From Arenimonas donghaensis DSM 18148 = HO3-R19 (lineage in GTDB: Bacteria > Pseudomonadota > Gammaproteobacteria > Xanthomonadales > Xanthomonadaceae): a stretch of DNA of 64,000 nucleotides. The notes below the pieces were generated by a model, which was not told where the DNA came from, did not search any database, and saw only the letters and a program-made list of their open reading frames with translations. Below are positions 1 to 64,000 of the stretch, piece by piece (positions within the stretch are counted from its first letter, which is position 1; each line of letters opens with the position of its first letter). A program made the position numbers and the translations under genes. Location of the stretch: contig NZ_AVCJ01000043.1 in the NCBI RefSeq assembly GCF_000743535.1, positions 62,001-126,000 on the forward strand, given 5' to 3'.

Positions 1-1
1 C

Positions 2-1099
2 TTCCATGCACGGCTGGTATCCCGGGGAATCAGTTTGTTCACCGGCGTCCCTGATTCACTGCTCAAGAACTTCTGCGCGTGCGTGGAGGATGCGTCCGCC
101 CAGGGCCAGCACGTCATCGCCGCGAACGAGGGAAATGCCGTTGCGATCGCCTTGGGCCATCACCTGGCCACCGGCAAGCGTGCCCTGGTCTACATGCAGA
201 ATTCGGGTCTCGGCAATTCCGTCAATCCGCTGACATCGCTGGCGCACGCGCAGGTCTACCGCGTGCCGATGCTCCTGGTCGTTGGCTGGCGCGGTGAACC
301 AGGCGTGCCGGATGAACCCCAGCACGTCATGCAGGGCCGGGTCACCCCGTCGCAGCTGGAGCTGCTGGAGATCCCGCATTGGATACTGGAAGCGGACAGC
401 GACATCGACGCGGTGCTCGACCAGGCGTTCTCGGCCCTGGACGCCAGCAACGCGCCGGTGGCGCTCCTGGTCCGGAAGGACGCCTTCGCCGACTACAGGT
501 CATCGCGCAAGCCCGACCGCAAGGCCCACCTGGGGCGCGAGCAGGCGCTGCGCCAGCTCCTCGCCCTGGCAGGCGACGCCCTCGTCGTGTCGACCACCGG
601 CAAGACGTCGCGGGAGGTCTTTGAACTGCGTGTCGAAGCCGGGACTGCCCAGCGCGACTTCCTGACCGTGGGAGGGATGGGGCACACGTCCTCGATCGCA
701 CTCGGCGTAGCCTTGGGAAATCCCGAACGCCAGGTCGTCTGCCTGGACGGCGATGGCTCCGCCCTCATGCACCTTGGGGCCATGGCGATCATCGGTGACC
801 TCAAGCCGGGCAACCTCCTGCACGTACTGCTCAACAACGCCGCGCACGAATCCGTCGGCGGACAGCCCACCGTCGCCGGCGGCATGGACTTCCGTGCGAT
901 TTCGCTCGCGTGCGGCTACGCGGCCTACGAGCGTGCCGGCGACGAAGCCGGGATCGAAGCGGCATGGCAACGGCTTGCCTCGGCGCCAGGGCCGGCATTG
1001 TTGGAAATCGACATCTCAGTGGGATCCCGTGCCGACCTGGGGCGACCGACGAGCTCGCCCGAGGAAAACAAGCTGGCCTTCATGCGGTTCGCGCGATGA
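2..1099 (+). CDS. aepY: Phosphonopyruvate decarboxylase, 5'-truncated
   Basis: This ThDP enzyme converts phosphonopyruvate to phosphonoacetaldehyde, the step that makes C-P bond formation by PEP mutase irreversible. The reading frame is open back to base 2, and residues before FTGVPDSLL continue the family's N-terminal helix, so the true start lies left of the window. Visible motifs are FTGVPDSLL near the N terminus, the EGNAV element around the ThDP glutamate, the GDGS...NN thiamine-diphosphate motif in the C-terminal half, and the family hallmark HESVGGQPT. The visible length (about 365 residues) is close to the usual 375-400. Its stop overlaps the next ATG (ATGA at 1096-1099), so the two genes are probably co-translated. 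The PEP mutase gene is expected just upstream, outside the window. Confidence 0.9.
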   Translation, partial: FHARLVSRGISLFTGVPDSLLKNFCACVEDASAQGQHVIAANEGNAVAIALGHHLATGKRALVYMQNSGLGNSVNPLTSLAHAQVYRVPMLLVVGWRGEPGVPDEPQHVMQGRVTPSQLELLEIPHWILEADSDIDAVLDQAFSALDASNAPVALLVRKDAFADYRSSRKPDRKAHLGREQALRQLLALAGDALVVSTTGKTSREVFELRVEAGTAQRDFLTVGGMGHTSSIALGVALGNPERQVVCLDGDGSALMHLGAMAIIGDLKPGNLLHVLLNNAAHESVGGQPTVAGGMDFRAISLACGYAAYERAGDEAGIEAAWQRLASAPGPALLEIDISVGSRADLGRPTSSPEENKLAFMRFAR

Positions 1100-2214
1100 A
1101 GCCGGCGCAAGGCCACTGGGAGCATTTCAACCCGGTCCGGGTGGTTGCCGGCGCGGGCACGCTGGCTCAATTGCCGCGATTGCTGCCCGAAAGTGGTTCG
1201 ATCCTGCTGGTGACGACACCGGGATTCACCCGTCGCGGCGTGACGGGACGCGTTCTCGAGCTCCTCGGCCATGCCGCCGGCCGGCAAGTCGTCGTGAGTG
1301 ATTCGATCACGCCGAATCCGGAGCTCGACGACCTCGACGCCATGGCGCACGGGCACGCCTCGCTGGCGCCCTGCGCGGTTGTGGCGCTGGGTGGCGGCAG
1401 TGCGATCGACGCGGGCAAGGTGCTTGCCGCCATTCTCGGTTCACCGGAGCCAAGGCCCTTGCACAGGACCTTTCGTGAGGGCGCGACGGCGCGTTGGAAC
1501 CGGCACATCCCCATGGTGGCGGTGCCGACAACCGCGGGTACCGGCTCCGAGGCGACCCCCTTCGCGACGGTCTGGGACCCACGCACCCACCGAAAGTATT
1601 CGGTAAGCGGTGAGTCCGTTTACCCGCACGCCGCGATCCTTGACCCGGAACTGACCCTGGACCTGGGCGAGGACCACACCCTCTTTCCGGCACTGGACAC
1701 GGTTTCGCATGCACTGGAGTCGCTGTGGAACGTGCATGCCACGCCGATGAGCGAGGCCCTGGCCCTGCAGGCGCTTCGGCTGTCGGTCGACAACCTTCCG
1801 CGCGTGCTCGCCGACGGCGGCGATCTGCCTGCCCGCGCCGGAATGCAGCAGGCAAGCTATCTCGCCGGCCAGGCGATAAGCACGACCCGCACCGCGCTTG
1901 CGCACTCCATTTCCTATCCCTTGACGCTGCACCACGGCATGCCGCATGGACTGGCCTGCAGTTTCACCCTGCCCGCGCTGCTGCGGAAGTTCGGGCCCCG
2001 ATTGGGCACGGACGGTGAACGGCAGGCGCTCCTGCAGCGCGTCGGGGCGCTCCTCGGTCAGCTGCGGCTTCACGACAAGGTCAGCAGGTTCGCCACCGCC
2101 GAACAGGTCCTGGCACGACTCCCCCAGATGTTTACGCCGGAACGCGCCGGCAACTTCCTGTTCGAGGCGGACGTCGAAAGCTTGCTGCGCGAATCCCTGG
2201 AAGCCCGCGGATGA
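1096..2214 (+). CDS. Iron-containing alcohol dehydrogenase, probable phosphonoacetaldehyde reductase
   Basis: This is a group III metal-dependent alcohol dehydrogenase of 372 residues. Directly after phosphonopyruvate decarboxylase it would most simply reduce phosphonoacetaldehyde to 2-hydroxyethylphosphonate, as PhpC-type enzymes do. Visible motifs are the nucleotide-binding GGGSAIDAGK (about residues 96-105), the TTAGTGSEAT segment, and metal-ligand histidines in VSHALES and HSISYPLTLHHGMPHG. The ATG at 1096 was chosen because it makes an ATGA overlap with the upstream stop, although the frame stays open further 5'. The next gene starts with another ATGA overlap (2211-2214). The window has no aminotransferase that would favour aminoethylphosphonate instead. 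Family assignment is firm; the substrate is inferred from context. Confidence 0.85.
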   Translation: MKPAQGHWEHFNPVRVVAGAGTLAQLPRLLPESGSILLVTTPGFTRRGVTGRVLELLGHAAGRQVVVSDSITPNPELDDLDAMAHGHASLAPCAVVALGGGSAIDAGKVLAAILGSPEPRPLHRTFREGATARWNRHIPMVAVPTTAGTGSEATPFATVWDPRTHRKYSVSGESVYPHAAILDPELTLDLGEDHTLFPALDTVSHALESLWNVHATPMSEALALQALRLSVDNLPRVLADGGDLPARAGMQQASYLAGQAISTTRTALAHSISYPLTLHHGMPHGLACSFTLPALLRKFGPRLGTDGERQALLQRVGALLGQLRLHDKVSRFATAEQVLARLPQMFTPERAGNFLFEADVESLLRESLEARG

Positions 2215-3914
2215 TCTCTGACCTCAAGGCGGTGTGGTTCCTGTTCACGCCCAGGGAGCGGCGAAAGGCCAGCTTCATGCTGGTACTGGTGATCCTCATG
2301 GCGGGTGCGGAGACTTTGGGCGTGCTGTCGATCATGCCCTTCCTCACGGTCGTCAGCCGGCCGGAGGTGATGCACGAAAACGAACTGCTCCAGGCCGCCT
2401 ACCAGTGGCTCGGTTTCGAGAATGAGCGGGACTTCGCCATTGCGCTGGGCCTGCTCTCGATTCTCACGGTCGTCCTGTCTTCTGCGTTCAAGACGGTCAC
2501 CCTGCACCTGATAAATCGCTTCGTGCACTTGCAGCGTCACTCGATCAGCGCCCGCCTGCTTTCGCGCTACCTGCACCAACCCTACGAGTTTTTCCTGACC
2601 CGGAACCCGGCCATCCTCGGGAAGAACGTGCTTTCCGAGATCGATCAGCTACTGGTCAACCTGATCAAACCCCTGTCGCAGATGGTGGCGCAAGGCGCGG
2701 TCGTGGTCGCCATGACGCTGCTGATCTTCTACTACGACCCCCTGACGGCCGCGAGCATCGTGGCCGTCATCGGCCTTCTGTATGGCGCCATCTACGCTTC
2801 GGTGCGAAATCGCCTCGCCCGGATCAGCGTGGAACGCCAGCAGGCCAGCGGTGACCGCCACCAGGCCTGTGCCGAAGCCTTGGGTGGCATCAAGGACGTG
2901 CAAGCTTCCCACTCGGCGCCGGCCTATCAGCGCAAGTTCGATGCAGCCTCCCGCCTCTATGCACGCCACCTTGCCGCCAGCGACACCCTGAGCCAGTCCC
3001 CGCTCTACCTGGTCGAAGCCATCGGCTACAGCATGCTGATCACTGTCGCGCTGGTGCTCCTGATGCGCTCGGGCGACGTTGGCCTGGTACTCCCCGCCCT
3101 TGGGCTCTATGGATTCGCAGCCTTCAGGATGCTGCCGGCCGCGCAGATCATTTATCGAGGGGCCGCCAAACTCAAGTTCTCGACGGCCGCGCTGGACTCG
3201 CTTCGCCGCGACCTCGCGCTTCCGCAGAGCGCACCGCCCCCGGCCAGCGCGCCCCTGGTTCCGCAGCGCGAGATCCGCCTCTCGGACGTCAGCTACGCCT
3301 ATCCATCGGCGCCGGAGCGACGAGTCCTCGATGGCTTCAACCTGGTTGTCCCTGCCAACGAAAGCATCGGCCTCGCCGGTCGCAGTGGGGCCGGCAAGAG
3401 CACGATCATGGATATCCTGCTTGGCTTGCTGCGCCCGCACTCGGGCACGCTGAGCGTCGATGGCGTGCCCATCGACGCCGAAAACCTCCCTGCCTGGCAG
3501 CGGGCCATCGGCTTCGTTCCCCAGCACATCTACCTTGCCGACGCGAGCATCGCCGAAAACATCGCGTTCGGCGTGGACACGGCGGCGATCGACATGCAGG
3601 CGGTGGAGCGGGCAGCGCGCGCCGCGCAGATCCATGATTTCGTCGTCGCCGAACTGCCGCGGGCCTACGACACGGAAGTAGGCGACCGCGGCATCCGCCT
3701 GTCCGGCGGCCAGCGCCAGCGCCTTGGCATCGCGCGTGCGCTCTACCGGGACCCCCCGGTACTCTTTTTCGACGAGGCCACCAGCGCGCTCGACGGCGAA
3801 ACCGAAGAAGCCGTCAATGAGGCGATCCGGACCCTATCCGGGCAGAAGACCATCGTGGTCATCGCACACAAGGAATCGTCCCTGCGCTACTGCCAGCGGG
3901 TGGTGAACCTGTGA
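2211..3914 (+). CDS. ABC transporter, fused permease-ATPase (MsbA/PglK-like lipid-linked glycan flippase)
   Basis: A 567-residue half-transporter with an N-terminal membrane domain (residues about 1-330, several hydrophobic segments) and a C-terminal ATPase domain. Walker A GRSGAGKST is near residue 390, the signature LSGGQRQRLGIARAL near 497, Walker B VLFFDEATSALD near 518, and the H-loop in VIAHKESS near the end. This architecture is typical of exporters that flip lipid A or undecaprenyl-linked oligosaccharides. Its place inside a phosphonate operon (ATGA overlap before it, GTGA overlap after it) suggests it flips a phosphonate-bearing lipid-linked glycan. That cargo is an inference; the ABC exporter assignment is secure. 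Confidence 0.88.
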   Translation: MISDLKAVWFLFTPRERRKASFMLVLVILMAGAETLGVLSIMPFLTVVSRPEVMHENELLQAAYQWLGFENERDFAIALGLLSILTVVLSSAFKTVTLHLINRFVHLQRHSISARLLSRYLHQPYEFFLTRNPAILGKNVLSEIDQLLVNLIKPLSQMVAQGAVVVAMTLLIFYYDPLTAASIVAVIGLLYGAIYASVRNRLARISVERQQASGDRHQACAEALGGIKDVQASHSAPAYQRKFDAASRLYARHLAASDTLSQSPLYLVEAIGYSMLITVALVLLMRSGDVGLVLPALGLYGFAAFRMLPAAQIIYRGAAKLKFSTAALDSLRRDLALPQSAPPPASAPLVPQREIRLSDVSYAYPSAPERRVLDGFNLVVPANESIGLAGRSGAGKSTIMDILLGLLRPHSGTLSVDGVPIDAENLPAWQRAIGFVPQHIYLADASIAENIAFGVDTAAIDMQAVERAARAAQIHDFVVAELPRAYDTEVGDRGIRLSGGQRQRLGIARALYRDPPVLFFDEATSALDGETEEAVNEAIRTLSGQKTIVVIAHKESSLRYCQRVVNL

Positions 3915-5317
3915 GCCGGGCAGGCATTCCGCTTCCGTGGGTGTTCGAACTCCTGCTGACCAACCTAAAACGCGCGTCGATCTTCGTGCTGCAGGCGGGC
4001 GTGACAACGGCCAGCCTCGTCCACCTGGGTGGATCTGCGCTATCCCGCCTGGGCCTTCGCCGCCTTGCCATGCCACTGCTCGACGGCTCGATCGCGATCG
4101 GCGATCGCTCGCGAAGTCGACGGATCTTCCAGGTCAGGCAGTCCTGGGAGTTTTCCGCGGAGAGGAATCGTCACCTGCTCGGTCGCGCACGCGTCGAGGA
4201 TCCGTTGTTCGCGGTGTCTGTTTCACCCCAGGCCGACTCACGTCCTGCAGGGGCACGACGAATGGCGGAGGGTTATTACGAAGTGTCGGTCTCGCATCGG
4301 GGACTACGGGTAGACGGGTTCCTGAGGCGGCCCGGCGGTACGCGGCAGGTCGAGGTGCGACTCAATGGCGTCCGCATCCGTGAAACCGAGGCCGTGCGCA
4401 TCGTTCCGGGACTGGACGTCTTCGTCGTGCAGATCCAACGGGACGCCCTGGCCAGGTTTCCTGCCAGGACCAGGCTGACCGTCTCGCTTGCGGGTGGCGG
4501 GCCCCTGCTGTTCAAGGGCTGCACTGATGCCGTGGTGGATGTTCCGCATGGCGCCGGGGACGATCCGGAAAACATCCGGATCGACAAGAAGGGGTTTCTC
4601 GTCCAGGGCCAGGCCGGCCTGGCGGAACTACAGGAGGGTTTCCTCGCCACTTATTCCGCGGCGAGCGCCTTTTTCCACAGGGAGTTTGGAACGCCGCTGT
4701 TCCTGCTTTACGGCACCCTGCTGGGACAGCAGCGCGGCGCCGACTTCATTCCCGGTGATGACGACTTCGACGTCGGCTATTGGTCCGATGCCGGCAACGC
4801 AAGCCGGGTCCGGGACGAGGCCATGGACCTTGTCGTGCGGCTCGTGCGGGGCGGCTTCGTCGTGACCCTCAACCGGGAAGGAAGACTGTTCCGCCTTCGA
4901 CTGCCGGGCAACCCACCCGCATGCCATCTCGACGTGCATGCCGTCTGGCACGAGAAGGGCAGCGTCTGGATACATCCCCGGGCCAACCTGGACTGCAAGC
5001 GCGGGGACTTCCTGCCAGCGATGGACTCGACGATGCGTGGCATCGACGTCCTGGTGCCGGCACGACCCGAGTCGTTCCTGGCTTCCTACTACGGCAGCGA
5101 CTGGCAGATACCCAACCCGGCCTATTCCACCGCAGCCCGCCCGTTCGCCAAGTGGAAACTTCGCCTGCTTCGCCGCGCGTTCGTAACCCCGTTGGAAGTA
5201 GCACGGATGCAATCGAAAATCGGCGAGCCAGGCGCCCGGGACGAGGGCATGCTGGTGCCGATCGGATCCCAGTCCATCTATCCCCTGGAACGTTACGAGC
5301 AGATTTGCGACTGGTAG
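3911..5317 (+). CDS. LicD-family phosphotransferase with long N-terminal extension
   Basis: A 468-residue protein with a LicD (Fukutin-like nucleotidyltransferase-fold) domain at about residues 255-405. The diagnostic block is LLYGTLLGQQR followed by FIPGDDDFDVGYW (metal-binding aspartates near 283-288); downstream are HLDVHAVW and YYGSDWQIPNP, all typical of LicD proteins. LicD proteins transfer phosphocholine from CDP-choline to surface glycans; here the donor could be a CMP-activated phosphonate. The first 250 residues are not obviously a known domain and include a beta-rich stretch; they may bind the acceptor glycan. The GTG at 3911 overlaps the preceding stop (GTGA). A 57-nt gap follows, containing a TACAAT hexamer (5339-5344) without a convincing -35. 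Confidence 0.8.
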   Translation: MSRAGIPLPWVFELLLTNLKRASIFVLQAGVTTASLVHLGGSALSRLGLRRLAMPLLDGSIAIGDRSRSRRIFQVRQSWEFSAERNRHLLGRARVEDPLFAVSVSPQADSRPAGARRMAEGYYEVSVSHRGLRVDGFLRRPGGTRQVEVRLNGVRIRETEAVRIVPGLDVFVVQIQRDALARFPARTRLTVSLAGGGPLLFKGCTDAVVDVPHGAGDDPENIRIDKKGFLVQGQAGLAELQEGFLATYSAASAFFHREFGTPLFLLYGTLLGQQRGADFIPGDDDFDVGYWSDAGNASRVRDEAMDLVVRLVRGGFVVTLNREGRLFRLRLPGNPPACHLDVHAVWHEKGSVWIHPRANLDCKRGDFLPAMDSTMRGIDVLVPARPESFLASYYGSDWQIPNPAYSTAARPFAKWKLRLLRRAFVTPLEVARMQSKIGEPGARDEGMLVPIGSQSIYPLERYEQICDW

Positions 5318-5374
5318 AGGCTCGCCAGCCAGGCGCTACAATCCCCCAAGCATCCGCACCCCGGGCACCCCACG

Positions 5375-6631
5375 ATGAAGTTCATCTTCGACCTTGATGG
5401 AACGATAACCCGCCAGGAAACGCTTCCGCTCATGGCCGCGCGGTTCGGCATCGAAGATCAGATCGACGCCCTGACCGAGGAGACGATACGGGGAAACATT
5501 CCGTTCATCGAAAGCTTCATCCGTCGTGTCGGCATCCTCGGCCAGTACCCGGTCTCGGAAATGAACCGGTTGCTGTCCGGGATGGAGCTTTTCCAGGGAG
5601 TGGTCGGTTTCATTCAAGAAAACCCCGATGACTGCATCATCGCCACCGGCAACCTGGGACCCTGGATTGAAGGCTTGTGTGCCAGGCTTGGCTGCGGCGT
5701 TCGTTGCTCCGACGCCAATATCGCCGACGACCGGGTCGCGAAGCTCACTTCCATCCTGAGGAAGGAAGACGTCGTCCGGGAATGGAAGGCGAAGGGCGAG
5801 ACCGTCGTTTTCGTCGGCGACGGCAACAATGATGCCGAGGCAATGCGCGAAGCGGACATCTCGATCGCGACCGGAATGGTGCACTGGCCGGCGCGGTCGG
5901 TCCTGGACGTGGCCGACTATGCCGTGTTCGATGAATCCGCCCTGCTTCGCCTGCTGGCGCAGCTGCGTGCCTCCACGCCTTCGCGGGGAAGCAACACGCT
6001 GGTTCTCAGCTGCGCCGGAATGGGATCGAGACTTGGGTTGAACTCGACCAAGGCCTTGATGAACTTCGAGGACCGGCCGTTCGTGCAGTGGCAGATGCAG
6101 GGATTCTCCGGCATCGAGGACGTAAGGGTCGTCGTCGGATTCCAGGCCAAGGACGTGATACTCGCCGTCACCGCGGTTCGTCCTGATGCCGTGTTCGTGT
6201 TCAACCACGACTATTTTTCCACCGGCACGGGATGCAGCCTCTACCTGGGCGCACGACATGCCAACGAGTATGTCATCGCCTGGGACGGCGACCTGATGGT
6301 GCATCACGAGGACCTGGCCGCCTGCCTCGATCACGACGGAGAATACCTGGGCGTCTCGGAAGCTGTGACCGAGGACGCCGTATTCGCACACCTCGATCCC
6401 ACCGGTCACAGCATCGTCGGATTCAGCCGTGAAGACCCCGGAGCCTATGAATGGTCAGGCCCGGCACGATTGCGCCGTGACGACGTCGCCGATGTGCGCG
6501 GCAGCGTTTTCGAAGGCCTGCTGCACCGACTGCCCCTCCCGGCCCTGAAAGTACGCGCATTCGACATCGATACCGTCGCTGACTACCACTACGCGAAAGA
6601 AAACTTCCGGAGCTATATCGGTGGGAAATAA
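5375..6631 (+). CDS. HAD phosphatase-nucleotidyltransferase fusion, candidate phosphonate cytidylyltransferase
   Basis: A 418-residue two-domain protein. The N-terminal half (about 1-200) is a SerB-like HAD phosphatase: nucleophile motif FDLDGTI at residues 5-10, motif II in IIATGN, motif IV GDGNNDAEAM near residue 148. The C-terminal half (about 208-418) is a sugar-nucleotide/LicC-like nucleotidyltransferase: SCAGMGSRLGLNSTKAL supplies the GxGxR...K signature, FSTGTGCSLYLG resembles the LicC/PntC nucleotide pocket, and AWDGDLMV supplies a metal-binding aspartate near 303. In this operon it would fit CTP-dependent activation of 2-hydroxyethylphosphonate for LicD transfer. The HAD domain's substrate is unknown. 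It overlaps the next gene by 11 nt. Domain calls are firm; the pathway role is inferred. Confidence 0.82.
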   Translation: MKFIFDLDGTITRQETLPLMAARFGIEDQIDALTEETIRGNIPFIESFIRRVGILGQYPVSEMNRLLSGMELFQGVVGFIQENPDDCIIATGNLGPWIEGLCARLGCGVRCSDANIADDRVAKLTSILRKEDVVREWKAKGETVVFVGDGNNDAEAMREADISIATGMVHWPARSVLDVADYAVFDESALLRLLAQLRASTPSRGSNTLVLSCAGMGSRLGLNSTKALMNFEDRPFVQWQMQGFSGIEDVRVVVGFQAKDVILAVTAVRPDAVFVFNHDYFSTGTGCSLYLGARHANEYVIAWDGDLMVHHEDLAACLDHDGEYLGVSEAVTEDAVFAHLDPTGHSIVGFSREDPGAYEWSGPARLRRDDVADVRGSVFEGLLHRLPLPALKVRAFDIDTVADYHYAKENFRSYIGGK

Positions 6632-7259
6632 CAACATACGCAACTACTACGACCAACTCGCCGAGCGCATCGAGTCCGCCGAAGGCACCCGCAACAAGGC
6701 GCCCGATTCGAGTGAATTCGACGCGGCGTACATGCGCGAATTCGCCAAGCCCGAGGGCAGCCTGCTTGAGCTGGGCGCGGGAACCGGCCTGCTGCTCAAC
6801 CGGATCATGGATGGCTACCGGCGCGTCGTCGCCGTCGAGCTCTATCCGCAGTTCTCGCGCTTCATAACCCGGGCAAACCACGTCGAAGTGGTCACCGCCG
6901 ACCTCCTGACCTACGACACCGAGGAGACCTTCGACGTCGTGGCGCTGTTCGGCGTGATGAACTTCTTCAGTGAGGGCGAGGCAACGGACCTCTACAGGCG
7001 CGTGGCACGCTGGCTCAAACCTGGCGGAAAGCTGGTCGTGAAGAACCAGATGGGCGTCGCGGAAGATGTGATGGTCGATGGCATTTCCCAGGAGCTGGGA
7101 ACCCACTACTACTCCGAGTACCGCACCCCGGGCCACGAGGCCAGGCTGATCGAAAAAGGCGGCCTGCAGGTCGTTCGCCAGGACGACATCTACCCTGATC
7201 GGCTGAATCGCTGGCCGAACACGCGTTTCATCGCATTGCTGGCCACTCGTCCGACTTGA
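6621..7259 (+). CDS. Class I SAM-dependent methyltransferase
   Basis: A 212-residue methyltransferase with the SAM-binding motif LLELGAGTGLLL near residues 49-60, an acidic ribose-binding position in VVAVELYP, and post-motif segments DVVALFGVMNFF and LKPGGKLVVKNQ. It starts at a GTG inside the end of the HAD/nucleotidyltransferase gene (11-nt overlap), so it belongs to the phosphonate operon. It could methylate the phosphonate, a sugar or an intermediate. O- and C-methylation are both known in phosphonate pathways, but nothing in the sequence fixes the acceptor. Confidence 0.78.
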   Translation: MGNNNIRNYYDQLAERIESAEGTRNKAPDSSEFDAAYMREFAKPEGSLLELGAGTGLLLNRIMDGYRRVVAVELYPQFSRFITRANHVEVVTADLLTYDTEETFDVVALFGVMNFFSEGEATDLYRRVARWLKPGGKLVVKNQMGVAEDVMVDGISQELGTHYYSEYRTPGHEARLIEKGGLQVVRQDDIYPDRLNRWPNTRFIALLATRPT

Positions 7260-7276
7260 AGGGAGCACCGCAGGCG

Positions 7277-8305
7277 ATGCCGAGCAAGCAGATGGCCAGA
7301 CCGCCGAAGTCCACGGAAGCCGGTTACGTCGCCTGCCCGGTCGACGATTTGTTCGAGTCGCTTTGTGCGGTCCACGAGATTCTCGAGGACCTGGGCGTCG
7401 AGTACGTCGTTTCCGGCGGCACTTTGCTCGGGGCGGTACGCCAGCGGGACCTGCTCGAGAACGACACGGACTGGGACATCGAGATCATCGATACGGGTGT
7501 CGAGGCGGTGCTTGGCGCCCGCGACGCATTCGCCAGCCGTGGCCTGGTGCTGGAGTTTCCGGTGACCCGCGAGGTGACGTCGTTCCGGGACGGCAGCCCC
7601 TCCCCCGGCGAAGTCGAACGACGCATCATCAAGGTCCGGGACGACCGCGGGAGATTCCATGGCGACCTGTTCATCCAGACCCTGTTCTCGGACGGGATCC
7701 TCCGGCGGTTCAACGTCGAAGCCGGCGCGTATTTCAACGCGAAGATGACGTTCCCCTACTGGTTCGTGGAGAACCGGTGCAAGGTATCGATACGCGATCG
7801 CGAGTTCCATGCCCCCATGGCCCCCGAGCTCATGCTCGAACGCATCTATGGCCCGCGCTGGCGAATCCCTTACAAGCGCCACGGCCCTCGAATCAAGGGC
7901 TACAACTTCGCTGGCGCCTACAAGGACGCACCCATCGTGCCGGGCCTTCGGCTCGCCTTGTCACAGGGCTGGGTTCCGCGCTATCCGGGGCGGCCACACT
8001 GGCCGCGGGAAATCCATTGGATCGACAACCACACCACGTCCGATTGGATCAAGCGCCATGAACACGTCGCCGGCCTTCCGGCCGTGGCATTGGAGCAAGG
8101 AACCGACATCGATGCCGCCAACGCCCGACTGATCGCCTGCTACCGCATCCTGCTCGACGAACTGCAGCAGGACAAGGAGCGGCTTTCGGAGTACGAATCC
8201 CGCACTCCCGTGCGTCTGCTGAACGCGCTAATCGGCGCGATCCGCGAGTCGCTCTTCGACGCCTGGATCGCGCTCCAGAACCTGCGGGCAATGCTTCGTC
8301 GCTAG
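7277..8305 (+). CDS. Second LicD-family phosphotransferase
   Basis: A 342-residue LicD-like protein without the long N-terminal extension of the first copy. The LicD signature is YVVSGGTLLGAVR (about 44-56) followed by LENDTDWDIEI (about 60-70), with metal-binding aspartates in DTDWD. Later LERIYGPRWRIPYKR is the usual C-terminal LicD motif, with the YGxxW core. The ATG at 7277 was preferred, with GGGAG upstream, over a TTG at 7256 that would overlap the previous stop. A weak hairpin follows the gene. Two divergent LicD proteins in one operon suggest two attachment steps or two acceptors; this is inference. Confidence 0.8.
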   Translation: MPSKQMARPPKSTEAGYVACPVDDLFESLCAVHEILEDLGVEYVVSGGTLLGAVRQRDLLENDTDWDIEIIDTGVEAVLGARDAFASRGLVLEFPVTREVTSFRDGSPSPGEVERRIIKVRDDRGRFHGDLFIQTLFSDGILRRFNVEAGAYFNAKMTFPYWFVENRCKVSIRDREFHAPMAPELMLERIYGPRWRIPYKRHGPRIKGYNFAGAYKDAPIVPGLRLALSQGWVPRYPGRPHWPREIHWIDNHTTSDWIKRHEHVAGLPAVALEQGTDIDAANARLIACYRILLDELQQDKERLSEYESRTPVRLLNALIGAIRESLFDAWIALQNLRAMLRR

Positions 8306-8324
8306 GGCGCCGGACTCGACGACA

Positions 8325-8339
8325 CGAGCCTCCGGCTCG
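8325..8339. terminator. Short hairpin between convergent glycan operons
   Basis: CGAGCC and GGCTCG form a 6-bp stem with a 3-nt loop in the 53-bp gap between the convergent second licD gene and the TagB-like gene. There is no T-run, so termination activity is doubtful. Confidence 0.3.
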
Positions 8340-8358
8340 ATGCACCAGCGCGGGGTGG

Positions 8359-9525
8359 TTACCGGGAGAGGTGAAGCCTCAGCCGTTCAAGGCAGCGCTG
8401 GCTCGCCATCCCGTCGGGACGGTCCCCATAGACTTCCGCGAGCACCTGCCGCGGCCTGTCACCCACCTCGGCACGGTAGCTGGCCGGTTCGGCGAGATAG
8501 CGTCGAACGGCATCCAGCATGGCCTGCATGTCGCCCACCACCCTCCCGAACCGATACTCCGGCCCAAGCGAGAAGCCCTTCCGGAACGGTGGCTCGACGT
8601 CCAGGAAGATCGTGGGCCGGCCGAGCAGCAGATAGTCGAAGGCGATCGACGACCAGTCGCAGATGAGCAGGTCGCTCAGCGCCAACAAGGCTTCGGTATC
8701 GGGATACTCCGCGAACGGCACGTAGACCACGTCGTCCGGCGGCGCCGTGGCATGCCTGCCGCTGTTGAGGTGTTTCCTGACCAGGAGCGTCGCTCCGTGC
8801 GCACGGCACTCGCCGGCCAGCTTTTCGAGGAAATCCGACTCCTCCAGACCAAACGGAAACAGGCTCCTGTTGCTTGAATCCTGTTTCCACGTCGGCGCGA
8901 ACAGCACCAGCCGCGTGGACGGCAGCGCCGCGAGTCCGAACCGCTCGAGCTCCTCCATGCGACCGGCCCGGGGCAGAACCAGCGGATCGGTGCGGGCATA
9001 CCCGGTGATCCGGACCCGGTCCGGGTCGAAGCCGAACCTGGTTTCGTACAACTGCTTGTGAAGCGGGGAAGCCACCCAGACTTCGTCATACCCATGCTGC
9101 ACGCGGAAGTCATCGGCATCGAAGCCCTTGAAGGGAATGCCATGCCAGACGTCGAAGAACTTGAGGCTGCTCCTTCCGACCATCCATGCGAGGACATGCA
9201 GGCCATGGTCGCTGATGACGGCCTTCGCCTCGGCCAGCAGGGTGGCGCTGGCGATCGAGCCCGCCAGGCAGCTCCTCACGCCCGCGCCAGCCAGCTGCGC
9301 GTGATAGTCCGGATCCATGGTCAGGAAGGTCGGCTCCAGGTCGCTGGATGCCACCATGGCCCGATGGATTTCGAGCAGGTTCCCCGACAGCTTGTGTCCG
9401 TAGAGCACGACTTTCGGCCGCTGCTGGCGACGACCGGATCTGCGCAGCAGCCAGGCAAGCAACACCATCGATCCGAAGCGCAATAGCCGGAACCAGTGGC
9501 TTGGCTTTGATTTGTCTACTTTCAT
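8359..9525 (-). CDS. CDP-glycerol glycerophosphotransferase family protein (TagB/TagF-like)
   Basis: A 388-residue protein of the teichoic-acid glycerophosphotransferase family. Key motifs are WHGIPFKG (catalytic histidine region, about residue 140), a GYARTDPLV segment, FAPTWKQDS, and CDWSSIAFDYLLLGRPTIF near residues 290-310, corresponding to the family's donor-binding SS motif. A short hydrophobic stretch near the N terminus (VLLAWLL) may anchor it to the inner membrane. Family members transfer polyol phosphate from CDP-linked donors. In a Gram-negative this suggests a phosphopolyol- or phosphonate-decorated capsule or O-antigen. The ATG at 9525 overlaps the preceding stop (ATGA 9522-9525); an open frame upstream of it is the neighbouring gene's region. 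Confidence 0.85.
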   Translation of the reverse strand: MKVDKSKPSHWFRLLRFGSMVLLAWLLRRSGRRQQRPKVVLYGHKLSGNLLEIHRAMVASSDLEPTFLTMDPDYHAQLAGAGVRSCLAGSIASATLLAEAKAVISDHGLHVLAWMVGRSSLKFFDVWHGIPFKGFDADDFRVQHGYDEVWVASPLHKQLYETRFGFDPDRVRITGYARTDPLVLPRAGRMEELERFGLAALPSTRLVLFAPTWKQDSSNRSLFPFGLEESDFLEKLAGECRAHGATLLVRKHLNSGRHATAPPDDVVYVPFAEYPDTEALLALSDLLICDWSSIAFDYLLLGRPTIFLDVEPPFRKGFSLGPEYRFGRVVGDMQAMLDAVRRYLAEPASYRAEVGDRPRQVLAEVYGDRPDGMASQRCLERLRLHLSR

Positions 9526-11435
9526 TCGGGTTTCCCGGCAGGCCCGCCAGCCTTGTGCAGCACGTAGATGAGGGTCGGGAACAGCCTGCGCAGGGCGCGG
9601 TAGACCTGGTCGGGAATGGGCTTGAGTACCCATCGATACACGGTCGAAGCCGGCCGTTCAATTTCGTAGGTCAGTCTCAGGGCCTGGCCATGGCATTGCG
9701 TGAACCGGAAGCCGGCCCCCGCCAATGCGCGCTCGATACGAGGCACGGTGGCCGGGCGGCAGTCGTAGTGCGTTCCCTTTCCGGACCACCTGACGTAGCG
9801 ATCCGCCAGCGGGCCCGGCAGCCAGCTCAGCAACGGCAGTTTGAAGTGCGGCTCGACCAACATCCATCGATTGGGCACGGCCAGGTAGCCGGTGCCGTCG
9901 GGTCGGAGCACCCGCGCGATTTCAGCCAGGTGCCGGGCCTGCGCGTCGTCATCGCCGACGTGTTCGATCACGTGGTTTGAAACCACGACATCGAAACTCG
10001 CGTCCGGATACGGCAGCTCAACGCCATCGACGAGGGTGAACCGGTAGCCGTCCTTGCAGATCCGGTTGTCGCTGACGTCCACCGCGTCCACGTCCCAGTT
10101 CATGGTCCCGGCCGCACCGAAATAGTGGGCGATGCCGCCGGCACCCGTACCCACCTCGAGCAGACGCCGCGGCGCGGCGCCGGGTTCGAGCCCCAGCAGG
10201 CGCGCGATCTTGATTGCTTTCCGCTTCCTCGACGCCATGCCCGTGGCCGCATGGCCGGACCGGGCCGGCTCCTGGCGGGCCGCGCCCAGGAGGTCGGCGT
10301 AGGCCTTGGCCCGCGGACCCCAGTCGAATCGTGCGACGGCGGCGGGGTCGGCCGCGCCCCCTTGCATGGCTTTGACGATGACCTCGGCCAGCCGCACGGG
10401 GTCGCGCGGATCGACCTGCCCACCGTTGCCACCGATCACGTCGCGTACCGCGGGCACATCACCCGCGACCACCGGGCATCCGCAGCCGATGGCCTCGACC
10501 ATGACCAACCCAAGCCCCTCCTGGTCCCCGTCCCTTGCCGCGACGAAAGGAACGACCAGGGCCGCCGCCGATCGATACAGATCCGGCAGCCGCTCGTGGG
10601 ACACCGGCCCCAGGAACTCAATGGAGCCCGACAGCCCAAGGCTTTCTCGAAGGGCGCGCAATTCGGGCTCGCAGGAGCCGAACCCGGCGATGTCGAGCCG
10701 GGCGGTCGGAATGCGCTCCAGCACATGCGGCCAGGCCCTGATCAGATGGTCGACGCCCTTTTTTTCCACCAGGCGGCCCACGAACAAGGCCCGGGATGGT
10801 GATCGCTGCACGTCGGGTTTCGGGCAGAACGTCCCGACCAGGTCTACTCCCATCGGCTCCACGACCACGTCGCAGGTCGAGCCCAGCGCCTTGATCGCCG
10901 GCAGCATTGCGTGGCTCACCACGGTGGCCAGGTCCGCACGCCCCAGCACGAATCGCTTCAGCACCCGGAATGGCCAGGCCCCCAGGGAAAACAAGTCGGC
11001 GCCGTGCGAGGTCACGACGAACCGGGGCCTCTTTCGTGCCACGGCAAGCGCCAAGGCCGCCGCCAGTCCCTGTGGAACCAGCCAATGGGCATGGACTACG
11101 TCCGGCCGGTAGCTGCGAACCAGCCTGGCCGTAGTGAATACCTGGCTGAGCAAGAAACCAGGCACGAGCAGCCATTTCCACTTCGATTTTTTCAGGTTTC
11201 CCAGGATCCCCCCATCGTTCACCAGGGTCTGGAGCCGGTCCGGGGCATAGCGATAGCGCACGACCCGGACACCCTCCATGGTTTCCTCCCGCGTGCTGCC
11301 CGGTGAGTGCGGGCACAAGACCAGCACATCGAACTGCGCGGCCAGGCGCGTGCAGAGCGCGTGGACGAAGCCGGGCTCCGGATCCCCGGTCCAGCGCGGG
11401 TAGGTCGACGCCAGCACCAACAAGCGGGGACGCAT
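9522..11435 (-). CDS. GT4 glycosyltransferase fused to a SAM methyltransferase
   Basis: About 637 residues in two domains. The first 380 or so are a GT-B group 1 (GT4) glycosyltransferase: LVLASTYPRWTGDPEPGFV at the N terminus, HAHWLVPQG, LFVGRLVEKKGVDHLI, and the donor-site block EGLGLVMVEAIGCGCPVV with the family's paired glutamates. The last 240 are a class I methyltransferase: LLEVGTGAGGIAHYFG, FDVVVSNHVIEHVGDD, LRPDGTGYLAVPNRW. The ATG at 11435 gives a canonical N terminus; a GTG at 11453 would overlap the upstream gene by 8 nt and is possible. It lies between the DPM1-like GT2 and TagB-like genes on the same strand. One polypeptide may add and then methylate a sugar; the reaction is inferred. 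Confidence 0.85.
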   Translation of the reverse strand: MRPRLLVLASTYPRWTGDPEPGFVHALCTRLAAQFDVLVLCPHSPGSTREETMEGVRVVRYRYAPDRLQTLVNDGGILGNLKKSKWKWLLVPGFLLSQVFTTARLVRSYRPDVVHAHWLVPQGLAAALALAVARKRPRFVVTSHGADLFSLGAWPFRVLKRFVLGRADLATVVSHAMLPAIKALGSTCDVVVEPMGVDLVGTFCPKPDVQRSPSRALFVGRLVEKKGVDHLIRAWPHVLERIPTARLDIAGFGSCEPELRALRESLGLSGSIEFLGPVSHERLPDLYRSAAALVVPFVAARDGDQEGLGLVMVEAIGCGCPVVAGDVPAVRDVIGGNGGQVDPRDPVRLAEVIVKAMQGGAADPAAVARFDWGPRAKAYADLLGAARQEPARSGHAATGMASRKRKAIKIARLLGLEPGAAPRRLLEVGTGAGGIAHYFGAAGTMNWDVDAVDVSDNRICKDGYRFTLVDGVELPYPDASFDVVVSNHVIEHVGDDDAQARHLAEIARVLRPDGTGYLAVPNRWMLVEPHFKLPLLSWLPGPLADRYVRWSGKGTHYDCRPATVPRIERALAGAGFRFTQCHGQALRLTYEIERPASTVYRWVLKPIPDQVYRALRRLFPTLIYVLHKAGGPAGKPE

Positions 11436-11445
11436 CCTCAACTCA

Positions 11446-12297
11446 CTACTCACGCCGGTAGGTCAAGGAGGTGATCTGCTCCGATACCAGCCCGATGAGG
11501 AAGATGATCACGGCGGCACTGAAAAGCAGCGTGCTCATGTTGGTGAACCGGTTCATCGTGATGTAGGTGTATGCGTAGTAACTCAGCCCGGTCAGGAAAA
11601 ACGCCACCGCCGTCGGCGCGAACAGCTTGAGCGGTGAATAAAGCGTGGCGATCTTGAAAATGATCAGCAGGAACCGCACGCCGTCGCGCAGCGGGCGGAT
11701 GTGGCTGTTCTGGCCCACCCGCCTGGCCACCTGCACGGGCACGTAGGCCACCGGGTAGGCGCTCCGGAAGAAGGCCATGGTGCAGGTGGTCGGGTAGCTG
11801 AACCCATTGGGCAGCAGGTGCAGGAAATCCCGGAACTTGGTGGCGTTCACGGCCCGGAAGCCGGAGGTCAGGTCCTTGATGGCATGGCCCGTCATCCAGG
11901 TGGCCAGCCGGTTGTACAGCCCGTTGGCGAAGCTTCGGCCCACGCTTGCCTGGCCGCTGCCGTCCCGCGCCGCCACCACCATGTCGAAGCCCTCGTCCAG
12001 GCGCGCCAGCAGCCCCGGAATATCCCCGGGGTCATGCTGGCCGTCCGCGTCCATGAACACCAGGGTCTCCCCCTGGGCCGCCCGGGCCCCGCGCTTGATC
12101 GCCGCCCCGTTGCCCATCGAATACGGGGAGCCCAGCACCTTTGCCCCGGCGGCCCTGGCCACCTCGGCGGTTTCGTCCGTGGAACCGTCATCCACCACGA
12201 TCACTTCGGCGTCGGGCAACACCCGGAACAGGGCCGGCAATGTCCTGCGCAGGCCCTCGGCCTCGTTCTTGGCAGGGAGGATGACGCTGATCTTCAT
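11446..12297 (-). CDS. DPM1-like GT2 glycosyltransferase with C-terminal membrane segments
   Basis: A 283-residue family 2 glycosyltransferase of the dolichyl/polyprenyl-phosphate type. The N terminus has ILPAKNEAEGLRRTLP, the nucleotide-binding VVDDGSTDET and the DXD-like MDADGQHDPGD. Residues about 220-280 form two hydrophobic segments (LFAPTAVAFFLTGLSYYAY and a following LLFSAAVIIFLIGL). Such enzymes load a sugar onto undecaprenyl phosphate for periplasmic transfer. It is the first gene of the minus-strand glycan operon. Its start faces pilB across 133 nt that must hold both promoters; no consensus promoter is clear there. Confidence 0.85.
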   Translation of the reverse strand: MKISVILPAKNEAEGLRRTLPALFRVLPDAEVIVVDDGSTDETAEVARAAGAKVLGSPYSMGNGAAIKRGARAAQGETLVFMDADGQHDPGDIPGLLARLDEGFDMVVAARDGSGQASVGRSFANGLYNRLATWMTGHAIKDLTSGFRAVNATKFRDFLHLLPNGFSYPTTCTMAFFRSAYPVAYVPVQVARRVGQNSHIRPLRDGVRFLLIIFKIATLYSPLKLFAPTAVAFFLTGLSYYAYTYITMNRFTNMSTLLFSAAVIIFLIGLVSEQITSLTYRRE

Positions 12298-12430
12298 GAT
12301 TTCCCCGGATGCGACTGATTTTGGGGTACTTTACACGGACGCCCGGCGGCCGGGAGCCGGCCCCCAGGGGGCTGGCCAGCCTGCCGTTTTGGGTTAGAGT
12401 GGCCGCGATGGCGCGGCTCGGGGAGGAAGG

Positions 12431-14155
12431 GTGAACGCCAACGCAACTGCCAATCTGGTGGGTATCACCGGCATCGCCCGGCGCCTGGTGCTGGACGGGC
12501 ACCTGGCCGAGGCCGATGCCCGCAAGGCGCTGGACGAGGCGACCAAGGCCAAGCAGCCGGTCTCGCGCTACCTGATGGACAAGAAGCTGGCCACGTCGGC
12601 GCAGATCGCCGGGGCCAACGCGGTCGAGTTCGGCATGCCGCTGTTCGATGCCACCGCCCTGGACCTGAACCAGGCCGCCACCAAGCTCGTCAGCGAAGAA
12701 CTGATCAACAAGCATGTGGCCCTGCCGCTGTTCAAGCGCGGCAACCGGCTGTTCGTGGGCATTTCCGACCCCACCAACACCCGGGCCCTGGACGAGATCA
12801 AGTTCGCCGCCAACCTCACCGTCGAACCCATCCTGGTCGACGAGGACAGGCTCAAGAAAACCATCGACCAGGCCCTGACGGCCTCGGATTCGATGGGCGA
12901 CGCCATGGAGGACGCCGAGGGCCTGGAAAACCTCGAGGCCACCGGCGGCGACGACGACACCGCCGACAACCTGGCCGACTCCAAGGGCAGCGACGACACC
13001 CCGGTGGTGCGCTTCGTCAACAAGGTGCTGCTCGACGCGATCAAGCGCGGCTCGTCGGACATCCACTTCGAACCCTACGAAAACGAGTTCCGGGTGCGCC
13101 TGCGCATGGACGGCATCCTGCGCAACGTCGCCAAGGCCCCGGTGAAGCTGCACCAGCGCATCACCGCCCGCCTGAAGGTCATGGCCTCGCTGGACATCGC
13201 CGAGCGCCGCCTGCCCCAGGACGGCCGCATCAAGCTCAACATCTCCAAGACCCGGCAGATGGACTTCCGCGTCTCCACCTGCCCCACCCTGTTCGGCGAA
13301 AAGGTGGTGCTGCGCCTGCTCGACGGCAGCGCCGCCAAGCTGGGCATCGACAAGCTGGGCTACGAAGACGACCAGAAGCAGATCTACCTCGACGCCCTGG
13401 CCAAGCCCTACGGCATGATCCTGGTCACCGGCCCCACCGGCTCGGGTAAAACCGTGTCGCTGTATACCGGCCTGAACATCCTCAACACCGAGGAACGCAA
13501 CATCTCCACCGCCGAGGACCCGGTCGAAATCCGCGTCCCGGGCATCAACCAGGTGCAGATGAACGTCAAGAAGGGCATGACCTTCGCCGCGGCCCTGCGC
13601 AGCTTCCTGCGACAGGATCCGGACGTGATCATGGTCGGCGAAATCCGCGACCTGGAAACGGCCGAGATCGCCATCAAGGCGGCCCAGACGGGCCACCTGG
13701 TGCTCTCGACCCTGCACACCAACGACGCCCCCCAGACCGTCAGCCGCCTGATGAACATGGGCATCGCGCCCTACAACATCACGTCCTCGGTCACGGTCAT
13801 CATCGCCCAGCGCCTGGCCCGTCGCCTGCACGACTGCAAGCAGCCCGTGCAGCTGCCGGAAAACGCCCTGCTGGCGGAAGGCTTCACCGCCGAAGACATC
13901 GCCCAGGGCATCACCCTGTACGAACCCGTCGGCTGCGACGACTGCAACGACGGCTACAAGGGCCGCGTGGGCATCTACCAGGTGATGCCCATGGCCGAGA
14001 ACATCCAGAAGATCATCCTCGAGGGCGGCAACGCCCTCCAGATTGCCGAGGCGGCCGAACAGGCCGGCGTTCGAGACCTCCGCAAGTCTGCCCTTTGGAA
14101 GGCCAGGCAGGGCGTCACCAGCCTGGCCGAAGTCAATCGCGTGACCAAGGACTAA
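12431..14155 (+). CDS. pilB: Type IV pilus assembly ATPase PilB
   Basis: The cytoplasmic extension ATPase of the type IV pilus (574 residues, normal length). An N-terminal MshE-like domain is followed by the GspE/PilB ATPase: Walker A GPTGSGKT near 334-341, Asp-box EDPVEIR, Walker B DPDVIMVGEIRD, His-box HLVLSTLHTNDA. The zinc finger usually has two CxxC pairs; here the second is intact (GCDDCNDGYKGR) but the first reads RRLHDCKQ, leaving one cysteine plus a histidine. The GTG start is preceded by GGAGGAAG. It heads pilB-pilC-pilD-coaE. No pilin gene lies upstream; the glycan island occupies that place. Confidence 0.96.
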   Translation: MNANATANLVGITGIARRLVLDGHLAEADARKALDEATKAKQPVSRYLMDKKLATSAQIAGANAVEFGMPLFDATALDLNQAATKLVSEELINKHVALPLFKRGNRLFVGISDPTNTRALDEIKFAANLTVEPILVDEDRLKKTIDQALTASDSMGDAMEDAEGLENLEATGGDDDTADNLADSKGSDDTPVVRFVNKVLLDAIKRGSSDIHFEPYENEFRVRLRMDGILRNVAKAPVKLHQRITARLKVMASLDIAERRLPQDGRIKLNISKTRQMDFRVSTCPTLFGEKVVLRLLDGSAAKLGIDKLGYEDDQKQIYLDALAKPYGMILVTGPTGSGKTVSLYTGLNILNTEERNISTAEDPVEIRVPGINQVQMNVKKGMTFAAALRSFLRQDPDVIMVGEIRDLETAEIAIKAAQTGHLVLSTLHTNDAPQTVSRLMNMGIAPYNITSSVTVIIAQRLARRLHDCKQPVQLPENALLAEGFTAEDIAQGITLYEPVGCDDCNDGYKGRVGIYQVMPMAENIQKIILEGGNALQIAEAAEQAGVRDLRKSALWKARQGVTSLAEVNRVTKD

Positions 14156-14158
14156 ACC

Positions 14159-15409
14159 ATGGCGACGACCGCACTCAAGGCGAAAGCCCCCGCTACGCGC
14201 ACTTCCGAGATGCAGCAGTTCATCTGGGAGGGCACCGACAAACGCGGCGCCAAGATGAAGGGCGAGACCTCGTCCAAGAACGCCAACCTGCTCCGCGCGG
14301 AACTGCGCAAGCAGGGCATCAACCCGACGGTGGTCAAGACCAAGTCCAAGCCGCTGTTCGGCGCCGCCGGCAAGGCGGTTTCCCCGCGGGAAATCGCGGT
14401 GTTCAGCCGCCAGATCGCCACCATGCTGCAGTCCGGCGTGCCGATGGTGCAAAGCTTCGAGATCCTGGCCACCGGCCAGAAGAACCCGCGCATGTCCAAC
14501 ATGCTCACCGACATCCGCGACAACATCGCCGGCGGCAGCTCGCTCAGCGAGGCGATGGCGCGGCACCCGGTGCAGTTCGACCTGCTCTACCGCAACCTCA
14601 CCCGCGCCGGCGAACAGGCCGGCGTGCTCGACACCGTGCTCGACACGGTCGCCACCTACAAGGAACGCACCGAAGCCCTGAAGGGCAAGATCAAGAAGGC
14701 GCTGTTCTATCCGGCCGCCGTCATCGCGGTGGCGATCCTGGTCAGCGCCATCCTGCTCATCTACGTGGTGCCGCAGTTCGAAGCCGTCTTCCAGGGTTTC
14801 GGCGCCGACCTCCCGGCCTTCACCCAGATGATCGTGAACGCCTCGCGTTTCATGACCAGTTACTGGTGGCTGGTGCTGCTGATCGCCGTCGGTTCGGTGG
14901 TCGGCTTCATGTTCATCTACAAGCGCTCGGAAGCCCTGCAGCGAACGCTCGACCGCCTGATGCTCAAGCTGCCGGTCATCGGCCAGATCCTGCACCAGTC
15001 CGCCATCGCGCGGTACGCCCGCACCCTGGCGCTTACCTTCAAGGCCGGCGTGCCCCTGGTCGAAGCGCTTGAAACCGTGGCCGGCGCCACCGGCTCGATC
15101 GTCTACAACGACGCCGTCAAGCGCATCCGCGAAGACGTGTCCGTGGGTTACCAGCTCAACGTCGCCATGCGCCAGGTCGGCATCTTCCCGCACATGGTGG
15201 TGCAGATGACCGCCATCGGCGAAGAGGCCGGCGCCCTGGACACCATGCTGCTGAAGGTGGCCGAGTTCTACGAACAGGAAGTCGACAACTCCGTCGACGC
15301 CCTGACCAGCCTGCTCGAGCCCTTCATCATGGTGGTCATCGGCATCCTGGTCGGTGGCATGGTGATCGGCATGTACCTGCCGATCTTCAAGCTCGCTGCC
15401 ACGGTCTGA
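14159..15409 (+). CDS. pilC: Type IV pilus inner-membrane platform protein PilC
   Basis: A 416-residue GspF/PilC-family protein with two T2SSF cytoplasmic domains (about 80-200 and 285-405) and hydrophobic segments near 185-205, 235-255 and at the C terminus (LLEPFIMVVIGILVGGMVIG). ISRQIA-like VFSRQIATMLQSGVP is the family's typical motif. It anchors the pilus machine in the inner membrane and couples PilB to pilin assembly. It starts 3 nt after the pilB stop and lies 6 nt before pilD, so it is cotranscribed. Confidence 0.96.
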   Translation: MATTALKAKAPATRTSEMQQFIWEGTDKRGAKMKGETSSKNANLLRAELRKQGINPTVVKTKSKPLFGAAGKAVSPREIAVFSRQIATMLQSGVPMVQSFEILATGQKNPRMSNMLTDIRDNIAGGSSLSEAMARHPVQFDLLYRNLTRAGEQAGVLDTVLDTVATYKERTEALKGKIKKALFYPAAVIAVAILVSAILLIYVVPQFEAVFQGFGADLPAFTQMIVNASRFMTSYWWLVLLIAVGSVVGFMFIYKRSEALQRTLDRLMLKLPVIGQILHQSAIARYARTLALTFKAGVPLVEALETVAGATGSIVYNDAVKRIREDVSVGYQLNVAMRQVGIFPHMVVQMTAIGEEAGALDTMLLKVAEFYEQEVDNSVDALTSLLEPFIMVVIGILVGGMVIGMYLPIFKLAATV

Positions 15410-15415
15410 TCGTCC

Positions 15416-16282
15416 ATGCTTGAAGCGCTACAGGCCTCGGCGGCCCTTTCGGCCGCCGTTGCGTTGGCCTTCGGCCTGCTGGTCGGGAGCTTCCTGAATG
15501 TCGTGATCCTGCGCCTGCCGCCGCGGCTCGAATGGCAGTGGCGGCGCGACAGTCGCGAGATCCTCGAACTCCCGGAACAGTACGAACCGGCACCGCCCGG
15601 CATCGTCGTGCAGCGTTCGGCCTGCCCCAAATGCGGGCACCGGCTGGCACCCTGGGAAAACATCCCCGTGGTCAGCTTCCTCCTGCTGCGCGGCCAGTGC
15701 CGGGGCTGCGGCAGCCCGATCTCCTGGCAGTACCCGATCGTCGAGCTGGCCACCGGCCTGCTGTTCGCAGCCTGCCTGTGGCGTTTCGGCTTCGGTGCCG
15801 AAGGCCTGGCTGCGCTGGTCTTCACCGGCCTGCTGGTGGCGATGTCGGGCATCGACCTGCGCACGACCCTGCTGCCCGACCAGCTCACCTATCCCCTGCT
15901 CTGGATCGGCCTGGGCCTGGCCACGTTCACGCTGTTCGTGTCGCCGGTGCAGGCCATCTTCGGCGCCCTGGCCGGCTACCTGAGCCTGTGGAGCGTGTAC
16001 TGGGCCTTCAAGCTGCTCACCGGCAAGGAAGGCATGGGCCACGGCGACTTCAAGCTGCTCGCCGCCCTGGGCGCCTGGTGTGGCGTCGGCGGCATCCTGC
16101 CGATCGTGCTGATGTCGTCCTTCATCGGCGCGATCGTCGGCAGCCTGTGGCTCGCCCTGCGCGGCCGCGACCGTGCCACGCCCATCCCCTTCGGCCCCTT
16201 CCTGGCCGCGGCCGGCTGGGTGCAGCTGATCTGGGGACCGCAGATCCTGCAGGCCTACCGCGACTTCAGCGGCCTGAACTGA
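15416..16282 (+). CDS. pilD: Prepilin leader peptidase/N-methyltransferase PilD
   Basis: A 288-residue bifunctional aspartic peptidase and N-methyltransferase that cleaves and methylates type IV prepilins (and type II secretion pseudopilins). The N-terminal LVGSFLNVVILRLP, the two zinc CxxC pairs (CPKCGHRL and CRGCGSPI) and the catalytic aspartates in SGIDLRT and GMGHGDFKLLAALGAW are all present. Multiple hydrophobic segments fit a polytopic inner-membrane protein. It sits between pilC and coaE with 4- to 6-nt spacers. Confidence 0.96.
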   Translation: MLEALQASAALSAAVALAFGLLVGSFLNVVILRLPPRLEWQWRRDSREILELPEQYEPAPPGIVVQRSACPKCGHRLAPWENIPVVSFLLLRGQCRGCGSPISWQYPIVELATGLLFAACLWRFGFGAEGLAALVFTGLLVAMSGIDLRTTLLPDQLTYPLLWIGLGLATFTLFVSPVQAIFGALAGYLSLWSVYWAFKLLTGKEGMGHGDFKLLAALGAWCGVGGILPIVLMSSFIGAIVGSLWLALRGRDRATPIPFGPFLAAAGWVQLIWGPQILQAYRDFSGLN

Positions 16283-16286
16283 GCCG

Positions 16287-16925
16287 ATGGCTGGCGTCCT
16301 GGTCGCGGTGACGGGCGGGGTGGCCTCGGGCAAGTCCGCGGCCACGCGTGTCTTTGAATCGCTCGGCGTCGCCGTGATCGATGCCGACGTCGCCGCACGC
16401 GCGGTGGTCGAGCCGGGGCAGCCGGCGCTGGCGGCGGTGGCCGGACGCTTCGGACCCTCCGCCCTCGGCCCGGACGGCCGCCTGGACCGGGCAGCAATGC
16501 GCCAACGCGTGTTCGCCGACCCCCAGGCCCGGGCCGACCTGGAAGCGCTGCTGCACCCGCCCATCCGCGCCTGGCTGCGCCAGGCCTGCGCCGAAGCACC
16601 CGGGCCCTACGCCGTGGTCGCGATTCCGCTGCTGGCCGAAGGCGGCGGCCGCGCCGCCTACCCCTGGCTGCAGCGCATCCTGGTCATCGACGTGCCCGAG
16701 GCGGTGCAGATGGCGCGACTGCAGGCACGCGACGGCGCGGACGCCGCCCTGGCGCGCAAGATGATCGCGGCCCAGGCCTCGCGCAGGCAGCGGCTGGCGA
16801 TGGCGGACGACGTGGTGGTCAACGATGGCTCGTTGGCGGATCTTGAGGCGGCGATCCAGCGCCTGCACCTGCAGTACTCCGCTCTTGTGGGAGGGACTTC
16901 AGTCCCGAAGGCTTTTCGGGACTGA
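16287..16925 (+). CDS. coaE: Dephospho-CoA kinase
   Basis: Catalyses the last step of coenzyme A synthesis, ATP-dependent phosphorylation of the 3'-OH of dephospho-CoA. The P-loop is GGVASGKSAA at residues 8-17, followed by IDADVAARAVVEPGQPAL, QARDGADA in the lid region and a KMIAAQASRRQR segment. At 212 residues it is slightly long because the last dozen codons and the stop lie inside the REP hairpin at 16886-16938, so the C-terminal tail (SALVGGTSVPKAFRD) is repeat-encoded. It is the conserved distal gene of the pil operon in this group. Confidence 0.95.
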   Translation: MAGVLVAVTGGVASGKSAATRVFESLGVAVIDADVAARAVVEPGQPALAAVAGRFGPSALGPDGRLDRAAMRQRVFADPQARADLEALLHPPIRAWLRQACAEAPGPYAVVAIPLLAEGGGRAAYPWLQRILVIDVPEAVQMARLQARDGADAALARKMIAAQASRRQRLAMADDVVVNDGSLADLEAAIQRLHLQYSALVGGTSVPKAFRD

Positions 16926-16938
16926 AGTCCCTCCCACA
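16886..16938. repeat. Inverted pair of A-type REP elements (REPIN-like hairpin)
   Basis: Two 24-bp arms (16886-16909 and 16915-16938) are perfect reverse complements around a 5-nt loop. Each arm contains GTGGGAGGGACTTCAGTCCC, a GTGG head plus an internal GGGACT/AGTCCC palindrome, the layout of RAYT-mobilised REP sequences. It covers the coaE stop and ends 4 bp before the convergent Nudix gene's stop, so it probably also acts as a bidirectional terminator. Confidence 0.85.
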
Positions 16939-16942
16939 GGGT

Positions 16943-17893
16943 TTAGCGGGGCCAAAAGGCGCGGATGCCGGCGACGCCCTGGGCGCCGTGCCTGCGGGCC
17001 GTGGCGACGTCGGCGGGGCGCAGGCCGCCGATGGCGTAGATCGGCAGTGACACCGCCTCACGTAGCCGTGAGAAGCGCTCCCAGCCCATGGGGGCCGCCT
17101 CGGGATGGCTCCCGGTGGCGCGCAGCGGGCCCAGCACCGCGAAATCCAGGCCCAGGGCCTCGGCCTGTGCCAGCTCATCGGCGTCGTGGCAGGACGCCGC
17201 CACCACCTGGCCTTCGGGCAGGGGGCGGGCGGACAGGGCCATCAGCTGCCGGGCCGGCAGGTGCAGGCCGATGCCCAGGTCGGCGGCCAGGCCGGCTTCG
17301 CCGTTGACCAGCAGGTCGGCCCCGACGGCCTTGCAGCGGGTGCGGGCATCCATGGCCAGGTCGGCCAGGACCTGGGGCTTCAGGCCCCGCGTGCGCAACT
17401 GCACGCGGCGGGCGCCGGCGGCCAGGGCCTTGTCGAGCTGGGCCAGCCAGGCGGCGGGTTCCAGGGTCTCCTGGCTCACCAGGTAGCGCGGCGGCTGGCT
17501 CAGCACCGCCACCACCGGGCGGTCGGCGGGCGGCATCGGGTAGCCATGCAGTTTTTCCAGCGGCGACCAGGCCAGGGCCTGGCGCTCGCGACCGCGCGGG
17601 GTGCCGTCGTAGGCATCCACCGTGTAGACGTCCAGCACGATGCGCTTGTCAGGATAGGCCTGCGGCACCGCGACCAGGGGCACGGCGTCCAGGACGCGGA
17701 TGCCGAGTTCTTCGTGCAGTTCGCGATCCAGCGCCTCGCGCGGGCTTTCCCCCGGCTCGACCTTGCCGCCCGGGAATTCCCAGGCGCCGGCCAGGTCGCG
17801 CCCGGCGGTGCGCCGGGCCAGCAGGATGCGGCCACGGGCGTCCCGCAGGACGGCCGCGACCACGTGTACCGGTTTAGGTCGGTCGCCGGGCAT
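16943..17893 (-). CDS. Nudix hydrolase fused to a thiamine-phosphate-synthase-like domain (MutT/ThiE type)
   Basis: A 316-residue fusion. Residues 1-130 are a MutT-like Nudix domain with box GKVEPGESPREALDRELHEE, expected to hydrolyse oxidised (d)NTPs such as 8-oxo-dGTP. Residues about 140-316 resemble ThiE, a TIM barrel with VNGEAGLAADLGIGLHLPA and YAIGGLRPADV, but thiamine-phosphate synthesis by such fusions is not assured. It follows secA by 9 nt, a conserved position for mutT in gammaproteobacteria. It converges on coaE with the REP hairpin between. Confidence 0.88.
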   Translation of the reverse strand: MPGDRPKPVHVVAAVLRDARGRILLARRTAGRDLAGAWEFPGGKVEPGESPREALDRELHEELGIRVLDAVPLVAVPQAYPDKRIVLDVYTVDAYDGTPRGRERQALAWSPLEKLHGYPMPPADRPVVAVLSQPPRYLVSQETLEPAAWLAQLDKALAAGARRVQLRTRGLKPQVLADLAMDARTRCKAVGADLLVNGEAGLAADLGIGLHLPARQLMALSARPLPEGQVVAASCHDADELAQAEALGLDFAVLGPLRATGSHPEAAPMGWERFSRLREAVSLPIYAIGGLRPADVATARRHGAQGVAGIRAFWPR

Positions 17894-17902
17894 GCGCTCG
17901 GC

Positions 17903-20644
<2,742 letters not shown>

Positions 20645-20685
20645 TGGGAAAGCCGGTTGGGGAGCGCCGGGCGCTCGCGCGGAAA

Positions 20686-20725
20686 TGAAGAAGGCCGCGG
20701 CGGCCCCTGGCGGGGCGTCGCGGCC
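20686..20725 (-). terminator. Candidate terminator after the M23 peptidase gene
   Basis: On the minus strand an imperfect GC hairpin (GGCCGCG/CGCGGCC outer arms at 20693-20699 and 20719-20725, with a CCCC/GGGG inner stem) is followed by TTCTTCATTT. It lies between the M23 stop and the secA start. Confidence 0.45.
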
Positions 20726-20778
20726 GTCTAGTCTAACGTGGGGACGGGGACGGGGGTATCAAGCCCCGTCCGGGGGCC

Positions 20779-21693
20779 TCAACCGCGGGCCCGGTCCAGG
20801 TAGTTGCGCGGGTTGACCTGGCGGCCGTTGAGGGTCACCTCGAAGTGCAGGTGCGAGCCCGTGGAACGGCCGGTGGAGCCGACCTTGGCGATCATCTGGT
20901 CGGCGCGCACGACGTCGCCGGCCTTCACCAGGTTGGCCTGGTTGTGGGCATAGCGGGTCTTGTAGCCGTTGCCGTGGTCGATCTCGACGACGTTGCCGTA
21001 GCCATTGCGCCAGCCCGAGAAGCTGACCACGCCCTCGGCGGCCGCGGTGACCGGGTCGCCCATGTTGGCGTCGATGTCGATGCCGGCGTGGTGGGCGCGG
21101 CCGCGACCGAAGGGGTCGCTGCGGCTGCCGTAACGCGAGGAGATGTAGCCCGGGGCCGGCATGCGGTGCGGGGTGGCCTGGCTGTCCACGCGCTGGTTGA
21201 AGAGCATGGATTCAAGCACCGACAGCTGGCGGCCGGAGTGTGCGAACTGGGCCTCGAGGGCGTCCAGGCTGCCCAGCAACTCCATGGACGGCACGTCTTC
21301 GGCGGACTCGGAGCCACCCTGGCCGGGCAACTCGCTGAAATTGAACTCGCCATCCTTGAGCTTGCCGACCTGGGTGAGGCGGTCGCCCAGGGCGTTGAGG
21401 CGGTTGGCCTGGGCCTGCAGCTCGCCGACGCGGGCGGCGATGGCGTTCACTTCAAGCTGGGCTTCGTCGCGGGCCGCGACCAGTTCGATCGCCTGTTGGT
21501 CGAACTCGGCCTGCAGACGGGCGATCTCGGCCTTGGCGGCGCCGTCGGCGCCGCGGGTCAGGAAACCAGCCGTGAAGGCCAGGCCCAGCACCAGGGTGAC
21601 CGCGCCAATCGCCGTGGCGGCGACCTTGGGCTGGTCGAACGCCAGTTTTTTTGGCGACCGGAGGAAATTTGCTGCGATGATGACATTCATCAT
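20779..21693 (-). CDS. M23-family metallopeptidase, membrane-anchored
   Basis: About 304 residues: a short cytoplasmic N terminus, one transmembrane segment (about 27-46, IGAVTLVLGLAFTAGF), a coiled-coil region (about 50-110, heptad-like with many Ala/Gln/Glu) and a C-terminal LytM/M23 domain (about 180-300). Zinc ligands are in HHAGIDIDA and GSHLHFEVTL, so the domain looks catalytically intact, in contrast to degenerate EnvC/NlpD proteins. It should cut or regulate cutting of peptidoglycan peptides in the periplasm. Tandem ATGs at 21693 and 21690 are both possible starts; the first overlaps the divergent dciA start codon. Confidence 0.88.
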   Translation of the reverse strand: MMNVIIAANFLRSPKKLAFDQPKVAATAIGAVTLVLGLAFTAGFLTRGADGAAKAEIARLQAEFDQQAIELVAARDEAQLEVNAIAARVGELQAQANRLNALGDRLTQVGKLKDGEFNFSELPGQGGSESAEDVPSMELLGSLDALEAQFAHSGRQLSVLESMLFNQRVDSQATPHRMPAPGYISSRYGSRSDPFGRGRAHHAGIDIDANMGDPVTAAAEGVVSFSGWRNGYGNVVEIDHGNGYKTRYAHNQANLVKAGDVVRADQMIAKVGSTGRSTGSHLHFEVTLNGRQVNPRNYLDRARG

Positions 21694-22183
21694 GTCTAAG
21701 TCATTCAAACCTTTCGTCCGCGGCGCCACACCACCCGCCCCCCTGCCCCCGCGCGCCCTCGAGGCGCTGTCCGGGACCGGGTTGGCCAGCGTGGTCGAAC
21801 GCGCCCGTTGGCTGGGCGAACTCGACCCCGTGCTTCGCCAGAGTCTCCCCGCCACCTTGGCCAGCCAATGCAAGTTGGCCAACGTGGATGACAAGTACTT
21901 GGTGTTCCTGGTCAGCGCCCCGGTCTGGAAAGCCAAGCTGCGGCTGCATGCCGACGCCTTGCTGGGCGCGGCGGCCGCGGCCGGGCTCAAGGCCAGGACG
22001 CTGGTGGTGAAAGTGGCGCCACCGGAACCCGCCATCCCCGCGGGAAACGGAACAGCCAGGCCACTCTCCGAGGCAGTCCGCGATTCACTGCGGGCCACCG
22101 CCCAGTCGGTTTCGGATCCGGGACTGCGCGACCAGCTTCTGCGGCTGGCTGGGTCGCCCCGGAAAGACACCGACGGGGCATGA
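21692..22183 (+). CDS. dciA: DciA-family (DUF721) DnaB helicase loader/regulator
   Basis: A 163-residue DUF721 protein with the family's N-terminal KH-like domain (residues about 20-110: ARWLGELDPVLRQSLP, CKLANVDDKYLVFLVSAPVWKAKLR). DciA replaces DnaC-type loaders in most bacteria and loads the replicative helicase at oriC. It is the only plus-strand gene in a minus-strand stretch. Its ATG at 21692-21694 overlaps the first ATG of the divergent M23 gene, so its promoter and ribosome-binding site must lie in M23 coding sequence or the start is internal. Confidence 0.85.
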   Translation: MSKSFKPFVRGATPPAPLPPRALEALSGTGLASVVERARWLGELDPVLRQSLPATLASQCKLANVDDKYLVFLVSAPVWKAKLRLHADALLGAAAAAGLKARTLVVKVAPPEPAIPAGNGTARPLSEAVRDSLRATAQSVSDPGLRDQLLRLAGSPRKDTDGA

Positions 22184-22260
22184 TGCCCCGGCAGGCGGAG
22201 CATGTCGTTAACCTGGAGTTAAAGCTGCGTTAAGACGCGTTAAGAAGCGTGACGCAGTTC

Positions 22261-23172
22261 TCAGACGGCCTGCGCCGGGTGAGCGTACGAGATCGGCGCC
22301 AGGGCCGGGTCCTCGAAGGTCACTTCTTCCCAGGCCGAGGTATCGGCCAGCAGGGTGCGCAGCAGCTGGTTGTTGAGCGCGTGGCCGGACTTGTAGCCGT
22401 AGAAGGCGCCAATCAGGCTGTGGCCCAGCAGGTACAGGTCGCCGATGGCGTCCAGGATCTTGTGCTTCACGAACTCGTCCTCGTAACGCAGGCCGTCGTC
22501 GTTGAGCACGCGGTAGTCGTCGAGCACGATGGCGTTGTCCATCGAACCGCCCAGGGCCAGGTTGCGCTCGCGCAGGAACTCGATGTCCTTCATGAAACCG
22601 AAGGTGCGCGCGCGGCTGACTTCCTTGACGAAGGAGGTCGTGGAAAAGTCGATCTCGGTGCTCGAGGTCGCCTTGTTGAAGATGGGGTGGGCGAAGTCGA
22701 TGGTGAAACCGACCTTGAAGCCTTCGAACGGCTCGAACCGGGCCCACTTGTCCCCGTCTTCGACCTTGATCGGCTTCTTGATGCGGATGAAGCGCTTGGC
22801 CTTTTCCTGCTCTTCGATGCCCGCCGACTGCAGCAGGAACACGAAGGGACCGGCCGAACCGTCCATGATCGGCACCTCGGCCGTGGACAGGTCCACGTAG
22901 GCGTTGTCGATGCCCAGGCCGGCCATGGCCGACAGCAGGTGCTCGATGGTCATGACCCGCACGTTGCCTTCCACCAGCGCCGTGCACAGGCTGGTGTCGC
23001 CGACCTTTTCGGCCTTGGCGTGGATTTCCACGGGCTGGTCGAAGTCCACGCGCCGGAAGACGATGCCGGTATCGGGCGCAGCCGGTCGCAAGGTCATGTA
23101 GACCTTTTCGCCGCTGTGGAGACCGACACCCGTGGCGCGGATGACATTCTTTAAAGTGCGTTGTCTGATCAT
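22261..23172 (-). CDS. lpxC: UDP-3-O-acyl-N-acetylglucosamine deacetylase LpxC
   Basis: A zinc amidase catalysing the committed step of lipid A synthesis (303 residues, normal). The N terminus [24 protein letters not shown] fits the family; zinc ligands lie in [18 protein letters not shown] (His) and in the C-terminal [16 protein letters not shown] (His, Asp), with catalytic His in [10 protein letters not shown]. The ATG at 23172 matches the conserved start. The 288-bp spacer to ftsZ contains a terminator and three further hairpins, so lpxC probably has its own promoter. Confidence 0.97.
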
Positions 23173-23215
23173 CTTGAAGCGTTCTCCGGGGCAGGAGCGC
23201 GCAAAACCGTCGAGG

Positions 23216-23221
23216 ACGATA
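23216..23221 (-). promoter_or_regulatory. Candidate extended -10 element for lpxC
   Basis: On the minus strand TGCTATCGT fits an extended -10 (TGnTATnnT) 44 nt before the lpxC ATG. No good -35 is visible at 17 bp, and AT-rich sequence lies further upstream. Confidence 0.35.
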
Positions 23222-23299
23222 GCACACCGCGGAACAAACGAAAACCTAACATTCAAACAGTTGTATTGATTTTGCAACCTTGTTCAGGTTCCCGGGGTG

Positions 23300-23330
23300 G
23301 AAAAGGGCCCGCCGGGCCAGCCGGCGGGCC
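23300..23330 (-). terminator. Rho-independent-like terminator between ftsZ and lpxC
   Basis: On the minus strand a perfect 10-bp stem (GGCCCGCCGG at 23321-23330 pairing with 23306-23315, 5-nt loop) is followed by CTTTTCC. It is well placed to end dcw transcripts after ftsZ. Confidence 0.6.
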
Positions 23331-23361
23331 AAGATTTCCTGTTCCCCCCTGGGGACACGCG

Positions 23362-23445
23362 CCGCGGGCCAGGCCCGCGGGTCCCACGCGGCCGACCCTC
23401 CAGGTCGGCCGTTGGCGGGCCGGCCGGCGCCTGGTCGGGCGCCGG
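23362..23445. repeat. Tandem array of three GC-rich hairpins downstream of ftsZ
   Basis: Three separate perfect inverted repeats follow the ftsZ stop: 23362-23380 (9-bp arms, 1-nt centre), 23389-23411 (9-bp arms, 5-nt loop) and 23424-23445 (8-bp arms, 6-nt loop). They precede the terminator hairpin at 23306-23330, and together these hairpins occupy most of the ftsZ-lpxC spacer. They could stabilise the 3' end of ftsZ mRNA or form lpxC leader structure. Confidence 0.6.
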
Positions 23446-23460
23446 GGACCGCCGTCTCAC

Positions 23461-24696
23461 TCAGTCGGCCTGGCGACGCAGGAAGGCCGGGATGTCCAGG
23501 TAGGCGTGCTCATTGGACAGCTCGCCCAGCGCGGTCGCCGTGCCCGAGGCCGGCTCGCTGGCCTGGACCCGGCCCGAGGAACGCAGGCCCAGGTGGTTGG
23601 CACCCGGCATCGCGGTGCCATTGGCCTGGGCCGTGGCCGCCTCGTCCACCATGCCGGTGGTGGCGTTGCGTACCAGCTTGACCGGCGGCCGCTGGGCTTC
23701 GCGCTCCGGGGTCCGGACCGGCTGGCGCACGACGCCGCGGTTCAGGCCCGTGGCCACCACGGTCACCCGCACCTCGTCCTGCATCTCCGGGTCCAGCGAG
23801 GTGCCGATGACCACCGTGGCGTCCTCGGACGAGAAGTCCTCGATGATGCGGCCGATCTCGTCGAACTCTGCCATGGTGAAATCCGGGCCGGCGGTGATGT
23901 TGACCAGAACGCCGTTGGCACCGGACAGGTTGACCTCGTCAAGCAGCGGGTTGGAGATGGCGGCCTCGGCGGCGGCCTGGGCGCGGTCGTCGCCGCGGGC
24001 GATGCCGGTGCCCATCATCGCCAGGCCCATTTCGGACATGACGGTACGCACGTCGGCGAAGTCGACGTTGATCAGGCCCGGGCTGACGATCAGGTCGGCG
24101 ATGCCCTTCACGGCGCCCAGCAGCACGTCGTTGGCGGCGCGGAAGGCCTGCACCATGGTCGCCTGGCGGCCGAGCACGGTAATCAGCTTCTCGTTGGGGA
24201 TGGTGATCAGCGAGTCGCAGTGGTGGCTCAGCTCCTCGATGCCCTTGAGCGCCACCTGCATGCGCCGGCGACCCTCGAACGGGAACGGCTTGGTGATGAC
24301 CGCGACGGTCAGGATGCCCAGCTCCTTGGCCAGCTGCGCCACCACCGGCGCCGCGCCGGTACCGGTGCCGCCGCCCATGCCGGCGGTGATGAACACCATG
24401 TCGGCGCCCTCGAGCGCCTCGACGATGCGCTCGCGATCCTCGAGCGCGGCCTGGCGGCCGACCTCGGGGTTGGCGCCGGCGCCCAGGCCCTTGGTGACGT
24501 TGCCGCCAAGCTGCAGCTGCAGCTTGGCGCCGCACTGCTTGATGGCCTGCGCGTCGGTGTTGGCGGTGATGAACTCAACGCCCTCCACGCCCGCGTTCAC
24601 CATGTGCGCGACGGCGTTGCCACCGCCGCCGCCGACGCCGATGACCTTGATCACCGCATTGGGTGCCAGCTTTTCGATCAGTTCAAAATGTGCCAT
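23461..24696 (-). CDS. ftsZ: Cell division GTPase FtsZ
   Basis: The tubulin-like GTPase that forms the division ring (411 residues). The tubulin signature GGGTGTGAAP, the T7-loop region NVDFADVRTVM and the GTP-contacting VIGVGGGGGNAV are intact. A variable linker is followed by the conserved C-terminal peptide YLDIPAFLRRQAD that binds FtsA/ZipA. The ATG at 24696 is preceded by GGAGG and gives the canonical MAHFELIEK start. It is separated from ftsA by 82 nt, where an extra ftsZ promoter is likely. Confidence 0.98.
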   Translation of the reverse strand: MAHFELIEKLAPNAVIKVIGVGGGGGNAVAHMVNAGVEGVEFITANTDAQAIKQCGAKLQLQLGGNVTKGLGAGANPEVGRQAALEDRERIVEALEGADMVFITAGMGGGTGTGAAPVVAQLAKELGILTVAVITKPFPFEGRRRMQVALKGIEELSHHCDSLITIPNEKLITVLGRQATMVQAFRAANDVLLGAVKGIADLIVSPGLINVDFADVRTVMSEMGLAMMGTGIARGDDRAQAAAEAAISNPLLDEVNLSGANGVLVNITAGPDFTMAEFDEIGRIIEDFSSEDATVVIGTSLDPEMQDEVRVTVVATGLNRGVVRQPVRTPEREAQRPPVKLVRNATTGMVDEAATAQANGTAMPGANHLGLRSSGRVQASEPASGTATALGELSNEHAYLDIPAFLRRQAD

Positions 24697-24778
24697 GTCC
24701 TCGTCCTCCGTGATTCGAATCCAGGGTTTGTCTTGTTTTGTTTTTGCTTTGGTGTTGCCCGTGCATCCATGACGTCGT

Positions 24779-26014
24779 TCAGAACTCACCTCGGTACCAG
24801 TTCTTGAACTTCGTCCAAATCGTCCCGGCCTTGCCCACCGACAGCGTCGGCCGGCGCGGGTGTTCAATCTGGCTGCCCCAGAGCAGCAGGCCGACGCCGG
24901 TGGCATGCACCGGGTTGCCGACCACCTCGCCCAGGCCGGACACGTGCTGGGGAATCCCCACCCGCACCGGCATGTGCAGCATTTCCTCGGCCAGCTCGAC
25001 CACGCCTTCCATGCGCGAGGCGCCGCCGGTGAGCACCAGGCCGGCGCGCACCAGTTCCTCGAAACCGGAACGGCGCAGCTCGGCCTGGACGAGCTCGAAG
25101 ATTTCCTCGTAGCGGTTCTGCACCGCTTCGGCGAGCGCCTGGCGGGCCAGGCGACGCGGCGGGCGGTCGCCGACGCTGGGCACCTGGATCGACTCCTCGG
25201 CGGTGGCCAGCTGGGCCAGCGCGCAGGCGTAGCGAACCTTGATCTGTTCGGCCTCGGGCGTGGGCGTGCGCAGCAGGTGGGCGATGTCGTTGGTGACCTG
25301 GTCGCCGGCGATCGGCAGCGAAGCCGAGTGGCGGATCGCGCCCTGCACGAACACCGCGATGTCGGTGGTGCCGGCGCCGATGTCCACCAGCACCACGCCC
25401 AGTTCCTTTTCGTCGGTGGTCAGCACGGCGGTGCTCGACGCCAGGGCGCTCAGGATCAGGTCGTCCACCTGCAGCCCGCAGCGCTGCACGCACTTGCTGA
25501 CGTTGCTGGCCGCCGACTGGGCGCCGGTGACCAGGTGCGCGCGCACTTCCAGCCGCACGCCGGACATGCCGACCGGGTTGCGGATGCCTTCCTGCGAGTT
25601 GTCGACGATGTATTCCTGGGCGATGGCGTGCAGGATCTTCTGGTCGGCGGGCACGGCCACGGCCTTGGCGGCCTCGAGCACGCGGTCGAGGTCGGCGTAG
25701 GTCACTTCGCCGCCCGCCACCGGCACGATGCCCGGCGAGTTGCGGCACTGGGTGTGGCTGCCGGAGATCGAGGCGTACACCGACCGGATTTCGCAGCCGG
25801 CCATCAGTTCGGCCTCTTCGACGGCCCGCTGGATCGACTGCACGGTGGACTCGATGTCCACCACCACGCCGCGCTTCATGCCGCGCGACTCGTGCGAGCC
25901 GATGCCGATCACCTCGATCTCCTGGCCCGGCGAGTACTCGCCCACCAGCGCCGTCACCTTCGAGGTGCCGATGTCCAGTCCCACGATCAGCGACTTGTCA
26001 CCCTTGCGATTCAT
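24779..26014 (-). CDS. ftsA: Cell division protein FtsA
   Basis: The actin-like protein that tethers FtsZ filaments to the membrane (411 residues). Visible actin-fold motifs are VGLDIGTSKV (phosphate 1), VLVDIGAGTTDIAVF (phosphate 2) and GLVLTGGASRMEGV (adenosine). The C-terminal amphipathic peptide TIWTKFKNWYRGEF supplies the membrane anchor. The start overlaps the ftsQ stop (ATGA 26011-26014). Confidence 0.98.
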   Translation of the reverse strand: MNRKGDKSLIVGLDIGTSKVTALVGEYSPGQEIEVIGIGSHESRGMKRGVVVDIESTVQSIQRAVEEAELMAGCEIRSVYASISGSHTQCRNSPGIVPVAGGEVTYADLDRVLEAAKAVAVPADQKILHAIAQEYIVDNSQEGIRNPVGMSGVRLEVRAHLVTGAQSAASNVSKCVQRCGLQVDDLILSALASSTAVLTTDEKELGVVLVDIGAGTTDIAVFVQGAIRHSASLPIAGDQVTNDIAHLLRTPTPEAEQIKVRYACALAQLATAEESIQVPSVGDRPPRRLARQALAEAVQNRYEEIFELVQAELRRSGFEELVRAGLVLTGGASRMEGVVELAEEMLHMPVRVGIPQHVSGLGEVVGNPVHATGVGLLLWGSQIEHPRRPTLSVGKAGTIWTKFKNWYRGEF

Positions 26015-26730
26015 GCACTTGTTTCCTTTTCGACCGCGACGTCTTCCCAGACGATCGCGAAACCATTCGTGTAGCGAAGATCCGCGCGCGCCACCCGGCG
26101 CGCCGGGTCCCGGCGCAGCTGCGGCAACATCCGCGCGAAGCGGGCCAGTCGCGCCTGCGGGTCGCCGCGGCCGGCTTCGATCCGGGTGCCGTCGTCGAGC
26201 ACCAGCTCCCAGCTGCCGCGGGCGCTCAGCCGCACCTGTTCGACCTGCAGGCCCAGCGGCAGGAACAGCGGCCGGGCCAGGCTGTGGAAGGACATCAGTT
26301 CACCGACCCGGGCTTCCGGCCCGTCGAACAAAGGCAGTCCGGCGCCGGCGCCCGGCGCGGCGGCGAACAGCAGGCCGTCCTCGCTGAGCATCCGGCCGTC
26401 GGCCCAGCGCGCCACCGGCGTGTGTTCGCTCAGGTGCACTTCCAGCCGGTCGGGCCAGCGCTTGCGCACTTCCACCCGCTCGACCCAGGGCAGGCCGGCG
26501 ACGTCGTCGCGCACGCCGTCCAGGTCGACGGCGAAGAAGCCGCGCTGCACGTGCGGCAGCACCGCCTCGCGCACGGCCGCTTCGTCGACCTGGCGGAACT
26601 CACCGGTCACGGCCAGCCGCCGCATCGGCCAGCGATCCCCGGCGATCCAGCCGTTGAGCACGGCCACCACCGGCAGCGCGACCAGGCCGATGGCCAGGGT
26701 CCAGGCGGCAATGCGGACCAGGGCGCTCAT
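26011..26730 (-). CDS. ftsQ: Cell division protein FtsQ
   Basis: A bitopic divisome protein linking early and late proteins (239 residues). A single membrane segment (about 8-26) is followed by a POTRA domain ([20 protein letters not shown]...[35 protein letters not shown]) and the beta domain. The ATG at 26730 overlaps the ddl stop (ATGA 26727-26730). Confidence 0.95.
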
Positions 26731-27695
26731 GCGTGGCTGCCCTCCCCGTCCGCCAGGCTGGTCTCGAGCACGCGCCAGCACAGGTCCTCGAAGGGCAGGC
26801 CCATCTCACGGGCGGCCTTGGGCACCAGCGAGTGGCTGGTCATGCCCGGCGCGGTATTGACCTCGAGCAGCCAGTTGTTGCCGTCGGCATCGCGCATCAC
26901 GTCGACGCGGCCCCAGCCGCGGCAGCCGACGGCGCGGAAGGCCGCCAACGCCAGTTCTCGCATCGCCAGTTCGTCGTCGCCACGCAGGCCCGGGCACAGG
27001 TACTGGGTGTCGTCGGCCTGGTACTTGGCGTGGTAGTCGTAGTACTCGCCGGCCGGCACGATGCGGATCGACGGCAGCGCGATCTCGCCCAGCACGCCGA
27101 CGGTGTATTCGCCGCCGGTGACCAGTTGCTCCATCAGCAGTTCGCCGGGGTAGCGTGCCGCCAGCGCGACCGCGTCATCGAGACCGGATTCGTCGAAGAC
27201 GCGGGTGATGCCCACGCTCGAGCCCTCGCAGGCTGGCTTGACGATGACCGGCAGGCCGAGTTCGCGGGCGGCGTCATGTACCGCGGCGCCCTTGGCCAGG
27301 CGCACGTAGCGGGGCGTCGGCAGGCCCAGGGCCAGCCAGACCTGCTTGCTGCGGATCTTGTCCATCGCCAGCGCCGACCCGAGCACGCCCGAGCCGGTGA
27401 CCGGCACGCCCAGGGCTTCGCACAGGCCCTGCAGCACGCCGTCTTCGCCGCCGCCCTTGTTGCCGTGCAGGATGTTGAAGACGCGGTCGAAGCGCTTTTC
27501 CACCAGCGCCGACACCAGGGCGGGAATGCCGTCGACGGCATGGGCATCGACGCCGCGCGCGCGCAGGGCCTCGAGCACGTTGCCGCCCGATGCCAGCGAC
27601 ACCTCGCGCTCGGCGCTGGTGCCGCCCATCAGCACCGCGACGCGGCCGAAGCCGGCCGGGTCGGTGAGGCGCGGCGCGGGGAAGACCTGGTTCAT
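26727..27695 (-). CDS. ddlB: D-alanine--D-alanine ligase
   Basis: An ATP-grasp ligase making D-Ala-D-Ala for the peptidoglycan stem (322 residues). Motifs are [31 protein letters not shown], the ATP-grasp lysine region [16 protein letters not shown], and the metal-binding [18 protein letters not shown]. The ATG at 27695 overlaps the murC stop, and its own stop overlaps ftsQ, so it is tightly coupled in the dcw cluster. Confidence 0.97.
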
Positions 27696-29137
27696 GCCTG
27701 CGGCTCCGTCGGGCTGCCCGGGATGCCGTGCGCGGCCAGGTCGGCGATGACCGCGCCGATGTCGCCGGCGCCCATCACCAGCAGCAGGTCGCCGTCCTCG
27801 AGCACGTCGGCAAGCACCGCCGGCAGTTCGCGCACCGGGCCGGCCAGCACCGGGTCGATGCGGCCGCGGGCGCGGATGGCGCGGGCCAGGGCCTTGGCGT
27901 CGGCGCCGACGATCGGCGCTTCGCCGGCCGGATAGACATCGGCCAGCACCACGGCGTCGGCGCTGGACAGCACCGCCGCGAAATCGTCGAACAGGTCGCG
28001 GGTGCGGCTGTAGCGATGCGGCTGGAACGCGACCACCAGCCGGCGGTCCGGCCAGCCGCCGCGGGCGGCCGCGAACACCGCCTCGAGCTCGCGCGGATGG
28101 TGGCCGTAGTCGTCCACCAGCAGCGCCTTGCCCCGACCGAAGTCGAGCTCGCCCTTGATGTTGAAGCGGCGCCCGATGCCCTCGAATTTCTCCAGCGCGC
28201 TGGCGATCTGGGCGGGCGTCACGCCCAGCTGCCAGCCGATCGCGGCCGCGGCCAGGGCATTGAGCACGTTGTGCTGGCCGGGCAGGTTCAGGGTGACCGC
28301 CTGCGGCGCGGCTTCGGGCAGGTGCAGGGTGAAGCGCGTGGCCGGGCCGTCCTGGCGCAGGTCGCTGGCGCGCACGTCGGCTTCCGCACGCAGGCCGTAG
28401 GTGACCAGGTGGCGCGGCGTGCGTTCGGCCAGCGCCGCCACTTCCTCGTCGTCGATGCACAGCACGGCCAGGCCATAGAAGGGCAGCCGGTGCAGGAATT
28501 CGTCGAAGGCGGCCTGCACGCGGGCAAAGTCGCCGCCGTAGTTTTCCAGGTGGTCCGCGTCGATGTTGGTCACCACCGCGACCAGCGGGTTCAGGCGCAG
28601 GAAGCTGCCGTCGCTTTCGTCGGCCTCGGCCACCAGCCACTGGCCCCCGCCCAGCCGGGCATTGGCGCCGGCCGACAGCAGCTGGCCGCCGATGACGAAG
28701 GTCGGATCGAGCCCGCCTTCGCTCAGCACGCTGGCGACCAGCGAGGTCGTGGTGGTCTTGCCGTGCGTGCCGGCGATGGCGATGCCGCGCTTGAAGCGCA
28801 TCAGCTCGGCCAGCATCTCCGCGCGCGGCACCACGGGGATCCGCTGCTCACGCGCCGCCATCAGCTCCGGGTTGTCGGCGCGGATGGCGCTCGACACGAC
28901 CACGACGTCGACGTTGGCGACGTTGCCGGCGGCATGGCCGCGGAACACGCTGGCGCCCAGGGTGACCAGGCGGCGGGTGGCGGCGGAATCGGCCGCGTCC
29001 GAACCCGAGACCTGGTAACCCAGGGTCACCAGCACCTCGGCGATGCCGGACATGCCGACGCCACCGATGCCGATGAAGTGCACGCGCGGGAAGGCGCGGG
29101 CCAGGTCGCCGGTTTCCTGCAGGCGACGGCGGATCAT
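27692..29137 (-). CDS. murC: UDP-N-acetylmuramate--L-alanine ligase
   Basis: Mur ligase adding L-Ala to UDP-MurNAc (481 residues). The N-terminal Rossmann motif [20 protein letters not shown]-binding [15 protein letters not shown], the [12 protein letters not shown] metal region and DDYGHHPRE are classic MurC features. Starts and stops overlap murG (29134-29137) and ddl (27692-27695) by ATGA. Confidence 0.98.
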
Positions 29138-30219
29138 GCGCGGGCCTCCTGGATGACGATGTCGGCGACGCGGCCGGCGGCGTCGGCATGGGCGATGCCG
29201 CGCGCAGCGGCGGCCATCGCCTGGCGGGCGTCGGCATCGGGCAACAGGCGGGCGGTGGCGGCGGCCAGGCGCTGTGCGAAGCCCTCGCCTTCCGGCACCA
29301 GCACGGCGGCGCCGGCGCCGACCAGGTAGTCGGCGTTGCGGGTCTGGTGGTCGTCCACCGCCGCCGGGAAAGGCACCAGGACCGAACCCACGCCGGCGGC
29401 GCAGAGTTCGGCCAGGGTCAGCGCGCCGGCGCGGCAGACCACCAGGTCGGCCCAGGCGTAGGCGTCGGCCATGTCGGCGATGAAGGCTTCGACGCTGGCG
29501 GTGACGCCGGCGGCGTCGTAAACGGCGCGGGTGGCGTCGGCATGGCGCTCGCCGCACTGGTGGCGCACCTGCGGACGCTGGTCGGCCGGCAGGCCGGCCA
29601 GGACCTGCGGCAGGACCTGGTTGAGTGCATGCGCGCCCTGGCTGCCGCCCAGCACCAGCAGGCGCGCCGGGCCGCTGCGACCGGCCAGGCGCTCGGCCGG
29701 CACCGGCAGCGCGGCGATTTCCGGGCGCACCGGATTGCCCACCACTTCGGCGCGGCCTTCGGCAAAGCTGCCGGGGAAGCCGCAAAGCACGCGACGGGCC
29801 AGGCGCGACAGCACGCGGTTGGTCAGGCCCGGGGCACGGTTCTGTTCGTGCACCAGCAGCGGGCGGCGCAGCAGCCACGCACCGATGCCACCGGGGCCAG
29901 CGGCGTAGCCGCCGAAGCTGATCACCGCGCGCGGCTGCAGCCGACGCAGGATGGACAGCGCCTGGACCAGCGAGCGCAGCAGCAGGAACGGCGCCTTGAC
30001 CAGCGCCAGCCTGCCCTTGCCCCGCAGGCCCTTGACCGAGATCGTTTCAATGGCGATGCCGGCGGGCGGCACCAGCCGGGTTTCCATGCCGCCGGCCGAA
30101 CCGAGCCACACCACCGGCACCGCGCGCTCGCGCAGCGCCCGGGCCACGGCCAGTCCGGGGAAGATGTGGCCGCCGGTACCACCGGCGAGGATCAGCACGG
30201 GTGCGGAGACGGCGCTCAT
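29134..30219 (-). CDS. murG: Undecaprenyldiphospho-muramoylpentapeptide beta-N-acetylglucosaminyltransferase MurG
   Basis: GT28 enzyme that converts lipid I to lipid II at the cytoplasmic membrane face (361 residues). The glycine-rich loop [17 protein letters not shown] and second loop [13 protein letters not shown] lie in the N-terminal domain; [15 protein letters not shown] and [16 protein letters not shown] form the UDP-GlcNAc site. Starts within an ATGA overlap with ftsW. Confidence 0.98.
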
Positions 30220-31526
30220 GCGACGGCTCCGATCTTGGGTTCGATGCGACCGCGGCCGCCGCGCACGCCGGCCGGTGGCGCCACGGCGGCGGGCGACTGC
30301 GCCGCCGGCCGGGCATCCGGCGCCGGTTCGTCTTCGGCGTGGCCACTGCCACCGCGCAGGCGTGCGACCTGGCGCTCGGCGCGATCGAGCTCGTAGCTCA
30401 CCCGCAGCAGCAGGCCGATCGCGGTGCAGGTCACCAGCACGCTCGAACCACCCGACGAAATCAGCGGCAGGGTCAGGCCCTTGGTCGGCAGCAGGCCGAG
30501 GTTGACGCCGATGGACACGAACGACTGCAGGCTGATCCACAGGCCGACGCCGAAGGCGCAGAAGCCGGCGAAATAGCGCCGCATCTCCACCGCCCGCAGG
30601 CCCAGCCGGAAGGTGCGCCAGCTGAACAGGGCGAACACACCGATGATGGCGACCGACCCGGCGAATCCCAACTCCTCGGCGCTGACCGAGAAGATGAAGT
30701 CGGTATGCGCCTCGGGCAGGTAGAACAGCTTCTGCACGCTGCCGCCGAGGCCGACGCCGAACCATTCGCCGCGACCAATCGCGATCAGCGCCTGGGTCAG
30801 CTGGAAGCCGTCGTTGAACGGGTCCTGCCACGGGTCGAGGAAGGACTTCAGGCGCGCGACGCGATAAGGCGCGGCGACGGCGACCAGCGCCAGCACCGGC
30901 AGCGCCAAAGCGCCGATGGCGGCCAGGTGGGCGATGCGGGCGCCGCCCAGCCAGACCATGCCGCCGGTGATCGCCAGGATCAGCGCGGCCGAGCCGAAGT
31001 CGGGCTGCACCAGCAGCAGCAGCACCAGGAAACCCGCCACGCCCAGCGGCTTGAGCAGGGTGGACCACTTCTCGCCGATGTCGTCGCGGTAGCGCACGAC
31101 GTAGCTGGCCAGCCAGACGATCAGCAGCAGCTTCACCGCCTCGACCGCCTGGAACTTGGACACGCCCAGGTTGATCCAGCGCTGGGCACCGTTGACCGTG
31201 TGGCCGATGCCGGGCATGAACACCAGGCCCAGCAGCACGATGCAGCCCAGCAGCAGCAGGTGGTTGTAGCGCTCGATCAGCTTGAGTTCGGTGCGCATCA
31301 GCGCGAACGCGAGCGCGCCGCCCAGGACCAGGAACACCACGTGCCGGACCAGGAAGTGGAAGGGGCCGACGTCGAGTCCCTCGGCGATCGCGATCGAACT
31401 CGAGCCGACCATCACCACGCCAAACCCCGCCATCAGCAGCGCCAGGCCCAGCAGCACCGGGTCGTAGCGGCCGTCGAGCTGCTCGAGCTTGGTGGCCTGG
31501 CCGGCGCGGTCGTCGATTCGGCTCAT
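30216..31526 (-). CDS. ftsW: Septal lipid II polymerase FtsW (SEDS family)
   Basis: A polytopic SEDS glycosyltransferase working with FtsI in septal wall synthesis (436 residues). About ten hydrophobic segments are present, with the SEDS signature regions [33 protein letters not shown] and [12 protein letters not shown]. It follows mraY directly after a 1-nt gap. The usual murD gene between mraY and ftsW is absent. Confidence 0.97.
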
Positions 31527-31527
31527 C

Positions 31528-32610
31528 TCAGCGCACCTTCAATGTGGCCAGGCCGACCAGCACGAGCATCACGGAGATGATCCAGAAGCGCACGATCACG
31601 CGCGGCTCCGGCCAGCCCTTGAGCTCGAAGTGGTGGTGGATGGGGGCCATGCGGAACACCCGCCGCCCGGTCAGCTTGAAGCTGGCGACCTGGATCATCA
31701 CCGACAGCGTCTCGACCACGAAGATGCCGCCCATCAGCACCAGGATCGCCTCCTGGCGCACGATGACCGCGATCGTTCCCAGCACGGCGCCCAGCGCCAG
31801 CGCGCCGATGTCGCCCATGAAGACCATGGCCGGGTAGGTGTTGAACCAGAGGAAACCCAGGCCGGCGCCCGCGATCGCGGCGCAGAAGATGGTGATCTCG
31901 CCCGCGCCCGGGATCGGCGGGATCTGCAGGTAGCTCGAGAACACCGCGTTGCCCGAGGCGTAGGCGAAGATGCCCAGGGCCGCCGCGACCAGCACGGTGG
32001 GCATGATGGCCAGGCCGTCGAGGCCGTCGGTCAGGTTCACCGCGTTGGAGAACCCGACGATCCAGAAATACGCGACCACCACGAACATGACACCCAGCGG
32101 CAGCGCGAAGTCCTTGAGCAGCGGCAGGTAGAGCGTGGTGTTGCTGGGATGGTCGGCGGTCCAGAACAGCGCCAGCGCGGCTCCCAGGCCGAACAGCGAC
32201 TGCAGCGCGTACTTGTGCCGCGACTTCAGGCCGTTCGGGTCGCGCTTGACGATCTTGATCCAGTCGTCGAGCCAGCCGATGGCGCCGAAGGCCAGCATCA
32301 CCGCCAGCAACACCCAGACGTAGCGATTGCGCAGGTCGGCCCACAGCAGGGTGGACAGGCCGATGGTGAGCAGGATCAGGGCGCCGCCCATGGTCGGGGT
32401 GCCGGCCTTGGAGAAGTGCGTCTGCGGGCCATCGCTGCGGATCGGCTGGCCGCCCTTGAGCTGGGCCAGCCGGGCGATGACCGCCGGACCCAGCCACAGC
32501 GACAGCAGCAGCGCGGTCAGGGCACCCAGGATGGCGCGGAAGGTGATGTAGCCGAACAGCGGCGGCATCCACCCCATCCCGGTCAGCCAGCGGGCCAGTT
32601 CAAGCAGCAT
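31528..32610 (-). CDS. mraY: Phospho-N-acetylmuramoyl-pentapeptide transferase MraY
   Basis: Membrane enzyme forming lipid I from UDP-MurNAc-pentapeptide and undecaprenyl phosphate (360 residues, ten hydrophobic segments). The catalytic DDxxK-like region [34 protein letters not shown] and the [11 protein letters not shown] loop are intact. Its start lies 11 nt inside the end of murF. Confidence 0.98.
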
Positions 32611-33982
32611 CGTCGGCGTCTCCTTGCCTGTCGGCGGCCAGCAGCGCCGCGACCACCTTGTCCATCGCGCTCGAGCGCGAGCCTTTGACCAGGCAGCGCA
32701 GCCCCGCCGGCGCGGCGGCGAGCGCCGGCGCCAGCGCGGCCAGCAGGCCGGCCTGGTCCTTGAAATGGTGGCCGCCGTCGCCGAAGGCCTGGCTGGCGGC
32801 GGCGCTGAGTTCACCGACCGTCCACAGCCGCTTGATGCCGGCGCGACGCGCCCGTTCGCCGACTTCGGCGTGCAGCGCCTGCGCGTCTTCGCCCAGCTCA
32901 CCCATGTCGCCCAGCACCAGCCAGGCGGTGGTGCCGGTTTCGGCCAGCGCGGCGATGGCCGCGGCCAGCGAACCCGGGTTGGCGTTGTAGCTGTCGTCCA
33001 CCAGCACCGCACCGTTGCGCAGCGGGTGCGGGACCTGGCGGCCGGGCACGGCCGGCGCCGACTGCAGGCCGGCGACGACATCCTCGAGGCAGGCACCGGC
33101 GGCCAGCGCCAGCGACGCCGCGGCCAGGGCGTTCATCACGCTGTGGCGGCCGGCCAGCGGCAGCGCCACGTCGGCATCGCCGCCGGGCGTGTGCAGGCGA
33201 AAGAAGGACGCATCGGGGCCGAGCTGCAGGGCGCTGGCGCGCACGTCGGCATCGTTCTCGAGTCCGAAGCGCAGGCAGCGGCGCGTGCCGATGCGCTGCA
33301 TGAACCAGGGCGCGAAGGTATCGTCGGCGTTGACCACCGCGACGCCGTCGTCGGGCAGCGCTTCGTAGATGGCACCCTTGGTTTCGGCGACGCCGAGCAG
33401 GCTGCCCATGCGCTCGAGGTGCGCCGGCATGATGTTGTTGACCAGCGACACCTGCGGTGGCGTGATCGAGGCCAGGTAGGCGATGTCGCCCGGCTTGCCG
33501 GCGCCCATTTCGTAGATCGCGAACCGCGCGTCCTCGGGGGCGTCGAGTGCCGCCAGCGGCAGGCCGATTTCGTTGTTGCGGTTGCCCGGGTTGGCATAGG
33601 CCTTGCCCGCGCGCGAAAGAATGGCCAGCAGCAGCGTCTTGACCGAGGTCTTGCCGTTGCTGCCGGTCAGGCCGACCACCACCGCCGGACGGCCCTGGTG
33701 CACGCCGGCCGCCAGCTCGCCCAGCGCGTCCTGGGTGTCGGCGCAGAGCACCTGCGGCAGCGGGCAGTCCACTTCGCGCTGCACCAGCAGCGCCGCGGCT
33801 CCGGCGGCCAGGGCCTGCGCGGCCAGGTCGTGGCCGTCGTGGCGCTCACCGCGCAGGGCCACGAACAGCGCGCCCGGCGACAGGTTGCGGGTGTCGGTGG
33901 CCACCGACGTCACTTCGACGTCGTTGCCCAGCTGCCGGCCTTCGACCCAGCGCGCCACCTGCGAGAGCAGCAGCGGCCTCAT
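32600..33982 (-). CDS. murF: UDP-N-acetylmuramoyl-tripeptide--D-alanyl-D-alanine ligase
   Basis: Mur ligase adding the D-Ala-D-Ala dipeptide (460 residues). ATP-binding [40 protein letters not shown] and the late [11 protein letters not shown] are MurF hallmarks. ATGA overlap with murE (33979-33982) and 11-nt overlap with mraY. Confidence 0.97.
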
Positions 33983-35457
33983 GCGCGCGCCTCCAGCAGG
34001 CCGCGGGCGACCTGCAGGTCGTCGAAGGCGTGGCGCACGCCGGCGATTTCCTGGTAGGGCTCGTGGCCCTTGCCCGCCACCAGCACGATGTCGCCGGCAC
34101 CGGCGTTTTCCAGGGCCAGGGCGATGGCGCGGCGACGGTCGCGTTCGACCCGGGCGACGTCGGCGCGGCTGAAGCCGGCGAGGATGGCGGCGACGATGGC
34201 GTCGCCGTCTTCGTTGCGCGGGTTGTCGTCGGTGACGATGATCCGGTCGGCGCCGGCTTCGGCGATGGCGGCCATCTGCGGGCGCTTGCCGGCGTCGCGT
34301 TCGCCGCCACAGCCGAACACGCAGGTCAGGCGGCCGGGGGTGTGCTCGCGCAGGCTGGCCAGGGCCTGCTCCAGTGCGTCCGGCGTGTGGGCGTAGTCCA
34401 CGACCACCAGCGGCTGGCCCTGCACGCCGCCGACGCGGCTCATGCGGCCGCCAACCGGCGACAGCCGCGGCAGCATCGCCGCGACCTCGGCCAGGGACCA
34501 GCCCAGGGCACGCAGGGTGCCGGCGACCGCCAGCAAGTTGTCGACGTTGAAGCGGCCCAGCAGCGGCGAAACCACCGGATGCCGTTCGCCGGCCTCGGCA
34601 AGTTCGAAATGCAGGCCCTCGGGCCCGAGGCGCACCGCGTCCGCACGCAGGCTGGCCTGCGACGCGCCGCGCGCACTGGTGCCGATGAAACGAACCTCCG
34701 GCGCGATGCGTGCGGCCAGGCGCACGCCGAAGGCGTCGTCGAGGTTGATCACGACGGCGTCCAGGCCCGGCCAGTCGAACAGCAGCGCCTTGGCCTCGCC
34801 GTAGGCCTGCATGGAACCGTGGAAATCCAGATGGTCCCGGGTGAGGTTGGTGAACACCGCCACCTGGAAGGCGACGGCATCGACCCGCCCCTGGGCCAGG
34901 GCATGCGAGCTGACTTCCATCGCGACGTGGCTGGCGCCGTCGTCGCGCATGCCCGCCAGCAGGCGATGCACCGCCACCACGTCGGGCGTGGTGCGCTCGC
35001 CGGGGCGGAGCTGGCCATGCAGGCCGGCACCCAGCGTGCCGATGCTGCCGGCCGTGACCCCTGCCAGGGCCAGGGCCTGGGTGATCAGCTGCACGGTCGA
35101 GGTCTTGCCATTGGTGCCGGTGACGCCGACGACGCGCATCGCCTTCGACGGCGCATCGTAGAAACGGTTCGCCAGCTCACCCTGGCGGGCGCGCAGGCCC
35201 GGGAAGGCGACGGCGTTCGCCGGCAGCGCCATGCCGTCCGGCGCCGGCGGTTCGAACAGGATGACGCTGACGCCGGCGGCTTCGGCCTGGCCAAGATGGC
35301 GCAGGCCGTGGGTGCGTTCGCCGGCCAGCGCGATGAAGGCATCGCCTTCCCGCAGGTCGCGGCTGTCGGCGCCCAGGCCGCGCACCAGCGGGTCGAGCCC
35401 GGGCGGTGCGAGCGCCAGGCCTTCGAGCAATTGGTGCAGCGGCATCGCGCGGGTCAC
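33979..35457 (-). CDS. murE: UDP-N-acetylmuramoyl-L-alanyl-D-glutamate--2,6-diaminopimelate ligase
   Basis: Mur ligase adding meso-diaminopimelate to the stem peptide (492 residues). ATP-binding [13 protein letters not shown] and the amino-acid-selecting motif DNPRNEDG are visible; DNPR is diagnostic for diaminopimelate rather than lysine, so the wall is the Gram-negative A1-gamma type. The GTG at 35457 overlaps the ftsI stop (GTGA); an ATG four codons later is an alternative. Confidence 0.97.
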
Positions 35458-37214
35458 GGCGACACCTCCTGCGCGGGCGCGGCCGGGGCCGGGGCGCGGC
35501 TGCGGTCCTGCCGCGCCTGGTTCTTCGATTGCGCCGCGTACCAGCCCTGGATGTCGTCCGGCGGCACGTCCATCAGCCGCAGCGCGCCTTCCATCACCCG
35601 GTGGAACACCGGCGCCGAAACCGCGCCGCCGCCGTACTCCAGGCCCTGCGGTTCGTGGATGACCACGGCCATGGCAAAACGCGGGTTGGTCGCCGGCACC
35701 AGGCCGACGAACACCGCCACGTGGCGATTGGCGGCGTAACCACCGCCGCTGGCCTTGCGCGAGGTGCCGGTCTTGCCGGCGACGCGATAGCCCAGCACCG
35801 CGGCGCGGCGGGCGGTGCCCTCGGGGCCGACGACGGTTTCGAGCATGCCCATCAGCTGGGTGGCGACGGCCGGGTCGATCACCTGGACGCCCTTGCTGGC
35901 GTGTCCCTTGACGAAGGTGACCTCCATCAACCGGCCGCCGTTGCCCACCGCCGCGTAGGCGCGGGCAAGCTGCAGCGGCGTCACCGACAGGCCGTAGCCG
36001 TAGGAAATGGTGGCTTTTTCGGTCGGGCCCCAGGTCGCGGCCGGCGTCAGCACGCCGGTCAGTTCGCCCGGGAAACCGCTGCCGCTGCGCTGGCCCAGGC
36101 CGAAGCGCCGGTAGATGTCGTACTGGTGCTCGGCGCTGAGCTCGTTGGACACCTTGATGGCGCCGACGTTGGAGCTCTTGGTCAGGATGCCCGCCAGGGT
36201 GAGCGTGCCGTAGTTGCGGAAGTCCTTGACCGTGTAGCCGCCGGGCAGCGTCGTGTAACCCGGCGCGGTGTGCACCAGCGACGCCGGGGTGAACTTGCCC
36301 GCTTCCAGGGCCGCGGCCAGGGTGAAGGCCTTCATGACCGAGCCGGGTTCGACCACGTCGGTGACCGCGCGGTTGCGGCGCGATTCGGCGTCGGCGCCGA
36401 CCCGCGAATTGGGGTTGTACGACGGCTGGTTGACCATCGCCAGCACTTCGCCGGTGGGCACGTCCAGCACCACGACCGAACCGCTGGAGGCGCCGGTTTC
36501 GACCAGGGCCGACTTGAGCTCGCGATAGGCCAGGTACTGGATGCGGCGGTCGATCGACAGCGCCAGCTCCTTGCCGTCCTCGGCGGCTTCGACCAGGTCG
36601 ACGTTCTCGACGATGCGGCCGCGGCGGTCGCGGATCACCCGCTGCCTGCCTTCCTTGCCGGTCAGCCAGTCGTTGAAGGCCAGCTCCAGGCCTTCCTGGC
36701 CCTGGTCGTCGATGTTGGTGAAGCCCAGCACGTGGGCCATCACCTCGCCGTAGGGGTAGAAGCGGCGGAATTCGCGCTGCGAATACACGCCGGGGATGCC
36801 CAGCCCGGTGATCGACTCGGCGACGTCCGGATTGAGGTGCCGGCGCAGGTAGACGAACTCCTTGTCGGCGCGCTCGGACACGCGCCGGGTCAGCACGTCC
36901 TCCGGGATCGACAGCGACCGGGCCAGCTCGGGCAGGCGGTCGGGGTGCAGCAGCAGTTCCTGCGGGTTGGCCCAGATCGACTCGACCGGCGACGACACCG
37001 CCAGCGGTTCGCCGTTGCGGTCGGTGATCATGCCGCGCGAGGTGGCGATGGGGATTTCGCGCAGGAAACGGGCGTCGCCCTGGCGCTGGTAGAACTCCTC
37101 GCTGACCACCTGCAGGTGCGCGGCGCGCGCGACCAGCACGGCGCAGCAGCAGCCCAGGATGCCGCCGACCACCATCAGGCGCTTGCGCGGGCTGTAGTTG
37201 CTGCGTCCGCTCAT
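35454..37214 (-). CDS. ftsI: Peptidoglycan D,D-transpeptidase FtsI (PBP3)
   Basis: Septal class B penicillin-binding protein (586 residues). One N-terminal membrane segment (about 14-32) is followed by the dimerisation domain and the transpeptidase domain. The active-site motifs are all present: SxxK in EPGSVMKAF, SxN in TKSSNVGA and KTG in AGKTGTSRK. The proline/alanine-rich C terminus is a typical tail. ATGA overlap with ftsL and GTGA with murE. Confidence 0.98.
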
Positions 37215-37480
37215 GGCTGCAGCACCACGATGTCGGTGTCGGCTGGGAAGGTCATGCCCAGGCGGGTACCAGCGACCTGTTCGATGCGATTGGCCTCGGA
37301 CCAGGTGGCCTGTTCGAGCTGCAGGCGCCCGAATTCGATGTTGAGTTCGTCGCGCTGGCCTTCCAGGGTGCTCAGCGCGATGTAGGCCTGGCGATGCAGG
37401 TGCCGCGCCCAGACCACGCCCAGGGCGCTGGACATCACCGCCAGCGCCAGCACGAAGATCAGGAAGTGGCGAAGGCTCAT
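37211..37480 (-). CDS. ftsL: Cell division protein FtsL
   Basis: An 89-residue bitopic protein. A membrane segment near residues 5-23 ([18 protein letters not shown]) is followed by a coiled-coil-like stretch ([25 protein letters not shown]) that pairs with FtsB in the FtsQLB complex. Size, position between rsmH and ftsI, and ATGA overlaps on both sides identify it; sequence conservation in this family is low. Confidence 0.9.
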
Positions 37481-38442
37481 GCCGGCGGCACCTGCACGTC
37501 GAGTTTTTCGGCCACGCGCAGCACCGCGCTGCGGGCCCGCGGGTTGTCGCGCACTTCTTCGGGCGTGGCGCGCAGGGCGCCGCCGTGGTCGCGCAGGACC
37601 GGCGTGAACGGCAATTCGACCGGCATCCGGCGGTTGCCCGGCGGCGCCTTGGCGTGGCGGTTGATGAACTGCTTGACGATGCGGTCTTCGAGCGAGTGGA
37701 AGCTGATCACCGCCAGCCGGCCGCCTGGCTTGAGCACCTTGAGCGCGGCGTCGAGCCCGGCCTCGAGATCCTCGAGTTCGCGGTTGATGTAGATGCGAAT
37801 GGCCTGGAAGCTGCGAGTCGCGGGGTGGATCTTGCCGTCGCCGCGGCCGAGCACCGAGGCGATCAGGTCGGCCAGTTGCCCGGTGCGCTCGAGCGGGGTT
37901 TCGCCGCGGCGGGCGACGATCGTGCGGGCGATCTTGCGGCTGAGCTTTTCCTCGCCGTAGGTCCACAGCACGTCGGCGATCTCGCGTTCGTCGGCGCGCG
38001 CCAGCCAGTCGGCGGCGCTTTCGCCGGACTCGGGGTCCATGCGCATGTCCAGCGGACCGTCCTTGCCGAAGCTGAAACCCCGCGCGGCGACGTCGAGCTG
38101 CGGCGAAGACACGCCCAGGTCGAACAGGACGCCGTCGAGGCCGGCGGCCGCCTCGTCCCACTCCGCCATGCCGGCGAAGGAGCCGCGGCGGGCGGAGACC
38201 CGCCCGTCCGCGCCAAAGAGCGCGTGTGCGGTGGCGATCGCTTCCGGATCCTTGTCCATCACCAACAGCCGTCCATCCGGCCCCAGCCGGTCGAGCACGC
38301 CCCGTGCATGTCCCCCACGCCCGAACGTGCCATCCAGATACCTGCCATCCCTGCGCACCTGCAGGCCGTCCATGACCTGCGCCCACATCACCGGGAGATG
38401 GCTGGGCTGCGTTCCAGGACGCATCCCGGCCAGCCCCGTCAC
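37477..38442 (-). CDS. rsmH: 16S rRNA (cytosine(1402)-N(4))-methyltransferase RsmH
   Basis: Methylates N4 of C1402 in the ribosomal P site, the same nucleotide that RsmI (39.6 kb) methylates on the ribose. SAM motif [39 protein letters not shown] and [15 protein letters not shown] are all typical. The GTG at 38442 is chosen because it forms a GTGA overlap with mraZ; an ATG at 38424 is the alternative. Confidence 0.95.
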
Positions 38443-38885
38443 AGCCTCAGGTCGAGCATGTCCTCGCTGATCTCGTCTTCCCCGATGGTCTGACGGATCT
38501 GCGCGAGGTGCGCCTGCTCGCTCCACAATTCGAATTTGCCGCCCATGCCCAGCAGCACCGCCTTCTTTTCCAGCCCGGCCGCGTTGCGGTGGCTGGCGGG
38601 CAACGTCACGCGGCCGTTGCCGTCGGGCTCGACCACGGTGGCCGCGCCGACGAGCTTGAGCTGCAGGTTGCGGTGCACGCGCTTGGCGTTGGGCAGGGCG
38701 TTGACCTGGTCGCGGACCTTTTCCCAGGTGGCTTCCGGATAGAGCCACAGGCAGCCGGCTTCGTAGGGGTTGTAGGTGACGACCAGGCGGTTGCCGCAGG
38801 CGCGCGCGACCTGGTCGCGGTAGGCCGTGGGAATGGCCAGCCGCCCCTTGTCATCGATCGTGATCGCCGTTTCGCCCTGGAACAT
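38439..38885 (-). CDS. mraZ: Transcriptional regulator MraZ
   Basis: A 148-residue AbrB-like DNA-binding protein with two swapped-hairpin repeats (about 6-50 and 80-125). [12 protein letters not shown] and [15 protein letters not shown] are the two conserved DxxGR-type loops. MraZ represses its own dcw operon in E. coli. The promoter and phased repeats immediately upstream fit this autoregulation. First gene of the dcw cluster. Confidence 0.96.
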
Positions 38886-38894
38886 GCGCTGCGT

Positions 38895-38918
38895 CCGCCC
38901 TCGCCCACTAAAAACCAC
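38895..38918 (-). promoter_or_regulatory. Candidate MraZ operator, 10-bp-phased repeats
   Basis: On the minus strand TGGTT, TGGGC and CGGAC occur 10 bp apart (GTGG/GTGG/GCGG cores at 38915-38918, 38905-38908, 38895-38898), between the promoter and the mraZ ATG. E. coli MraZ binds TGGGN repeats separated by 5 nt, the same period and location. Confidence 0.6.
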
Positions 38919-38946
38919 AAAAAACCGGGATTCCCCTCGGATGTCC

Positions 38947-38975
38947 ACGTTAGACCTGCCCCTACGGGGTGTCAA
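38947..38975 (-). promoter_or_regulatory. Sigma-70 promoter of the mraZ/dcw operon
   Basis: On the minus strand a perfect -35 TTGACA (38970-38975) is separated by 17 bp from -10 TAACGT (38947-38952), giving a start near 38940 and a leader of about 55 nt. It is the best promoter in the window. Confidence 0.8.
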
Positions 38976-39181
38976 GGACAATCGGGGGCTAAATTCGGTA
39001 GGCGGATCAAAGCCTTGCGCGATACTTGAGAGTCTTGTTTAAGAACCATTCGGCAACTGTTGTTTCACATGGATTTGATCCAAAGCCGTGAAACACGTCA
39101 CTACGCGTGGCCCAAACCGGCGCGCACAGCCGCCGGCCCGCCCCGGAGGGGGCGATTGCGCAATCGGCGAGAAGAGGAAGT

Positions 39182-39537
39182 GGCGGAGCCGGCCATTAAG
39201 CCGGGTTCTGTCGTGGACAGTCATTCCTCTGGGACCTGCGTCACCGCAGGCCTCAAGCAGCCAACCCGGGTGCGGCACGAGCCATGCCATCGCACCCCTA
39301 TTTGGCCTTGCTCCAGGTGGGGTTTGCCGTGCCCCGGGGCGTTGTCCCCCCGGGCGGTGGGCTCTTACCCCACCGTTTCACCCTTACCACGCACCCTTGC
39401 GGGCCGTTCGGCGGTTTGTTTTCTGTTGCACTTTCCGTCGGCTCACGCCGCCCAGGCGTTACCTGGCACCCTGCTCTATGGAGCCCGGACTTTCCTCGGC
39501 GCATTGCTGCGACGCGACTGCCTCGGCCGACTCCGCC
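39182..39537 (-). ncRNA. rnpB: RNase P RNA, bacterial type A
   Basis: Catalytic RNA that matures tRNA 5' ends. Read on the minus strand it has the universal AGGAAAGTCCGGGCTCC block near the 5' end, ACAGAA and GGTAAGGGTGAAA segments, and the 3' signature AGAACCCGGCTTA whose GG-binding region pairs with tRNA CCA. The 5' segment 39525-39537 (GGCGGAGTCGGCC) pairs with 3' segment 39182-39194 (GGCCGGCTCCGCC) to form P1, which sets the ends; length about 356 nt fits. It lies 27 nt downstream of rsmI and just upstream of the mraZ leader. A TGCGAGAAT extended -10 at 39545-39553 would start transcription at the P1 5' end. Confidence 0.95.
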
Positions 39538-39564
39538 GGGGCGGATTCTCGCACAGCTTTGGGC

Positions 39565-40392
39565 TCAGCCCCCGTAGAGCGCCTTGCGGGGGGCGCCGCT
39601 GAGGTCGGCCGCGAGGCGGGCCGCAACCGACGGCTTGAGGTGTTCGGCCAGCTTGGCGTAGATGCGCTGGCCTTCGATCAGCCGGGCCTCCTGGTCGTCT
39701 TCGCAGCCGCGCACGACCAGCACGAACTCGCCCTTGCGCTGGTTTTCGTCGGCGGCGACCCGTTCGACCAGGTCGGCCAGGGTGTCGCCGAGCACGGTTT
39801 CAAAGAGCTTGGTCAGCTCGCGTGCCAGGACCGCCTCGCGTTCGGGTCCGAAAACCGCCACCAGGTCCGCCAGCGATTCCTCGATGCGGTGTGAGCTTTC
39901 GTAGAACACCAGCGTGCGGGGTTCGCGCGCCAGTTCGGCCAGCCGCTCGCGCCGGGCGCCGGATTTCGCCGGCAGGAAGCCTTCGAAGCAGAAGCGGTCG
40001 CTGGGCACGCCGGCGACCGACAAGGCCGCGATCGCCGCGCACGCCCCGGGCACCGGCACCACCCGCAGGCCCGCCGCGCGCACCTCGCGCACCAGGCGGT
40101 AGCCCGGGTCGCTGACCAGCGGCGTGCCGGCGTCGGAAACCAGGGCCAGCGACTCGCCGGCCTTCAGGCGTTCGACCAGCTTCCAGGCGATGTCGGCTTC
40201 GTTGTGTTCATGCAACGCCAGCAGCGGGCGCTCGATGCCCAGGGCACCCAGAAGCTGGCGGGTGTGGCGGGTGTCCTCGGCGCAGATCGCATCCACTGAC
40301 GCCAGCACCTCGCGCGCCCGCACCGTCAGGTCGCCCAGGTTGCCTATCGGCGTTGCCACCACGTGCAACGCCCCCGCCTGTGTGATCGTCAT
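39565..40392 (-). CDS. rsmI: 16S rRNA (cytidine(1402)-2'-O)-methyltransferase RsmI
   Basis: A 275-residue tetrapyrrole-methylase-fold enzyme that 2'-O-methylates C1402, complementing RsmH. The N terminus GALHVVATPIGNLGDLTVRA, CAEDTRHTRQLL, LVSDAGTPLVSDPG and FYESSHRIEESL are family signatures. The ATG at 40392 matches the conserved start. It is divergent from lpoA across 60 bp that must hold both promoters. Confidence 0.97.
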   Translation of the reverse strand: MTITQAGALHVVATPIGNLGDLTVRAREVLASVDAICAEDTRHTRQLLGALGIERPLLALHEHNEADIAWKLVERLKAGESLALVSDAGTPLVSDPGYRLVREVRAAGLRVVPVPGACAAIAALSVAGVPSDRFCFEGFLPAKSGARRERLAELAREPRTLVFYESSHRIEESLADLVAVFGPEREAVLARELTKLFETVLGDTLADLVERVAADENQRKGEFVLVVRGCEDDQEARLIEGQRIYAKLAEHLKPSVAARLAADLSGAPRKALYGG

Positions 40393-40452
40393 GACCGCGC
40401 CCTCCGTGTGCACCGGGTATCATCTTACCGGCCACGAACCCGGAACCCGACC

Positions 40453-42234
40453 ATGCTTCGAACCGCCCTGCTGTTGTTGGCCCTTGCCCTGCTCGCCGGC
40501 TGTGCCAGTGTTTCGGTGCAGCGCGATCCCGGCGCCCCGGCGGCGAGCGCACCGGCCACCGCCGCGTCGCAGCTCGCCGACGAAGGCCGGCACGCCGAAG
40601 CGGCCCGCGCGTACGCGCAGCAGGCGAACCTGGCCCGCGGCGACGCCAGCGCGCGCAACTGGCTGCGCGCGGCCTGGCAGCACCAGCTGGCCGGTGAGGG
40701 CGAGGCGGCGCGCTCGGCCTGGGCGAATGCGTCGCGGCGACGGCTCGATGGCAGCGACGTGCTCGTGCACGACCTGCTCAATGCCGGCTTCCGGCTTGAA
40801 GCCAACCAGGCAGGCGCGGCCCTGGAATTGCTCGGCCAGCGCCGCGACGCCGTGCCCGACGCCTACGCCGAGCGCTGGCACGGCCTGCGTGCCGATGCCT
40901 TGCAGCGCCAGGGCCGGGGCTTCGATGCCGCCGCCGACCTGGCCTGGCTGGCCACGCGCCAGCTGGGCGAAACCCGCCTGGCGACCGTCGGCCGGATCGT
41001 CGGGCTGCTTTCCGCCGAATCCGACCAGACGCTGTCGGCCAAGGCCGCGGCCCTGCCGGTGGGCCATCCGCTGTATGCCTATGCCGGCCGCGCGCTGTCG
41101 CAGCGGGGCCTGCCGCTGCCGCGCCCCTACGACCGCACCGGCTCGACGCCGGGCCTGGACGCCCTGCCGCCGGCTGAATTCGACGGCTACCGGCCGCCGG
41201 AACGACTGGCGGCGCTGCTGCCGCTGAGCGGACCGCTGGCCGCCGCCGGCCAGTCCGTGCGCGACGGCATGCTGGCGGGCTATTACGGCGAATCCCGCCG
41301 TCGCCCGTCCCTGCGCTTCTACGACACCGGCGCCCCGGGCGGCCTGGCGGCGGCCCTGCAGCAGGCCACCCGCGACGGCGCCCAGATGCTGGTGGGCCCG
41401 CTGTCGCGCGACGAAGTGAACGCGCTCTTCGCCATGCCCGAACTGTCGCTGCCCACGGTGGCGCTCAACCGCGGCACGCACCCGACCACGCCCGGCAGCG
41501 CCAGCTACGCGCTGGCGCCGGAAGACGAAGGCGTCGCCGCCGCCGACCGCCTGCTCCAGCGCGGACTGCGCCGGGTGCTGGTGGTGGCCCAGGCCGACGA
41601 GACCTCGCAGCGCGCGCTGTCCGCCTTCCGCGACCACCTGCGCGAACGTGGCGGCGAAGTCATCGGCGAAGTCAGCGTGCGCGCCGACAATCCCGACTAC
41701 GTGCCCGACCTGCAGCGTGCCGTGCAGTCGGCCGGCGGCCTGCGCCCCGACGCCCTGTTCCTGAGCCTCAAGGCCGCCGAGGCGCGCCTGCTGGCCAGCC
41801 AGGTCGAACCGGCCGGACTGGCCGGCGTGCCGCGCGTGGCGACCTCGCAGATCCTCTCGGGCGCCAACCTGCGCATGGACGTCGAACTCGACGGCATCGA
41901 GTACCCGGAACTGCCCTGGCTGATCGGCCTTCGCGGCGGCTTGCCCGATGCCGACACCCTGGGCAATACCCTGCCCAGCGCGCAGGGCGGCGGTGCCCGC
42001 CTGTTCGCGTTCGGCATCGATGCCTGGAAGCTGGCCGTGCACCTGGACAAGCTGGTGTCCGACCCGGGCGCGCAGGTGCGCGGCGCCACCGGCGACCTCA
42101 CCCTCGACGCCACCGGCCAGGTTCGCCGGCAGCCGGCGTGGGCGGTCTTCAGCGGCGGTCGCCCGCGCCCGGCGCCGGACGGTGCGCTTTATCCCGACGA
42201 CGGTGCGACGCCGTCGGATGCCGGCACGCCCTGA
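40453..42234 (+). CDS. lpoA: Penicillin-binding protein activator LpoA
   Basis: An outer-membrane lipoprotein that stimulates PBP1A (593 residues). The signal peptide ends in the lipobox LLAGC (Cys at about residue 17). The N-terminal TPR-like half (about 35-240) is followed by a periplasmic-binding-protein-like half ([37 protein letters not shown]). The order rsmI-lpoA-yraN matches other gammaproteobacteria. A TATCAT hexamer at 40418-40423 could be its -10. Confidence 0.93.
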
Positions 42235-42586
42235 CCGACGCCGCGTCGGCGAAGCCGCCGAAGACGCGGCGCGCCAGCTGCTGGAAGGCGAAGGCCTGCG
42301 CACGCTGGCGCGCAACGTCAGCTATCGCTTCGGTGAAATCGACCTGGTGATGCGCGACGGTGATTTCGTCGTGTTCGTCGAAGTGCGCTATCGCAGGCAC
42401 GTGCATTTCGGCGGTGGCCTGGCGTCTGTGGATCGCCGCAAGTGCCGCCGCATCGTGCTCGCCGCCCGCGCCTGGCTCGCCCGCCAGCCCGCACTGGCCG
42501 ATGCGCCCTGCCGTTTCGACGTGGTCGCCTGCTCGCCCAACGGAACCGACTGGCAGCCGGCTGCATTCACGCTCGACGACGTCTAG
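42218..42586 (+). CDS. yraN: UPF0102 family protein YraN
   Basis: A 122-residue Holliday-junction-resolvase-fold protein of unknown function. The nuclease-like motif is present ([19 protein letters not shown]...VFVEVRYR), with Glu/Asp/Glu metal positions. The ATG at 42218 overlaps the end of lpoA by 17 nt, indicating cotranscription. Confidence 0.9.
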
Positions 42587-42631
42587 GTCCGCTGCCGCCC
42601 CTCGGCAGCCGAACTCAACTACCATCGCCCC

Positions 42632-44035
42632 ATGACCGAGTTGCCTGCCGTCCTTGCCGACGAGTTGCGGACCCTGCTGGGGCCCGGCGGCTTGTTGGTC
42701 GATGAATCCGAGCGGCTGGTCTACGGCTACGACAATTCCCGGCGCCAGGGGCTGCCGCTGGCGGTGGCCCTGCCGACGGACGCCGCCCAGGTGCAGGCCC
42801 TGGTGGGCCTGTGCCGCGACCACGGCCTGCCGCTGGTGGCGCGCGGCCGTGGCACCAACACCACCGGCGCCACGGTGCCTGGCGAGGACGCGCTGGTGGT
42901 GTCGTTCGAACGCATGGACCAGGTGTTGGCCATCCGGCCCGGCGACCGCGTCGCGGTGGTGCAGCCGGGCCTGCTCAACGGCGACCTGCAGGCCGCGCTG
43001 GCGCCGCACGGGCTGTTCTGGCCGCCCGACCCGACCAGCGCCAATTTCAGCACCATCGGCGGCAACCTGGCCTGCAATGCCGGCGGGCCGCGGGCGGTGA
43101 AATACGGCGCGACACGCGACAACGTGCTGGCGCTCAAGGCCGTCACCGGCGCCGGCGCGCTGGTGGAGTTCGGCGCGGCGACCACCAAGGGCGCCAGCGG
43201 CTACGACCTGTCCCGCCTGCTGATCGGTTCGGAAGGCACGCTGGCGCTGATCGTCGAAGCGACCCTGAAGCTGACGCCGCTGGCGCCGCAGCGGCTGGCC
43301 CTGCGTGCGATCTATGCCGACGTCGAGGCCGCCGCCGCGGCCGTGGCCCGGCTGATGGCGCAGCCGGTCACGCCCTCGATGCTCGAATTCATGGACGGCG
43401 ACTGCGTCCGCCTGGCGCGCGACGTCGGCGGCGCCGAGCTTCCCGCCGATGCCGGCGCCCTGCTGATGATCGAAGCCGACGGCGACGAGGCGGTGCTCGA
43501 CGCCGCCGTCGCGGCCCTGCGCCAGGCCGCCGGCGGCGAAGGCTGCCTGTCGGTGGAGGCCGCACCCGACGAGGCCGCGCGAACCCGGCTCTGGGCGGCG
43601 CGCAAGGCGCTCTCGCCGGCCTTGCGCACGCTCGCGCCGGGCAAGATCAACGAAGACGTGGTGGTGCCGGTGTCGCGGCTGCCCGCGCTGGTGGCGGCGG
43701 TGCGCACGGCCGCCGGACTGCACGCGCTGCCGATCGTCTGTTTCGGGCATGCCGGCAACGGCAACCTGCACGTCAACATCCTCTACGACCCCGCGGACGC
43801 CGACCAGGCCAGGCGCGCCGACGCCGCCCTGGAAACGATCTTCGACACGGTCATCGCACTGGGCGGGCAAGTGTCGGGCGAACACGGCATCGGCCTGGTC
43901 AAGCGCGAGCTGCTGGCGCGCTCGCTCGACCAGGCCACGCTGGGCCTGATGCGGGCGATCAAGTCCCAGTTCGATCCGGCCGGCATCCTCAATCCCGGCA
44001 AGGTGCTGCCGGCCTCCCCGGAAGGCCAGCCATGA
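42632..44035 (+). CDS. FAD-linked oxidoreductase, GlcD/D-2-hydroxyacid dehydrogenase family
   Basis: A 467-residue PCMH-type flavoprotein. The FAD-binding half has PLVARGRGTNTTGATVPGEDALVV and STIGGNLACNAGGPRAVKYG. The C-terminal half carries the metal/substrate histidines CFGHAGNGNLHVNI and SGEHGIGLVKRELL. It probably oxidises D-lactate, glycolate or a related D-2-hydroxyacid and passes electrons to quinone; which one cannot be told. ATGA overlap with the next gene. Confidence 0.88.
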   Translation: MTELPAVLADELRTLLGPGGLLVDESERLVYGYDNSRRQGLPLAVALPTDAAQVQALVGLCRDHGLPLVARGRGTNTTGATVPGEDALVVSFERMDQVLAIRPGDRVAVVQPGLLNGDLQAALAPHGLFWPPDPTSANFSTIGGNLACNAGGPRAVKYGATRDNVLALKAVTGAGALVEFGAATTKGASGYDLSRLLIGSEGTLALIVEATLKLTPLAPQRLALRAIYADVEAAAAAVARLMAQPVTPSMLEFMDGDCVRLARDVGGAELPADAGALLMIEADGDEAVLDAAVAALRQAAGGEGCLSVEAAPDEAARTRLWAARKALSPALRTLAPGKINEDVVVPVSRLPALVAAVRTAAGLHALPIVCFGHAGNGNLHVNILYDPADADQARRADAALETIFDTVIALGGQVSGEHGIGLVKRELLARSLDQATLGLMRAIKSQFDPAGILNPGKVLPASPEGQP

Positions 44036-44628
44036 GCCGGCCGCGCAGCGCGCTCGAACAGCTGCTGGGCGAGATCCGCGCCTGCCGCCTCTGCGAAGCC
44101 AGCCTGCCGCTGGGGCCGCGACCGGTGCTGCGCGCCAGCGAAACCGCGACGCTGCTGGTGGTCGGGCAAGCGCCGGGCACGCTGGTGCACGGCAGCGGCA
44201 TTCCCTGGGACGACGCCAGCGGCGTGCGCCTGCGCGGCTGGCTGGGCATGGACAAGTCGGATTTCTACGACGAAACCAAGGTGGCGATCGTGCCGATGGG
44301 GTTTTGTTATCCCGGCCGCGGGGCCTCGGGCGACCTGCCGCCGCGACCCGAATGTCGCGCGACCTGGCACCCGCGCCTGCTGCCGCTGCTCGGGCAGGTG
44401 GAACTGGTGCTGGCGATCGGGCAATACGCGCAGGCACATTTCCTGGGCGAAACGCGCCGGAAAACCCTGACCGAAACGGTGCAGCACTGGCGCGACTACG
44501 CGCCACGCGTCTTCCCCCTGCCCCACCCCAGCCCGCGCAACACGGGCTGGTTCAAACACAATCCCTGGTTCGACGCCGAGGTCGTGCCCGCCCTGCGCGC
44601 GCGGGTTTCGTCAGTGATGGGGCCTTGA
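44032..44628 (+). CDS. Uracil-DNA glycosylase family protein
   Basis: A 198-residue protein with the UDG-superfamily fold. An N-terminal CRLC pair, VVGQAPGTLVHGSGIPWDD (motif 1), PMGFCYPGRGASGDLPPRPEC and the C-terminal HPSPRNTGW (motif 2) are visible. It may excise damaged bases, but this subgroup is little studied and lacks the full four-cysteine Fe-S pattern of family 4/5 enzymes. It starts inside the stop of the FAD oxidoreductase gene and converges on pgpA (5-nt gap). Confidence 0.8.
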   Translation: MSRPRSALEQLLGEIRACRLCEASLPLGPRPVLRASETATLLVVGQAPGTLVHGSGIPWDDASGVRLRGWLGMDKSDFYDETKVAIVPMGFCYPGRGASGDLPPRPECRATWHPRLLPLLGQVELVLAIGQYAQAHFLGETRRKTLTETVQHWRDYAPRVFPLPHPSPRNTGWFKHNPWFDAEVVPALRARVSSVMGP

Positions 44629-44633
44629 GCGCT

Positions 44634-45095
44634 TCAGCGTTGGCTTAGAAACCAAACCGCCAGCTGCAGCAAGCCCAGTGCATAGAGCCCGGCCAGGGCA
44701 TCGTCGAGCATCGCACCGAAACCGCCGTGCAATTTCTTGTCGGCCCAGCCGACGGGCCAGGGCTTGGCGATGTCGAAGATCCGGAACAACACCAGGCCGG
44801 CCAGCACCCAGGGCCAGCCGGCAGGCGCGGCCAGCAGGGCGATCCAGACGCCCACGTACTCGTCCCAGACCACGACACCGGGATCCTCGATCCCGGTTTC
44901 GGCAATGACCCAGTGCGCCGCCCAGCAGCCCAGCGCGAAGCCGGCGACGACGACCGCCAGGTAGGCCGGCAGCGGCAGGTCCTTCAAAAAGAACCACCAC
45001 GGCAGCAGCGCGACGATGCTGCCCACCGTGCCCGGCGCCCTGGGGGAAAAGCCGCTGCCGAAACCGGCGGCGATCCAGCCCAAGGGATGCGTCAT
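44634..45095 (-). CDS. pgpA: Phosphatidylglycerophosphatase A
   Basis: A 153-residue inner-membrane phosphatase producing phosphatidylglycerol. GFGSGFSPRAPGTVGSI, VWDEYVGVWIAL, FRIFDIAKPWPVGWADKKLHGG and MLDDALAGLYA are the conserved PgpA motifs. It is the last gene of the rib-nusB-thiL operon, 32 nt after thiL, the order seen in E. coli. Confidence 0.96.
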   Translation of the reverse strand: MTHPLGWIAAGFGSGFSPRAPGTVGSIVALLPWWFFLKDLPLPAYLAVVVAGFALGCWAAHWVIAETGIEDPGVVVWDEYVGVWIALLAAPAGWPWVLAGLVLFRIFDIAKPWPVGWADKKLHGGFGAMLDDALAGLYALGLLQLAVWFLSQR

Positions 45096-45127
45096 GAGGC
45101 GGCGGCGGGCGCCTTCGGGAAAGCGGC

Positions 45128-46090
45128 TCACGCGTGGCCGCCCTGGAAATGCTGGTAGCCGGTGGCCGGCGGCGACCAGGCGCCGCCCTCGGGCGTGAGC
45201 AGGCGCAGCCCCGGCTCGGCCTCGAGCTGGCCGACGACGGTCGCCGGCAGGTCCAGTGCCGCCATCGCCTGTTCGATCGCCAGCGCGTTCGCGGCCGGCG
45301 CGGTGAAACAGATTTCGTAGTCGTCGCCGCCGCCAAGCTGCAGTTCCCAGCGGCGGTTTTCCTCGAAGTGATCGGCCAGCGTGCGCGAACACGGCAAGCG
45401 GCCCAGGTCGACCCGGGCGCCGACGCCGCTGGCGGCGAGCACGTGGCCCAGGTCCGCGGCCAGGCCGTCGCTGACGTCGATGCCGGCGCTGGCCAGACCG
45501 CGCAGCGCCACGCCGGCCTGCACGCGCGGCGTCGGCCGGTCTAGGCGGTAGCGCAGTTTCGCCGAAGCCGGGCCGCGCTGGCGCCACTGCGCCAGTGCAC
45601 CGGCGGCGTCGCCGAGCGTACCGGTCACCCATATGTCTTCGCCGGCGCGGGCGCTTGAACGCAGCAGGGCCTGACCCGCCGGCACCAGGCCGTGCGCGGT
45701 GACCGTGATCGTCAGCGGGCCGGCGGTGGTGTCGCCGCCCACCAGGGACACGCCGTGCTCGTCGGCGAGCGCCAGGAATCCGTCGAGGAAATCGTCCAGC
45801 CAGGCGTCGTCGCTGTCGGGCAGGGTCATCGCCAGCGTGCACCAGGCCGGCGCGGCGGCCATGGCGGCCAGGTCACTCAGGTTCACCGCCAGGGCCTTGT
45901 AGCCGATGTCGGCGGGCAGGGTTTCTTCGGGGAAATGCACGCCGGCGACCAGGGTGTCGCAGGTCACCACCAGTTCGTGGCCGGCCGGCAGGGCCAGCAC
46001 CGCGGCGTCGTCGCCGATGCCCCGGACCACGTCGTCGCGGCGCCCGGCGCGGTCGCGGATGCGGTCGATCAGGGCGAATTCGCCCGGCAT
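45128..46090 (-). CDS. thiL: Thiamine-monophosphate kinase
   Basis: Phosphorylates thiamine monophosphate to the active diphosphate cofactor (320 residues, PurM-like fold). GIGDDAAVLALPAGHELVVTCDTLVAGVHF, NLSDLAAMAAAP, LVGGDTTAGPL and GIDVSDGLAADLGH carry the ATP and metal aspartates. Its ATG shares one base with the nusB stop. Confidence 0.97.
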   Translation of the reverse strand: MPGEFALIDRIRDRAGRRDDVVRGIGDDAAVLALPAGHELVVTCDTLVAGVHFPEETLPADIGYKALAVNLSDLAAMAAAPAWCTLAMTLPDSDDAWLDDFLDGFLALADEHGVSLVGGDTTAGPLTITVTAHGLVPAGQALLRSSARAGEDIWVTGTLGDAAGALAQWRQRGPASAKLRYRLDRPTPRVQAGVALRGLASAGIDVSDGLAADLGHVLAASGVGARVDLGRLPCSRTLADHFEENRRWELQLGGGDDYEICFTAPAANALAIEQAMAALDLPATVVGQLEAEPGLRLLTPEGGAWSPPATGYQHFQGGHA

Positions 46091-46551
46091 CAGGACCGGC
46101 GCGGCGCCTGCGCCTCGGCCGTGCGCCAGTCGGCGGCGGCGTGGTCGAGTACGCCGTTGACGAAGGTATGGCCGTGCTCGGACCCGAAACGCTTGGTGGT
46201 CTCGATGGCCTCGTTGATGATCACCCGGTAGGGCACGTCGATGCGATGCCGCAGTTCGTAGGCGGCGATGCGCAGCACCGCGCGCTCGATCGGGTCGACC
46301 TGGTCGATTTCGCGATCCAGGAAAACCGCCAGCGCCTCGTCGAGCGAGGCCAGGTGGGTGTGGACGCCGCGGACCAGGTCCTCGAAGTATTCGACGTCGG
46401 CGATCTCCATGTCCTGTTCGTTGCGGAACTGGTCGATCACCTTGGTGATCGCCGTGTTGGACATCTGCCAGGCGTAGACCGCCTGCAGGGCACGGCGGCG
46501 GGCGCGCGAGCGCGCCTGCGGGTCAACGCCGTCGAGTCTGGGATGCTTCAT
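46090..46551 (-). CDS. nusB: Transcription antitermination factor NusB
   Basis: A 153-residue all-helical protein that binds boxA RNA with S10 in rRNA antitermination. [59 protein letters not shown] and [10 protein letters not shown] are conserved. ATGA overlap with ribH (46548-46551). Confidence 0.97.
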
Positions 46552-47015
46552 GCCAGTTTTCCAATCAGGTTGGCCATCTCGATCACCACCAGGGCGGCTT
46601 CTTCGCCCTTGTTGCCGTGGGCGCCGCCGGCACGCGCCTCGGCGTCGGCGTAGCCATCCACCGCCAGCACGCCGTTGGCCACCGGCACGCCGGTGTCGAG
46701 CGCGACGCGCATCAGGCCACGGGCGCATTCGTCGGCGACCTGTTCGAAATGGCGGGTATCGCCGCGCACCACGCAGCCCAGGCAGACGAGGCCGGCGTAG
46801 CCGACGCGGTCGAGCGCGTTGGCGGCGGCCACCGGCAGCTCCCAGGCGCCCGGGACGCGAATCACGTCCACGGCCTCGTCGGCCACGCCGTTGCCGGCGA
46901 AGGCGCGGCGGGCACCGTCCACCAGCGCATCGGTGATGCGCGGGTTCCAGCGGCTGGCGATGATCGCGAAACGGGCCGAAGCGGGGCTGCGGACGTCGCC
47001 TTCGTAGTGGGCCAT
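46548..47015 (-). CDS. ribH: 6,7-dimethyl-8-ribityllumazine synthase
   Basis: Penultimate riboflavin enzyme, joining the ribityl-pyrimidine and the dihydroxybutanone phosphate (155 residues). [50 protein letters not shown] (catalytic His) and the late GNKGEEAA are diagnostic. Thirty-one nt downstream of ribBA. Confidence 0.97.
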
Positions 47016-47046
47016 GGGGGGCTTTGTGGGAGGAAAGGCCGGCAGT

Positions 47047-48147
47047 TTACCGCGCCCGTCCCCCCTCCACGTACTCGACCACTTCCAGGCCGAATCCGGC
47101 CAGGCCGACCTGGCGACGCGGCGTGCCCAGCACGCGCAGCTTGCCCAGGCCCAGGTCGTGCAGGATCTGGGCACCGGCGCCGTTGCGGCGCCACTCGCGC
47201 GCACGCGGGGGCTCGGGCGTTGCCGACTCGGTGATGCGGGCCAGCAGGTCGTCCGGGCCCATCGGTTCGGACAGCACCACCACCACGCCCTCGCCCGCCT
47301 CCGCCACGGCCGCCAGGGCGTCGCCGGTGGCGACGCCGAAATCGGCGCGCTGCCAGTGCAGGGCGTCCGAGAGCGGGTTTTTCACGTGCACGCGCACCAG
47401 GGTGGGCGTGTCGGCCCGGGGCTGGCCGCGCACCAGGGCGAAATGCAGGTCGCGGCTGAGCCGGTCGCGGTAGGTGACCAGGCTGAAGTCGCCGTAGGCG
47501 GTGGGGATGTCGCGCACGTCGACGCGTTCGACCGTGTGCTCGGTTTCCAGCCGATGCCGGATCAGGTCCTCGATCGAACCGATCTTCAAGCCATGCTCGG
47601 CGGCGAACTTCTCCAGTTCCGGCCGGCGCGCCATCGAGCCATCGGGGTTGAGGATCTCCACCAGCACGCCGGCCGGTTCCAGGCCGGCGAGCAGGGCCAG
47701 GTCGCTGGCGGCTTCGGTATGGCCACTGCGGGTGAGCACGCCGCCGGGCTGGGCCATCAGCGGGAAGATATGCCCGGGCTGGGTCAGGTCCTCGACCGCG
47801 GCGTCGGGACGCACGGCGGTGCGGATGGTGTGCGCGCGGTCGTAGGCGCTGATGCCAGTGGTGACGCCCTCGGCGGCTTCGATGCTGACGGTGAAATTGG
47901 TGTGGTACGGCGAATTGTTGTCGCGCACCATCGGCCCGAGGCCGAGCTGGCGGCAGCGTTCGCGGGTGAGCGAGAGGCAGACCAGGCCGCGGGCGTGGGT
48001 GACCATGAAGTTGATGTCGGCCGGCTTGACCAGCTCGGCGGCCATGATGAGGTCGCCCTCGTTTTCACGATCCTCGTCGTCCACTACCACGACCATGCGG
48101 CCCTGGCGGATTTCCTCGAGCAGTTCGGAGACAGGGGCGAAACTCAT
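47047..48147 (-). CDS. ribB: 3,4-dihydroxy-2-butanone-4-phosphate synthase with degenerate GTP cyclohydrolase II domain (RibBA-like)
   Basis: A 366-residue two-domain protein. The N-terminal RibB domain (1-200) is intact: [52 protein letters not shown]. The C-terminal half has the RibA fold outline but lacks the zinc site: the family's three-cysteine region (Cys in SEC, then the CDCG pair) reads [20 protein letters not shown] near residues 250-270. It therefore probably makes only dihydroxybutanone phosphate, and another GTP cyclohydrolase II gene must exist elsewhere. ATGA overlap with ribE. Confidence 0.92.
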
Positions 48148-48749
48148 GCGGATTCCTCGCGCGCGGCCAGCAGCCGTTCGACGTAGCGGGCGACGGTGTC
48201 GACCTCGAGATTGACGTCGTCACCCGCCCTGGTTTCAGCGAAGGCGGTGTGGGCGACGGTGTGTGGCACCAGGTTCACTTCGAACCCCCGGGCATCGACG
48301 GCGTTGACGGTCAGGCTGGTGCCGTCGACGGCGATCGATCCCTTCACGGCGACGTAGCGCAGCACCGACGCCGGCGCGGCGAAACGCCAGCGCTGGCTGC
48401 GACCGTCGTCCCAGACTTTCTCGACGCGGCCGACGGCATCGACGTGGCCCGAGACCAGGTGGCCGCCGAGGCGATCGGTCGGCAGCAGCGAACGTTCGAG
48501 GTTCACGGCCGCGCCTACGGGCAGCTGGCCCAGGGTGGTGTGCGCGAGACTTTCATTGGAGACATCGGCGTCCCAGCCCTCGCCGTCGAAGGCGACGACC
48601 GTCAGGCAGCAGCCGTTCACGGCGATCGACTCGCCCAGGGCGATGTCGTCGTGGCCCAGGCCACCCCAGCCAAAACGCAGCCGCTGGTCGCCGCCACGCG
48701 GCTCGCGCGCCAGCAGCCGTCCCACCGATTGGATCAATCCCGTGAACAT
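48144..48749 (-). CDS. ribE: Riboflavin synthase, alpha subunit
   Basis: Dismutates two lumazine molecules to riboflavin (201 residues). The two lumazine-binding repeats are visible: MFTGLIQSVG...ESIAVNGCCLTVV (1-97) and HLVSGHVDAVG...GSIAVDGTSLTVN (98-195). The start is conserved. The upstream 720 bp to ribD carry no gene and no recognisable FMN riboswitch. Confidence 0.97.
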   Translation of the reverse strand: MFTGLIQSVGRLLAREPRGGDQRLRFGWGGLGHDDIALGESIAVNGCCLTVVAFDGEGWDADVSNESLAHTTLGQLPVGAAVNLERSLLPTDRLGGHLVSGHVDAVGRVEKVWDDGRSQRWRFAAPASVLRYVAVKGSIAVDGTSLTVNAVDARGFEVNLVPHTVAHTAFAETRAGDDVNLEVDTVARYVERLLAAREESA

Positions 48750-48861
48750 CGCAACACCCGAAATCCGGCCCGTGCCGGGAGCCCGCCATTGTACGCGGGC
48801 TCCCCAGCAGACGCGGCCCCGCGCCCTGCAACAGTCCGTCCCCATGCCCCCAAGGCCCCCA

Positions 48862-48924
48862 CCCCTGTAGGAGCGCCTTCAGGCGCGAAGCTTCCCGTCC
48901 CTGTGGGAGGGACTTCAGTCCCGA
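48862..48924 (+). repeat. B-type plus A-type REP tandem
   Basis: A B-type REP (TGTAGGAGCGCCTTCAGGCG core, 48866-48889) and an A-type REP (GTGGGAGGGACTTCAGTCCC, 48903-48922) lie in the same orientation about 12 nt apart. The same B-spacer-A order recurs on the opposite strand at 60591-60654. Confidence 0.8.
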
Positions 48925-48975
48925 GCCCTTGGCCCTGCCCATAAGGCAGGCACAGCGGCCCGTGCTGCCTTTGTC

Positions 48976-49110
48976 GGAGGCGCCGCCGCGCACGCTACGT
49001 CCTCGCCGCCCGGCCGGTCGCAAGCGTCATCCATGACCAGCTCACGGCCGGACGCTGCAGGCATCCTGCCTTCCGCTTCGTCGAGGACATAGCGTGCACG
49101 ACGACGCTCC
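48976..49110. repeat. Long imperfect palindrome 1
   Basis: Arms 48976-49005 and 49082-49110 are inverted copies of about 29 bp; the differences are four C/T transitions and one extra base. All four are compatible with G-U pairing in RNA. The loop is 76 nt. The arm contains GCACGCTA/TAGCGTGC, shared with palindrome 2. Confidence 0.7.
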
Positions 49111-49248
49111 CACTTCAATCACGGGCCGCGGGTTGCCAGCCCGACGCTTCGCGTCGAAGTGCCTGGCGCGCGCCAGTGATCGGGGGCCGGTACCTGTTTC
49201 CGACGTCAATTCCCCGCTGCTTGCCCGGCGGCCACGACGTCATTTCGA

Positions 49249-49358
49249 GGAGGTAGCGTGCAGTCGCCCTGGCCGACCTTCGGAGACAAGGACGTCGACG
49301 AAGAGCCTACATGGAGGTACTTGCGGCGTGTCGGCCAGGGCGACTGCACGCTGCCTCC
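49249..49358. repeat. Long imperfect palindrome 2
   Basis: Arms 49249-49277 and 49330-49358 are inverted copies of 29 bp with a single T/C difference, around a 52-nt loop. TAGCGTGCA at 49254-49262 is the same core found at 49090-49098 in palindrome 1. Confidence 0.8.
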
Positions 49359-49409
49359 ACCCGCGTAGGCACCACGACTCCAAGCCCGGCTTGCGGAAAC
49401 ACAAGGCAA

Positions 49410-49441
49410 AAGCTTCGCGCCTGAAGGCGCTCCTACAGGGG
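49410..49441 (-). repeat. B-type REP, inverted copy
   Basis: Exact 32-bp reverse complement of 48862-48893. It lies 30 bp downstream of the ribD stop and may help terminate ribD transcripts. Confidence 0.8.
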
Positions 49442-49471
49442 CCAGGCGTCCGGGGTCCGGAGGTCCGGGGG

Positions 49472-50551
49472 TCAGGGGCCGAGGAGGAGGCGGAGGTCGG
49501 GGCCGATCTGGCGGGTTTCGAGCAGGCGCAGGCCGATGCGGTCGGCCATGGTGGCGGGCGTCACGCCGGCGAGCAGTGGGCGGCCGCGGTCGCCGAGCAA
49601 CACCGGCGCGACGTAGAGCAGCAGCTCGTCGACGAGGCCGGCGGCCACCAGCGCACCCGCCAGCGTGGCACCGGATTCGACCTGCAGTTCGTTGACGCCG
49701 CGCTGGCCCAACTGCGACAGCACCGCGCCCAGGTCCAGCCCCGCGCCGGCGCGGCGCACCGCGAAGGCGTCCACGTTGTCGCCGTAGTCGGGCACCACGT
49801 CGTCGCCGTGCACCGCCAGCGTCGGCGCGGCCTCGTCGGTCAACAGGCCGGAGGCGGCGGGCAGCCGGCCGCGTTCGTCCAGGACCACCCGCAGCGGCGG
49901 CACGAAGGCCTCGTCGGTGGCCAGGCGCACCGTCAGCCGCGGGTCGTCGGCCAGCACCGTGCCGATGCCGGTCATGATGGCGCCCGAGCGGGCGCGCCAG
50001 CGCATCACGTCCGCGCGCGCGGCGTCGGAGGTGATCCACTTCGAGCTGCCGTCCTCGAGCGCGGTGCGCCCGTCCAGGCTCATGCCCAGCTTCACCCTCA
50101 CCCAGGGTCGCCCGCGTTCGATGCGGGAGAAAAAGCCGCGATTCTGGTGCCGCGCCGCGGCTTCCATCAGGCCATGTTCGACCGTGATGCCGGCCGCCGC
50201 CAGCTTGGCGAAGCCCTGCCCGGCCACCTGGTAGAAAGGATCGCGGCAGGCCGCGACCACGCGGGTCACGCCGGCCGCCACCAGCGCGTCGGCGCAGGGT
50301 GGCGTGCGGCCATGGTGGGCGCAGGGTTCGAGCGTGACGTAGGCGGTCGCACCGGCGGCGCGGCCCCCGGCGGCGCGCAGCGCCATCACTTCGGCATGGG
50401 GCTCGCCGGCGCGTTCGTGCCAGCCCTCGCCAAGCACGCGGCCGCCGTCGGCGATGACACAGCCGACCACCGGGTTGGGCTTGGTGGTGAACACGCCGCG
50501 TTCGGCCAGCTGCAGCGCGCGGGCCATGTGGGCGTGGTCGTGCGCGTTCAC
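49472..50551 (-). CDS. ribD: Bifunctional pyrimidine deaminase/reductase RibD
   Basis: Second and third steps of riboflavin synthesis (359 residues). The deaminase domain carries the zinc motif HAEVMAL and [11 protein letters not shown] (1-145). The reductase domain (146-359) has [46 protein letters not shown] and [11 protein letters not shown]. The GTG at 50551 overlaps the nrdR stop (GTGA); an ATG at 50526 is the alternative. The remaining rib genes lie beyond the 720-bp REP-containing gap. Confidence 0.95.
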
Positions 50552-51063
50552 TTCTTGGCCTTGTCCGTCGCCGCTTCCAGCAAGGGCAACTGCAGGCCCT
50601 CGAGGCCCGGCAGGTCGCGTTCGAGCCGCTCGATCTCCTCGCGGAAGGCCTGCACGTCCTCGAACTTGCGGTACACCGAGGCGAAGCGCACGTAGGCCAC
50701 CTGGTCGAGCTTCTTGAGCTCGGCCATCACGAACTCGCCGACGCGCAGCGACGGCAGCTCGCGTTCGCCGCTCAGGCGCAGGGCATGGATGACGCCGCGC
50801 ACCGCGAGGTCGATTTCCTCGGCCGACACCGGCCGCTTCTGCAGCGCCCGGTCGAAGCTGACCCGCAGCTTGCGCTCGTCGAAGGCTTCGCGCCGGCCGT
50901 CGCTCTTGACGATGGCCGGCAGCTTGAGCTCGGCGGTCTCGAAGGTGTTGAAACGTTCGTTGCAGGCCTCGCACTCGCGGCGACGGCGGATCGTGCTGCC
51001 GTCGTCGGACACGCGTGAGTCGATCACGCGGGTGTCGCTGTGCTGGCAGAAGGGGCAATGCAT
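50548..51063 (-). CDS. nrdR: Transcriptional repressor NrdR
   Basis: Represses ribonucleotide reductase genes in response to ATP/dATP (171 residues). The zinc ribbon has CPFC...CEAC (residues 3-6 and 31-34) with RRRREC, followed by the ATP-cone ([22 protein letters not shown]). It lies between glyA and ribD as in many gammaproteobacteria. Confidence 0.97.
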
Positions 51064-51073
51064 CCGGGTGGGT

Positions 51074-52324
51074 TTATCCGTAGACCGGGAAGGCCCGGCA
51101 CTGCTTGGTGACGTTGTCGCGCACGCCGGCGATGACGTTGTCGTCGGTGGGCGCGTCGAGCACGTCGCACATCCAGTTCGCCAGCGCCACGCACTCGGCT
51201 TCCTTGTAGCCCCGCGTGGTGACCGCCGGGGTGCCGATGCGCAGGCCCGAGGTGACGAAGGGCGAACGCGGGTCGCCCGGCACGGCGTTCTTGTTGACGG
51301 TGATGTGGGCAGCGCCCAGTGCGGCCTCGGCGTCCTTGCCGGTGACGTCGCGGCCGATCAGGTCGATCAGCATCAGGTGGTTTTCGGTGCCGCCGGAGAC
51401 GATCTTGTAACCACGCGCCATCATCGTTTTGGCCATGGCTTGGGCGTTCCTGACGACCTGCTGCTGGTAGTCCTTGAAGCCGGGCTCGAGCGCTTCCTTG
51501 AAGGCCACCGCCTTGGCGGCGATGACGTGCATCAGCGGGCCGCCCTGGGTGCCGGGGAACACCAGCGACTGGAATTTCTTCTCCAGCGCTTCGTTGGCCC
51601 GGGCCAGGATGATGCCGCCGCGCGGGCCGCGCAGGGTCTTGTGGGTCGTGGAGGTGACCACGTCGGCGTGCGGCAGCGGGTTCGGGTAGACGCCGGCGGC
51701 GACCAGGCCGGCCACGTGCGCCATGTCCACGAAGAAGAACGCGCCGACCGACTTGGCGATCTCGGCCATGCGCGCCCAGTCGATGACCTGGGAGTAGGCG
51801 CTGAAGCCGGCGACCAGCATCTTGGGCTGGTGCTCGGTGGCCAGGCGCTGGACTTCGTCGTAGTCGATCAGGCCCTGCTCGTCGACGCCGTACTGCACGG
51901 CGTTGAAGATCTTGCCGCTGAAGTTGACCTTGGCACCGTGGGTGAGGTGGCCGCCATGGGCCAGCGACATGCCCAGGATGGTGTCGCCCGGCCGCAGCAG
52001 CGCCAGGTAGACCGCGGCGTTGGCCTGCGAGCCCGAATGCGGCTGCACGTTGGCGTAGTGGGCGCCGAAGAGCTGCTTGACGCGTTCGAGCGCCAGCTTC
52101 TCGGCGATGTCCACGTATTCGCAGCCGCCGTAGTAGCGCTTGCCCGGGTAGCCTTCGGCGTACTTGTTGGTCAGCACGCTGCCCTGGGCCTCCAGCACGC
52201 GCGGGCTGGCGTAGTTTTCCGAGGCGATCAGTTCGACGTGGTCCTCCTGGCGCTGGGCTTCCTGGGCGATGGCCCGGGCCAGGTCGTCGTCGTAACCAGC
52301 GATCTGCATGTCCTTGGCAAACAT
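51074..52324 (-). CDS. glyA: Serine hydroxymethyltransferase
   Basis: PLP enzyme interconverting serine and glycine and charging tetrahydrofolate with C1 units (416 residues). [49 protein letters not shown] and the PLP-lysine block [13 protein letters not shown] are intact. The ATG at 52324 is the conserved start. It heads the glyA-nrdR-ribD unit. Confidence 0.98.
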
Positions 52325-52429
52325 CGGGGCGCGCTTCCTTGAATGGCTTTCAAGCGCGAAATTGTAGCCCCGACAGGGGTTTGCGGCCAGCGCCGGGCCC
52401 ATCGGGCGGCCCGGCGCCGGCCCCGGCCC

Positions 52430-53746
52430 TCAGGCGCGGCCCAGGCGGTGCCAATCCACCCGCCGGGTCAGCGCCATGACGCTCGCCAGGGCCGCGAACA
52501 GCACCCCGCTGCCGACCAGCAGGGCATGGTCCTCGGAGCGCAGAAGCAGGTACAGCAGGCCATACAGGCCGGCCAGGCCCAGGCCGAAGCCGATTCCCCG
52601 GCCCCGGCCGCCCAGCACCCCGGCCAGGTAGTAGCCCAGCAGGGTCGAACAGGCCAGCGCCGCCGCCGCATAGGCCGGGCCGAAGCCCACGTGTTCGGAC
52701 AGCGACAGCAGCAGCAGGTAGAACATCGCCATCGCCAGCCCGGTGAGGCCGTACTGGACGAAGTGCACCGGCCGCTCGGCCAGCGCCTCGACCAGGAAAA
52801 CCGCGCCGAACACCAGGCCCAGGAACAGCAGCGCGTACTTCATCGCCCGTTCGGTCATCAGGTAGCGGTCCACCGGCTCGACCAGCCGCAGCCCGAAGGC
52901 GCCCTCGAAAACGCCGCTGCAGGCGCCGTCCGTCGGCCCGCAGTCGGCCAGCGCCTGCGAAACCCGGCTCGACAGCCGCGACACCGCCCAGCGGGCGCTG
53001 AAGCCGGCTTCGCCGACTTCGCGCTGGTCCGGCAGGTGGTGGCCTTCGAAGCCCGGATGCGGCCAGTCGCCGGCCAGGCGGATGCTGTTCTCGTCGCCCA
53101 CCGGCGCCCAGGCCAGCGAACCGGTGCCCGCGAGCGCCAGGTCCACCGCGAACGGCAATTCGCCGTCCAGCGCCGCCAGCGGCACCGGCACGTGCAGGCC
53201 CTCGCCCAGCCAGGCCACCCGCGAGCCGGGTTCGACGGTGGCGGCCCGGCCGGCCAGCGTCACGCCGATGCGGCGCACGCCGCGGTTGTCGCCCAGCCCC
53301 AGGACCAGCCAGGCGCGGCGGGGTCGCAGCTCACCGACGTCCACCGGCGGCGCCACGTGCCGGAACCGGCCGGTGATCTGCTGGGAGGCCAGGTACACCG
53401 GCACGCTGAACAGGCTGCGTCCGCGCTTCTCAGTGGTAAGGCTGGCCTCGATGTCCAGGGATTCGGGGCCGACCAGGTAATGGACGGGCTGCAGCGATTC
53501 CTCGGTTTCCTCGCTCATCTGGCCGCCGCGGTTCACCACCCGGCGTCGTTCGGTCCGGTGTTCGGCCTCCACCAGCAGCAGCGGCCCCACCAGGGCCTGT
53601 TCGCCGGCGGTGGCGCGGGCGATCTCGGCGGCGACTTCGCGACCGCGCTGCTGGCGCTCCGACACCAGGCCGTCGAGCAGGGCCAGCGGCAGCAGCAGCA
53701 ATACAAGCAGCAGCCCGACCAGGGCCAGTTTCCATCCGATGCGCAT
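52430..53746 (-). CDS. creD: Inner-membrane protein CreD
   Basis: A 438-residue CreD-family protein. An N-terminal membrane segment (about 5-26) precedes a large periplasmic domain (to about 290), then five to six closely packed hydrophobic segments. Conserved pieces include GPLLLVEAEHRTE, YLASQQITGRF, GFSARWAVSRLSS and RAMKYALLFLGLVF. In E. coli CreD is controlled by CreBC and linked to envelope integrity; no creB or creC gene is adjacent here. The 232-bp gap to divergent ettA holds regulatory sequence. Confidence 0.9.
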   Translation of the reverse strand: MRIGWKLALVGLLLVLLLLPLALLDGLVSERQQRGREVAAEIARATAGEQALVGPLLLVEAEHRTERRRVVNRGGQMSEETEESLQPVHYLVGPESLDIEASLTTEKRGRSLFSVPVYLASQQITGRFRHVAPPVDVGELRPRRAWLVLGLGDNRGVRRIGVTLAGRAATVEPGSRVAWLGEGLHVPVPLAALDGELPFAVDLALAGTGSLAWAPVGDENSIRLAGDWPHPGFEGHHLPDQREVGEAGFSARWAVSRLSSRVSQALADCGPTDGACSGVFEGAFGLRLVEPVDRYLMTERAMKYALLFLGLVFGAVFLVEALAERPVHFVQYGLTGLAMAMFYLLLLSLSEHVGFGPAYAAAALACSTLLGYYLAGVLGGRGRGIGFGLGLAGLYGLLYLLLRSEDHALLVGSGVLFAALASVMALTRRVDWHRLGRA

Positions 53747-53844
53747 GGCGCGATCCCCCGTTTGATGCCGCCCAGTGCGGCCAAGGGCATGGGAACAGGC
53801 GGATCGGGCGCTGCAACGGCAGCGAAATGGCAAAACGCGGGCAG

Positions 53845-53873
53845 TTCAGGCCAGGCGCCGTTTCAGCGATAAT
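53845..53873 (+). promoter_or_regulatory. Candidate promoter of ettA
   Basis: TTCAGG (-35, 53845-53850) and GATAAT (-10, 53868-53873) are 17 bp apart. The -10 is good, the -35 weak. The leader would be about 100 nt. Confidence 0.4.
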
Positions 53874-53978
53874 GGCGCACCCTCCGATCGACGGACCGGC
53901 CGCGCCCACAGGCGTGGCCCCACCCCCGCCCGGCTCCGCGCCAAGCGCGCGCCGGCGGGCTTTGTACCGGGAAACCCC

Positions 53979-55635
<1,657 letters not shown>

Positions 55636-55643
<8 letters not shown>

Positions 55644-56571
55644 CCTGGCGACCCGTCGCAGACGTCGGCACGGTCCAGACCGGCTTGCTGCCGACGTATT
55701 CGAGCAGGAAATCGATGAATATCCTGACCTTCGCGGTCAGGACGTTGGCTTTGGGATAAACGAGCCAGAGCGCGGCCTGCGTGTCGACCGTGAAGTCCGG
55801 CAGTACGCGCACCAGCGAGCCGTCGAGCAATTCGGCGTGCACGCTCCACAGCGAATTCACCGAGATGCCCGCCCCGGCCAGCGTGGCGACCTTCTGGCTC
55901 AGGCCGTCGTCCATGACCAGGCGGCAGCCGGCCCCACGTGGATTGAATTGCCCGGCTGCGCCGCCGGGACCGCGTAGCGGCAGGGCCACCGGCTCCTTGA
56001 AGGCGATCAACTGGTGGCCGGCCAGATCATCGGGGTGGCCCGGCACGCCGTGGCGTCGCAGGTAACCGGGCGACGCGCACAGGATACGGGTGTCGTCGGC
56101 CAGCTTGCGCGCCTTCAGGCTGGTGTCGGCGAGCGCCGAGTTGCGCAGGGCCAGGTCGAAGCTGCCCTGGATCAGGTCGAAGGGCATGTCGGTCAGCCTC
56201 AGGTCCAGGCTGATGCCCGGATGCAATGCCAGGAAGGTCGGAAGCACCGGCGCGATGTACAGCTGCGCGAACGTGCTGGGCGCCGTGAACCTGAGCGTGC
56301 CCGACGCGGTCAGGTGGCCATGGCCCAGCGCGGCCAGCGCCGCGTTTTCCTGGGCCAGGATCTCCCGCGCGTAGGGCAGGAATTCCGCGCCTTCCAGCGA
56401 AAGCGTCACCTTCCGGGTGGAGCGCTTGAGCAGGTCCGCGCCCAGCGCCTTTTCCAGCTTGGCCAGGCGCGCGCTCGCCACTGCCGGCGCCATGCCCAGT
56501 TCGCGCCCTGCCGCGCTGATGTTGAGCTTGTCCGCCGCAAGCACGAAGAGCCGGATGCTTTCGGTATCCAT
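55636..56571 (-). CDS. LysR-family transcriptional regulator
   Basis: A 311-residue LTTR with an N-terminal winged helix (residues 1-60; RLFVLAADKLNISAAGRELGMAPAVAS) and a C-terminal effector-binding domain (about 90-295; GTLRFTAPSTFAQLYIAPVLPTFL). It closely resembles regulators divergent from oxidoreductases in Proteobacteria. It is divergent from the quinone-oxidoreductase/SDR pair, which it probably controls together with its own promoter. Confidence 0.92.
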
Positions 56572-56590
56572 GGCTTTATATCCATTTTCC

Positions 56591-56608
56591 GAATTATCGA
56601 ATCAATTC
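56591..56608. promoter_or_regulatory. Candidate LysR-type operator
   Basis: GAATT-N8-AATTC inverted repeat in the AT-rich 114-bp divergent region between the LysR gene and the oxidoreductase. A second dyad, CCTTA-N3-TAAGG, lies at 56636-56648. Either could be the regulator's site; the spacing is not the canonical T-N11-A. Confidence 0.4.
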
Positions 56609-56685
56609 TAGGTGCTTTTTACCGCTTTTGTGGGTCCTTATCGTAAGGCGACGGTCGAACTGACCCCCACCCCAGGAGAACCCAG

Positions 56686-57678
56686 ATGAAAGCCATGGTC
56701 CTCGATGCCTACGGTGCCGACACCCGATTCAAGGCCGCCGAACTGCCCCAGCCGGCTCCCGCGGCCGGCCACGTGCGGGTGCGCGTCGCCGCCACCAGCA
56801 TCAACACCGTCGACACGATGATTCGTGCCATGGGCACCCAGCTGCCGTTCGCACCGGCCCTGCCCGCGGTGCTCGGCATGGACTTCGCGGGCACCGTCGA
56901 GGCGGTGGGTGAAGGCGTCGTCGATTACGTTCCCGGCGACGAGGTATACGGCTGCGCCGGCGGCCTGGCCGACCTGCAGGGCGCACTGGCGGAAGCCATG
57001 GTGGCCGATACCCGGCTCATCGCCCGCAAGCCTGCCTCGCTTTCGATGCGTGAGGCTGCGGCACTTCCGCTGGTGGCTATCACGGCCTGGGAAGGGCTGC
57101 AGCGCACCGGCATCCGCGCCGGCCAGAAGGTGCTGGTGCACGGGGGCGCAGGCGGCGTCGGCCATGTCGCTGTTCAACTCGCGCGCCATGCCGGCGCCGA
57201 GGTCTATGCCACTGGTGGCGGCGAAGAACAGGCCGCGATAATCCGATCCTACGGCGCCACCCCGATCGACTACCTCAGGGAACCGGTGGCGGACTATGTC
57301 GCGCGGCATACCGGCGGCGCCGGCTTCGACGTGGTCTTCGACTCGGTGGGCGGCGCGAATCTCGCGAACTCCTTCGAAGCGGCGGCCCTGAATGGCCAGG
57401 TCGCCACCACCGTGTCCCTGCTCGAGCTGGACCTGGCACCGGCCCACTTCAAGGGGCTGTCGTTGCACGTGGTGTTCATGCTCATCCCGATGCTCCACGA
57501 CCGGCATCGGGAATCGCATGGCGAGATCCTGGGCAAGCTCGCCGCCATCATCGACGCCGGTGGACTCAAGCCCTTGCTGGACCCGCAGCGATTCGCCTTC
57601 GAAGAGGTGGGCGCCGCCTACGACCGGCTGGGCAGCGGCCAGGCGATCGGCAAGGTCGTGGTGGAGGTGCAGGCCTGA
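56686..57678 (+). CDS. Zinc-independent quinone oxidoreductase-like MDR protein
   Basis: A 330-residue medium-chain dehydrogenase/reductase of the quinone oxidoreductase type. The catalytic fold starts VRVAATSINTVDTMIRAMG, the Rossmann motif is VLVHGGAGGVGHVAVQLARHAG, and the structural/catalytic zinc cysteines are absent. Likely NADPH-dependent reduction of quinones or reactive enones. A good AGGAGA site precedes the ATG. Its stop overlaps the SDR start (TGATG). Confidence 0.9.
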   Translation: MKAMVLDAYGADTRFKAAELPQPAPAAGHVRVRVAATSINTVDTMIRAMGTQLPFAPALPAVLGMDFAGTVEAVGEGVVDYVPGDEVYGCAGGLADLQGALAEAMVADTRLIARKPASLSMREAAALPLVAITAWEGLQRTGIRAGQKVLVHGGAGGVGHVAVQLARHAGAEVYATGGGEEQAAIIRSYGATPIDYLREPVADYVARHTGGAGFDVVFDSVGGANLANSFEAAALNGQVATTVSLLELDLAPAHFKGLSLHVVFMLIPMLHDRHRESHGEILGKLAAIIDAGGLKPLLDPQRFAFEEVGAAYDRLGSGQAIGKVVVEVQA

Positions 57679-58493
57679 TGGCGCGGACGATACTCGTCAC
57701 CGGTTCCACCGATGGCATCGGCCTTGAGACCGCCCGGCAGCTGGTGTCCCGCGGCCATGAAGTGCTGCTGCACGGCCGCGACGCCGGGAAGTTGGCGTCG
57801 GCGCGGACGATGCTGTCGTCCCTGCCCGGCGCCGGCCGGATCGGGACTTTCCTTGCAGACCTTTCGCGGCTCGACGCGGTCGAAGAGCTGGCGACCGAGG
57901 TCGCCGCACGGCATGAGCGACTCGATGTACTGGTCAACAATGCCGGAGTCCTGCGCACGCCGTCGCCGCGTACCGACGCGGGGCTGGACGTACGCTTTGT
58001 CGTCAACACGATTGCGCCCTGGCTGCTGACCCGCCGCCTGCTGCCACTGCTGGGCAACGGCGGCCGGGTGGTCAACCTGTCTTCGGCCGCCCAGGCGCGC
58101 GTCGATCCGGCGGCACTCGCCGGCAATGTCCGGCTGGACGACATGGCCGCTTATGCACAAAGCAAGTTGGCGCTGACACAGTGGTCGCGGCACCTGGCCC
58201 TGTCGCTCGGCAAGGCGGGGCCGGTGGTCGTTGCCGTCAACCCTGGCTCGATGCTTGGCAGCAAGATGGTCCGGGAAGGCTTCGGCGTGGAAGGTGGCGA
58301 CCTGCGCACCGGCGCCGACGTCCTGGTGCGTGCGGCCCTGTCGGACGAGTTCGCGGAAGCGAACGGCCTGTACTTCGACAACGATTCCGGCTGCTTCGCG
58401 CCACCCCACCCGGACGCCCTGGATACGCTGCGATGCCGCGAACTGGTCGCGGCGATGGAAGGCTTGATCGGGGGCCCGGACCAGGGGCGGTAA
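57678..58493 (+). CDS. Short-chain dehydrogenase/reductase
   Basis: A 271-residue classical SDR. Cofactor motif TGSTDGIGLETA (about 7-18), VLVNNAGVLR, and the catalytic Tyr-Lys pair in AYAQSKLALTQW with the upstream serine (VNLSSAAQA). Substrate unknown. Coupled to the quinone oxidoreductase gene by a 1-nt overlap and probably controlled by the divergent LysR protein. Confidence 0.9.
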   Translation: MARTILVTGSTDGIGLETARQLVSRGHEVLLHGRDAGKLASARTMLSSLPGAGRIGTFLADLSRLDAVEELATEVAARHERLDVLVNNAGVLRTPSPRTDAGLDVRFVVNTIAPWLLTRRLLPLLGNGGRVVNLSSAAQARVDPAALAGNVRLDDMAAYAQSKLALTQWSRHLALSLGKAGPVVVAVNPGSMLGSKMVREGFGVEGGDLRTGADVLVRAALSDEFAEANGLYFDNDSGCFAPPHPDALDTLRCRELVAAMEGLIGGPDQGR

Positions 58494-58548
58494 TCGCGGC
58501 AGTTCGACCACGACGCGCACACGGAGATGCAGCAGGGCAGCCAATGCA

Positions 58549-58572
58549 GAAGGCCCGCTCGCGCGGGCCTTC
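58549..58572. terminator. Bidirectional hairpin between SDR and S8 protease genes
   Basis: A perfect 10-bp GC-rich stem (GAAGGCCCGC/GCGGGCCTTC) with a 4-nt loop lies between two convergent genes. No long T-run is present. Confidence 0.55.
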
Positions 58573-58597
58573 CGTGGAACGAATCGCCGTTGGTGAC

Positions 58598-60457
58598 TCA
58601 GTACGCGACGATGATGCTCGCCGAGCAGGTGGCGGTACCGGCATTGCACACCTGGTAGCTCGCGGAGGTGGCGCCCAGGTTCTCGCTGAAGCGACCGGAA
58701 TTGCTTTCGGTGGCGATCTTGCTGCCATTCCGGAAGATGTCCACCGTCGCGCCACCGCCGTTCCAGGACAGGCTGTAGTTGTAGTTCTTGCCGCGCTTGC
58801 TGACCGAGCCGCTGAGATCGCTCGGGGCGCCCGCGGGCGGCGGCGGCTCGCTCCCACCACCACAACCGTTCGCGGCCAGGAAGTCGCTTGCCGCCTTGGC
58901 CTTGACGATGCCGTAGCCGAAGTAGACGTCGGTGCCCGCCGCGCCCGCGTCCGCGGCCGTGGCCTTGAGGGCGTCGCGGATCTGCGTGCCGGTGCAGGTC
59001 GGGTGATTCGACCACACCAGCGCCGCGACGCCGGACACGCCCGGCGTGGCCATCGAGGTGCCGCTCATGTAGCCGTAGTCACTGGCACCGATGCTGATCG
59101 AGGCGGAGGCCGAACCCACCAGCGAGCCGCGGTCCTCGAGCGCGGCGCCCACCGCCGGGATCGAGGTGGTGTTGGCGGTGCCGAGCGTTCCGTACAGCAT
59201 GCCCGCCTCGTTGTTGATGACGATTGCGCCGATGCCGCCGGAGTTCTGGCAGTTCTTCACCTTGTCGTGGAAGGAGATCACGCCGCGGTCGATCACGCAG
59301 ATCCGGCCGGCCGCGCCGGCGGCCGTCGACTCCGCGGTGCCCATGAAGAAGGTGGCGCCGGAGGCGGAGCCGACGTTTTCCATGGCCGACGAGGCAAACC
59401 CGCTGCCGTCGGCCTCGAGCGTGGAGAGCGTGGCGCCACCGGCCGGATAGGTGGAGAGCGTGTCCACGCCGCCGGCCGTCGCTTCCACGCAGTAGCCGTC
59501 GTGGGTCTCGGTGCTGGCGTTGCGGCCGCGCCCCGTCGTGACCGTGCAGGACGGGAACTGCGAGAAGTCCGCGATCTGGTTGTTGGCGTCGTTCGCGCCG
59601 ATCATCATCACCGACTTGTAGCCGGCCGGATAGGAACGAACGCTGTTGCCGTCGTTGCCCGCCGCGGCAATGACCAGGCCGCCATTGGCCGTGAACTGGT
59701 CGAACGCCGTCTGCTCGGTGCTGTTGGCGCCGCCACCGCCCAGGCTCATGGAGATGATCTTCGCGCCGGCCTGCGAACACTTCGACGCCGCGTTGGCCAG
59801 GTCGGAGGAATAGCCCCAGCCCGCCTCGTTGAAGACCTTGACGATATGCAGCGGATTGCCGGGCGCCATGCCGACCACGCCGAAGCCGTTGTCGAGCGCC
59901 GCGATGGTGCCGGCGACGTGGGTGCCGTGCGGGCCGCCGTCCTGGAACCAGTTGCCGGTGCCGCTGTCGTTGCTGCCGGTGATGTTGCTGTCCGAGAAGT
60001 CCATGTTCGGACCGCCCGTCTCGCCCTGGCCCGAATAAGCCAGGCCGGAATCGATGACGCAGACCTTCTTGGCGCCCGCCAGGTTCAGCGCGACCTGGTT
60101 GGCCTGCGACTGGTAGATCGCGTAGGGAGTGAGCTGGGACGTCGTCGGGTCACCGGCGTCGTCGTTGTACAGGGCCATCAGGTAACGCGGGTGGTCCTGT
60201 TCGACGTATTCGATGTTCGGGTTGTTCTGCAGGCCATTGAGCGCGGCCGCGGGAACCGAAACGGCCATCGCGTTCATGCCCGAAATCTGCAACTTGACGC
60301 TGCCGCCGGAGGCGCGGACGGCGTTCTCGACGTTGCCGCGGGCGCCATCCTTGAACTTGACGATGTAGCGATCGGCGTCCGGCTGGGCAGCCAGGGCCGC
60401 GCCCGAGAACGCGATTGCAACGGCAGTGCAGAGCAGATTGCGGGTCAGCTTGTTCAC
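58598..60457 (-). CDS. Secreted S8 subtilisin-family serine protease with PA-like insertion
   Basis: A 619-residue preproprotease. A signal peptide (1-23, ...GAALAAQP) and an I9 inhibitor propeptide (about 28-92, DRYIVKFKDGARGN...EYVEQDHPR) precede the catalytic domain. The triad is visible: Asp in VCVIDSGLA (about 133), His in GPHGTHVAGTI (about 180), Ser in GTSMATPGVSG (about 468). A PA-like segment (about 370-420, ICVIDRGVISFHDKVKNCQ) is inserted between His and Ser. A Pro-rich linker joins a small C-terminal beta domain with two cysteines (VCNAGTATCS), possibly secretion-related. The GTG at 60457 has GGAGG upstream. Probably exported to the medium for protein degradation. Confidence 0.93.
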   Translation of the reverse strand: MNKLTRNLLCTAVAIAFSGAALAAQPDADRYIVKFKDGARGNVENAVRASGGSVKLQISGMNAMAVSVPAAALNGLQNNPNIEYVEQDHPRYLMALYNDDAGDPTTSQLTPYAIYQSQANQVALNLAGAKKVCVIDSGLAYSGQGETGGPNMDFSDSNITGSNDSGTGNWFQDGGPHGTHVAGTIAALDNGFGVVGMAPGNPLHIVKVFNEAGWGYSSDLANAASKCSQAGAKIISMSLGGGGANSTEQTAFDQFTANGGLVIAAAGNDGNSVRSYPAGYKSVMMIGANDANNQIADFSQFPSCTVTTGRGRNASTETHDGYCVEATAGGVDTLSTYPAGGATLSTLEADGSGFASSAMENVGSASGATFFMGTAESTAAGAAGRICVIDRGVISFHDKVKNCQNSGGIGAIVINNEAGMLYGTLGTANTTSIPAVGAALEDRGSLVGSASASISIGASDYGYMSGTSMATPGVSGVAALVWSNHPTCTGTQIRDALKATAADAGAAGTDVYFGYGIVKAKAASDFLAANGCGGGSEPPPPAGAPSDLSGSVSKRGKNYNYSLSWNGGGATVDIFRNGSKIATESNSGRFSENLGATSASYQVCNAGTATCSASIIVAY

Positions 60458-60590
60458 GAAGGTCCTCCACTGGACAGGGACGCGGCGGGCACGAAAGTGT
60501 GCTGTCCGTCGCAAAGTAATCCGGAACCTAGCAGGATTTATCCGCCGTTCATATGGCGGGTGGCCGCTTTCACGCGGTATTAACGTTTTA

Positions 60591-60654
60591 GGGCTGACGT
60601 CCCTCCCACAGTGGCCCGATGAGGGATTCGCGCCTGAAGGCGCTCCTACAGGGG
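60591..60654 (-). repeat. B-type plus degenerate A-type REP tandem
   Basis: Read on the minus strand, a B-type REP (60627-60654) precedes a decayed A-type REP (60591-60610, with a deletion in the palindrome) by 16 nt. It is the same module as at 48862-48924. It fills the 200-bp gap between the S8 protease and the radical SAM gene. Confidence 0.75.
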
Positions 60655-60661
60655 TTCGGGC

Positions 60662-61603
60662 TTAGTTGTTGCCGCCGTCGAGGGCGGCGTCCTGCGGCGG
60701 GCCGGCGGCGCCGGCGGGGCCGACTTCGCAGCCGCCGCAGATGCGCATGCCGGCGCGGTTGTCGCGCAGCTCGTTGACGAAGCCGGCGCGGGCGGCGCCC
60801 GCCAGCACCTCGTTGTAGGACTGCTCGCGCAGGTTGCCCAGGATGCCGGCCTGGGGATGCACGCAGCAGGGCACCACGGTGCCGTCGGCGTCCATGTACA
60901 ACTGGTTCACTTCCCCGTCCCAGGGGTGGTCGGTGAATTCCGCCGGGTCGGCCATGAACAGGCAGACGCCCTGGCCCGGCTGCGGATCGCGGCCGGTGAG
61001 GTTCTGGCTCGATTCGGGCAGCCACATCCAGCGCCGGAAACGCGGCGTCCAGCCGCGCGGCAGCAGGAAGGCATTCCAGCGCTCGCGCGAGGCTTCGTCT
61101 TCACACACCGTCATCGTGCGCAGCTCGATGTCCTGGCCGTGCTTGTCGCACAGCGCCTTGGTGCGCTCGAGGAATTCTTCCAGCTTCGACCACTGCGACG
61201 GCGGCCGTAGGCGTTCGTATTCCTCCGGCGTGCCGTCGCCGTCGCAGCTGACGATGATGCGGCTGAGCACGCCGCCGGCGATCGCCTTTTCGAAATCGTC
61301 CCAGTAGACCTTCTGCGCGTTGGTCGAGAGTTCGACCTGCTCCACGGTCCAGCGCTGCTTCGGGATATGCGCCAGCAGGCCGGAAAGATTGCGGTGCAGC
61401 AGCGGTTCGCCGAAGTTGAACAGGCGCAGCAAATGGATGCGGTCGACGTCGATGTTGGCCAGGATCGCGGCAAAGTCCGCTTCCGGCACCTGGCTGATCT
61501 TGGGCTGCAGGATCGAATTCGGGCAGCCCAGGCAACGCAGCTGGCAGCCGTGCACGATGTCCAGGTGGGCGAGATAGATGCTGCGGGCGGGCTTGCGGTT
61601 CAT
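60662..61603 (-). CDS. Radical SAM/SPASM-domain protein of a glycan locus
   Basis: A 313-residue radical SAM enzyme. The first cluster motif is C20-x3-C24-x2-C27 in HGCQLRCLGC, followed by a GE motif (NFGEPLLHRN). C-terminal cysteines in VCLF, PCCVHPQAG and ICGGC form a SPASM-like auxiliary cluster region. The reaction is unknown; SPASM proteins modify peptides or sugars and related ones occur in glycan loci. The ATG at 61603 overlaps the GT2 stop (ATGA); an ATG two codons earlier is possible. It is the last gene of the minus-strand operon entering from the right. Confidence 0.85.
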   Translation of the reverse strand: MNRKPARSIYLAHLDIVHGCQLRCLGCPNSILQPKISQVPEADFAAILANIDVDRIHLLRLFNFGEPLLHRNLSGLLAHIPKQRWTVEQVELSTNAQKVYWDDFEKAIAGGVLSRIIVSCDGDGTPEEYERLRPPSQWSKLEEFLERTKALCDKHGQDIELRTMTVCEDEASRERWNAFLLPRGWTPRFRRWMWLPESSQNLTGRDPQPGQGVCLFMADPAEFTDHPWDGEVNQLYMDADGTVVPCCVHPQAGILGNLREQSYNEVLAGAARAGFVNELRDNRAGMRICGGCEVGPAGAAGPPQDAALDGGNN

Positions 61604-62475
61604 CGCCATAGCTTACGGGCCAACGTCAGCGGCAGGTGCAGCCACAGCGCCAGGAACAGCAGCGGCTGCAACCACATCGGCGTCTGTTGCGCCTCGAACT
61701 TGCGGAAATAGCGCCACATGCCCCGGTGTTTCTGCCATTCCACCCAGGCCGGGCGGCGGCGACTGGACACGCCGCGCAGGTGGGTGACGGCCAGGTCGTT
61801 CACCACCAGCACCTCGTAACCGGCCTGGCGCACGCGGCGGCACAGGTCCAGGTCCTCGGCGTGCAGGCGGTAGCCGTCGTCGAACCCACCGATGCGCACG
61901 AACAGCACCGCCGGCAGGAACATCAGCGCGCCCGACACCGCGTCCACCGGCTGCACGTCCTGCCCGGGGTCGCGACCCATGAACAGGTTGTCGCGACGGC
62001 CGAACGAAAAAAGCTGCTCGCGCAGCGAGGGATCGCTGCGGCGCGAGGCAGGGTCCGGCACGCCGGTTTCGTCGCGGTGCTCGACGCCCAGCAGGCCGGC
62101 ACCGGCGCGCGCCATCGCGACTTCGGCGAGGCGGGCCAGGGTGTCGCGTTCGACGAAGGCATCGGGATTGACGAAGGCGATCCAGGGCTGGGCGATGGCG
62201 GTCGCGCCCTGGTTGCAGGCGGCGGCGAAGCCGCGGTTGTCGTCGTTGCGCACCAGGCCGATGCGTGGGTCGCGGGCGGCGAGGCGCTCGACGATCGCGC
62301 AGGTGTCGTCGCCCGAGGCGTTGTCCACCACCATGATGCGCATCACCTGCCGGGCCGCCAGCAGCGCTGACAGGCAGCGCTCGATGGTGCTGGCACTGGC
62401 ATGGGTCACCACCACCACGCCGACGTCGCGGGCACCGAAATCCAGCGCGCCCTGGGGTACGGTGCGCTGGCTCAC
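61600..62475 (-). CDS. GT2 glycosyltransferase (rhamnosyltransferase-like)
   Basis: A 291-residue GT2 enzyme. VGVVVVTHASASTIERCLSAL, VVDNASGDDT, NRGFAAACNQGA and the metal-binding FVNPDAFVE are typical of WbbL-like rhamnosyltransferases. GGFDDGYRLHAEDLDLCRRVRQAGY holds the catalytic ED. Its C terminus has a hydrophobic stretch (LLFLALWLHLPLTL). The GTG at 62475 overlaps the methyltransferase stop (GTGA). Confidence 0.88.
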   Translation of the reverse strand: MSQRTVPQGALDFGARDVGVVVVTHASASTIERCLSALLAARQVMRIMVVDNASGDDTCAIVERLAARDPRIGLVRNDDNRGFAAACNQGATAIAQPWIAFVNPDAFVERDTLARLAEVAMARAGAGLLGVEHRDETGVPDPASRRSDPSLREQLFSFGRRDNLFMGRDPGQDVQPVDAVSGALMFLPAVLFVRIGGFDDGYRLHAEDLDLCRRVRQAGYEVLVVNDLAVTHLRGVSSRRRPAWVEWQKHRGMWRYFRKFEAQQTPMWLQPLLFLALWLHLPLTLARKLWR

Positions 62476-63311
62476 GGGTCGCCCCGCAGTCGGGCCAGCT
62501 CGCCCTCGAGGTGGGCGATGTGGGCGGCGGCGGCGCGGTTGCGGCGCACTTCGTCGCGGTAGTCGGCGTACACGCTTTCGGCCAGGTCGCCGTGCAGGGA
62601 TAGCGCCGGCAGGGCCGCCAGGACTTGCGGCTCGCGGGCGCAGGCGGCGACCAGGTACATCGGTTCGTAGGCCAGGCCGGGCCGCAGGCCTTCCGGGGTG
62701 GCGGTGCTGGCGTCGGCCGCGCCGCGCCCGGCCAGGTCCCACAACACCGACTGGAACAGCAGCTTCTGCCCGAACAGGCGACGCGCCGGGAATCGCGCCG
62801 CCAGCAGGGCCTCGAACTCGTCTCGGTAGAGCTCGCGCACGTGGTGCGGGTTCACTTCGCCGGTGAGGTCGGTGTACACGCGCTTGTCGGGCGTGGACAC
62901 CAGCAGCAGGCCGCCGGGGGCCAGCAGGCGGGCAAAGCCGTCGAGCAGCCGCTCCTGGGCCTGCACGTGCTCGAGGGTTTCGAAACTCAGGATCAGGTCG
63001 AAGCTGGCGTCGGCCAGGTGGTCCAGGGCGGTGGCATCGGCCTGTTCGAAAGCCAGGCCGGGCACGCCGGCATAACGCGCCCGGGCATGCCCGACGGCAC
63101 CGGCGTCCAGGTCCAGGCCCAGCACCTGGCCGCCGGCATGGGCCATCAGGGCGCTGCCGTAGCCTTCCCCGCAGGCCGCGTCGAGCACGCGCCGGCCGGC
63201 GGCCAGCGGGCGCGCCAGGGCGTAGCGGTGCCAGTGTTCGTAGGCGATCTCGAGGCCGCGCTCGGGCGTGTAGCGCTCGCCGGTGAACGGCAGGACGGGG
63301 TGTTCGGACAT
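62472..63311 (-). CDS. Class I SAM-dependent methyltransferase of a glycan locus
   Basis: A 279-residue methyltransferase. FTGERYTPE near the N terminus and VLDAACGEGYGSALMA, FDLILSFETLEHVQ and GGLLLVSTPDKR mark the SAM fold (about 35-200). The C-terminal 60 residues form a charged helix (DYRDEVRRNRAAAAHIAHLEGELARLR), probably a coiled coil. Such proteins occur with GT2 and GT4 genes in O-antigen and flagellin-glycan clusters. Translationally coupled to the downstream GT2. Confidence 0.85.
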   Translation of the reverse strand: MSEHPVLPFTGERYTPERGLEIAYEHWHRYALARPLAAGRRVLDAACGEGYGSALMAHAGGQVLGLDLDAGAVGHARARYAGVPGLAFEQADATALDHLADASFDLILSFETLEHVQAQERLLDGFARLLAPGGLLLVSTPDKRVYTDLTGEVNPHHVRELYRDEFEALLAARFPARRLFGQKLLFQSVLWDLAGRGAADASTATPEGLRPGLAYEPMYLVAACAREPQVLAALPALSLHGDLAESVYADYRDEVRRNRAAAAHIAHLEGELARLRGDP

Positions 63312-63320
63312 GGGCAGATG

Positions 63321-64000
63321 CTAGCCGAACAGGTCGCGCTGCGGGCCTGAACGCGCGAGTTTTTCCAGGTTCTCCTGCAGGCGCTGCCGGTGCGGACGCA
63401 GCGGGTCGGCCATGATGAACCGGGCCACGCGTTCGTTGTAATCGGGCCAGCGCGCCAGCAGCCGGGCCAGGTTGTCGCCGTTGGGGGCGATGTCCAGTGG
63501 TCCGAAGGACGCGTTGCCCTGGTGCACCACGTAAGCGGTTTCGCACAGCACGTTGCGCCAGCCCATGGCGGCGGCGCGCAGGCAGAAGTCGTTTTCCTCG
63601 CCATAACCCAGGCCGAAGGTGGCCGCGTCGAAGCCGCCCAGCTGGCGCAGCGCGGCGCGCCGGACGTACATGCAAAAGCCCACGGCCGTGGGCAGTTCGG
63701 CCAGGTCCGGCTCCAGGGTCATCGCAGCGGCTTCGGCCACGCTGTCGGGGTGTTCGGGCACCGGGTTGGCTTCGCAGAAACGCGGGAAACTGCAGATCTC
63801 CGCATTGTTGGACCAGGGCGTGACGGTGGCGATGCGCGGGTCGCGGTCGGCGCAGCGGGCGATCTGCTGCAGCCAGCCGGGCGTGGCGATGGTGTCTGAA
63901 TTGAGCAACACCAGGTCGGCATCGCCAGTCTCTGCGAAGGCGGCATTGCAGTTGGCGGGGAAGCCCAGGTTCTGCTCGCGCAGGACATAGCGGGCGTCCA
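63321..64000 (-). CDS. GT2 glycosyltransferase, 5'-truncated by window end
   Basis: The visible C-terminal portion (about 226 residues) belongs to a GT2 enzyme whose start lies beyond 64000. The window edge already shows EQNLGFPANCNAAFAE and LVLLNSDTIATPGW, the donor and metal motifs, then FCMYVRRAALRQLGGFDAATFGLGYGEENDFCLRA with the catalytic Glu-Asn-Asp block. The frame is open to the window end. It ends 9 nt before the downstream methyltransferase, so it is in the same operon. Confidence 0.88.
   Translation of the reverse strand, partial: DARYVLREQNLGFPANCNAAFAETGDADLVLLNSDTIATPGWLQQIARCADRDPRIATVTPWSNNAEICSFPRFCEANPVPEHPDSVAEAAAMTLEPDLAELPTAVGFCMYVRRAALRQLGGFDAATFGLGYGEENDFCLRAAAMGWRNVLCETAYVVHQGNASFGPLDIAPNGDNLARLLARWPDYNERVARFIMADPLRPHRQRLQENLEKLARSGPQRDLFG

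Follow-up and report, generated by a model that had tools for sequence, protein, structure and literature searches.

A predicted CMP-2-hydroxyethylphosphonate module in a candidate pilin-glycosylation locus of Arenimonas donghaensis

The DNA analysed is a stretch of 64,000 nucleotides (the window); positions prefixed C43 are contig coordinates, the window starting at C43:62001, and all others are positions in the window. All seven genes named in an earlier note on this DNA lie on the plus strand at 2-8305, and each matches its family. The tight operon spacing described there is borne out by overlaps of 4 or 11 bases between neighbouring genes, the sole exception being a 57-base gap (5317 to 5375). 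The unit reaches beyond these coordinates, to pepM on the left and to minus-strand genes (8359-12297) on the right. It is located between pilin genes and pilB:

C43:60075-60494, pilA2, left border of the locus
C43:60686-61984, pepM, 432 aa, outside the window, directly upstream of ppd and overlapping it
1..1099, plus strand, ppd, phosphonopyruvate decarboxylase (TIGR03297); the gene starts left of the window, at C43:61981
1096..2214, plus strand, iron-containing alcohol dehydrogenase, Fe-ADH (PF00465/PF25137)
2211..3914, plus strand, ABC exporter (NF050066 PglK, below cut-off)
3911..5317, plus strand, LicD1 (PF04991)
5375..6631, plus strand, HAD-IB phosphatase fused to a LicC-like NTP transferase, HAD/NT (PF12710/PF00702 and PF12804)
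6621..7259, plus strand, SAM-dependent class I methyltransferase (PF13649, 3.2e-12)
7256..8305, plus strand, LicD2, a LicD-like protein (NF045866, 8.7e-11, below cut-off)
8359..9525, minus strand, TagB/TagF-like protein (PF04464)
9522..11453, minus strand, GT4 glycosyltransferase fused to a methyltransferase (PF13692, 3.4e-30; PF08241, 6.9e-16)
11446..12297, minus strand, GT2 with two C-terminal membrane helices (PF00535, 3.2e-30)
12431..14155, plus strand, pilB, right border of the locus

In the left flank pilA2 is followed by two membrane proteins, called GT-C-like here, pilA1, pilR and pilS. The Fe-ADH probably starts at the ATG at 1096, which overlaps the ppd stop codon as ATGA, and the probable start of the PF04464 protein is the ATG at 9525, within a 424-aa frame (8359-9633). 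A sigma-70 promoter scan returned 0 sites against 1.2 expected; the sigma-54-like pattern showed no excess over shuffles (18 vs 26 expected; 13 vs 13) and had no match in the pilA2-pepM interval.

The pepM gene, which the earlier note had suggested looking for immediately left of the window, ends at C43:61984, 16 bases from the window edge. Its product exceeds the curated cut-off (TIGR02320, 408-409.4 bits vs 319.55) and carries the PEP mutase motif EDKxxxxxNS as EDKTGLKKNS, which is kept in five of five aligned sequences. As in Fom1, a cytidylyltransferase (CyTase) domain is fused N-terminally to the PEP mutase. This domain (PF01467, 51.9 bits against a threshold of 21) retains the HPGH and ISST motifs and is identical at 89 of 135 positions (66%; 203 bits, 6.9e-59) to PDB 5x3d, which we take to be Fom1, the PEP mutase/CMP-HEP cytidylyltransferase of Streptomyces wedmorensis (HEP, 2-hydroxyethylphosphonate). 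At the sequence level the protein thus has both parts of a Fom1-type bifunctional PepM/CyTase, a PEP mutase and a Fom1-related N-terminal domain. The fused form also occurs in five other genomes of the class (G440, G490, G716, G742 and G748). PepM is uncommon, exceeding the cut-off in 12 of 395 family genomes sampled and in one of 27 genomes of the genus.

PepM would convert PEP to phosphonopyruvate, which Ppd, a protein well over its curated cut-off (TIGR03297, 465.5 bits vs 312.5), would decarboxylate to phosphonoacetaldehyde. The best NCBIfam model for the Fe-ADH is TIGR03405 (PsrA; 350.2 bits, under the 423.7 cut-off), and it is from gene context that the enzyme is proposed to be the phosphonoacetaldehyde reductase giving HEP. 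Its gene is the third of a conserved pepM-ppd-ADH trio; in the best 80 related loci, selected from contig matches with 451 weaker matches left out, ppd is present in 78 and an ADH-like gene in 73. Across the whole genome none of three matches to the AEP transaminase model TIGR03301 passes the cut-off (best 37.1 vs 360.8 bits) and PhnJ has no match, and so AEP as the product and breakdown by C-P lyase were both rejected. The route to HEP put forward in the earlier note is therefore the best reading, and sequence data support well the presence of this pathway in the organism.

HEP is predicted to be converted to CMP-HEP by the CyTase domain fused to PepM. The earlier note's end product, nucleotide-activated HEP placed on a glycan, is likely, but its assignment of the activation to the HAD/NT gene did not survive. 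Such a LicC/PntC-like role is consistent with the NT part of the protein (NTP_transf_3), whose nearest PDB entry, at a distance, is LicC (1jyk, 5.9e-5), and with the PntC enzymes described in PMC6697681, which are LicC-like nucleotidyltransferases near ppm genes. However, PepM already possesses a Fom1-type domain, and six family pil loci contain split HAD and NT homologues, in genomes with no PepM over cut-off. For these two reasons we consider it very improbable that HAD/NT activates HEP; the second led us to reject the gene as a PntC/LicC-type partner of pepM, and the activation is instead attributed, by inference, to PepM. The probable product of HAD/NT is a second activated group that is not a phosphonate. 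The methyltransferase possibly works with it: a methyltransferase precedes HAD-NT in G111, G097, G224 and G327, the G111 copy being 24% identical to that of the source. LicD2, which is LicD-like through NF045866 and a GGTLLG...DTDWD motif and has no Pfam match at 0.001, is a possible partner of the HAD/NT product. It resembles the G111 LicD only across the 40-residue motif stretch, and both the source methyltransferase and LicD2 are weakly tied to the sister modules.

Two proteins are candidates for the transfer of HEP. LicD1 is a marginal member of PF04991 (23.2 bits vs a gathering score of 22.6, E 8.3e-5), and among PDB structures its AlphaFold model matches FKRP chains best (E 9.1e-6, prob 1.00), but with TM 0.28 and rmsd 12. 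A 32% homologue follows pepM-ppd-ADH in Roseovarius (L160), while a 47% homologue adjoins a glycerol-3-phosphate-cytidylyltransferase-like (GCT-like) gene in G238. LicD1 is proposed to be the CMP-HEP phosphonotransferase and is the most likely enzyme for this step, the rival candidate being the PF04464 protein (121.6 bits, gathering score 22.1). The latter has 45-52% homologues in pil loci of four other family genomes and a 40% homologue in the pil locus (L166) of the distant Alteromonadaceae Bs31. Of 66 related loci, 34 have a PF04464-like or LicD-like gene directly behind the trio. The earlier note suggested a search for PepM-Ppd-ADH-LicD clusters in relatives; the next gene is LicD-like in 16 of the 66 and PF04464-like in 18, and Pfam agrees for 15 of the 16 and 16 of the 18. 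By home-made iterated profiles, on which the counts in the 80 loci are based, both families are present in only four loci (Fisher p 2.8e-4) and neither in 22, many of these incomplete. The exclusion weakens to p 0.013 when one Alteromonadales group is treated as a single row (70 loci) and to p 0.025 for the 48 of these in which 8 kb or more follow pepM, other kinship being uncorrected in both values. As recurrent next genes that rarely occur together, PF04464 and LicD emerge as two candidate families of HEP transferase.

The PF04464 protein was rejected as HEP-specific, as it occurs in pil loci that contain a GCT-like gene or neither donor gene; the pil loci of G224 and G063, with no GCT and no pepM over cut-off, show it to be independent of any one donor. 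A teichoic-acid-like polymer of HEP, made by this protein and with C-P bonds in its backbone, would accord with PF04464 being the CDP-glycerol glycerophosphotransferase family, with the free hydroxyl left on HEP and with the recurrent position of PF04464 genes next to the trio. The short length of the protein (about 388 aa), its failure to pass any TarF/TarL cut-off and the occurrence of close homologues without pepM, however, render a HEP polymer highly improbable.

The locus has a feature expected of pilin glycosylation, glycan genes in the pilA-pilB interval that vary among relatives, and from this setting a pilin glycan is likelier to be the acceptor than LPS. Genus comparison covered 20 fetched loci (G013, G015, G019, G023, G024 and G025 were left out). 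The whole interval is visible in 14, 12 of which contain other glycan genes and two none; the GT2, which we read from its sequence as polyprenyl-phosphate-sugar-synthase-like, is recognized beside pilB in 15 of the 20 at 73-82% identity. The pil locus of sister genera again contains this ABC exporter, the PF04464 protein and the GT2. The exporter, proposed to be the flippase of a lipid-linked glycan, is nearest to PglK (300 bits, far under the cut-off of 1000) and has copies in five other family pil loci (G111 62%, G224 69%, G063 72%, G238 67% and G327 61%). Two sister pil loci, G238 and G111, contain a GCT-like gene instead of pepM. That of G238 (contig C33) encodes the ABC exporter (67%), LicD1 (47%), the PF04464 protein (46%) and GT2 (76%) together with the GCT-like gene, and has no pepM on that stretch, while no GCT match at 1e-10 was obtained in the source genome (G000). 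These comparisons point to a likely donor swap, from CDP-glycerol to CMP-HEP. The two membrane proteins beside pilA may be GT-C-like glycosyltransferases: 14 aligned homologues share invariant DD and EHRNY residues, but no glycosyltransferase model matches, Pfam returns weak TPR only and a PDB profile search gives TPR-type and stray matches only. The L166 counterpart, modelled with AlphaFold from one sequence, reached a pLDDT of 52 (poor).

From the observed gene content, family membership, position and comparative pattern we infer the reactions, their order, the transferase and the acceptor as follows. A CMP-HEP module was inserted in a variable pilin-glycosylation locus, where the trio would replace the GCT-like gene of sister loci. 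The GT2 and GT4 enzymes would build a lipid-linked glycan, to a sugar of which LicD1, or otherwise the PF04464 protein, would transfer HEP; HAD/NT, the methyltransferase and LicD2 may add the second group. The ABC protein would flip the glycan, and one of the two GT-C-like proteins would pass it to pilin. We give this explanation somewhat more credence than doubt. A rather unlikely, though serious, alternative is that HEP decorates an LPS O-antigen, a capsule or another envelope glycan, the pil position being incidental or the lipid-linked glycan shared. Consistent with this, four further genomes of the family (Lysobacter A03, Stenotrophomonas daejeonensis, S. mori and Silanimonas) have the trio in the company of other glycan genes, with no pil gene recognized beside it on the fetched stretches. 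Three of these have an ABC ATPase near the trio (ABC_tran confirmed by Pfam in two), which we read as O-antigen exporters. Against it, the source locus is flanked on one side by pilin genes and on the other by pilB, the backbone genes hold the same place in sister genomes, and a second pil locus, a pilA locus in Bs31 (L166), contains the trio. L166 is the only one of the best 80 related loci with a pilin-like gene in its flanks, which, with the four family genomes, shows that the trio has no general link with pili. A free, fosfomycin-like phosphonate exported by the ABC protein would draw on CMP-HEP, a fosfomycin intermediate made by Fom1 according to PMC6697681. Unlike fosfomycin clusters, however, the ten locus proteins scanned contain no radical-SAM methylase, oxygenase or ligase domain, and the surrounding genes are glycan and pilus genes. 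An antibiotic cluster was rejected for want, in that scan, of a methylase or epoxidase for the steps after CMP-HEP, and a natural product of this kind is judged most improbable. Returning to the pilin reading, a broader version holds that HEP-glycan pili arose here and independently in Bs31, that a laterally acquired trio replaced the CDP-glycerol-making enzyme of a resident cassette and that LicD and PF04464 proteins are interchangeable phosphonotransferases; it is tentative, and we lean slightly against it.

Bacterial phosphonate capacity is thought to serve mostly the decoration of cell surfaces. In the survey of Rice et al. 2019 (PMC6697681), 23.6% of Ppm proteins contain a PF01467 domain, and the passages on phosphonyl tailoring call the steps after activation unknown. 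The source locus shares with the Pnt clusters described there a PepM with cytidylyl activation for surface decoration, but differs in its HEP rather than AEP branch, in PF04464 or LicD as recurrent next gene and in its pilin setting. If the broader version above is correct, LicD- and PF04464-type proteins would supply the missing step. For Prochlorococcus and SAR11, Acker et al. 2022 (PMC8931226) propose phosphonoglycoproteins, phosphonate having been recovered in the protein fraction. Phosphonate genes are near lipid-linked glycan genes there also, together with O-oligosaccharyltransferase genes, whereas here a type IV pilin is the specific candidate acceptor and GT-C-like proteins stand in place of PglL. 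In Pseudomonas aeruginosa the pilin-associated glycosyltransferases TfpO and TfpW differ by strain group, and pilin glycan hinders phage (PMC11841053). The source locus likewise has candidate glycosyltransferases beside its pilin genes; any kinship of these to TfpO/TfpW would be conjectural, and the donor proposed here includes phosphonate.

The locus names a concrete candidate acceptor and two candidate transferase families, and the HEP branch, the pilin locus and the PF04464/LicD candidates set it apart from the Pnt clusters. Among the literature matches listed, no title concerned phosphonylated pili, nor CDP-glycerol together with pilin. Phosphoglycerol is also carried by Neisseria pilin. 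The same pilin bears phosphocholine added by PptA, for which a lipid donor is indicated (PMC10434233); the likeness to the source is the phosphorus-bearing pilin decoration, but the donor proposed here is CMP-activated and its phosphorus bonded to carbon. Such a phosphatase-resistant group on pili, if present, would bear on phage adsorption and adhesion and on HEP input to dissolved organic phosphorus. The G238 sister locus, with its GCT-like gene, provides a natural control.

All seven genes that the earlier note read as an operon for a glycan decorated with 2-hydroxyethylphosphonate (HEP) are present at 2..8305 of the window, in a single tight plus-strand run with supporting family matches. 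The window covers C43:62001-126000 of a draft genome assembled in 51 contigs (2.98 Mb in all). The pepM gene that was sought directly to its left is also present, its product scoring 409.4 bits against the curated PEP mutase cut-off of 319.55. Because this gene adjoins the window's left end, the proposal survives the search for pepM on which it had been staked.

C43:60686 (ATG start), plus strand: pepM, 432 aa, its stop overlapping the ppd start

A second PEP-mutase-like match, on contig C50 of the same genome, lies below the cut-off. The HEP-tailoring operon, confirmed and extended, looks intact and is located within a probable pilin-glycan locus. Its working mode can be likened to Lic- or CDP-glycerol-style decoration, but would use a phosphonate as donor, and we read the system as phosphonyl tailoring in a new form.

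PepM carries a cytidylyltransferase domain at residues 3-137. Among solved structures its best relative is PDB 5x3d (E 6.9e-59; 89 of 135 residues identical), an entry deposited as phosphoenolpyruvate phosphomutase, which we take to be the Fom1 domain of Streptomyces wedmorensis. Ppd scores over its curated cut-off, and the model nearest to the iron alcohol dehydrogenase (ADH) is the phosphonate-associated TIGR03405, with a score under that cut-off. Since a Fom1-like domain, a Ppd over cut-off and an iron ADH are encoded together, their expected product, judged from sequence, would be cytidylyl-activated HEP (CMP-HEP). CMP-HEP is the Fom1-domain product reported by Rice et al. 2019 (PMC6697681), in whose account phosphonyl tailoring works mainly by cytidylyl activation and the later steps are called unknown. 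In the window genome nothing passes the AEP transaminase cut-off, and PhnJ has no match.

To the left of the operon lie pilS, pilR, pilA1, two membrane proteins that we label GT-C-like, and pilA2; to the right, minus-strand glycan genes are followed by pilB. The matching region was taken from 20 of 26 other genus genomes, and 14 of these stretches span both a pilA and pilB. The pilA-pilB interval holds nothing larger in two of the 14 (G007, G016) and varies in gene content by genome in the other 12, and we read the region as a variable pilin-glycan cassette. The GT2 gene is recognisable beside pilB in 15 of the 20 stretches (73-82% identity), and a GT-C-like homologue in 13; several of the stretches do not extend far enough to include one. 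Among the matches listed for the 20 stretches, none at 1e-5 was a homologue of the window's PepM, ABC exporter, LicD1, HAD/NT (HAD-IB plus LicC-like nucleotidyltransferase) or PF04464 protein. DD and EHRNY residues are invariant in 14 aligned GT-C-like members; the proteins gave weak TPR matches only in Pfam, their profile found TPR and stray matches in the PDB, and the sole fold model is poor. We infer that pilin is their target. In P. aeruginosa, pilins are glycosylated by TfpO and TfpW (PMC11841053). A 1007-aa membrane protein is encoded between pilR and pilA1 (G000:C43:52256-55279, minus strand; L003), with homologues (54-62%) listed in five of the 20 genus loci.

An independent case of the pepM-ppd-ADH trio in a pil locus is provided by Alteromonadaceae bacterium Bs31 (L166), which carries a partial pilB, pilA (49%), GT-C-like (29%), GT2 (60%), ABC exporter (24%) and a 650-aa protein, then the PF04464 protein (40%), pepM (71%), ppd (58%) and ADH (42%). 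It is the only one of the best 80 of 531 PepM-relative loci with a pilin-like gene. Acker et al. 2022 proposed phosphonates on surface glycoproteins and recovered phosphonates from the Prochlorococcus protein fraction. Among the open-licence papers listed on phosphonates together with pilins or LicD (for LicD, Rice et al. alone), on PEP mutase with glycerophosphotransferase (a single paper, about iron in Bacteroidetes) and on CDP-glycerol with pilin, no title or displayed abstract describes phosphonylated pili.

Sixty-six loci have a complete trio followed by 600 bases or more. Directly after the trio, 18 of them have a PF04464-like gene and 17 a LicD-like gene, one being counted in both (34 in total; neither in 32). 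Pfam agreed for 16 of the 18 and for 15 of 16 LicD-like genes, the double one being left out of the latter set. Anywhere in the 80 loci, 34 have a PF04464-like gene, 28 a LicD-like gene, four both and 22 neither, statistics weakened by kinship and cut-off contigs. These next-gene and locus counts support the view that PF04464-like and LicD-like proteins would be two alternative HEP transferases. The LicD1 model (mean pLDDT 63, higher over the catalytic part) found FKRP first (E 9.1e-6, probability 1.00), yet the TM-scores are about 0.3 and the rmsd is about 12; FKRP was solved, according to an entry title, with CDP-ribitol and a sugar acceptor. A P-loop family with an SGSSAVxD motif, which we read as sulfotransferase-like, also lies beside the trio (L126:13507-14472; L129:8501-9460; L166:6233-8185, minus strand). 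It was found in 12 of the 80 loci by an iterated home-made profile, in which drift is possible, and could represent a third type of transferase or else act in sulfation.

The PF04464 protein occurs at 1e-40 in pil loci of five of 395 family genomes, and at 1e-25 only in the window genome among 369 of the class. In S. daejeonensis (G238) the pil locus on C33, separate from the same genome's pepM contig, reads gtcB, ABC (67%), LicD1 (47%), cytidylyltransferase, PF04464 (46%), GT4, GT2 (76%), pilB. This cytidylyltransferase is 80% identical to that of the G111 pil locus, whose nearest model is glycerol-3-phosphate cytidylyltransferase TIGR01518 (110 bits, short of its cut-off of 165). At 1e-10 this GCT-like protein finds nothing in the window genome, G224, G063, G097, G215 or G327; S. 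daejeonensis has two further, weaker matches elsewhere. Gene order and this search together indicate that the PF04464 backbone is partnered by a GCT-like enzyme in two pil loci, by the CMP-HEP trio in the window, and by neither in G224 and G063. A swap of donor from CDP-glycerol to CMP-HEP would be a good reading of G238 versus the window, and a less clean one of the remaining loci.

HAD/NT homologues occur in seven of 395 family genomes, own included; in the other six, which lack PepM over cut-off, they are two adjacent genes within pil loci, with a methyltransferase 5' in four and a LicD-like gene 3' in three. The likeness is distant for both neighbours: the window methyltransferase is 24% identical to that of G111, and LicD2 resembles its G111 counterpart over no more than a 40-residue motif. 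The module of methyltransferase, HAD-IB and LicC-like NT (window:5375-7259) recurs in pil loci of G111, G097, G224 and G327, where it may serve to make another activated phospho-group.

PepM over cut-off is found in one of 27 genus genomes and in 12 of the 395 family genomes (Lysobacteraceae/Xanthomonadaceae), five of the 12, own included, having a longer frame (408-412 bits). The other four (Lysobacter sp. A03, Silanimonas sp., Stenotrophomonas mori, S. daejeonensis) keep the trio (identity: pepM 69-79%, ppd 52-68%, ADH 45-49%), adjoining different glycan genes from the window's. Fused PepM at 1e-60 occurs in six of 369 class-sample genomes, own included. The 80 loci were kept from a profile search of genome contigs with a five-row PepM alignment; 78 of them have ppd and 73 an ADH-like gene. 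A tree of 81 PepM proteins places the one studied here apart from the five other Lysobacteraceae rows, in a six-row group (support 99/95) with Aliidiomarina, Marinospirillum insulare, Stutzerimonas and two desulfo-bacteria. The window as a whole has 68.8% G+C, compared with 61.0% in pepM and 60.7% in HAD/NT. A lateral origin is likely. A fused PepM with ppd and ADH also lies on metagenome contigs labelled Methanomassiliicoccaceae archaea (L171, L176), either real or mis-binned. A different, shorter type of PepM (280-336 aa frames scoring 357-380 bits) is present in seven family genomes, namely G220 and six g18 genomes (L028-L034); that of G368 has a TGA within the frame. Fused PepM matches twice in each of two gammaproteobacterial genomes (G440:C3 and G490:C4/C24; L208, L213, L212, L214), the G490 matches spanning residues 1-334 only.
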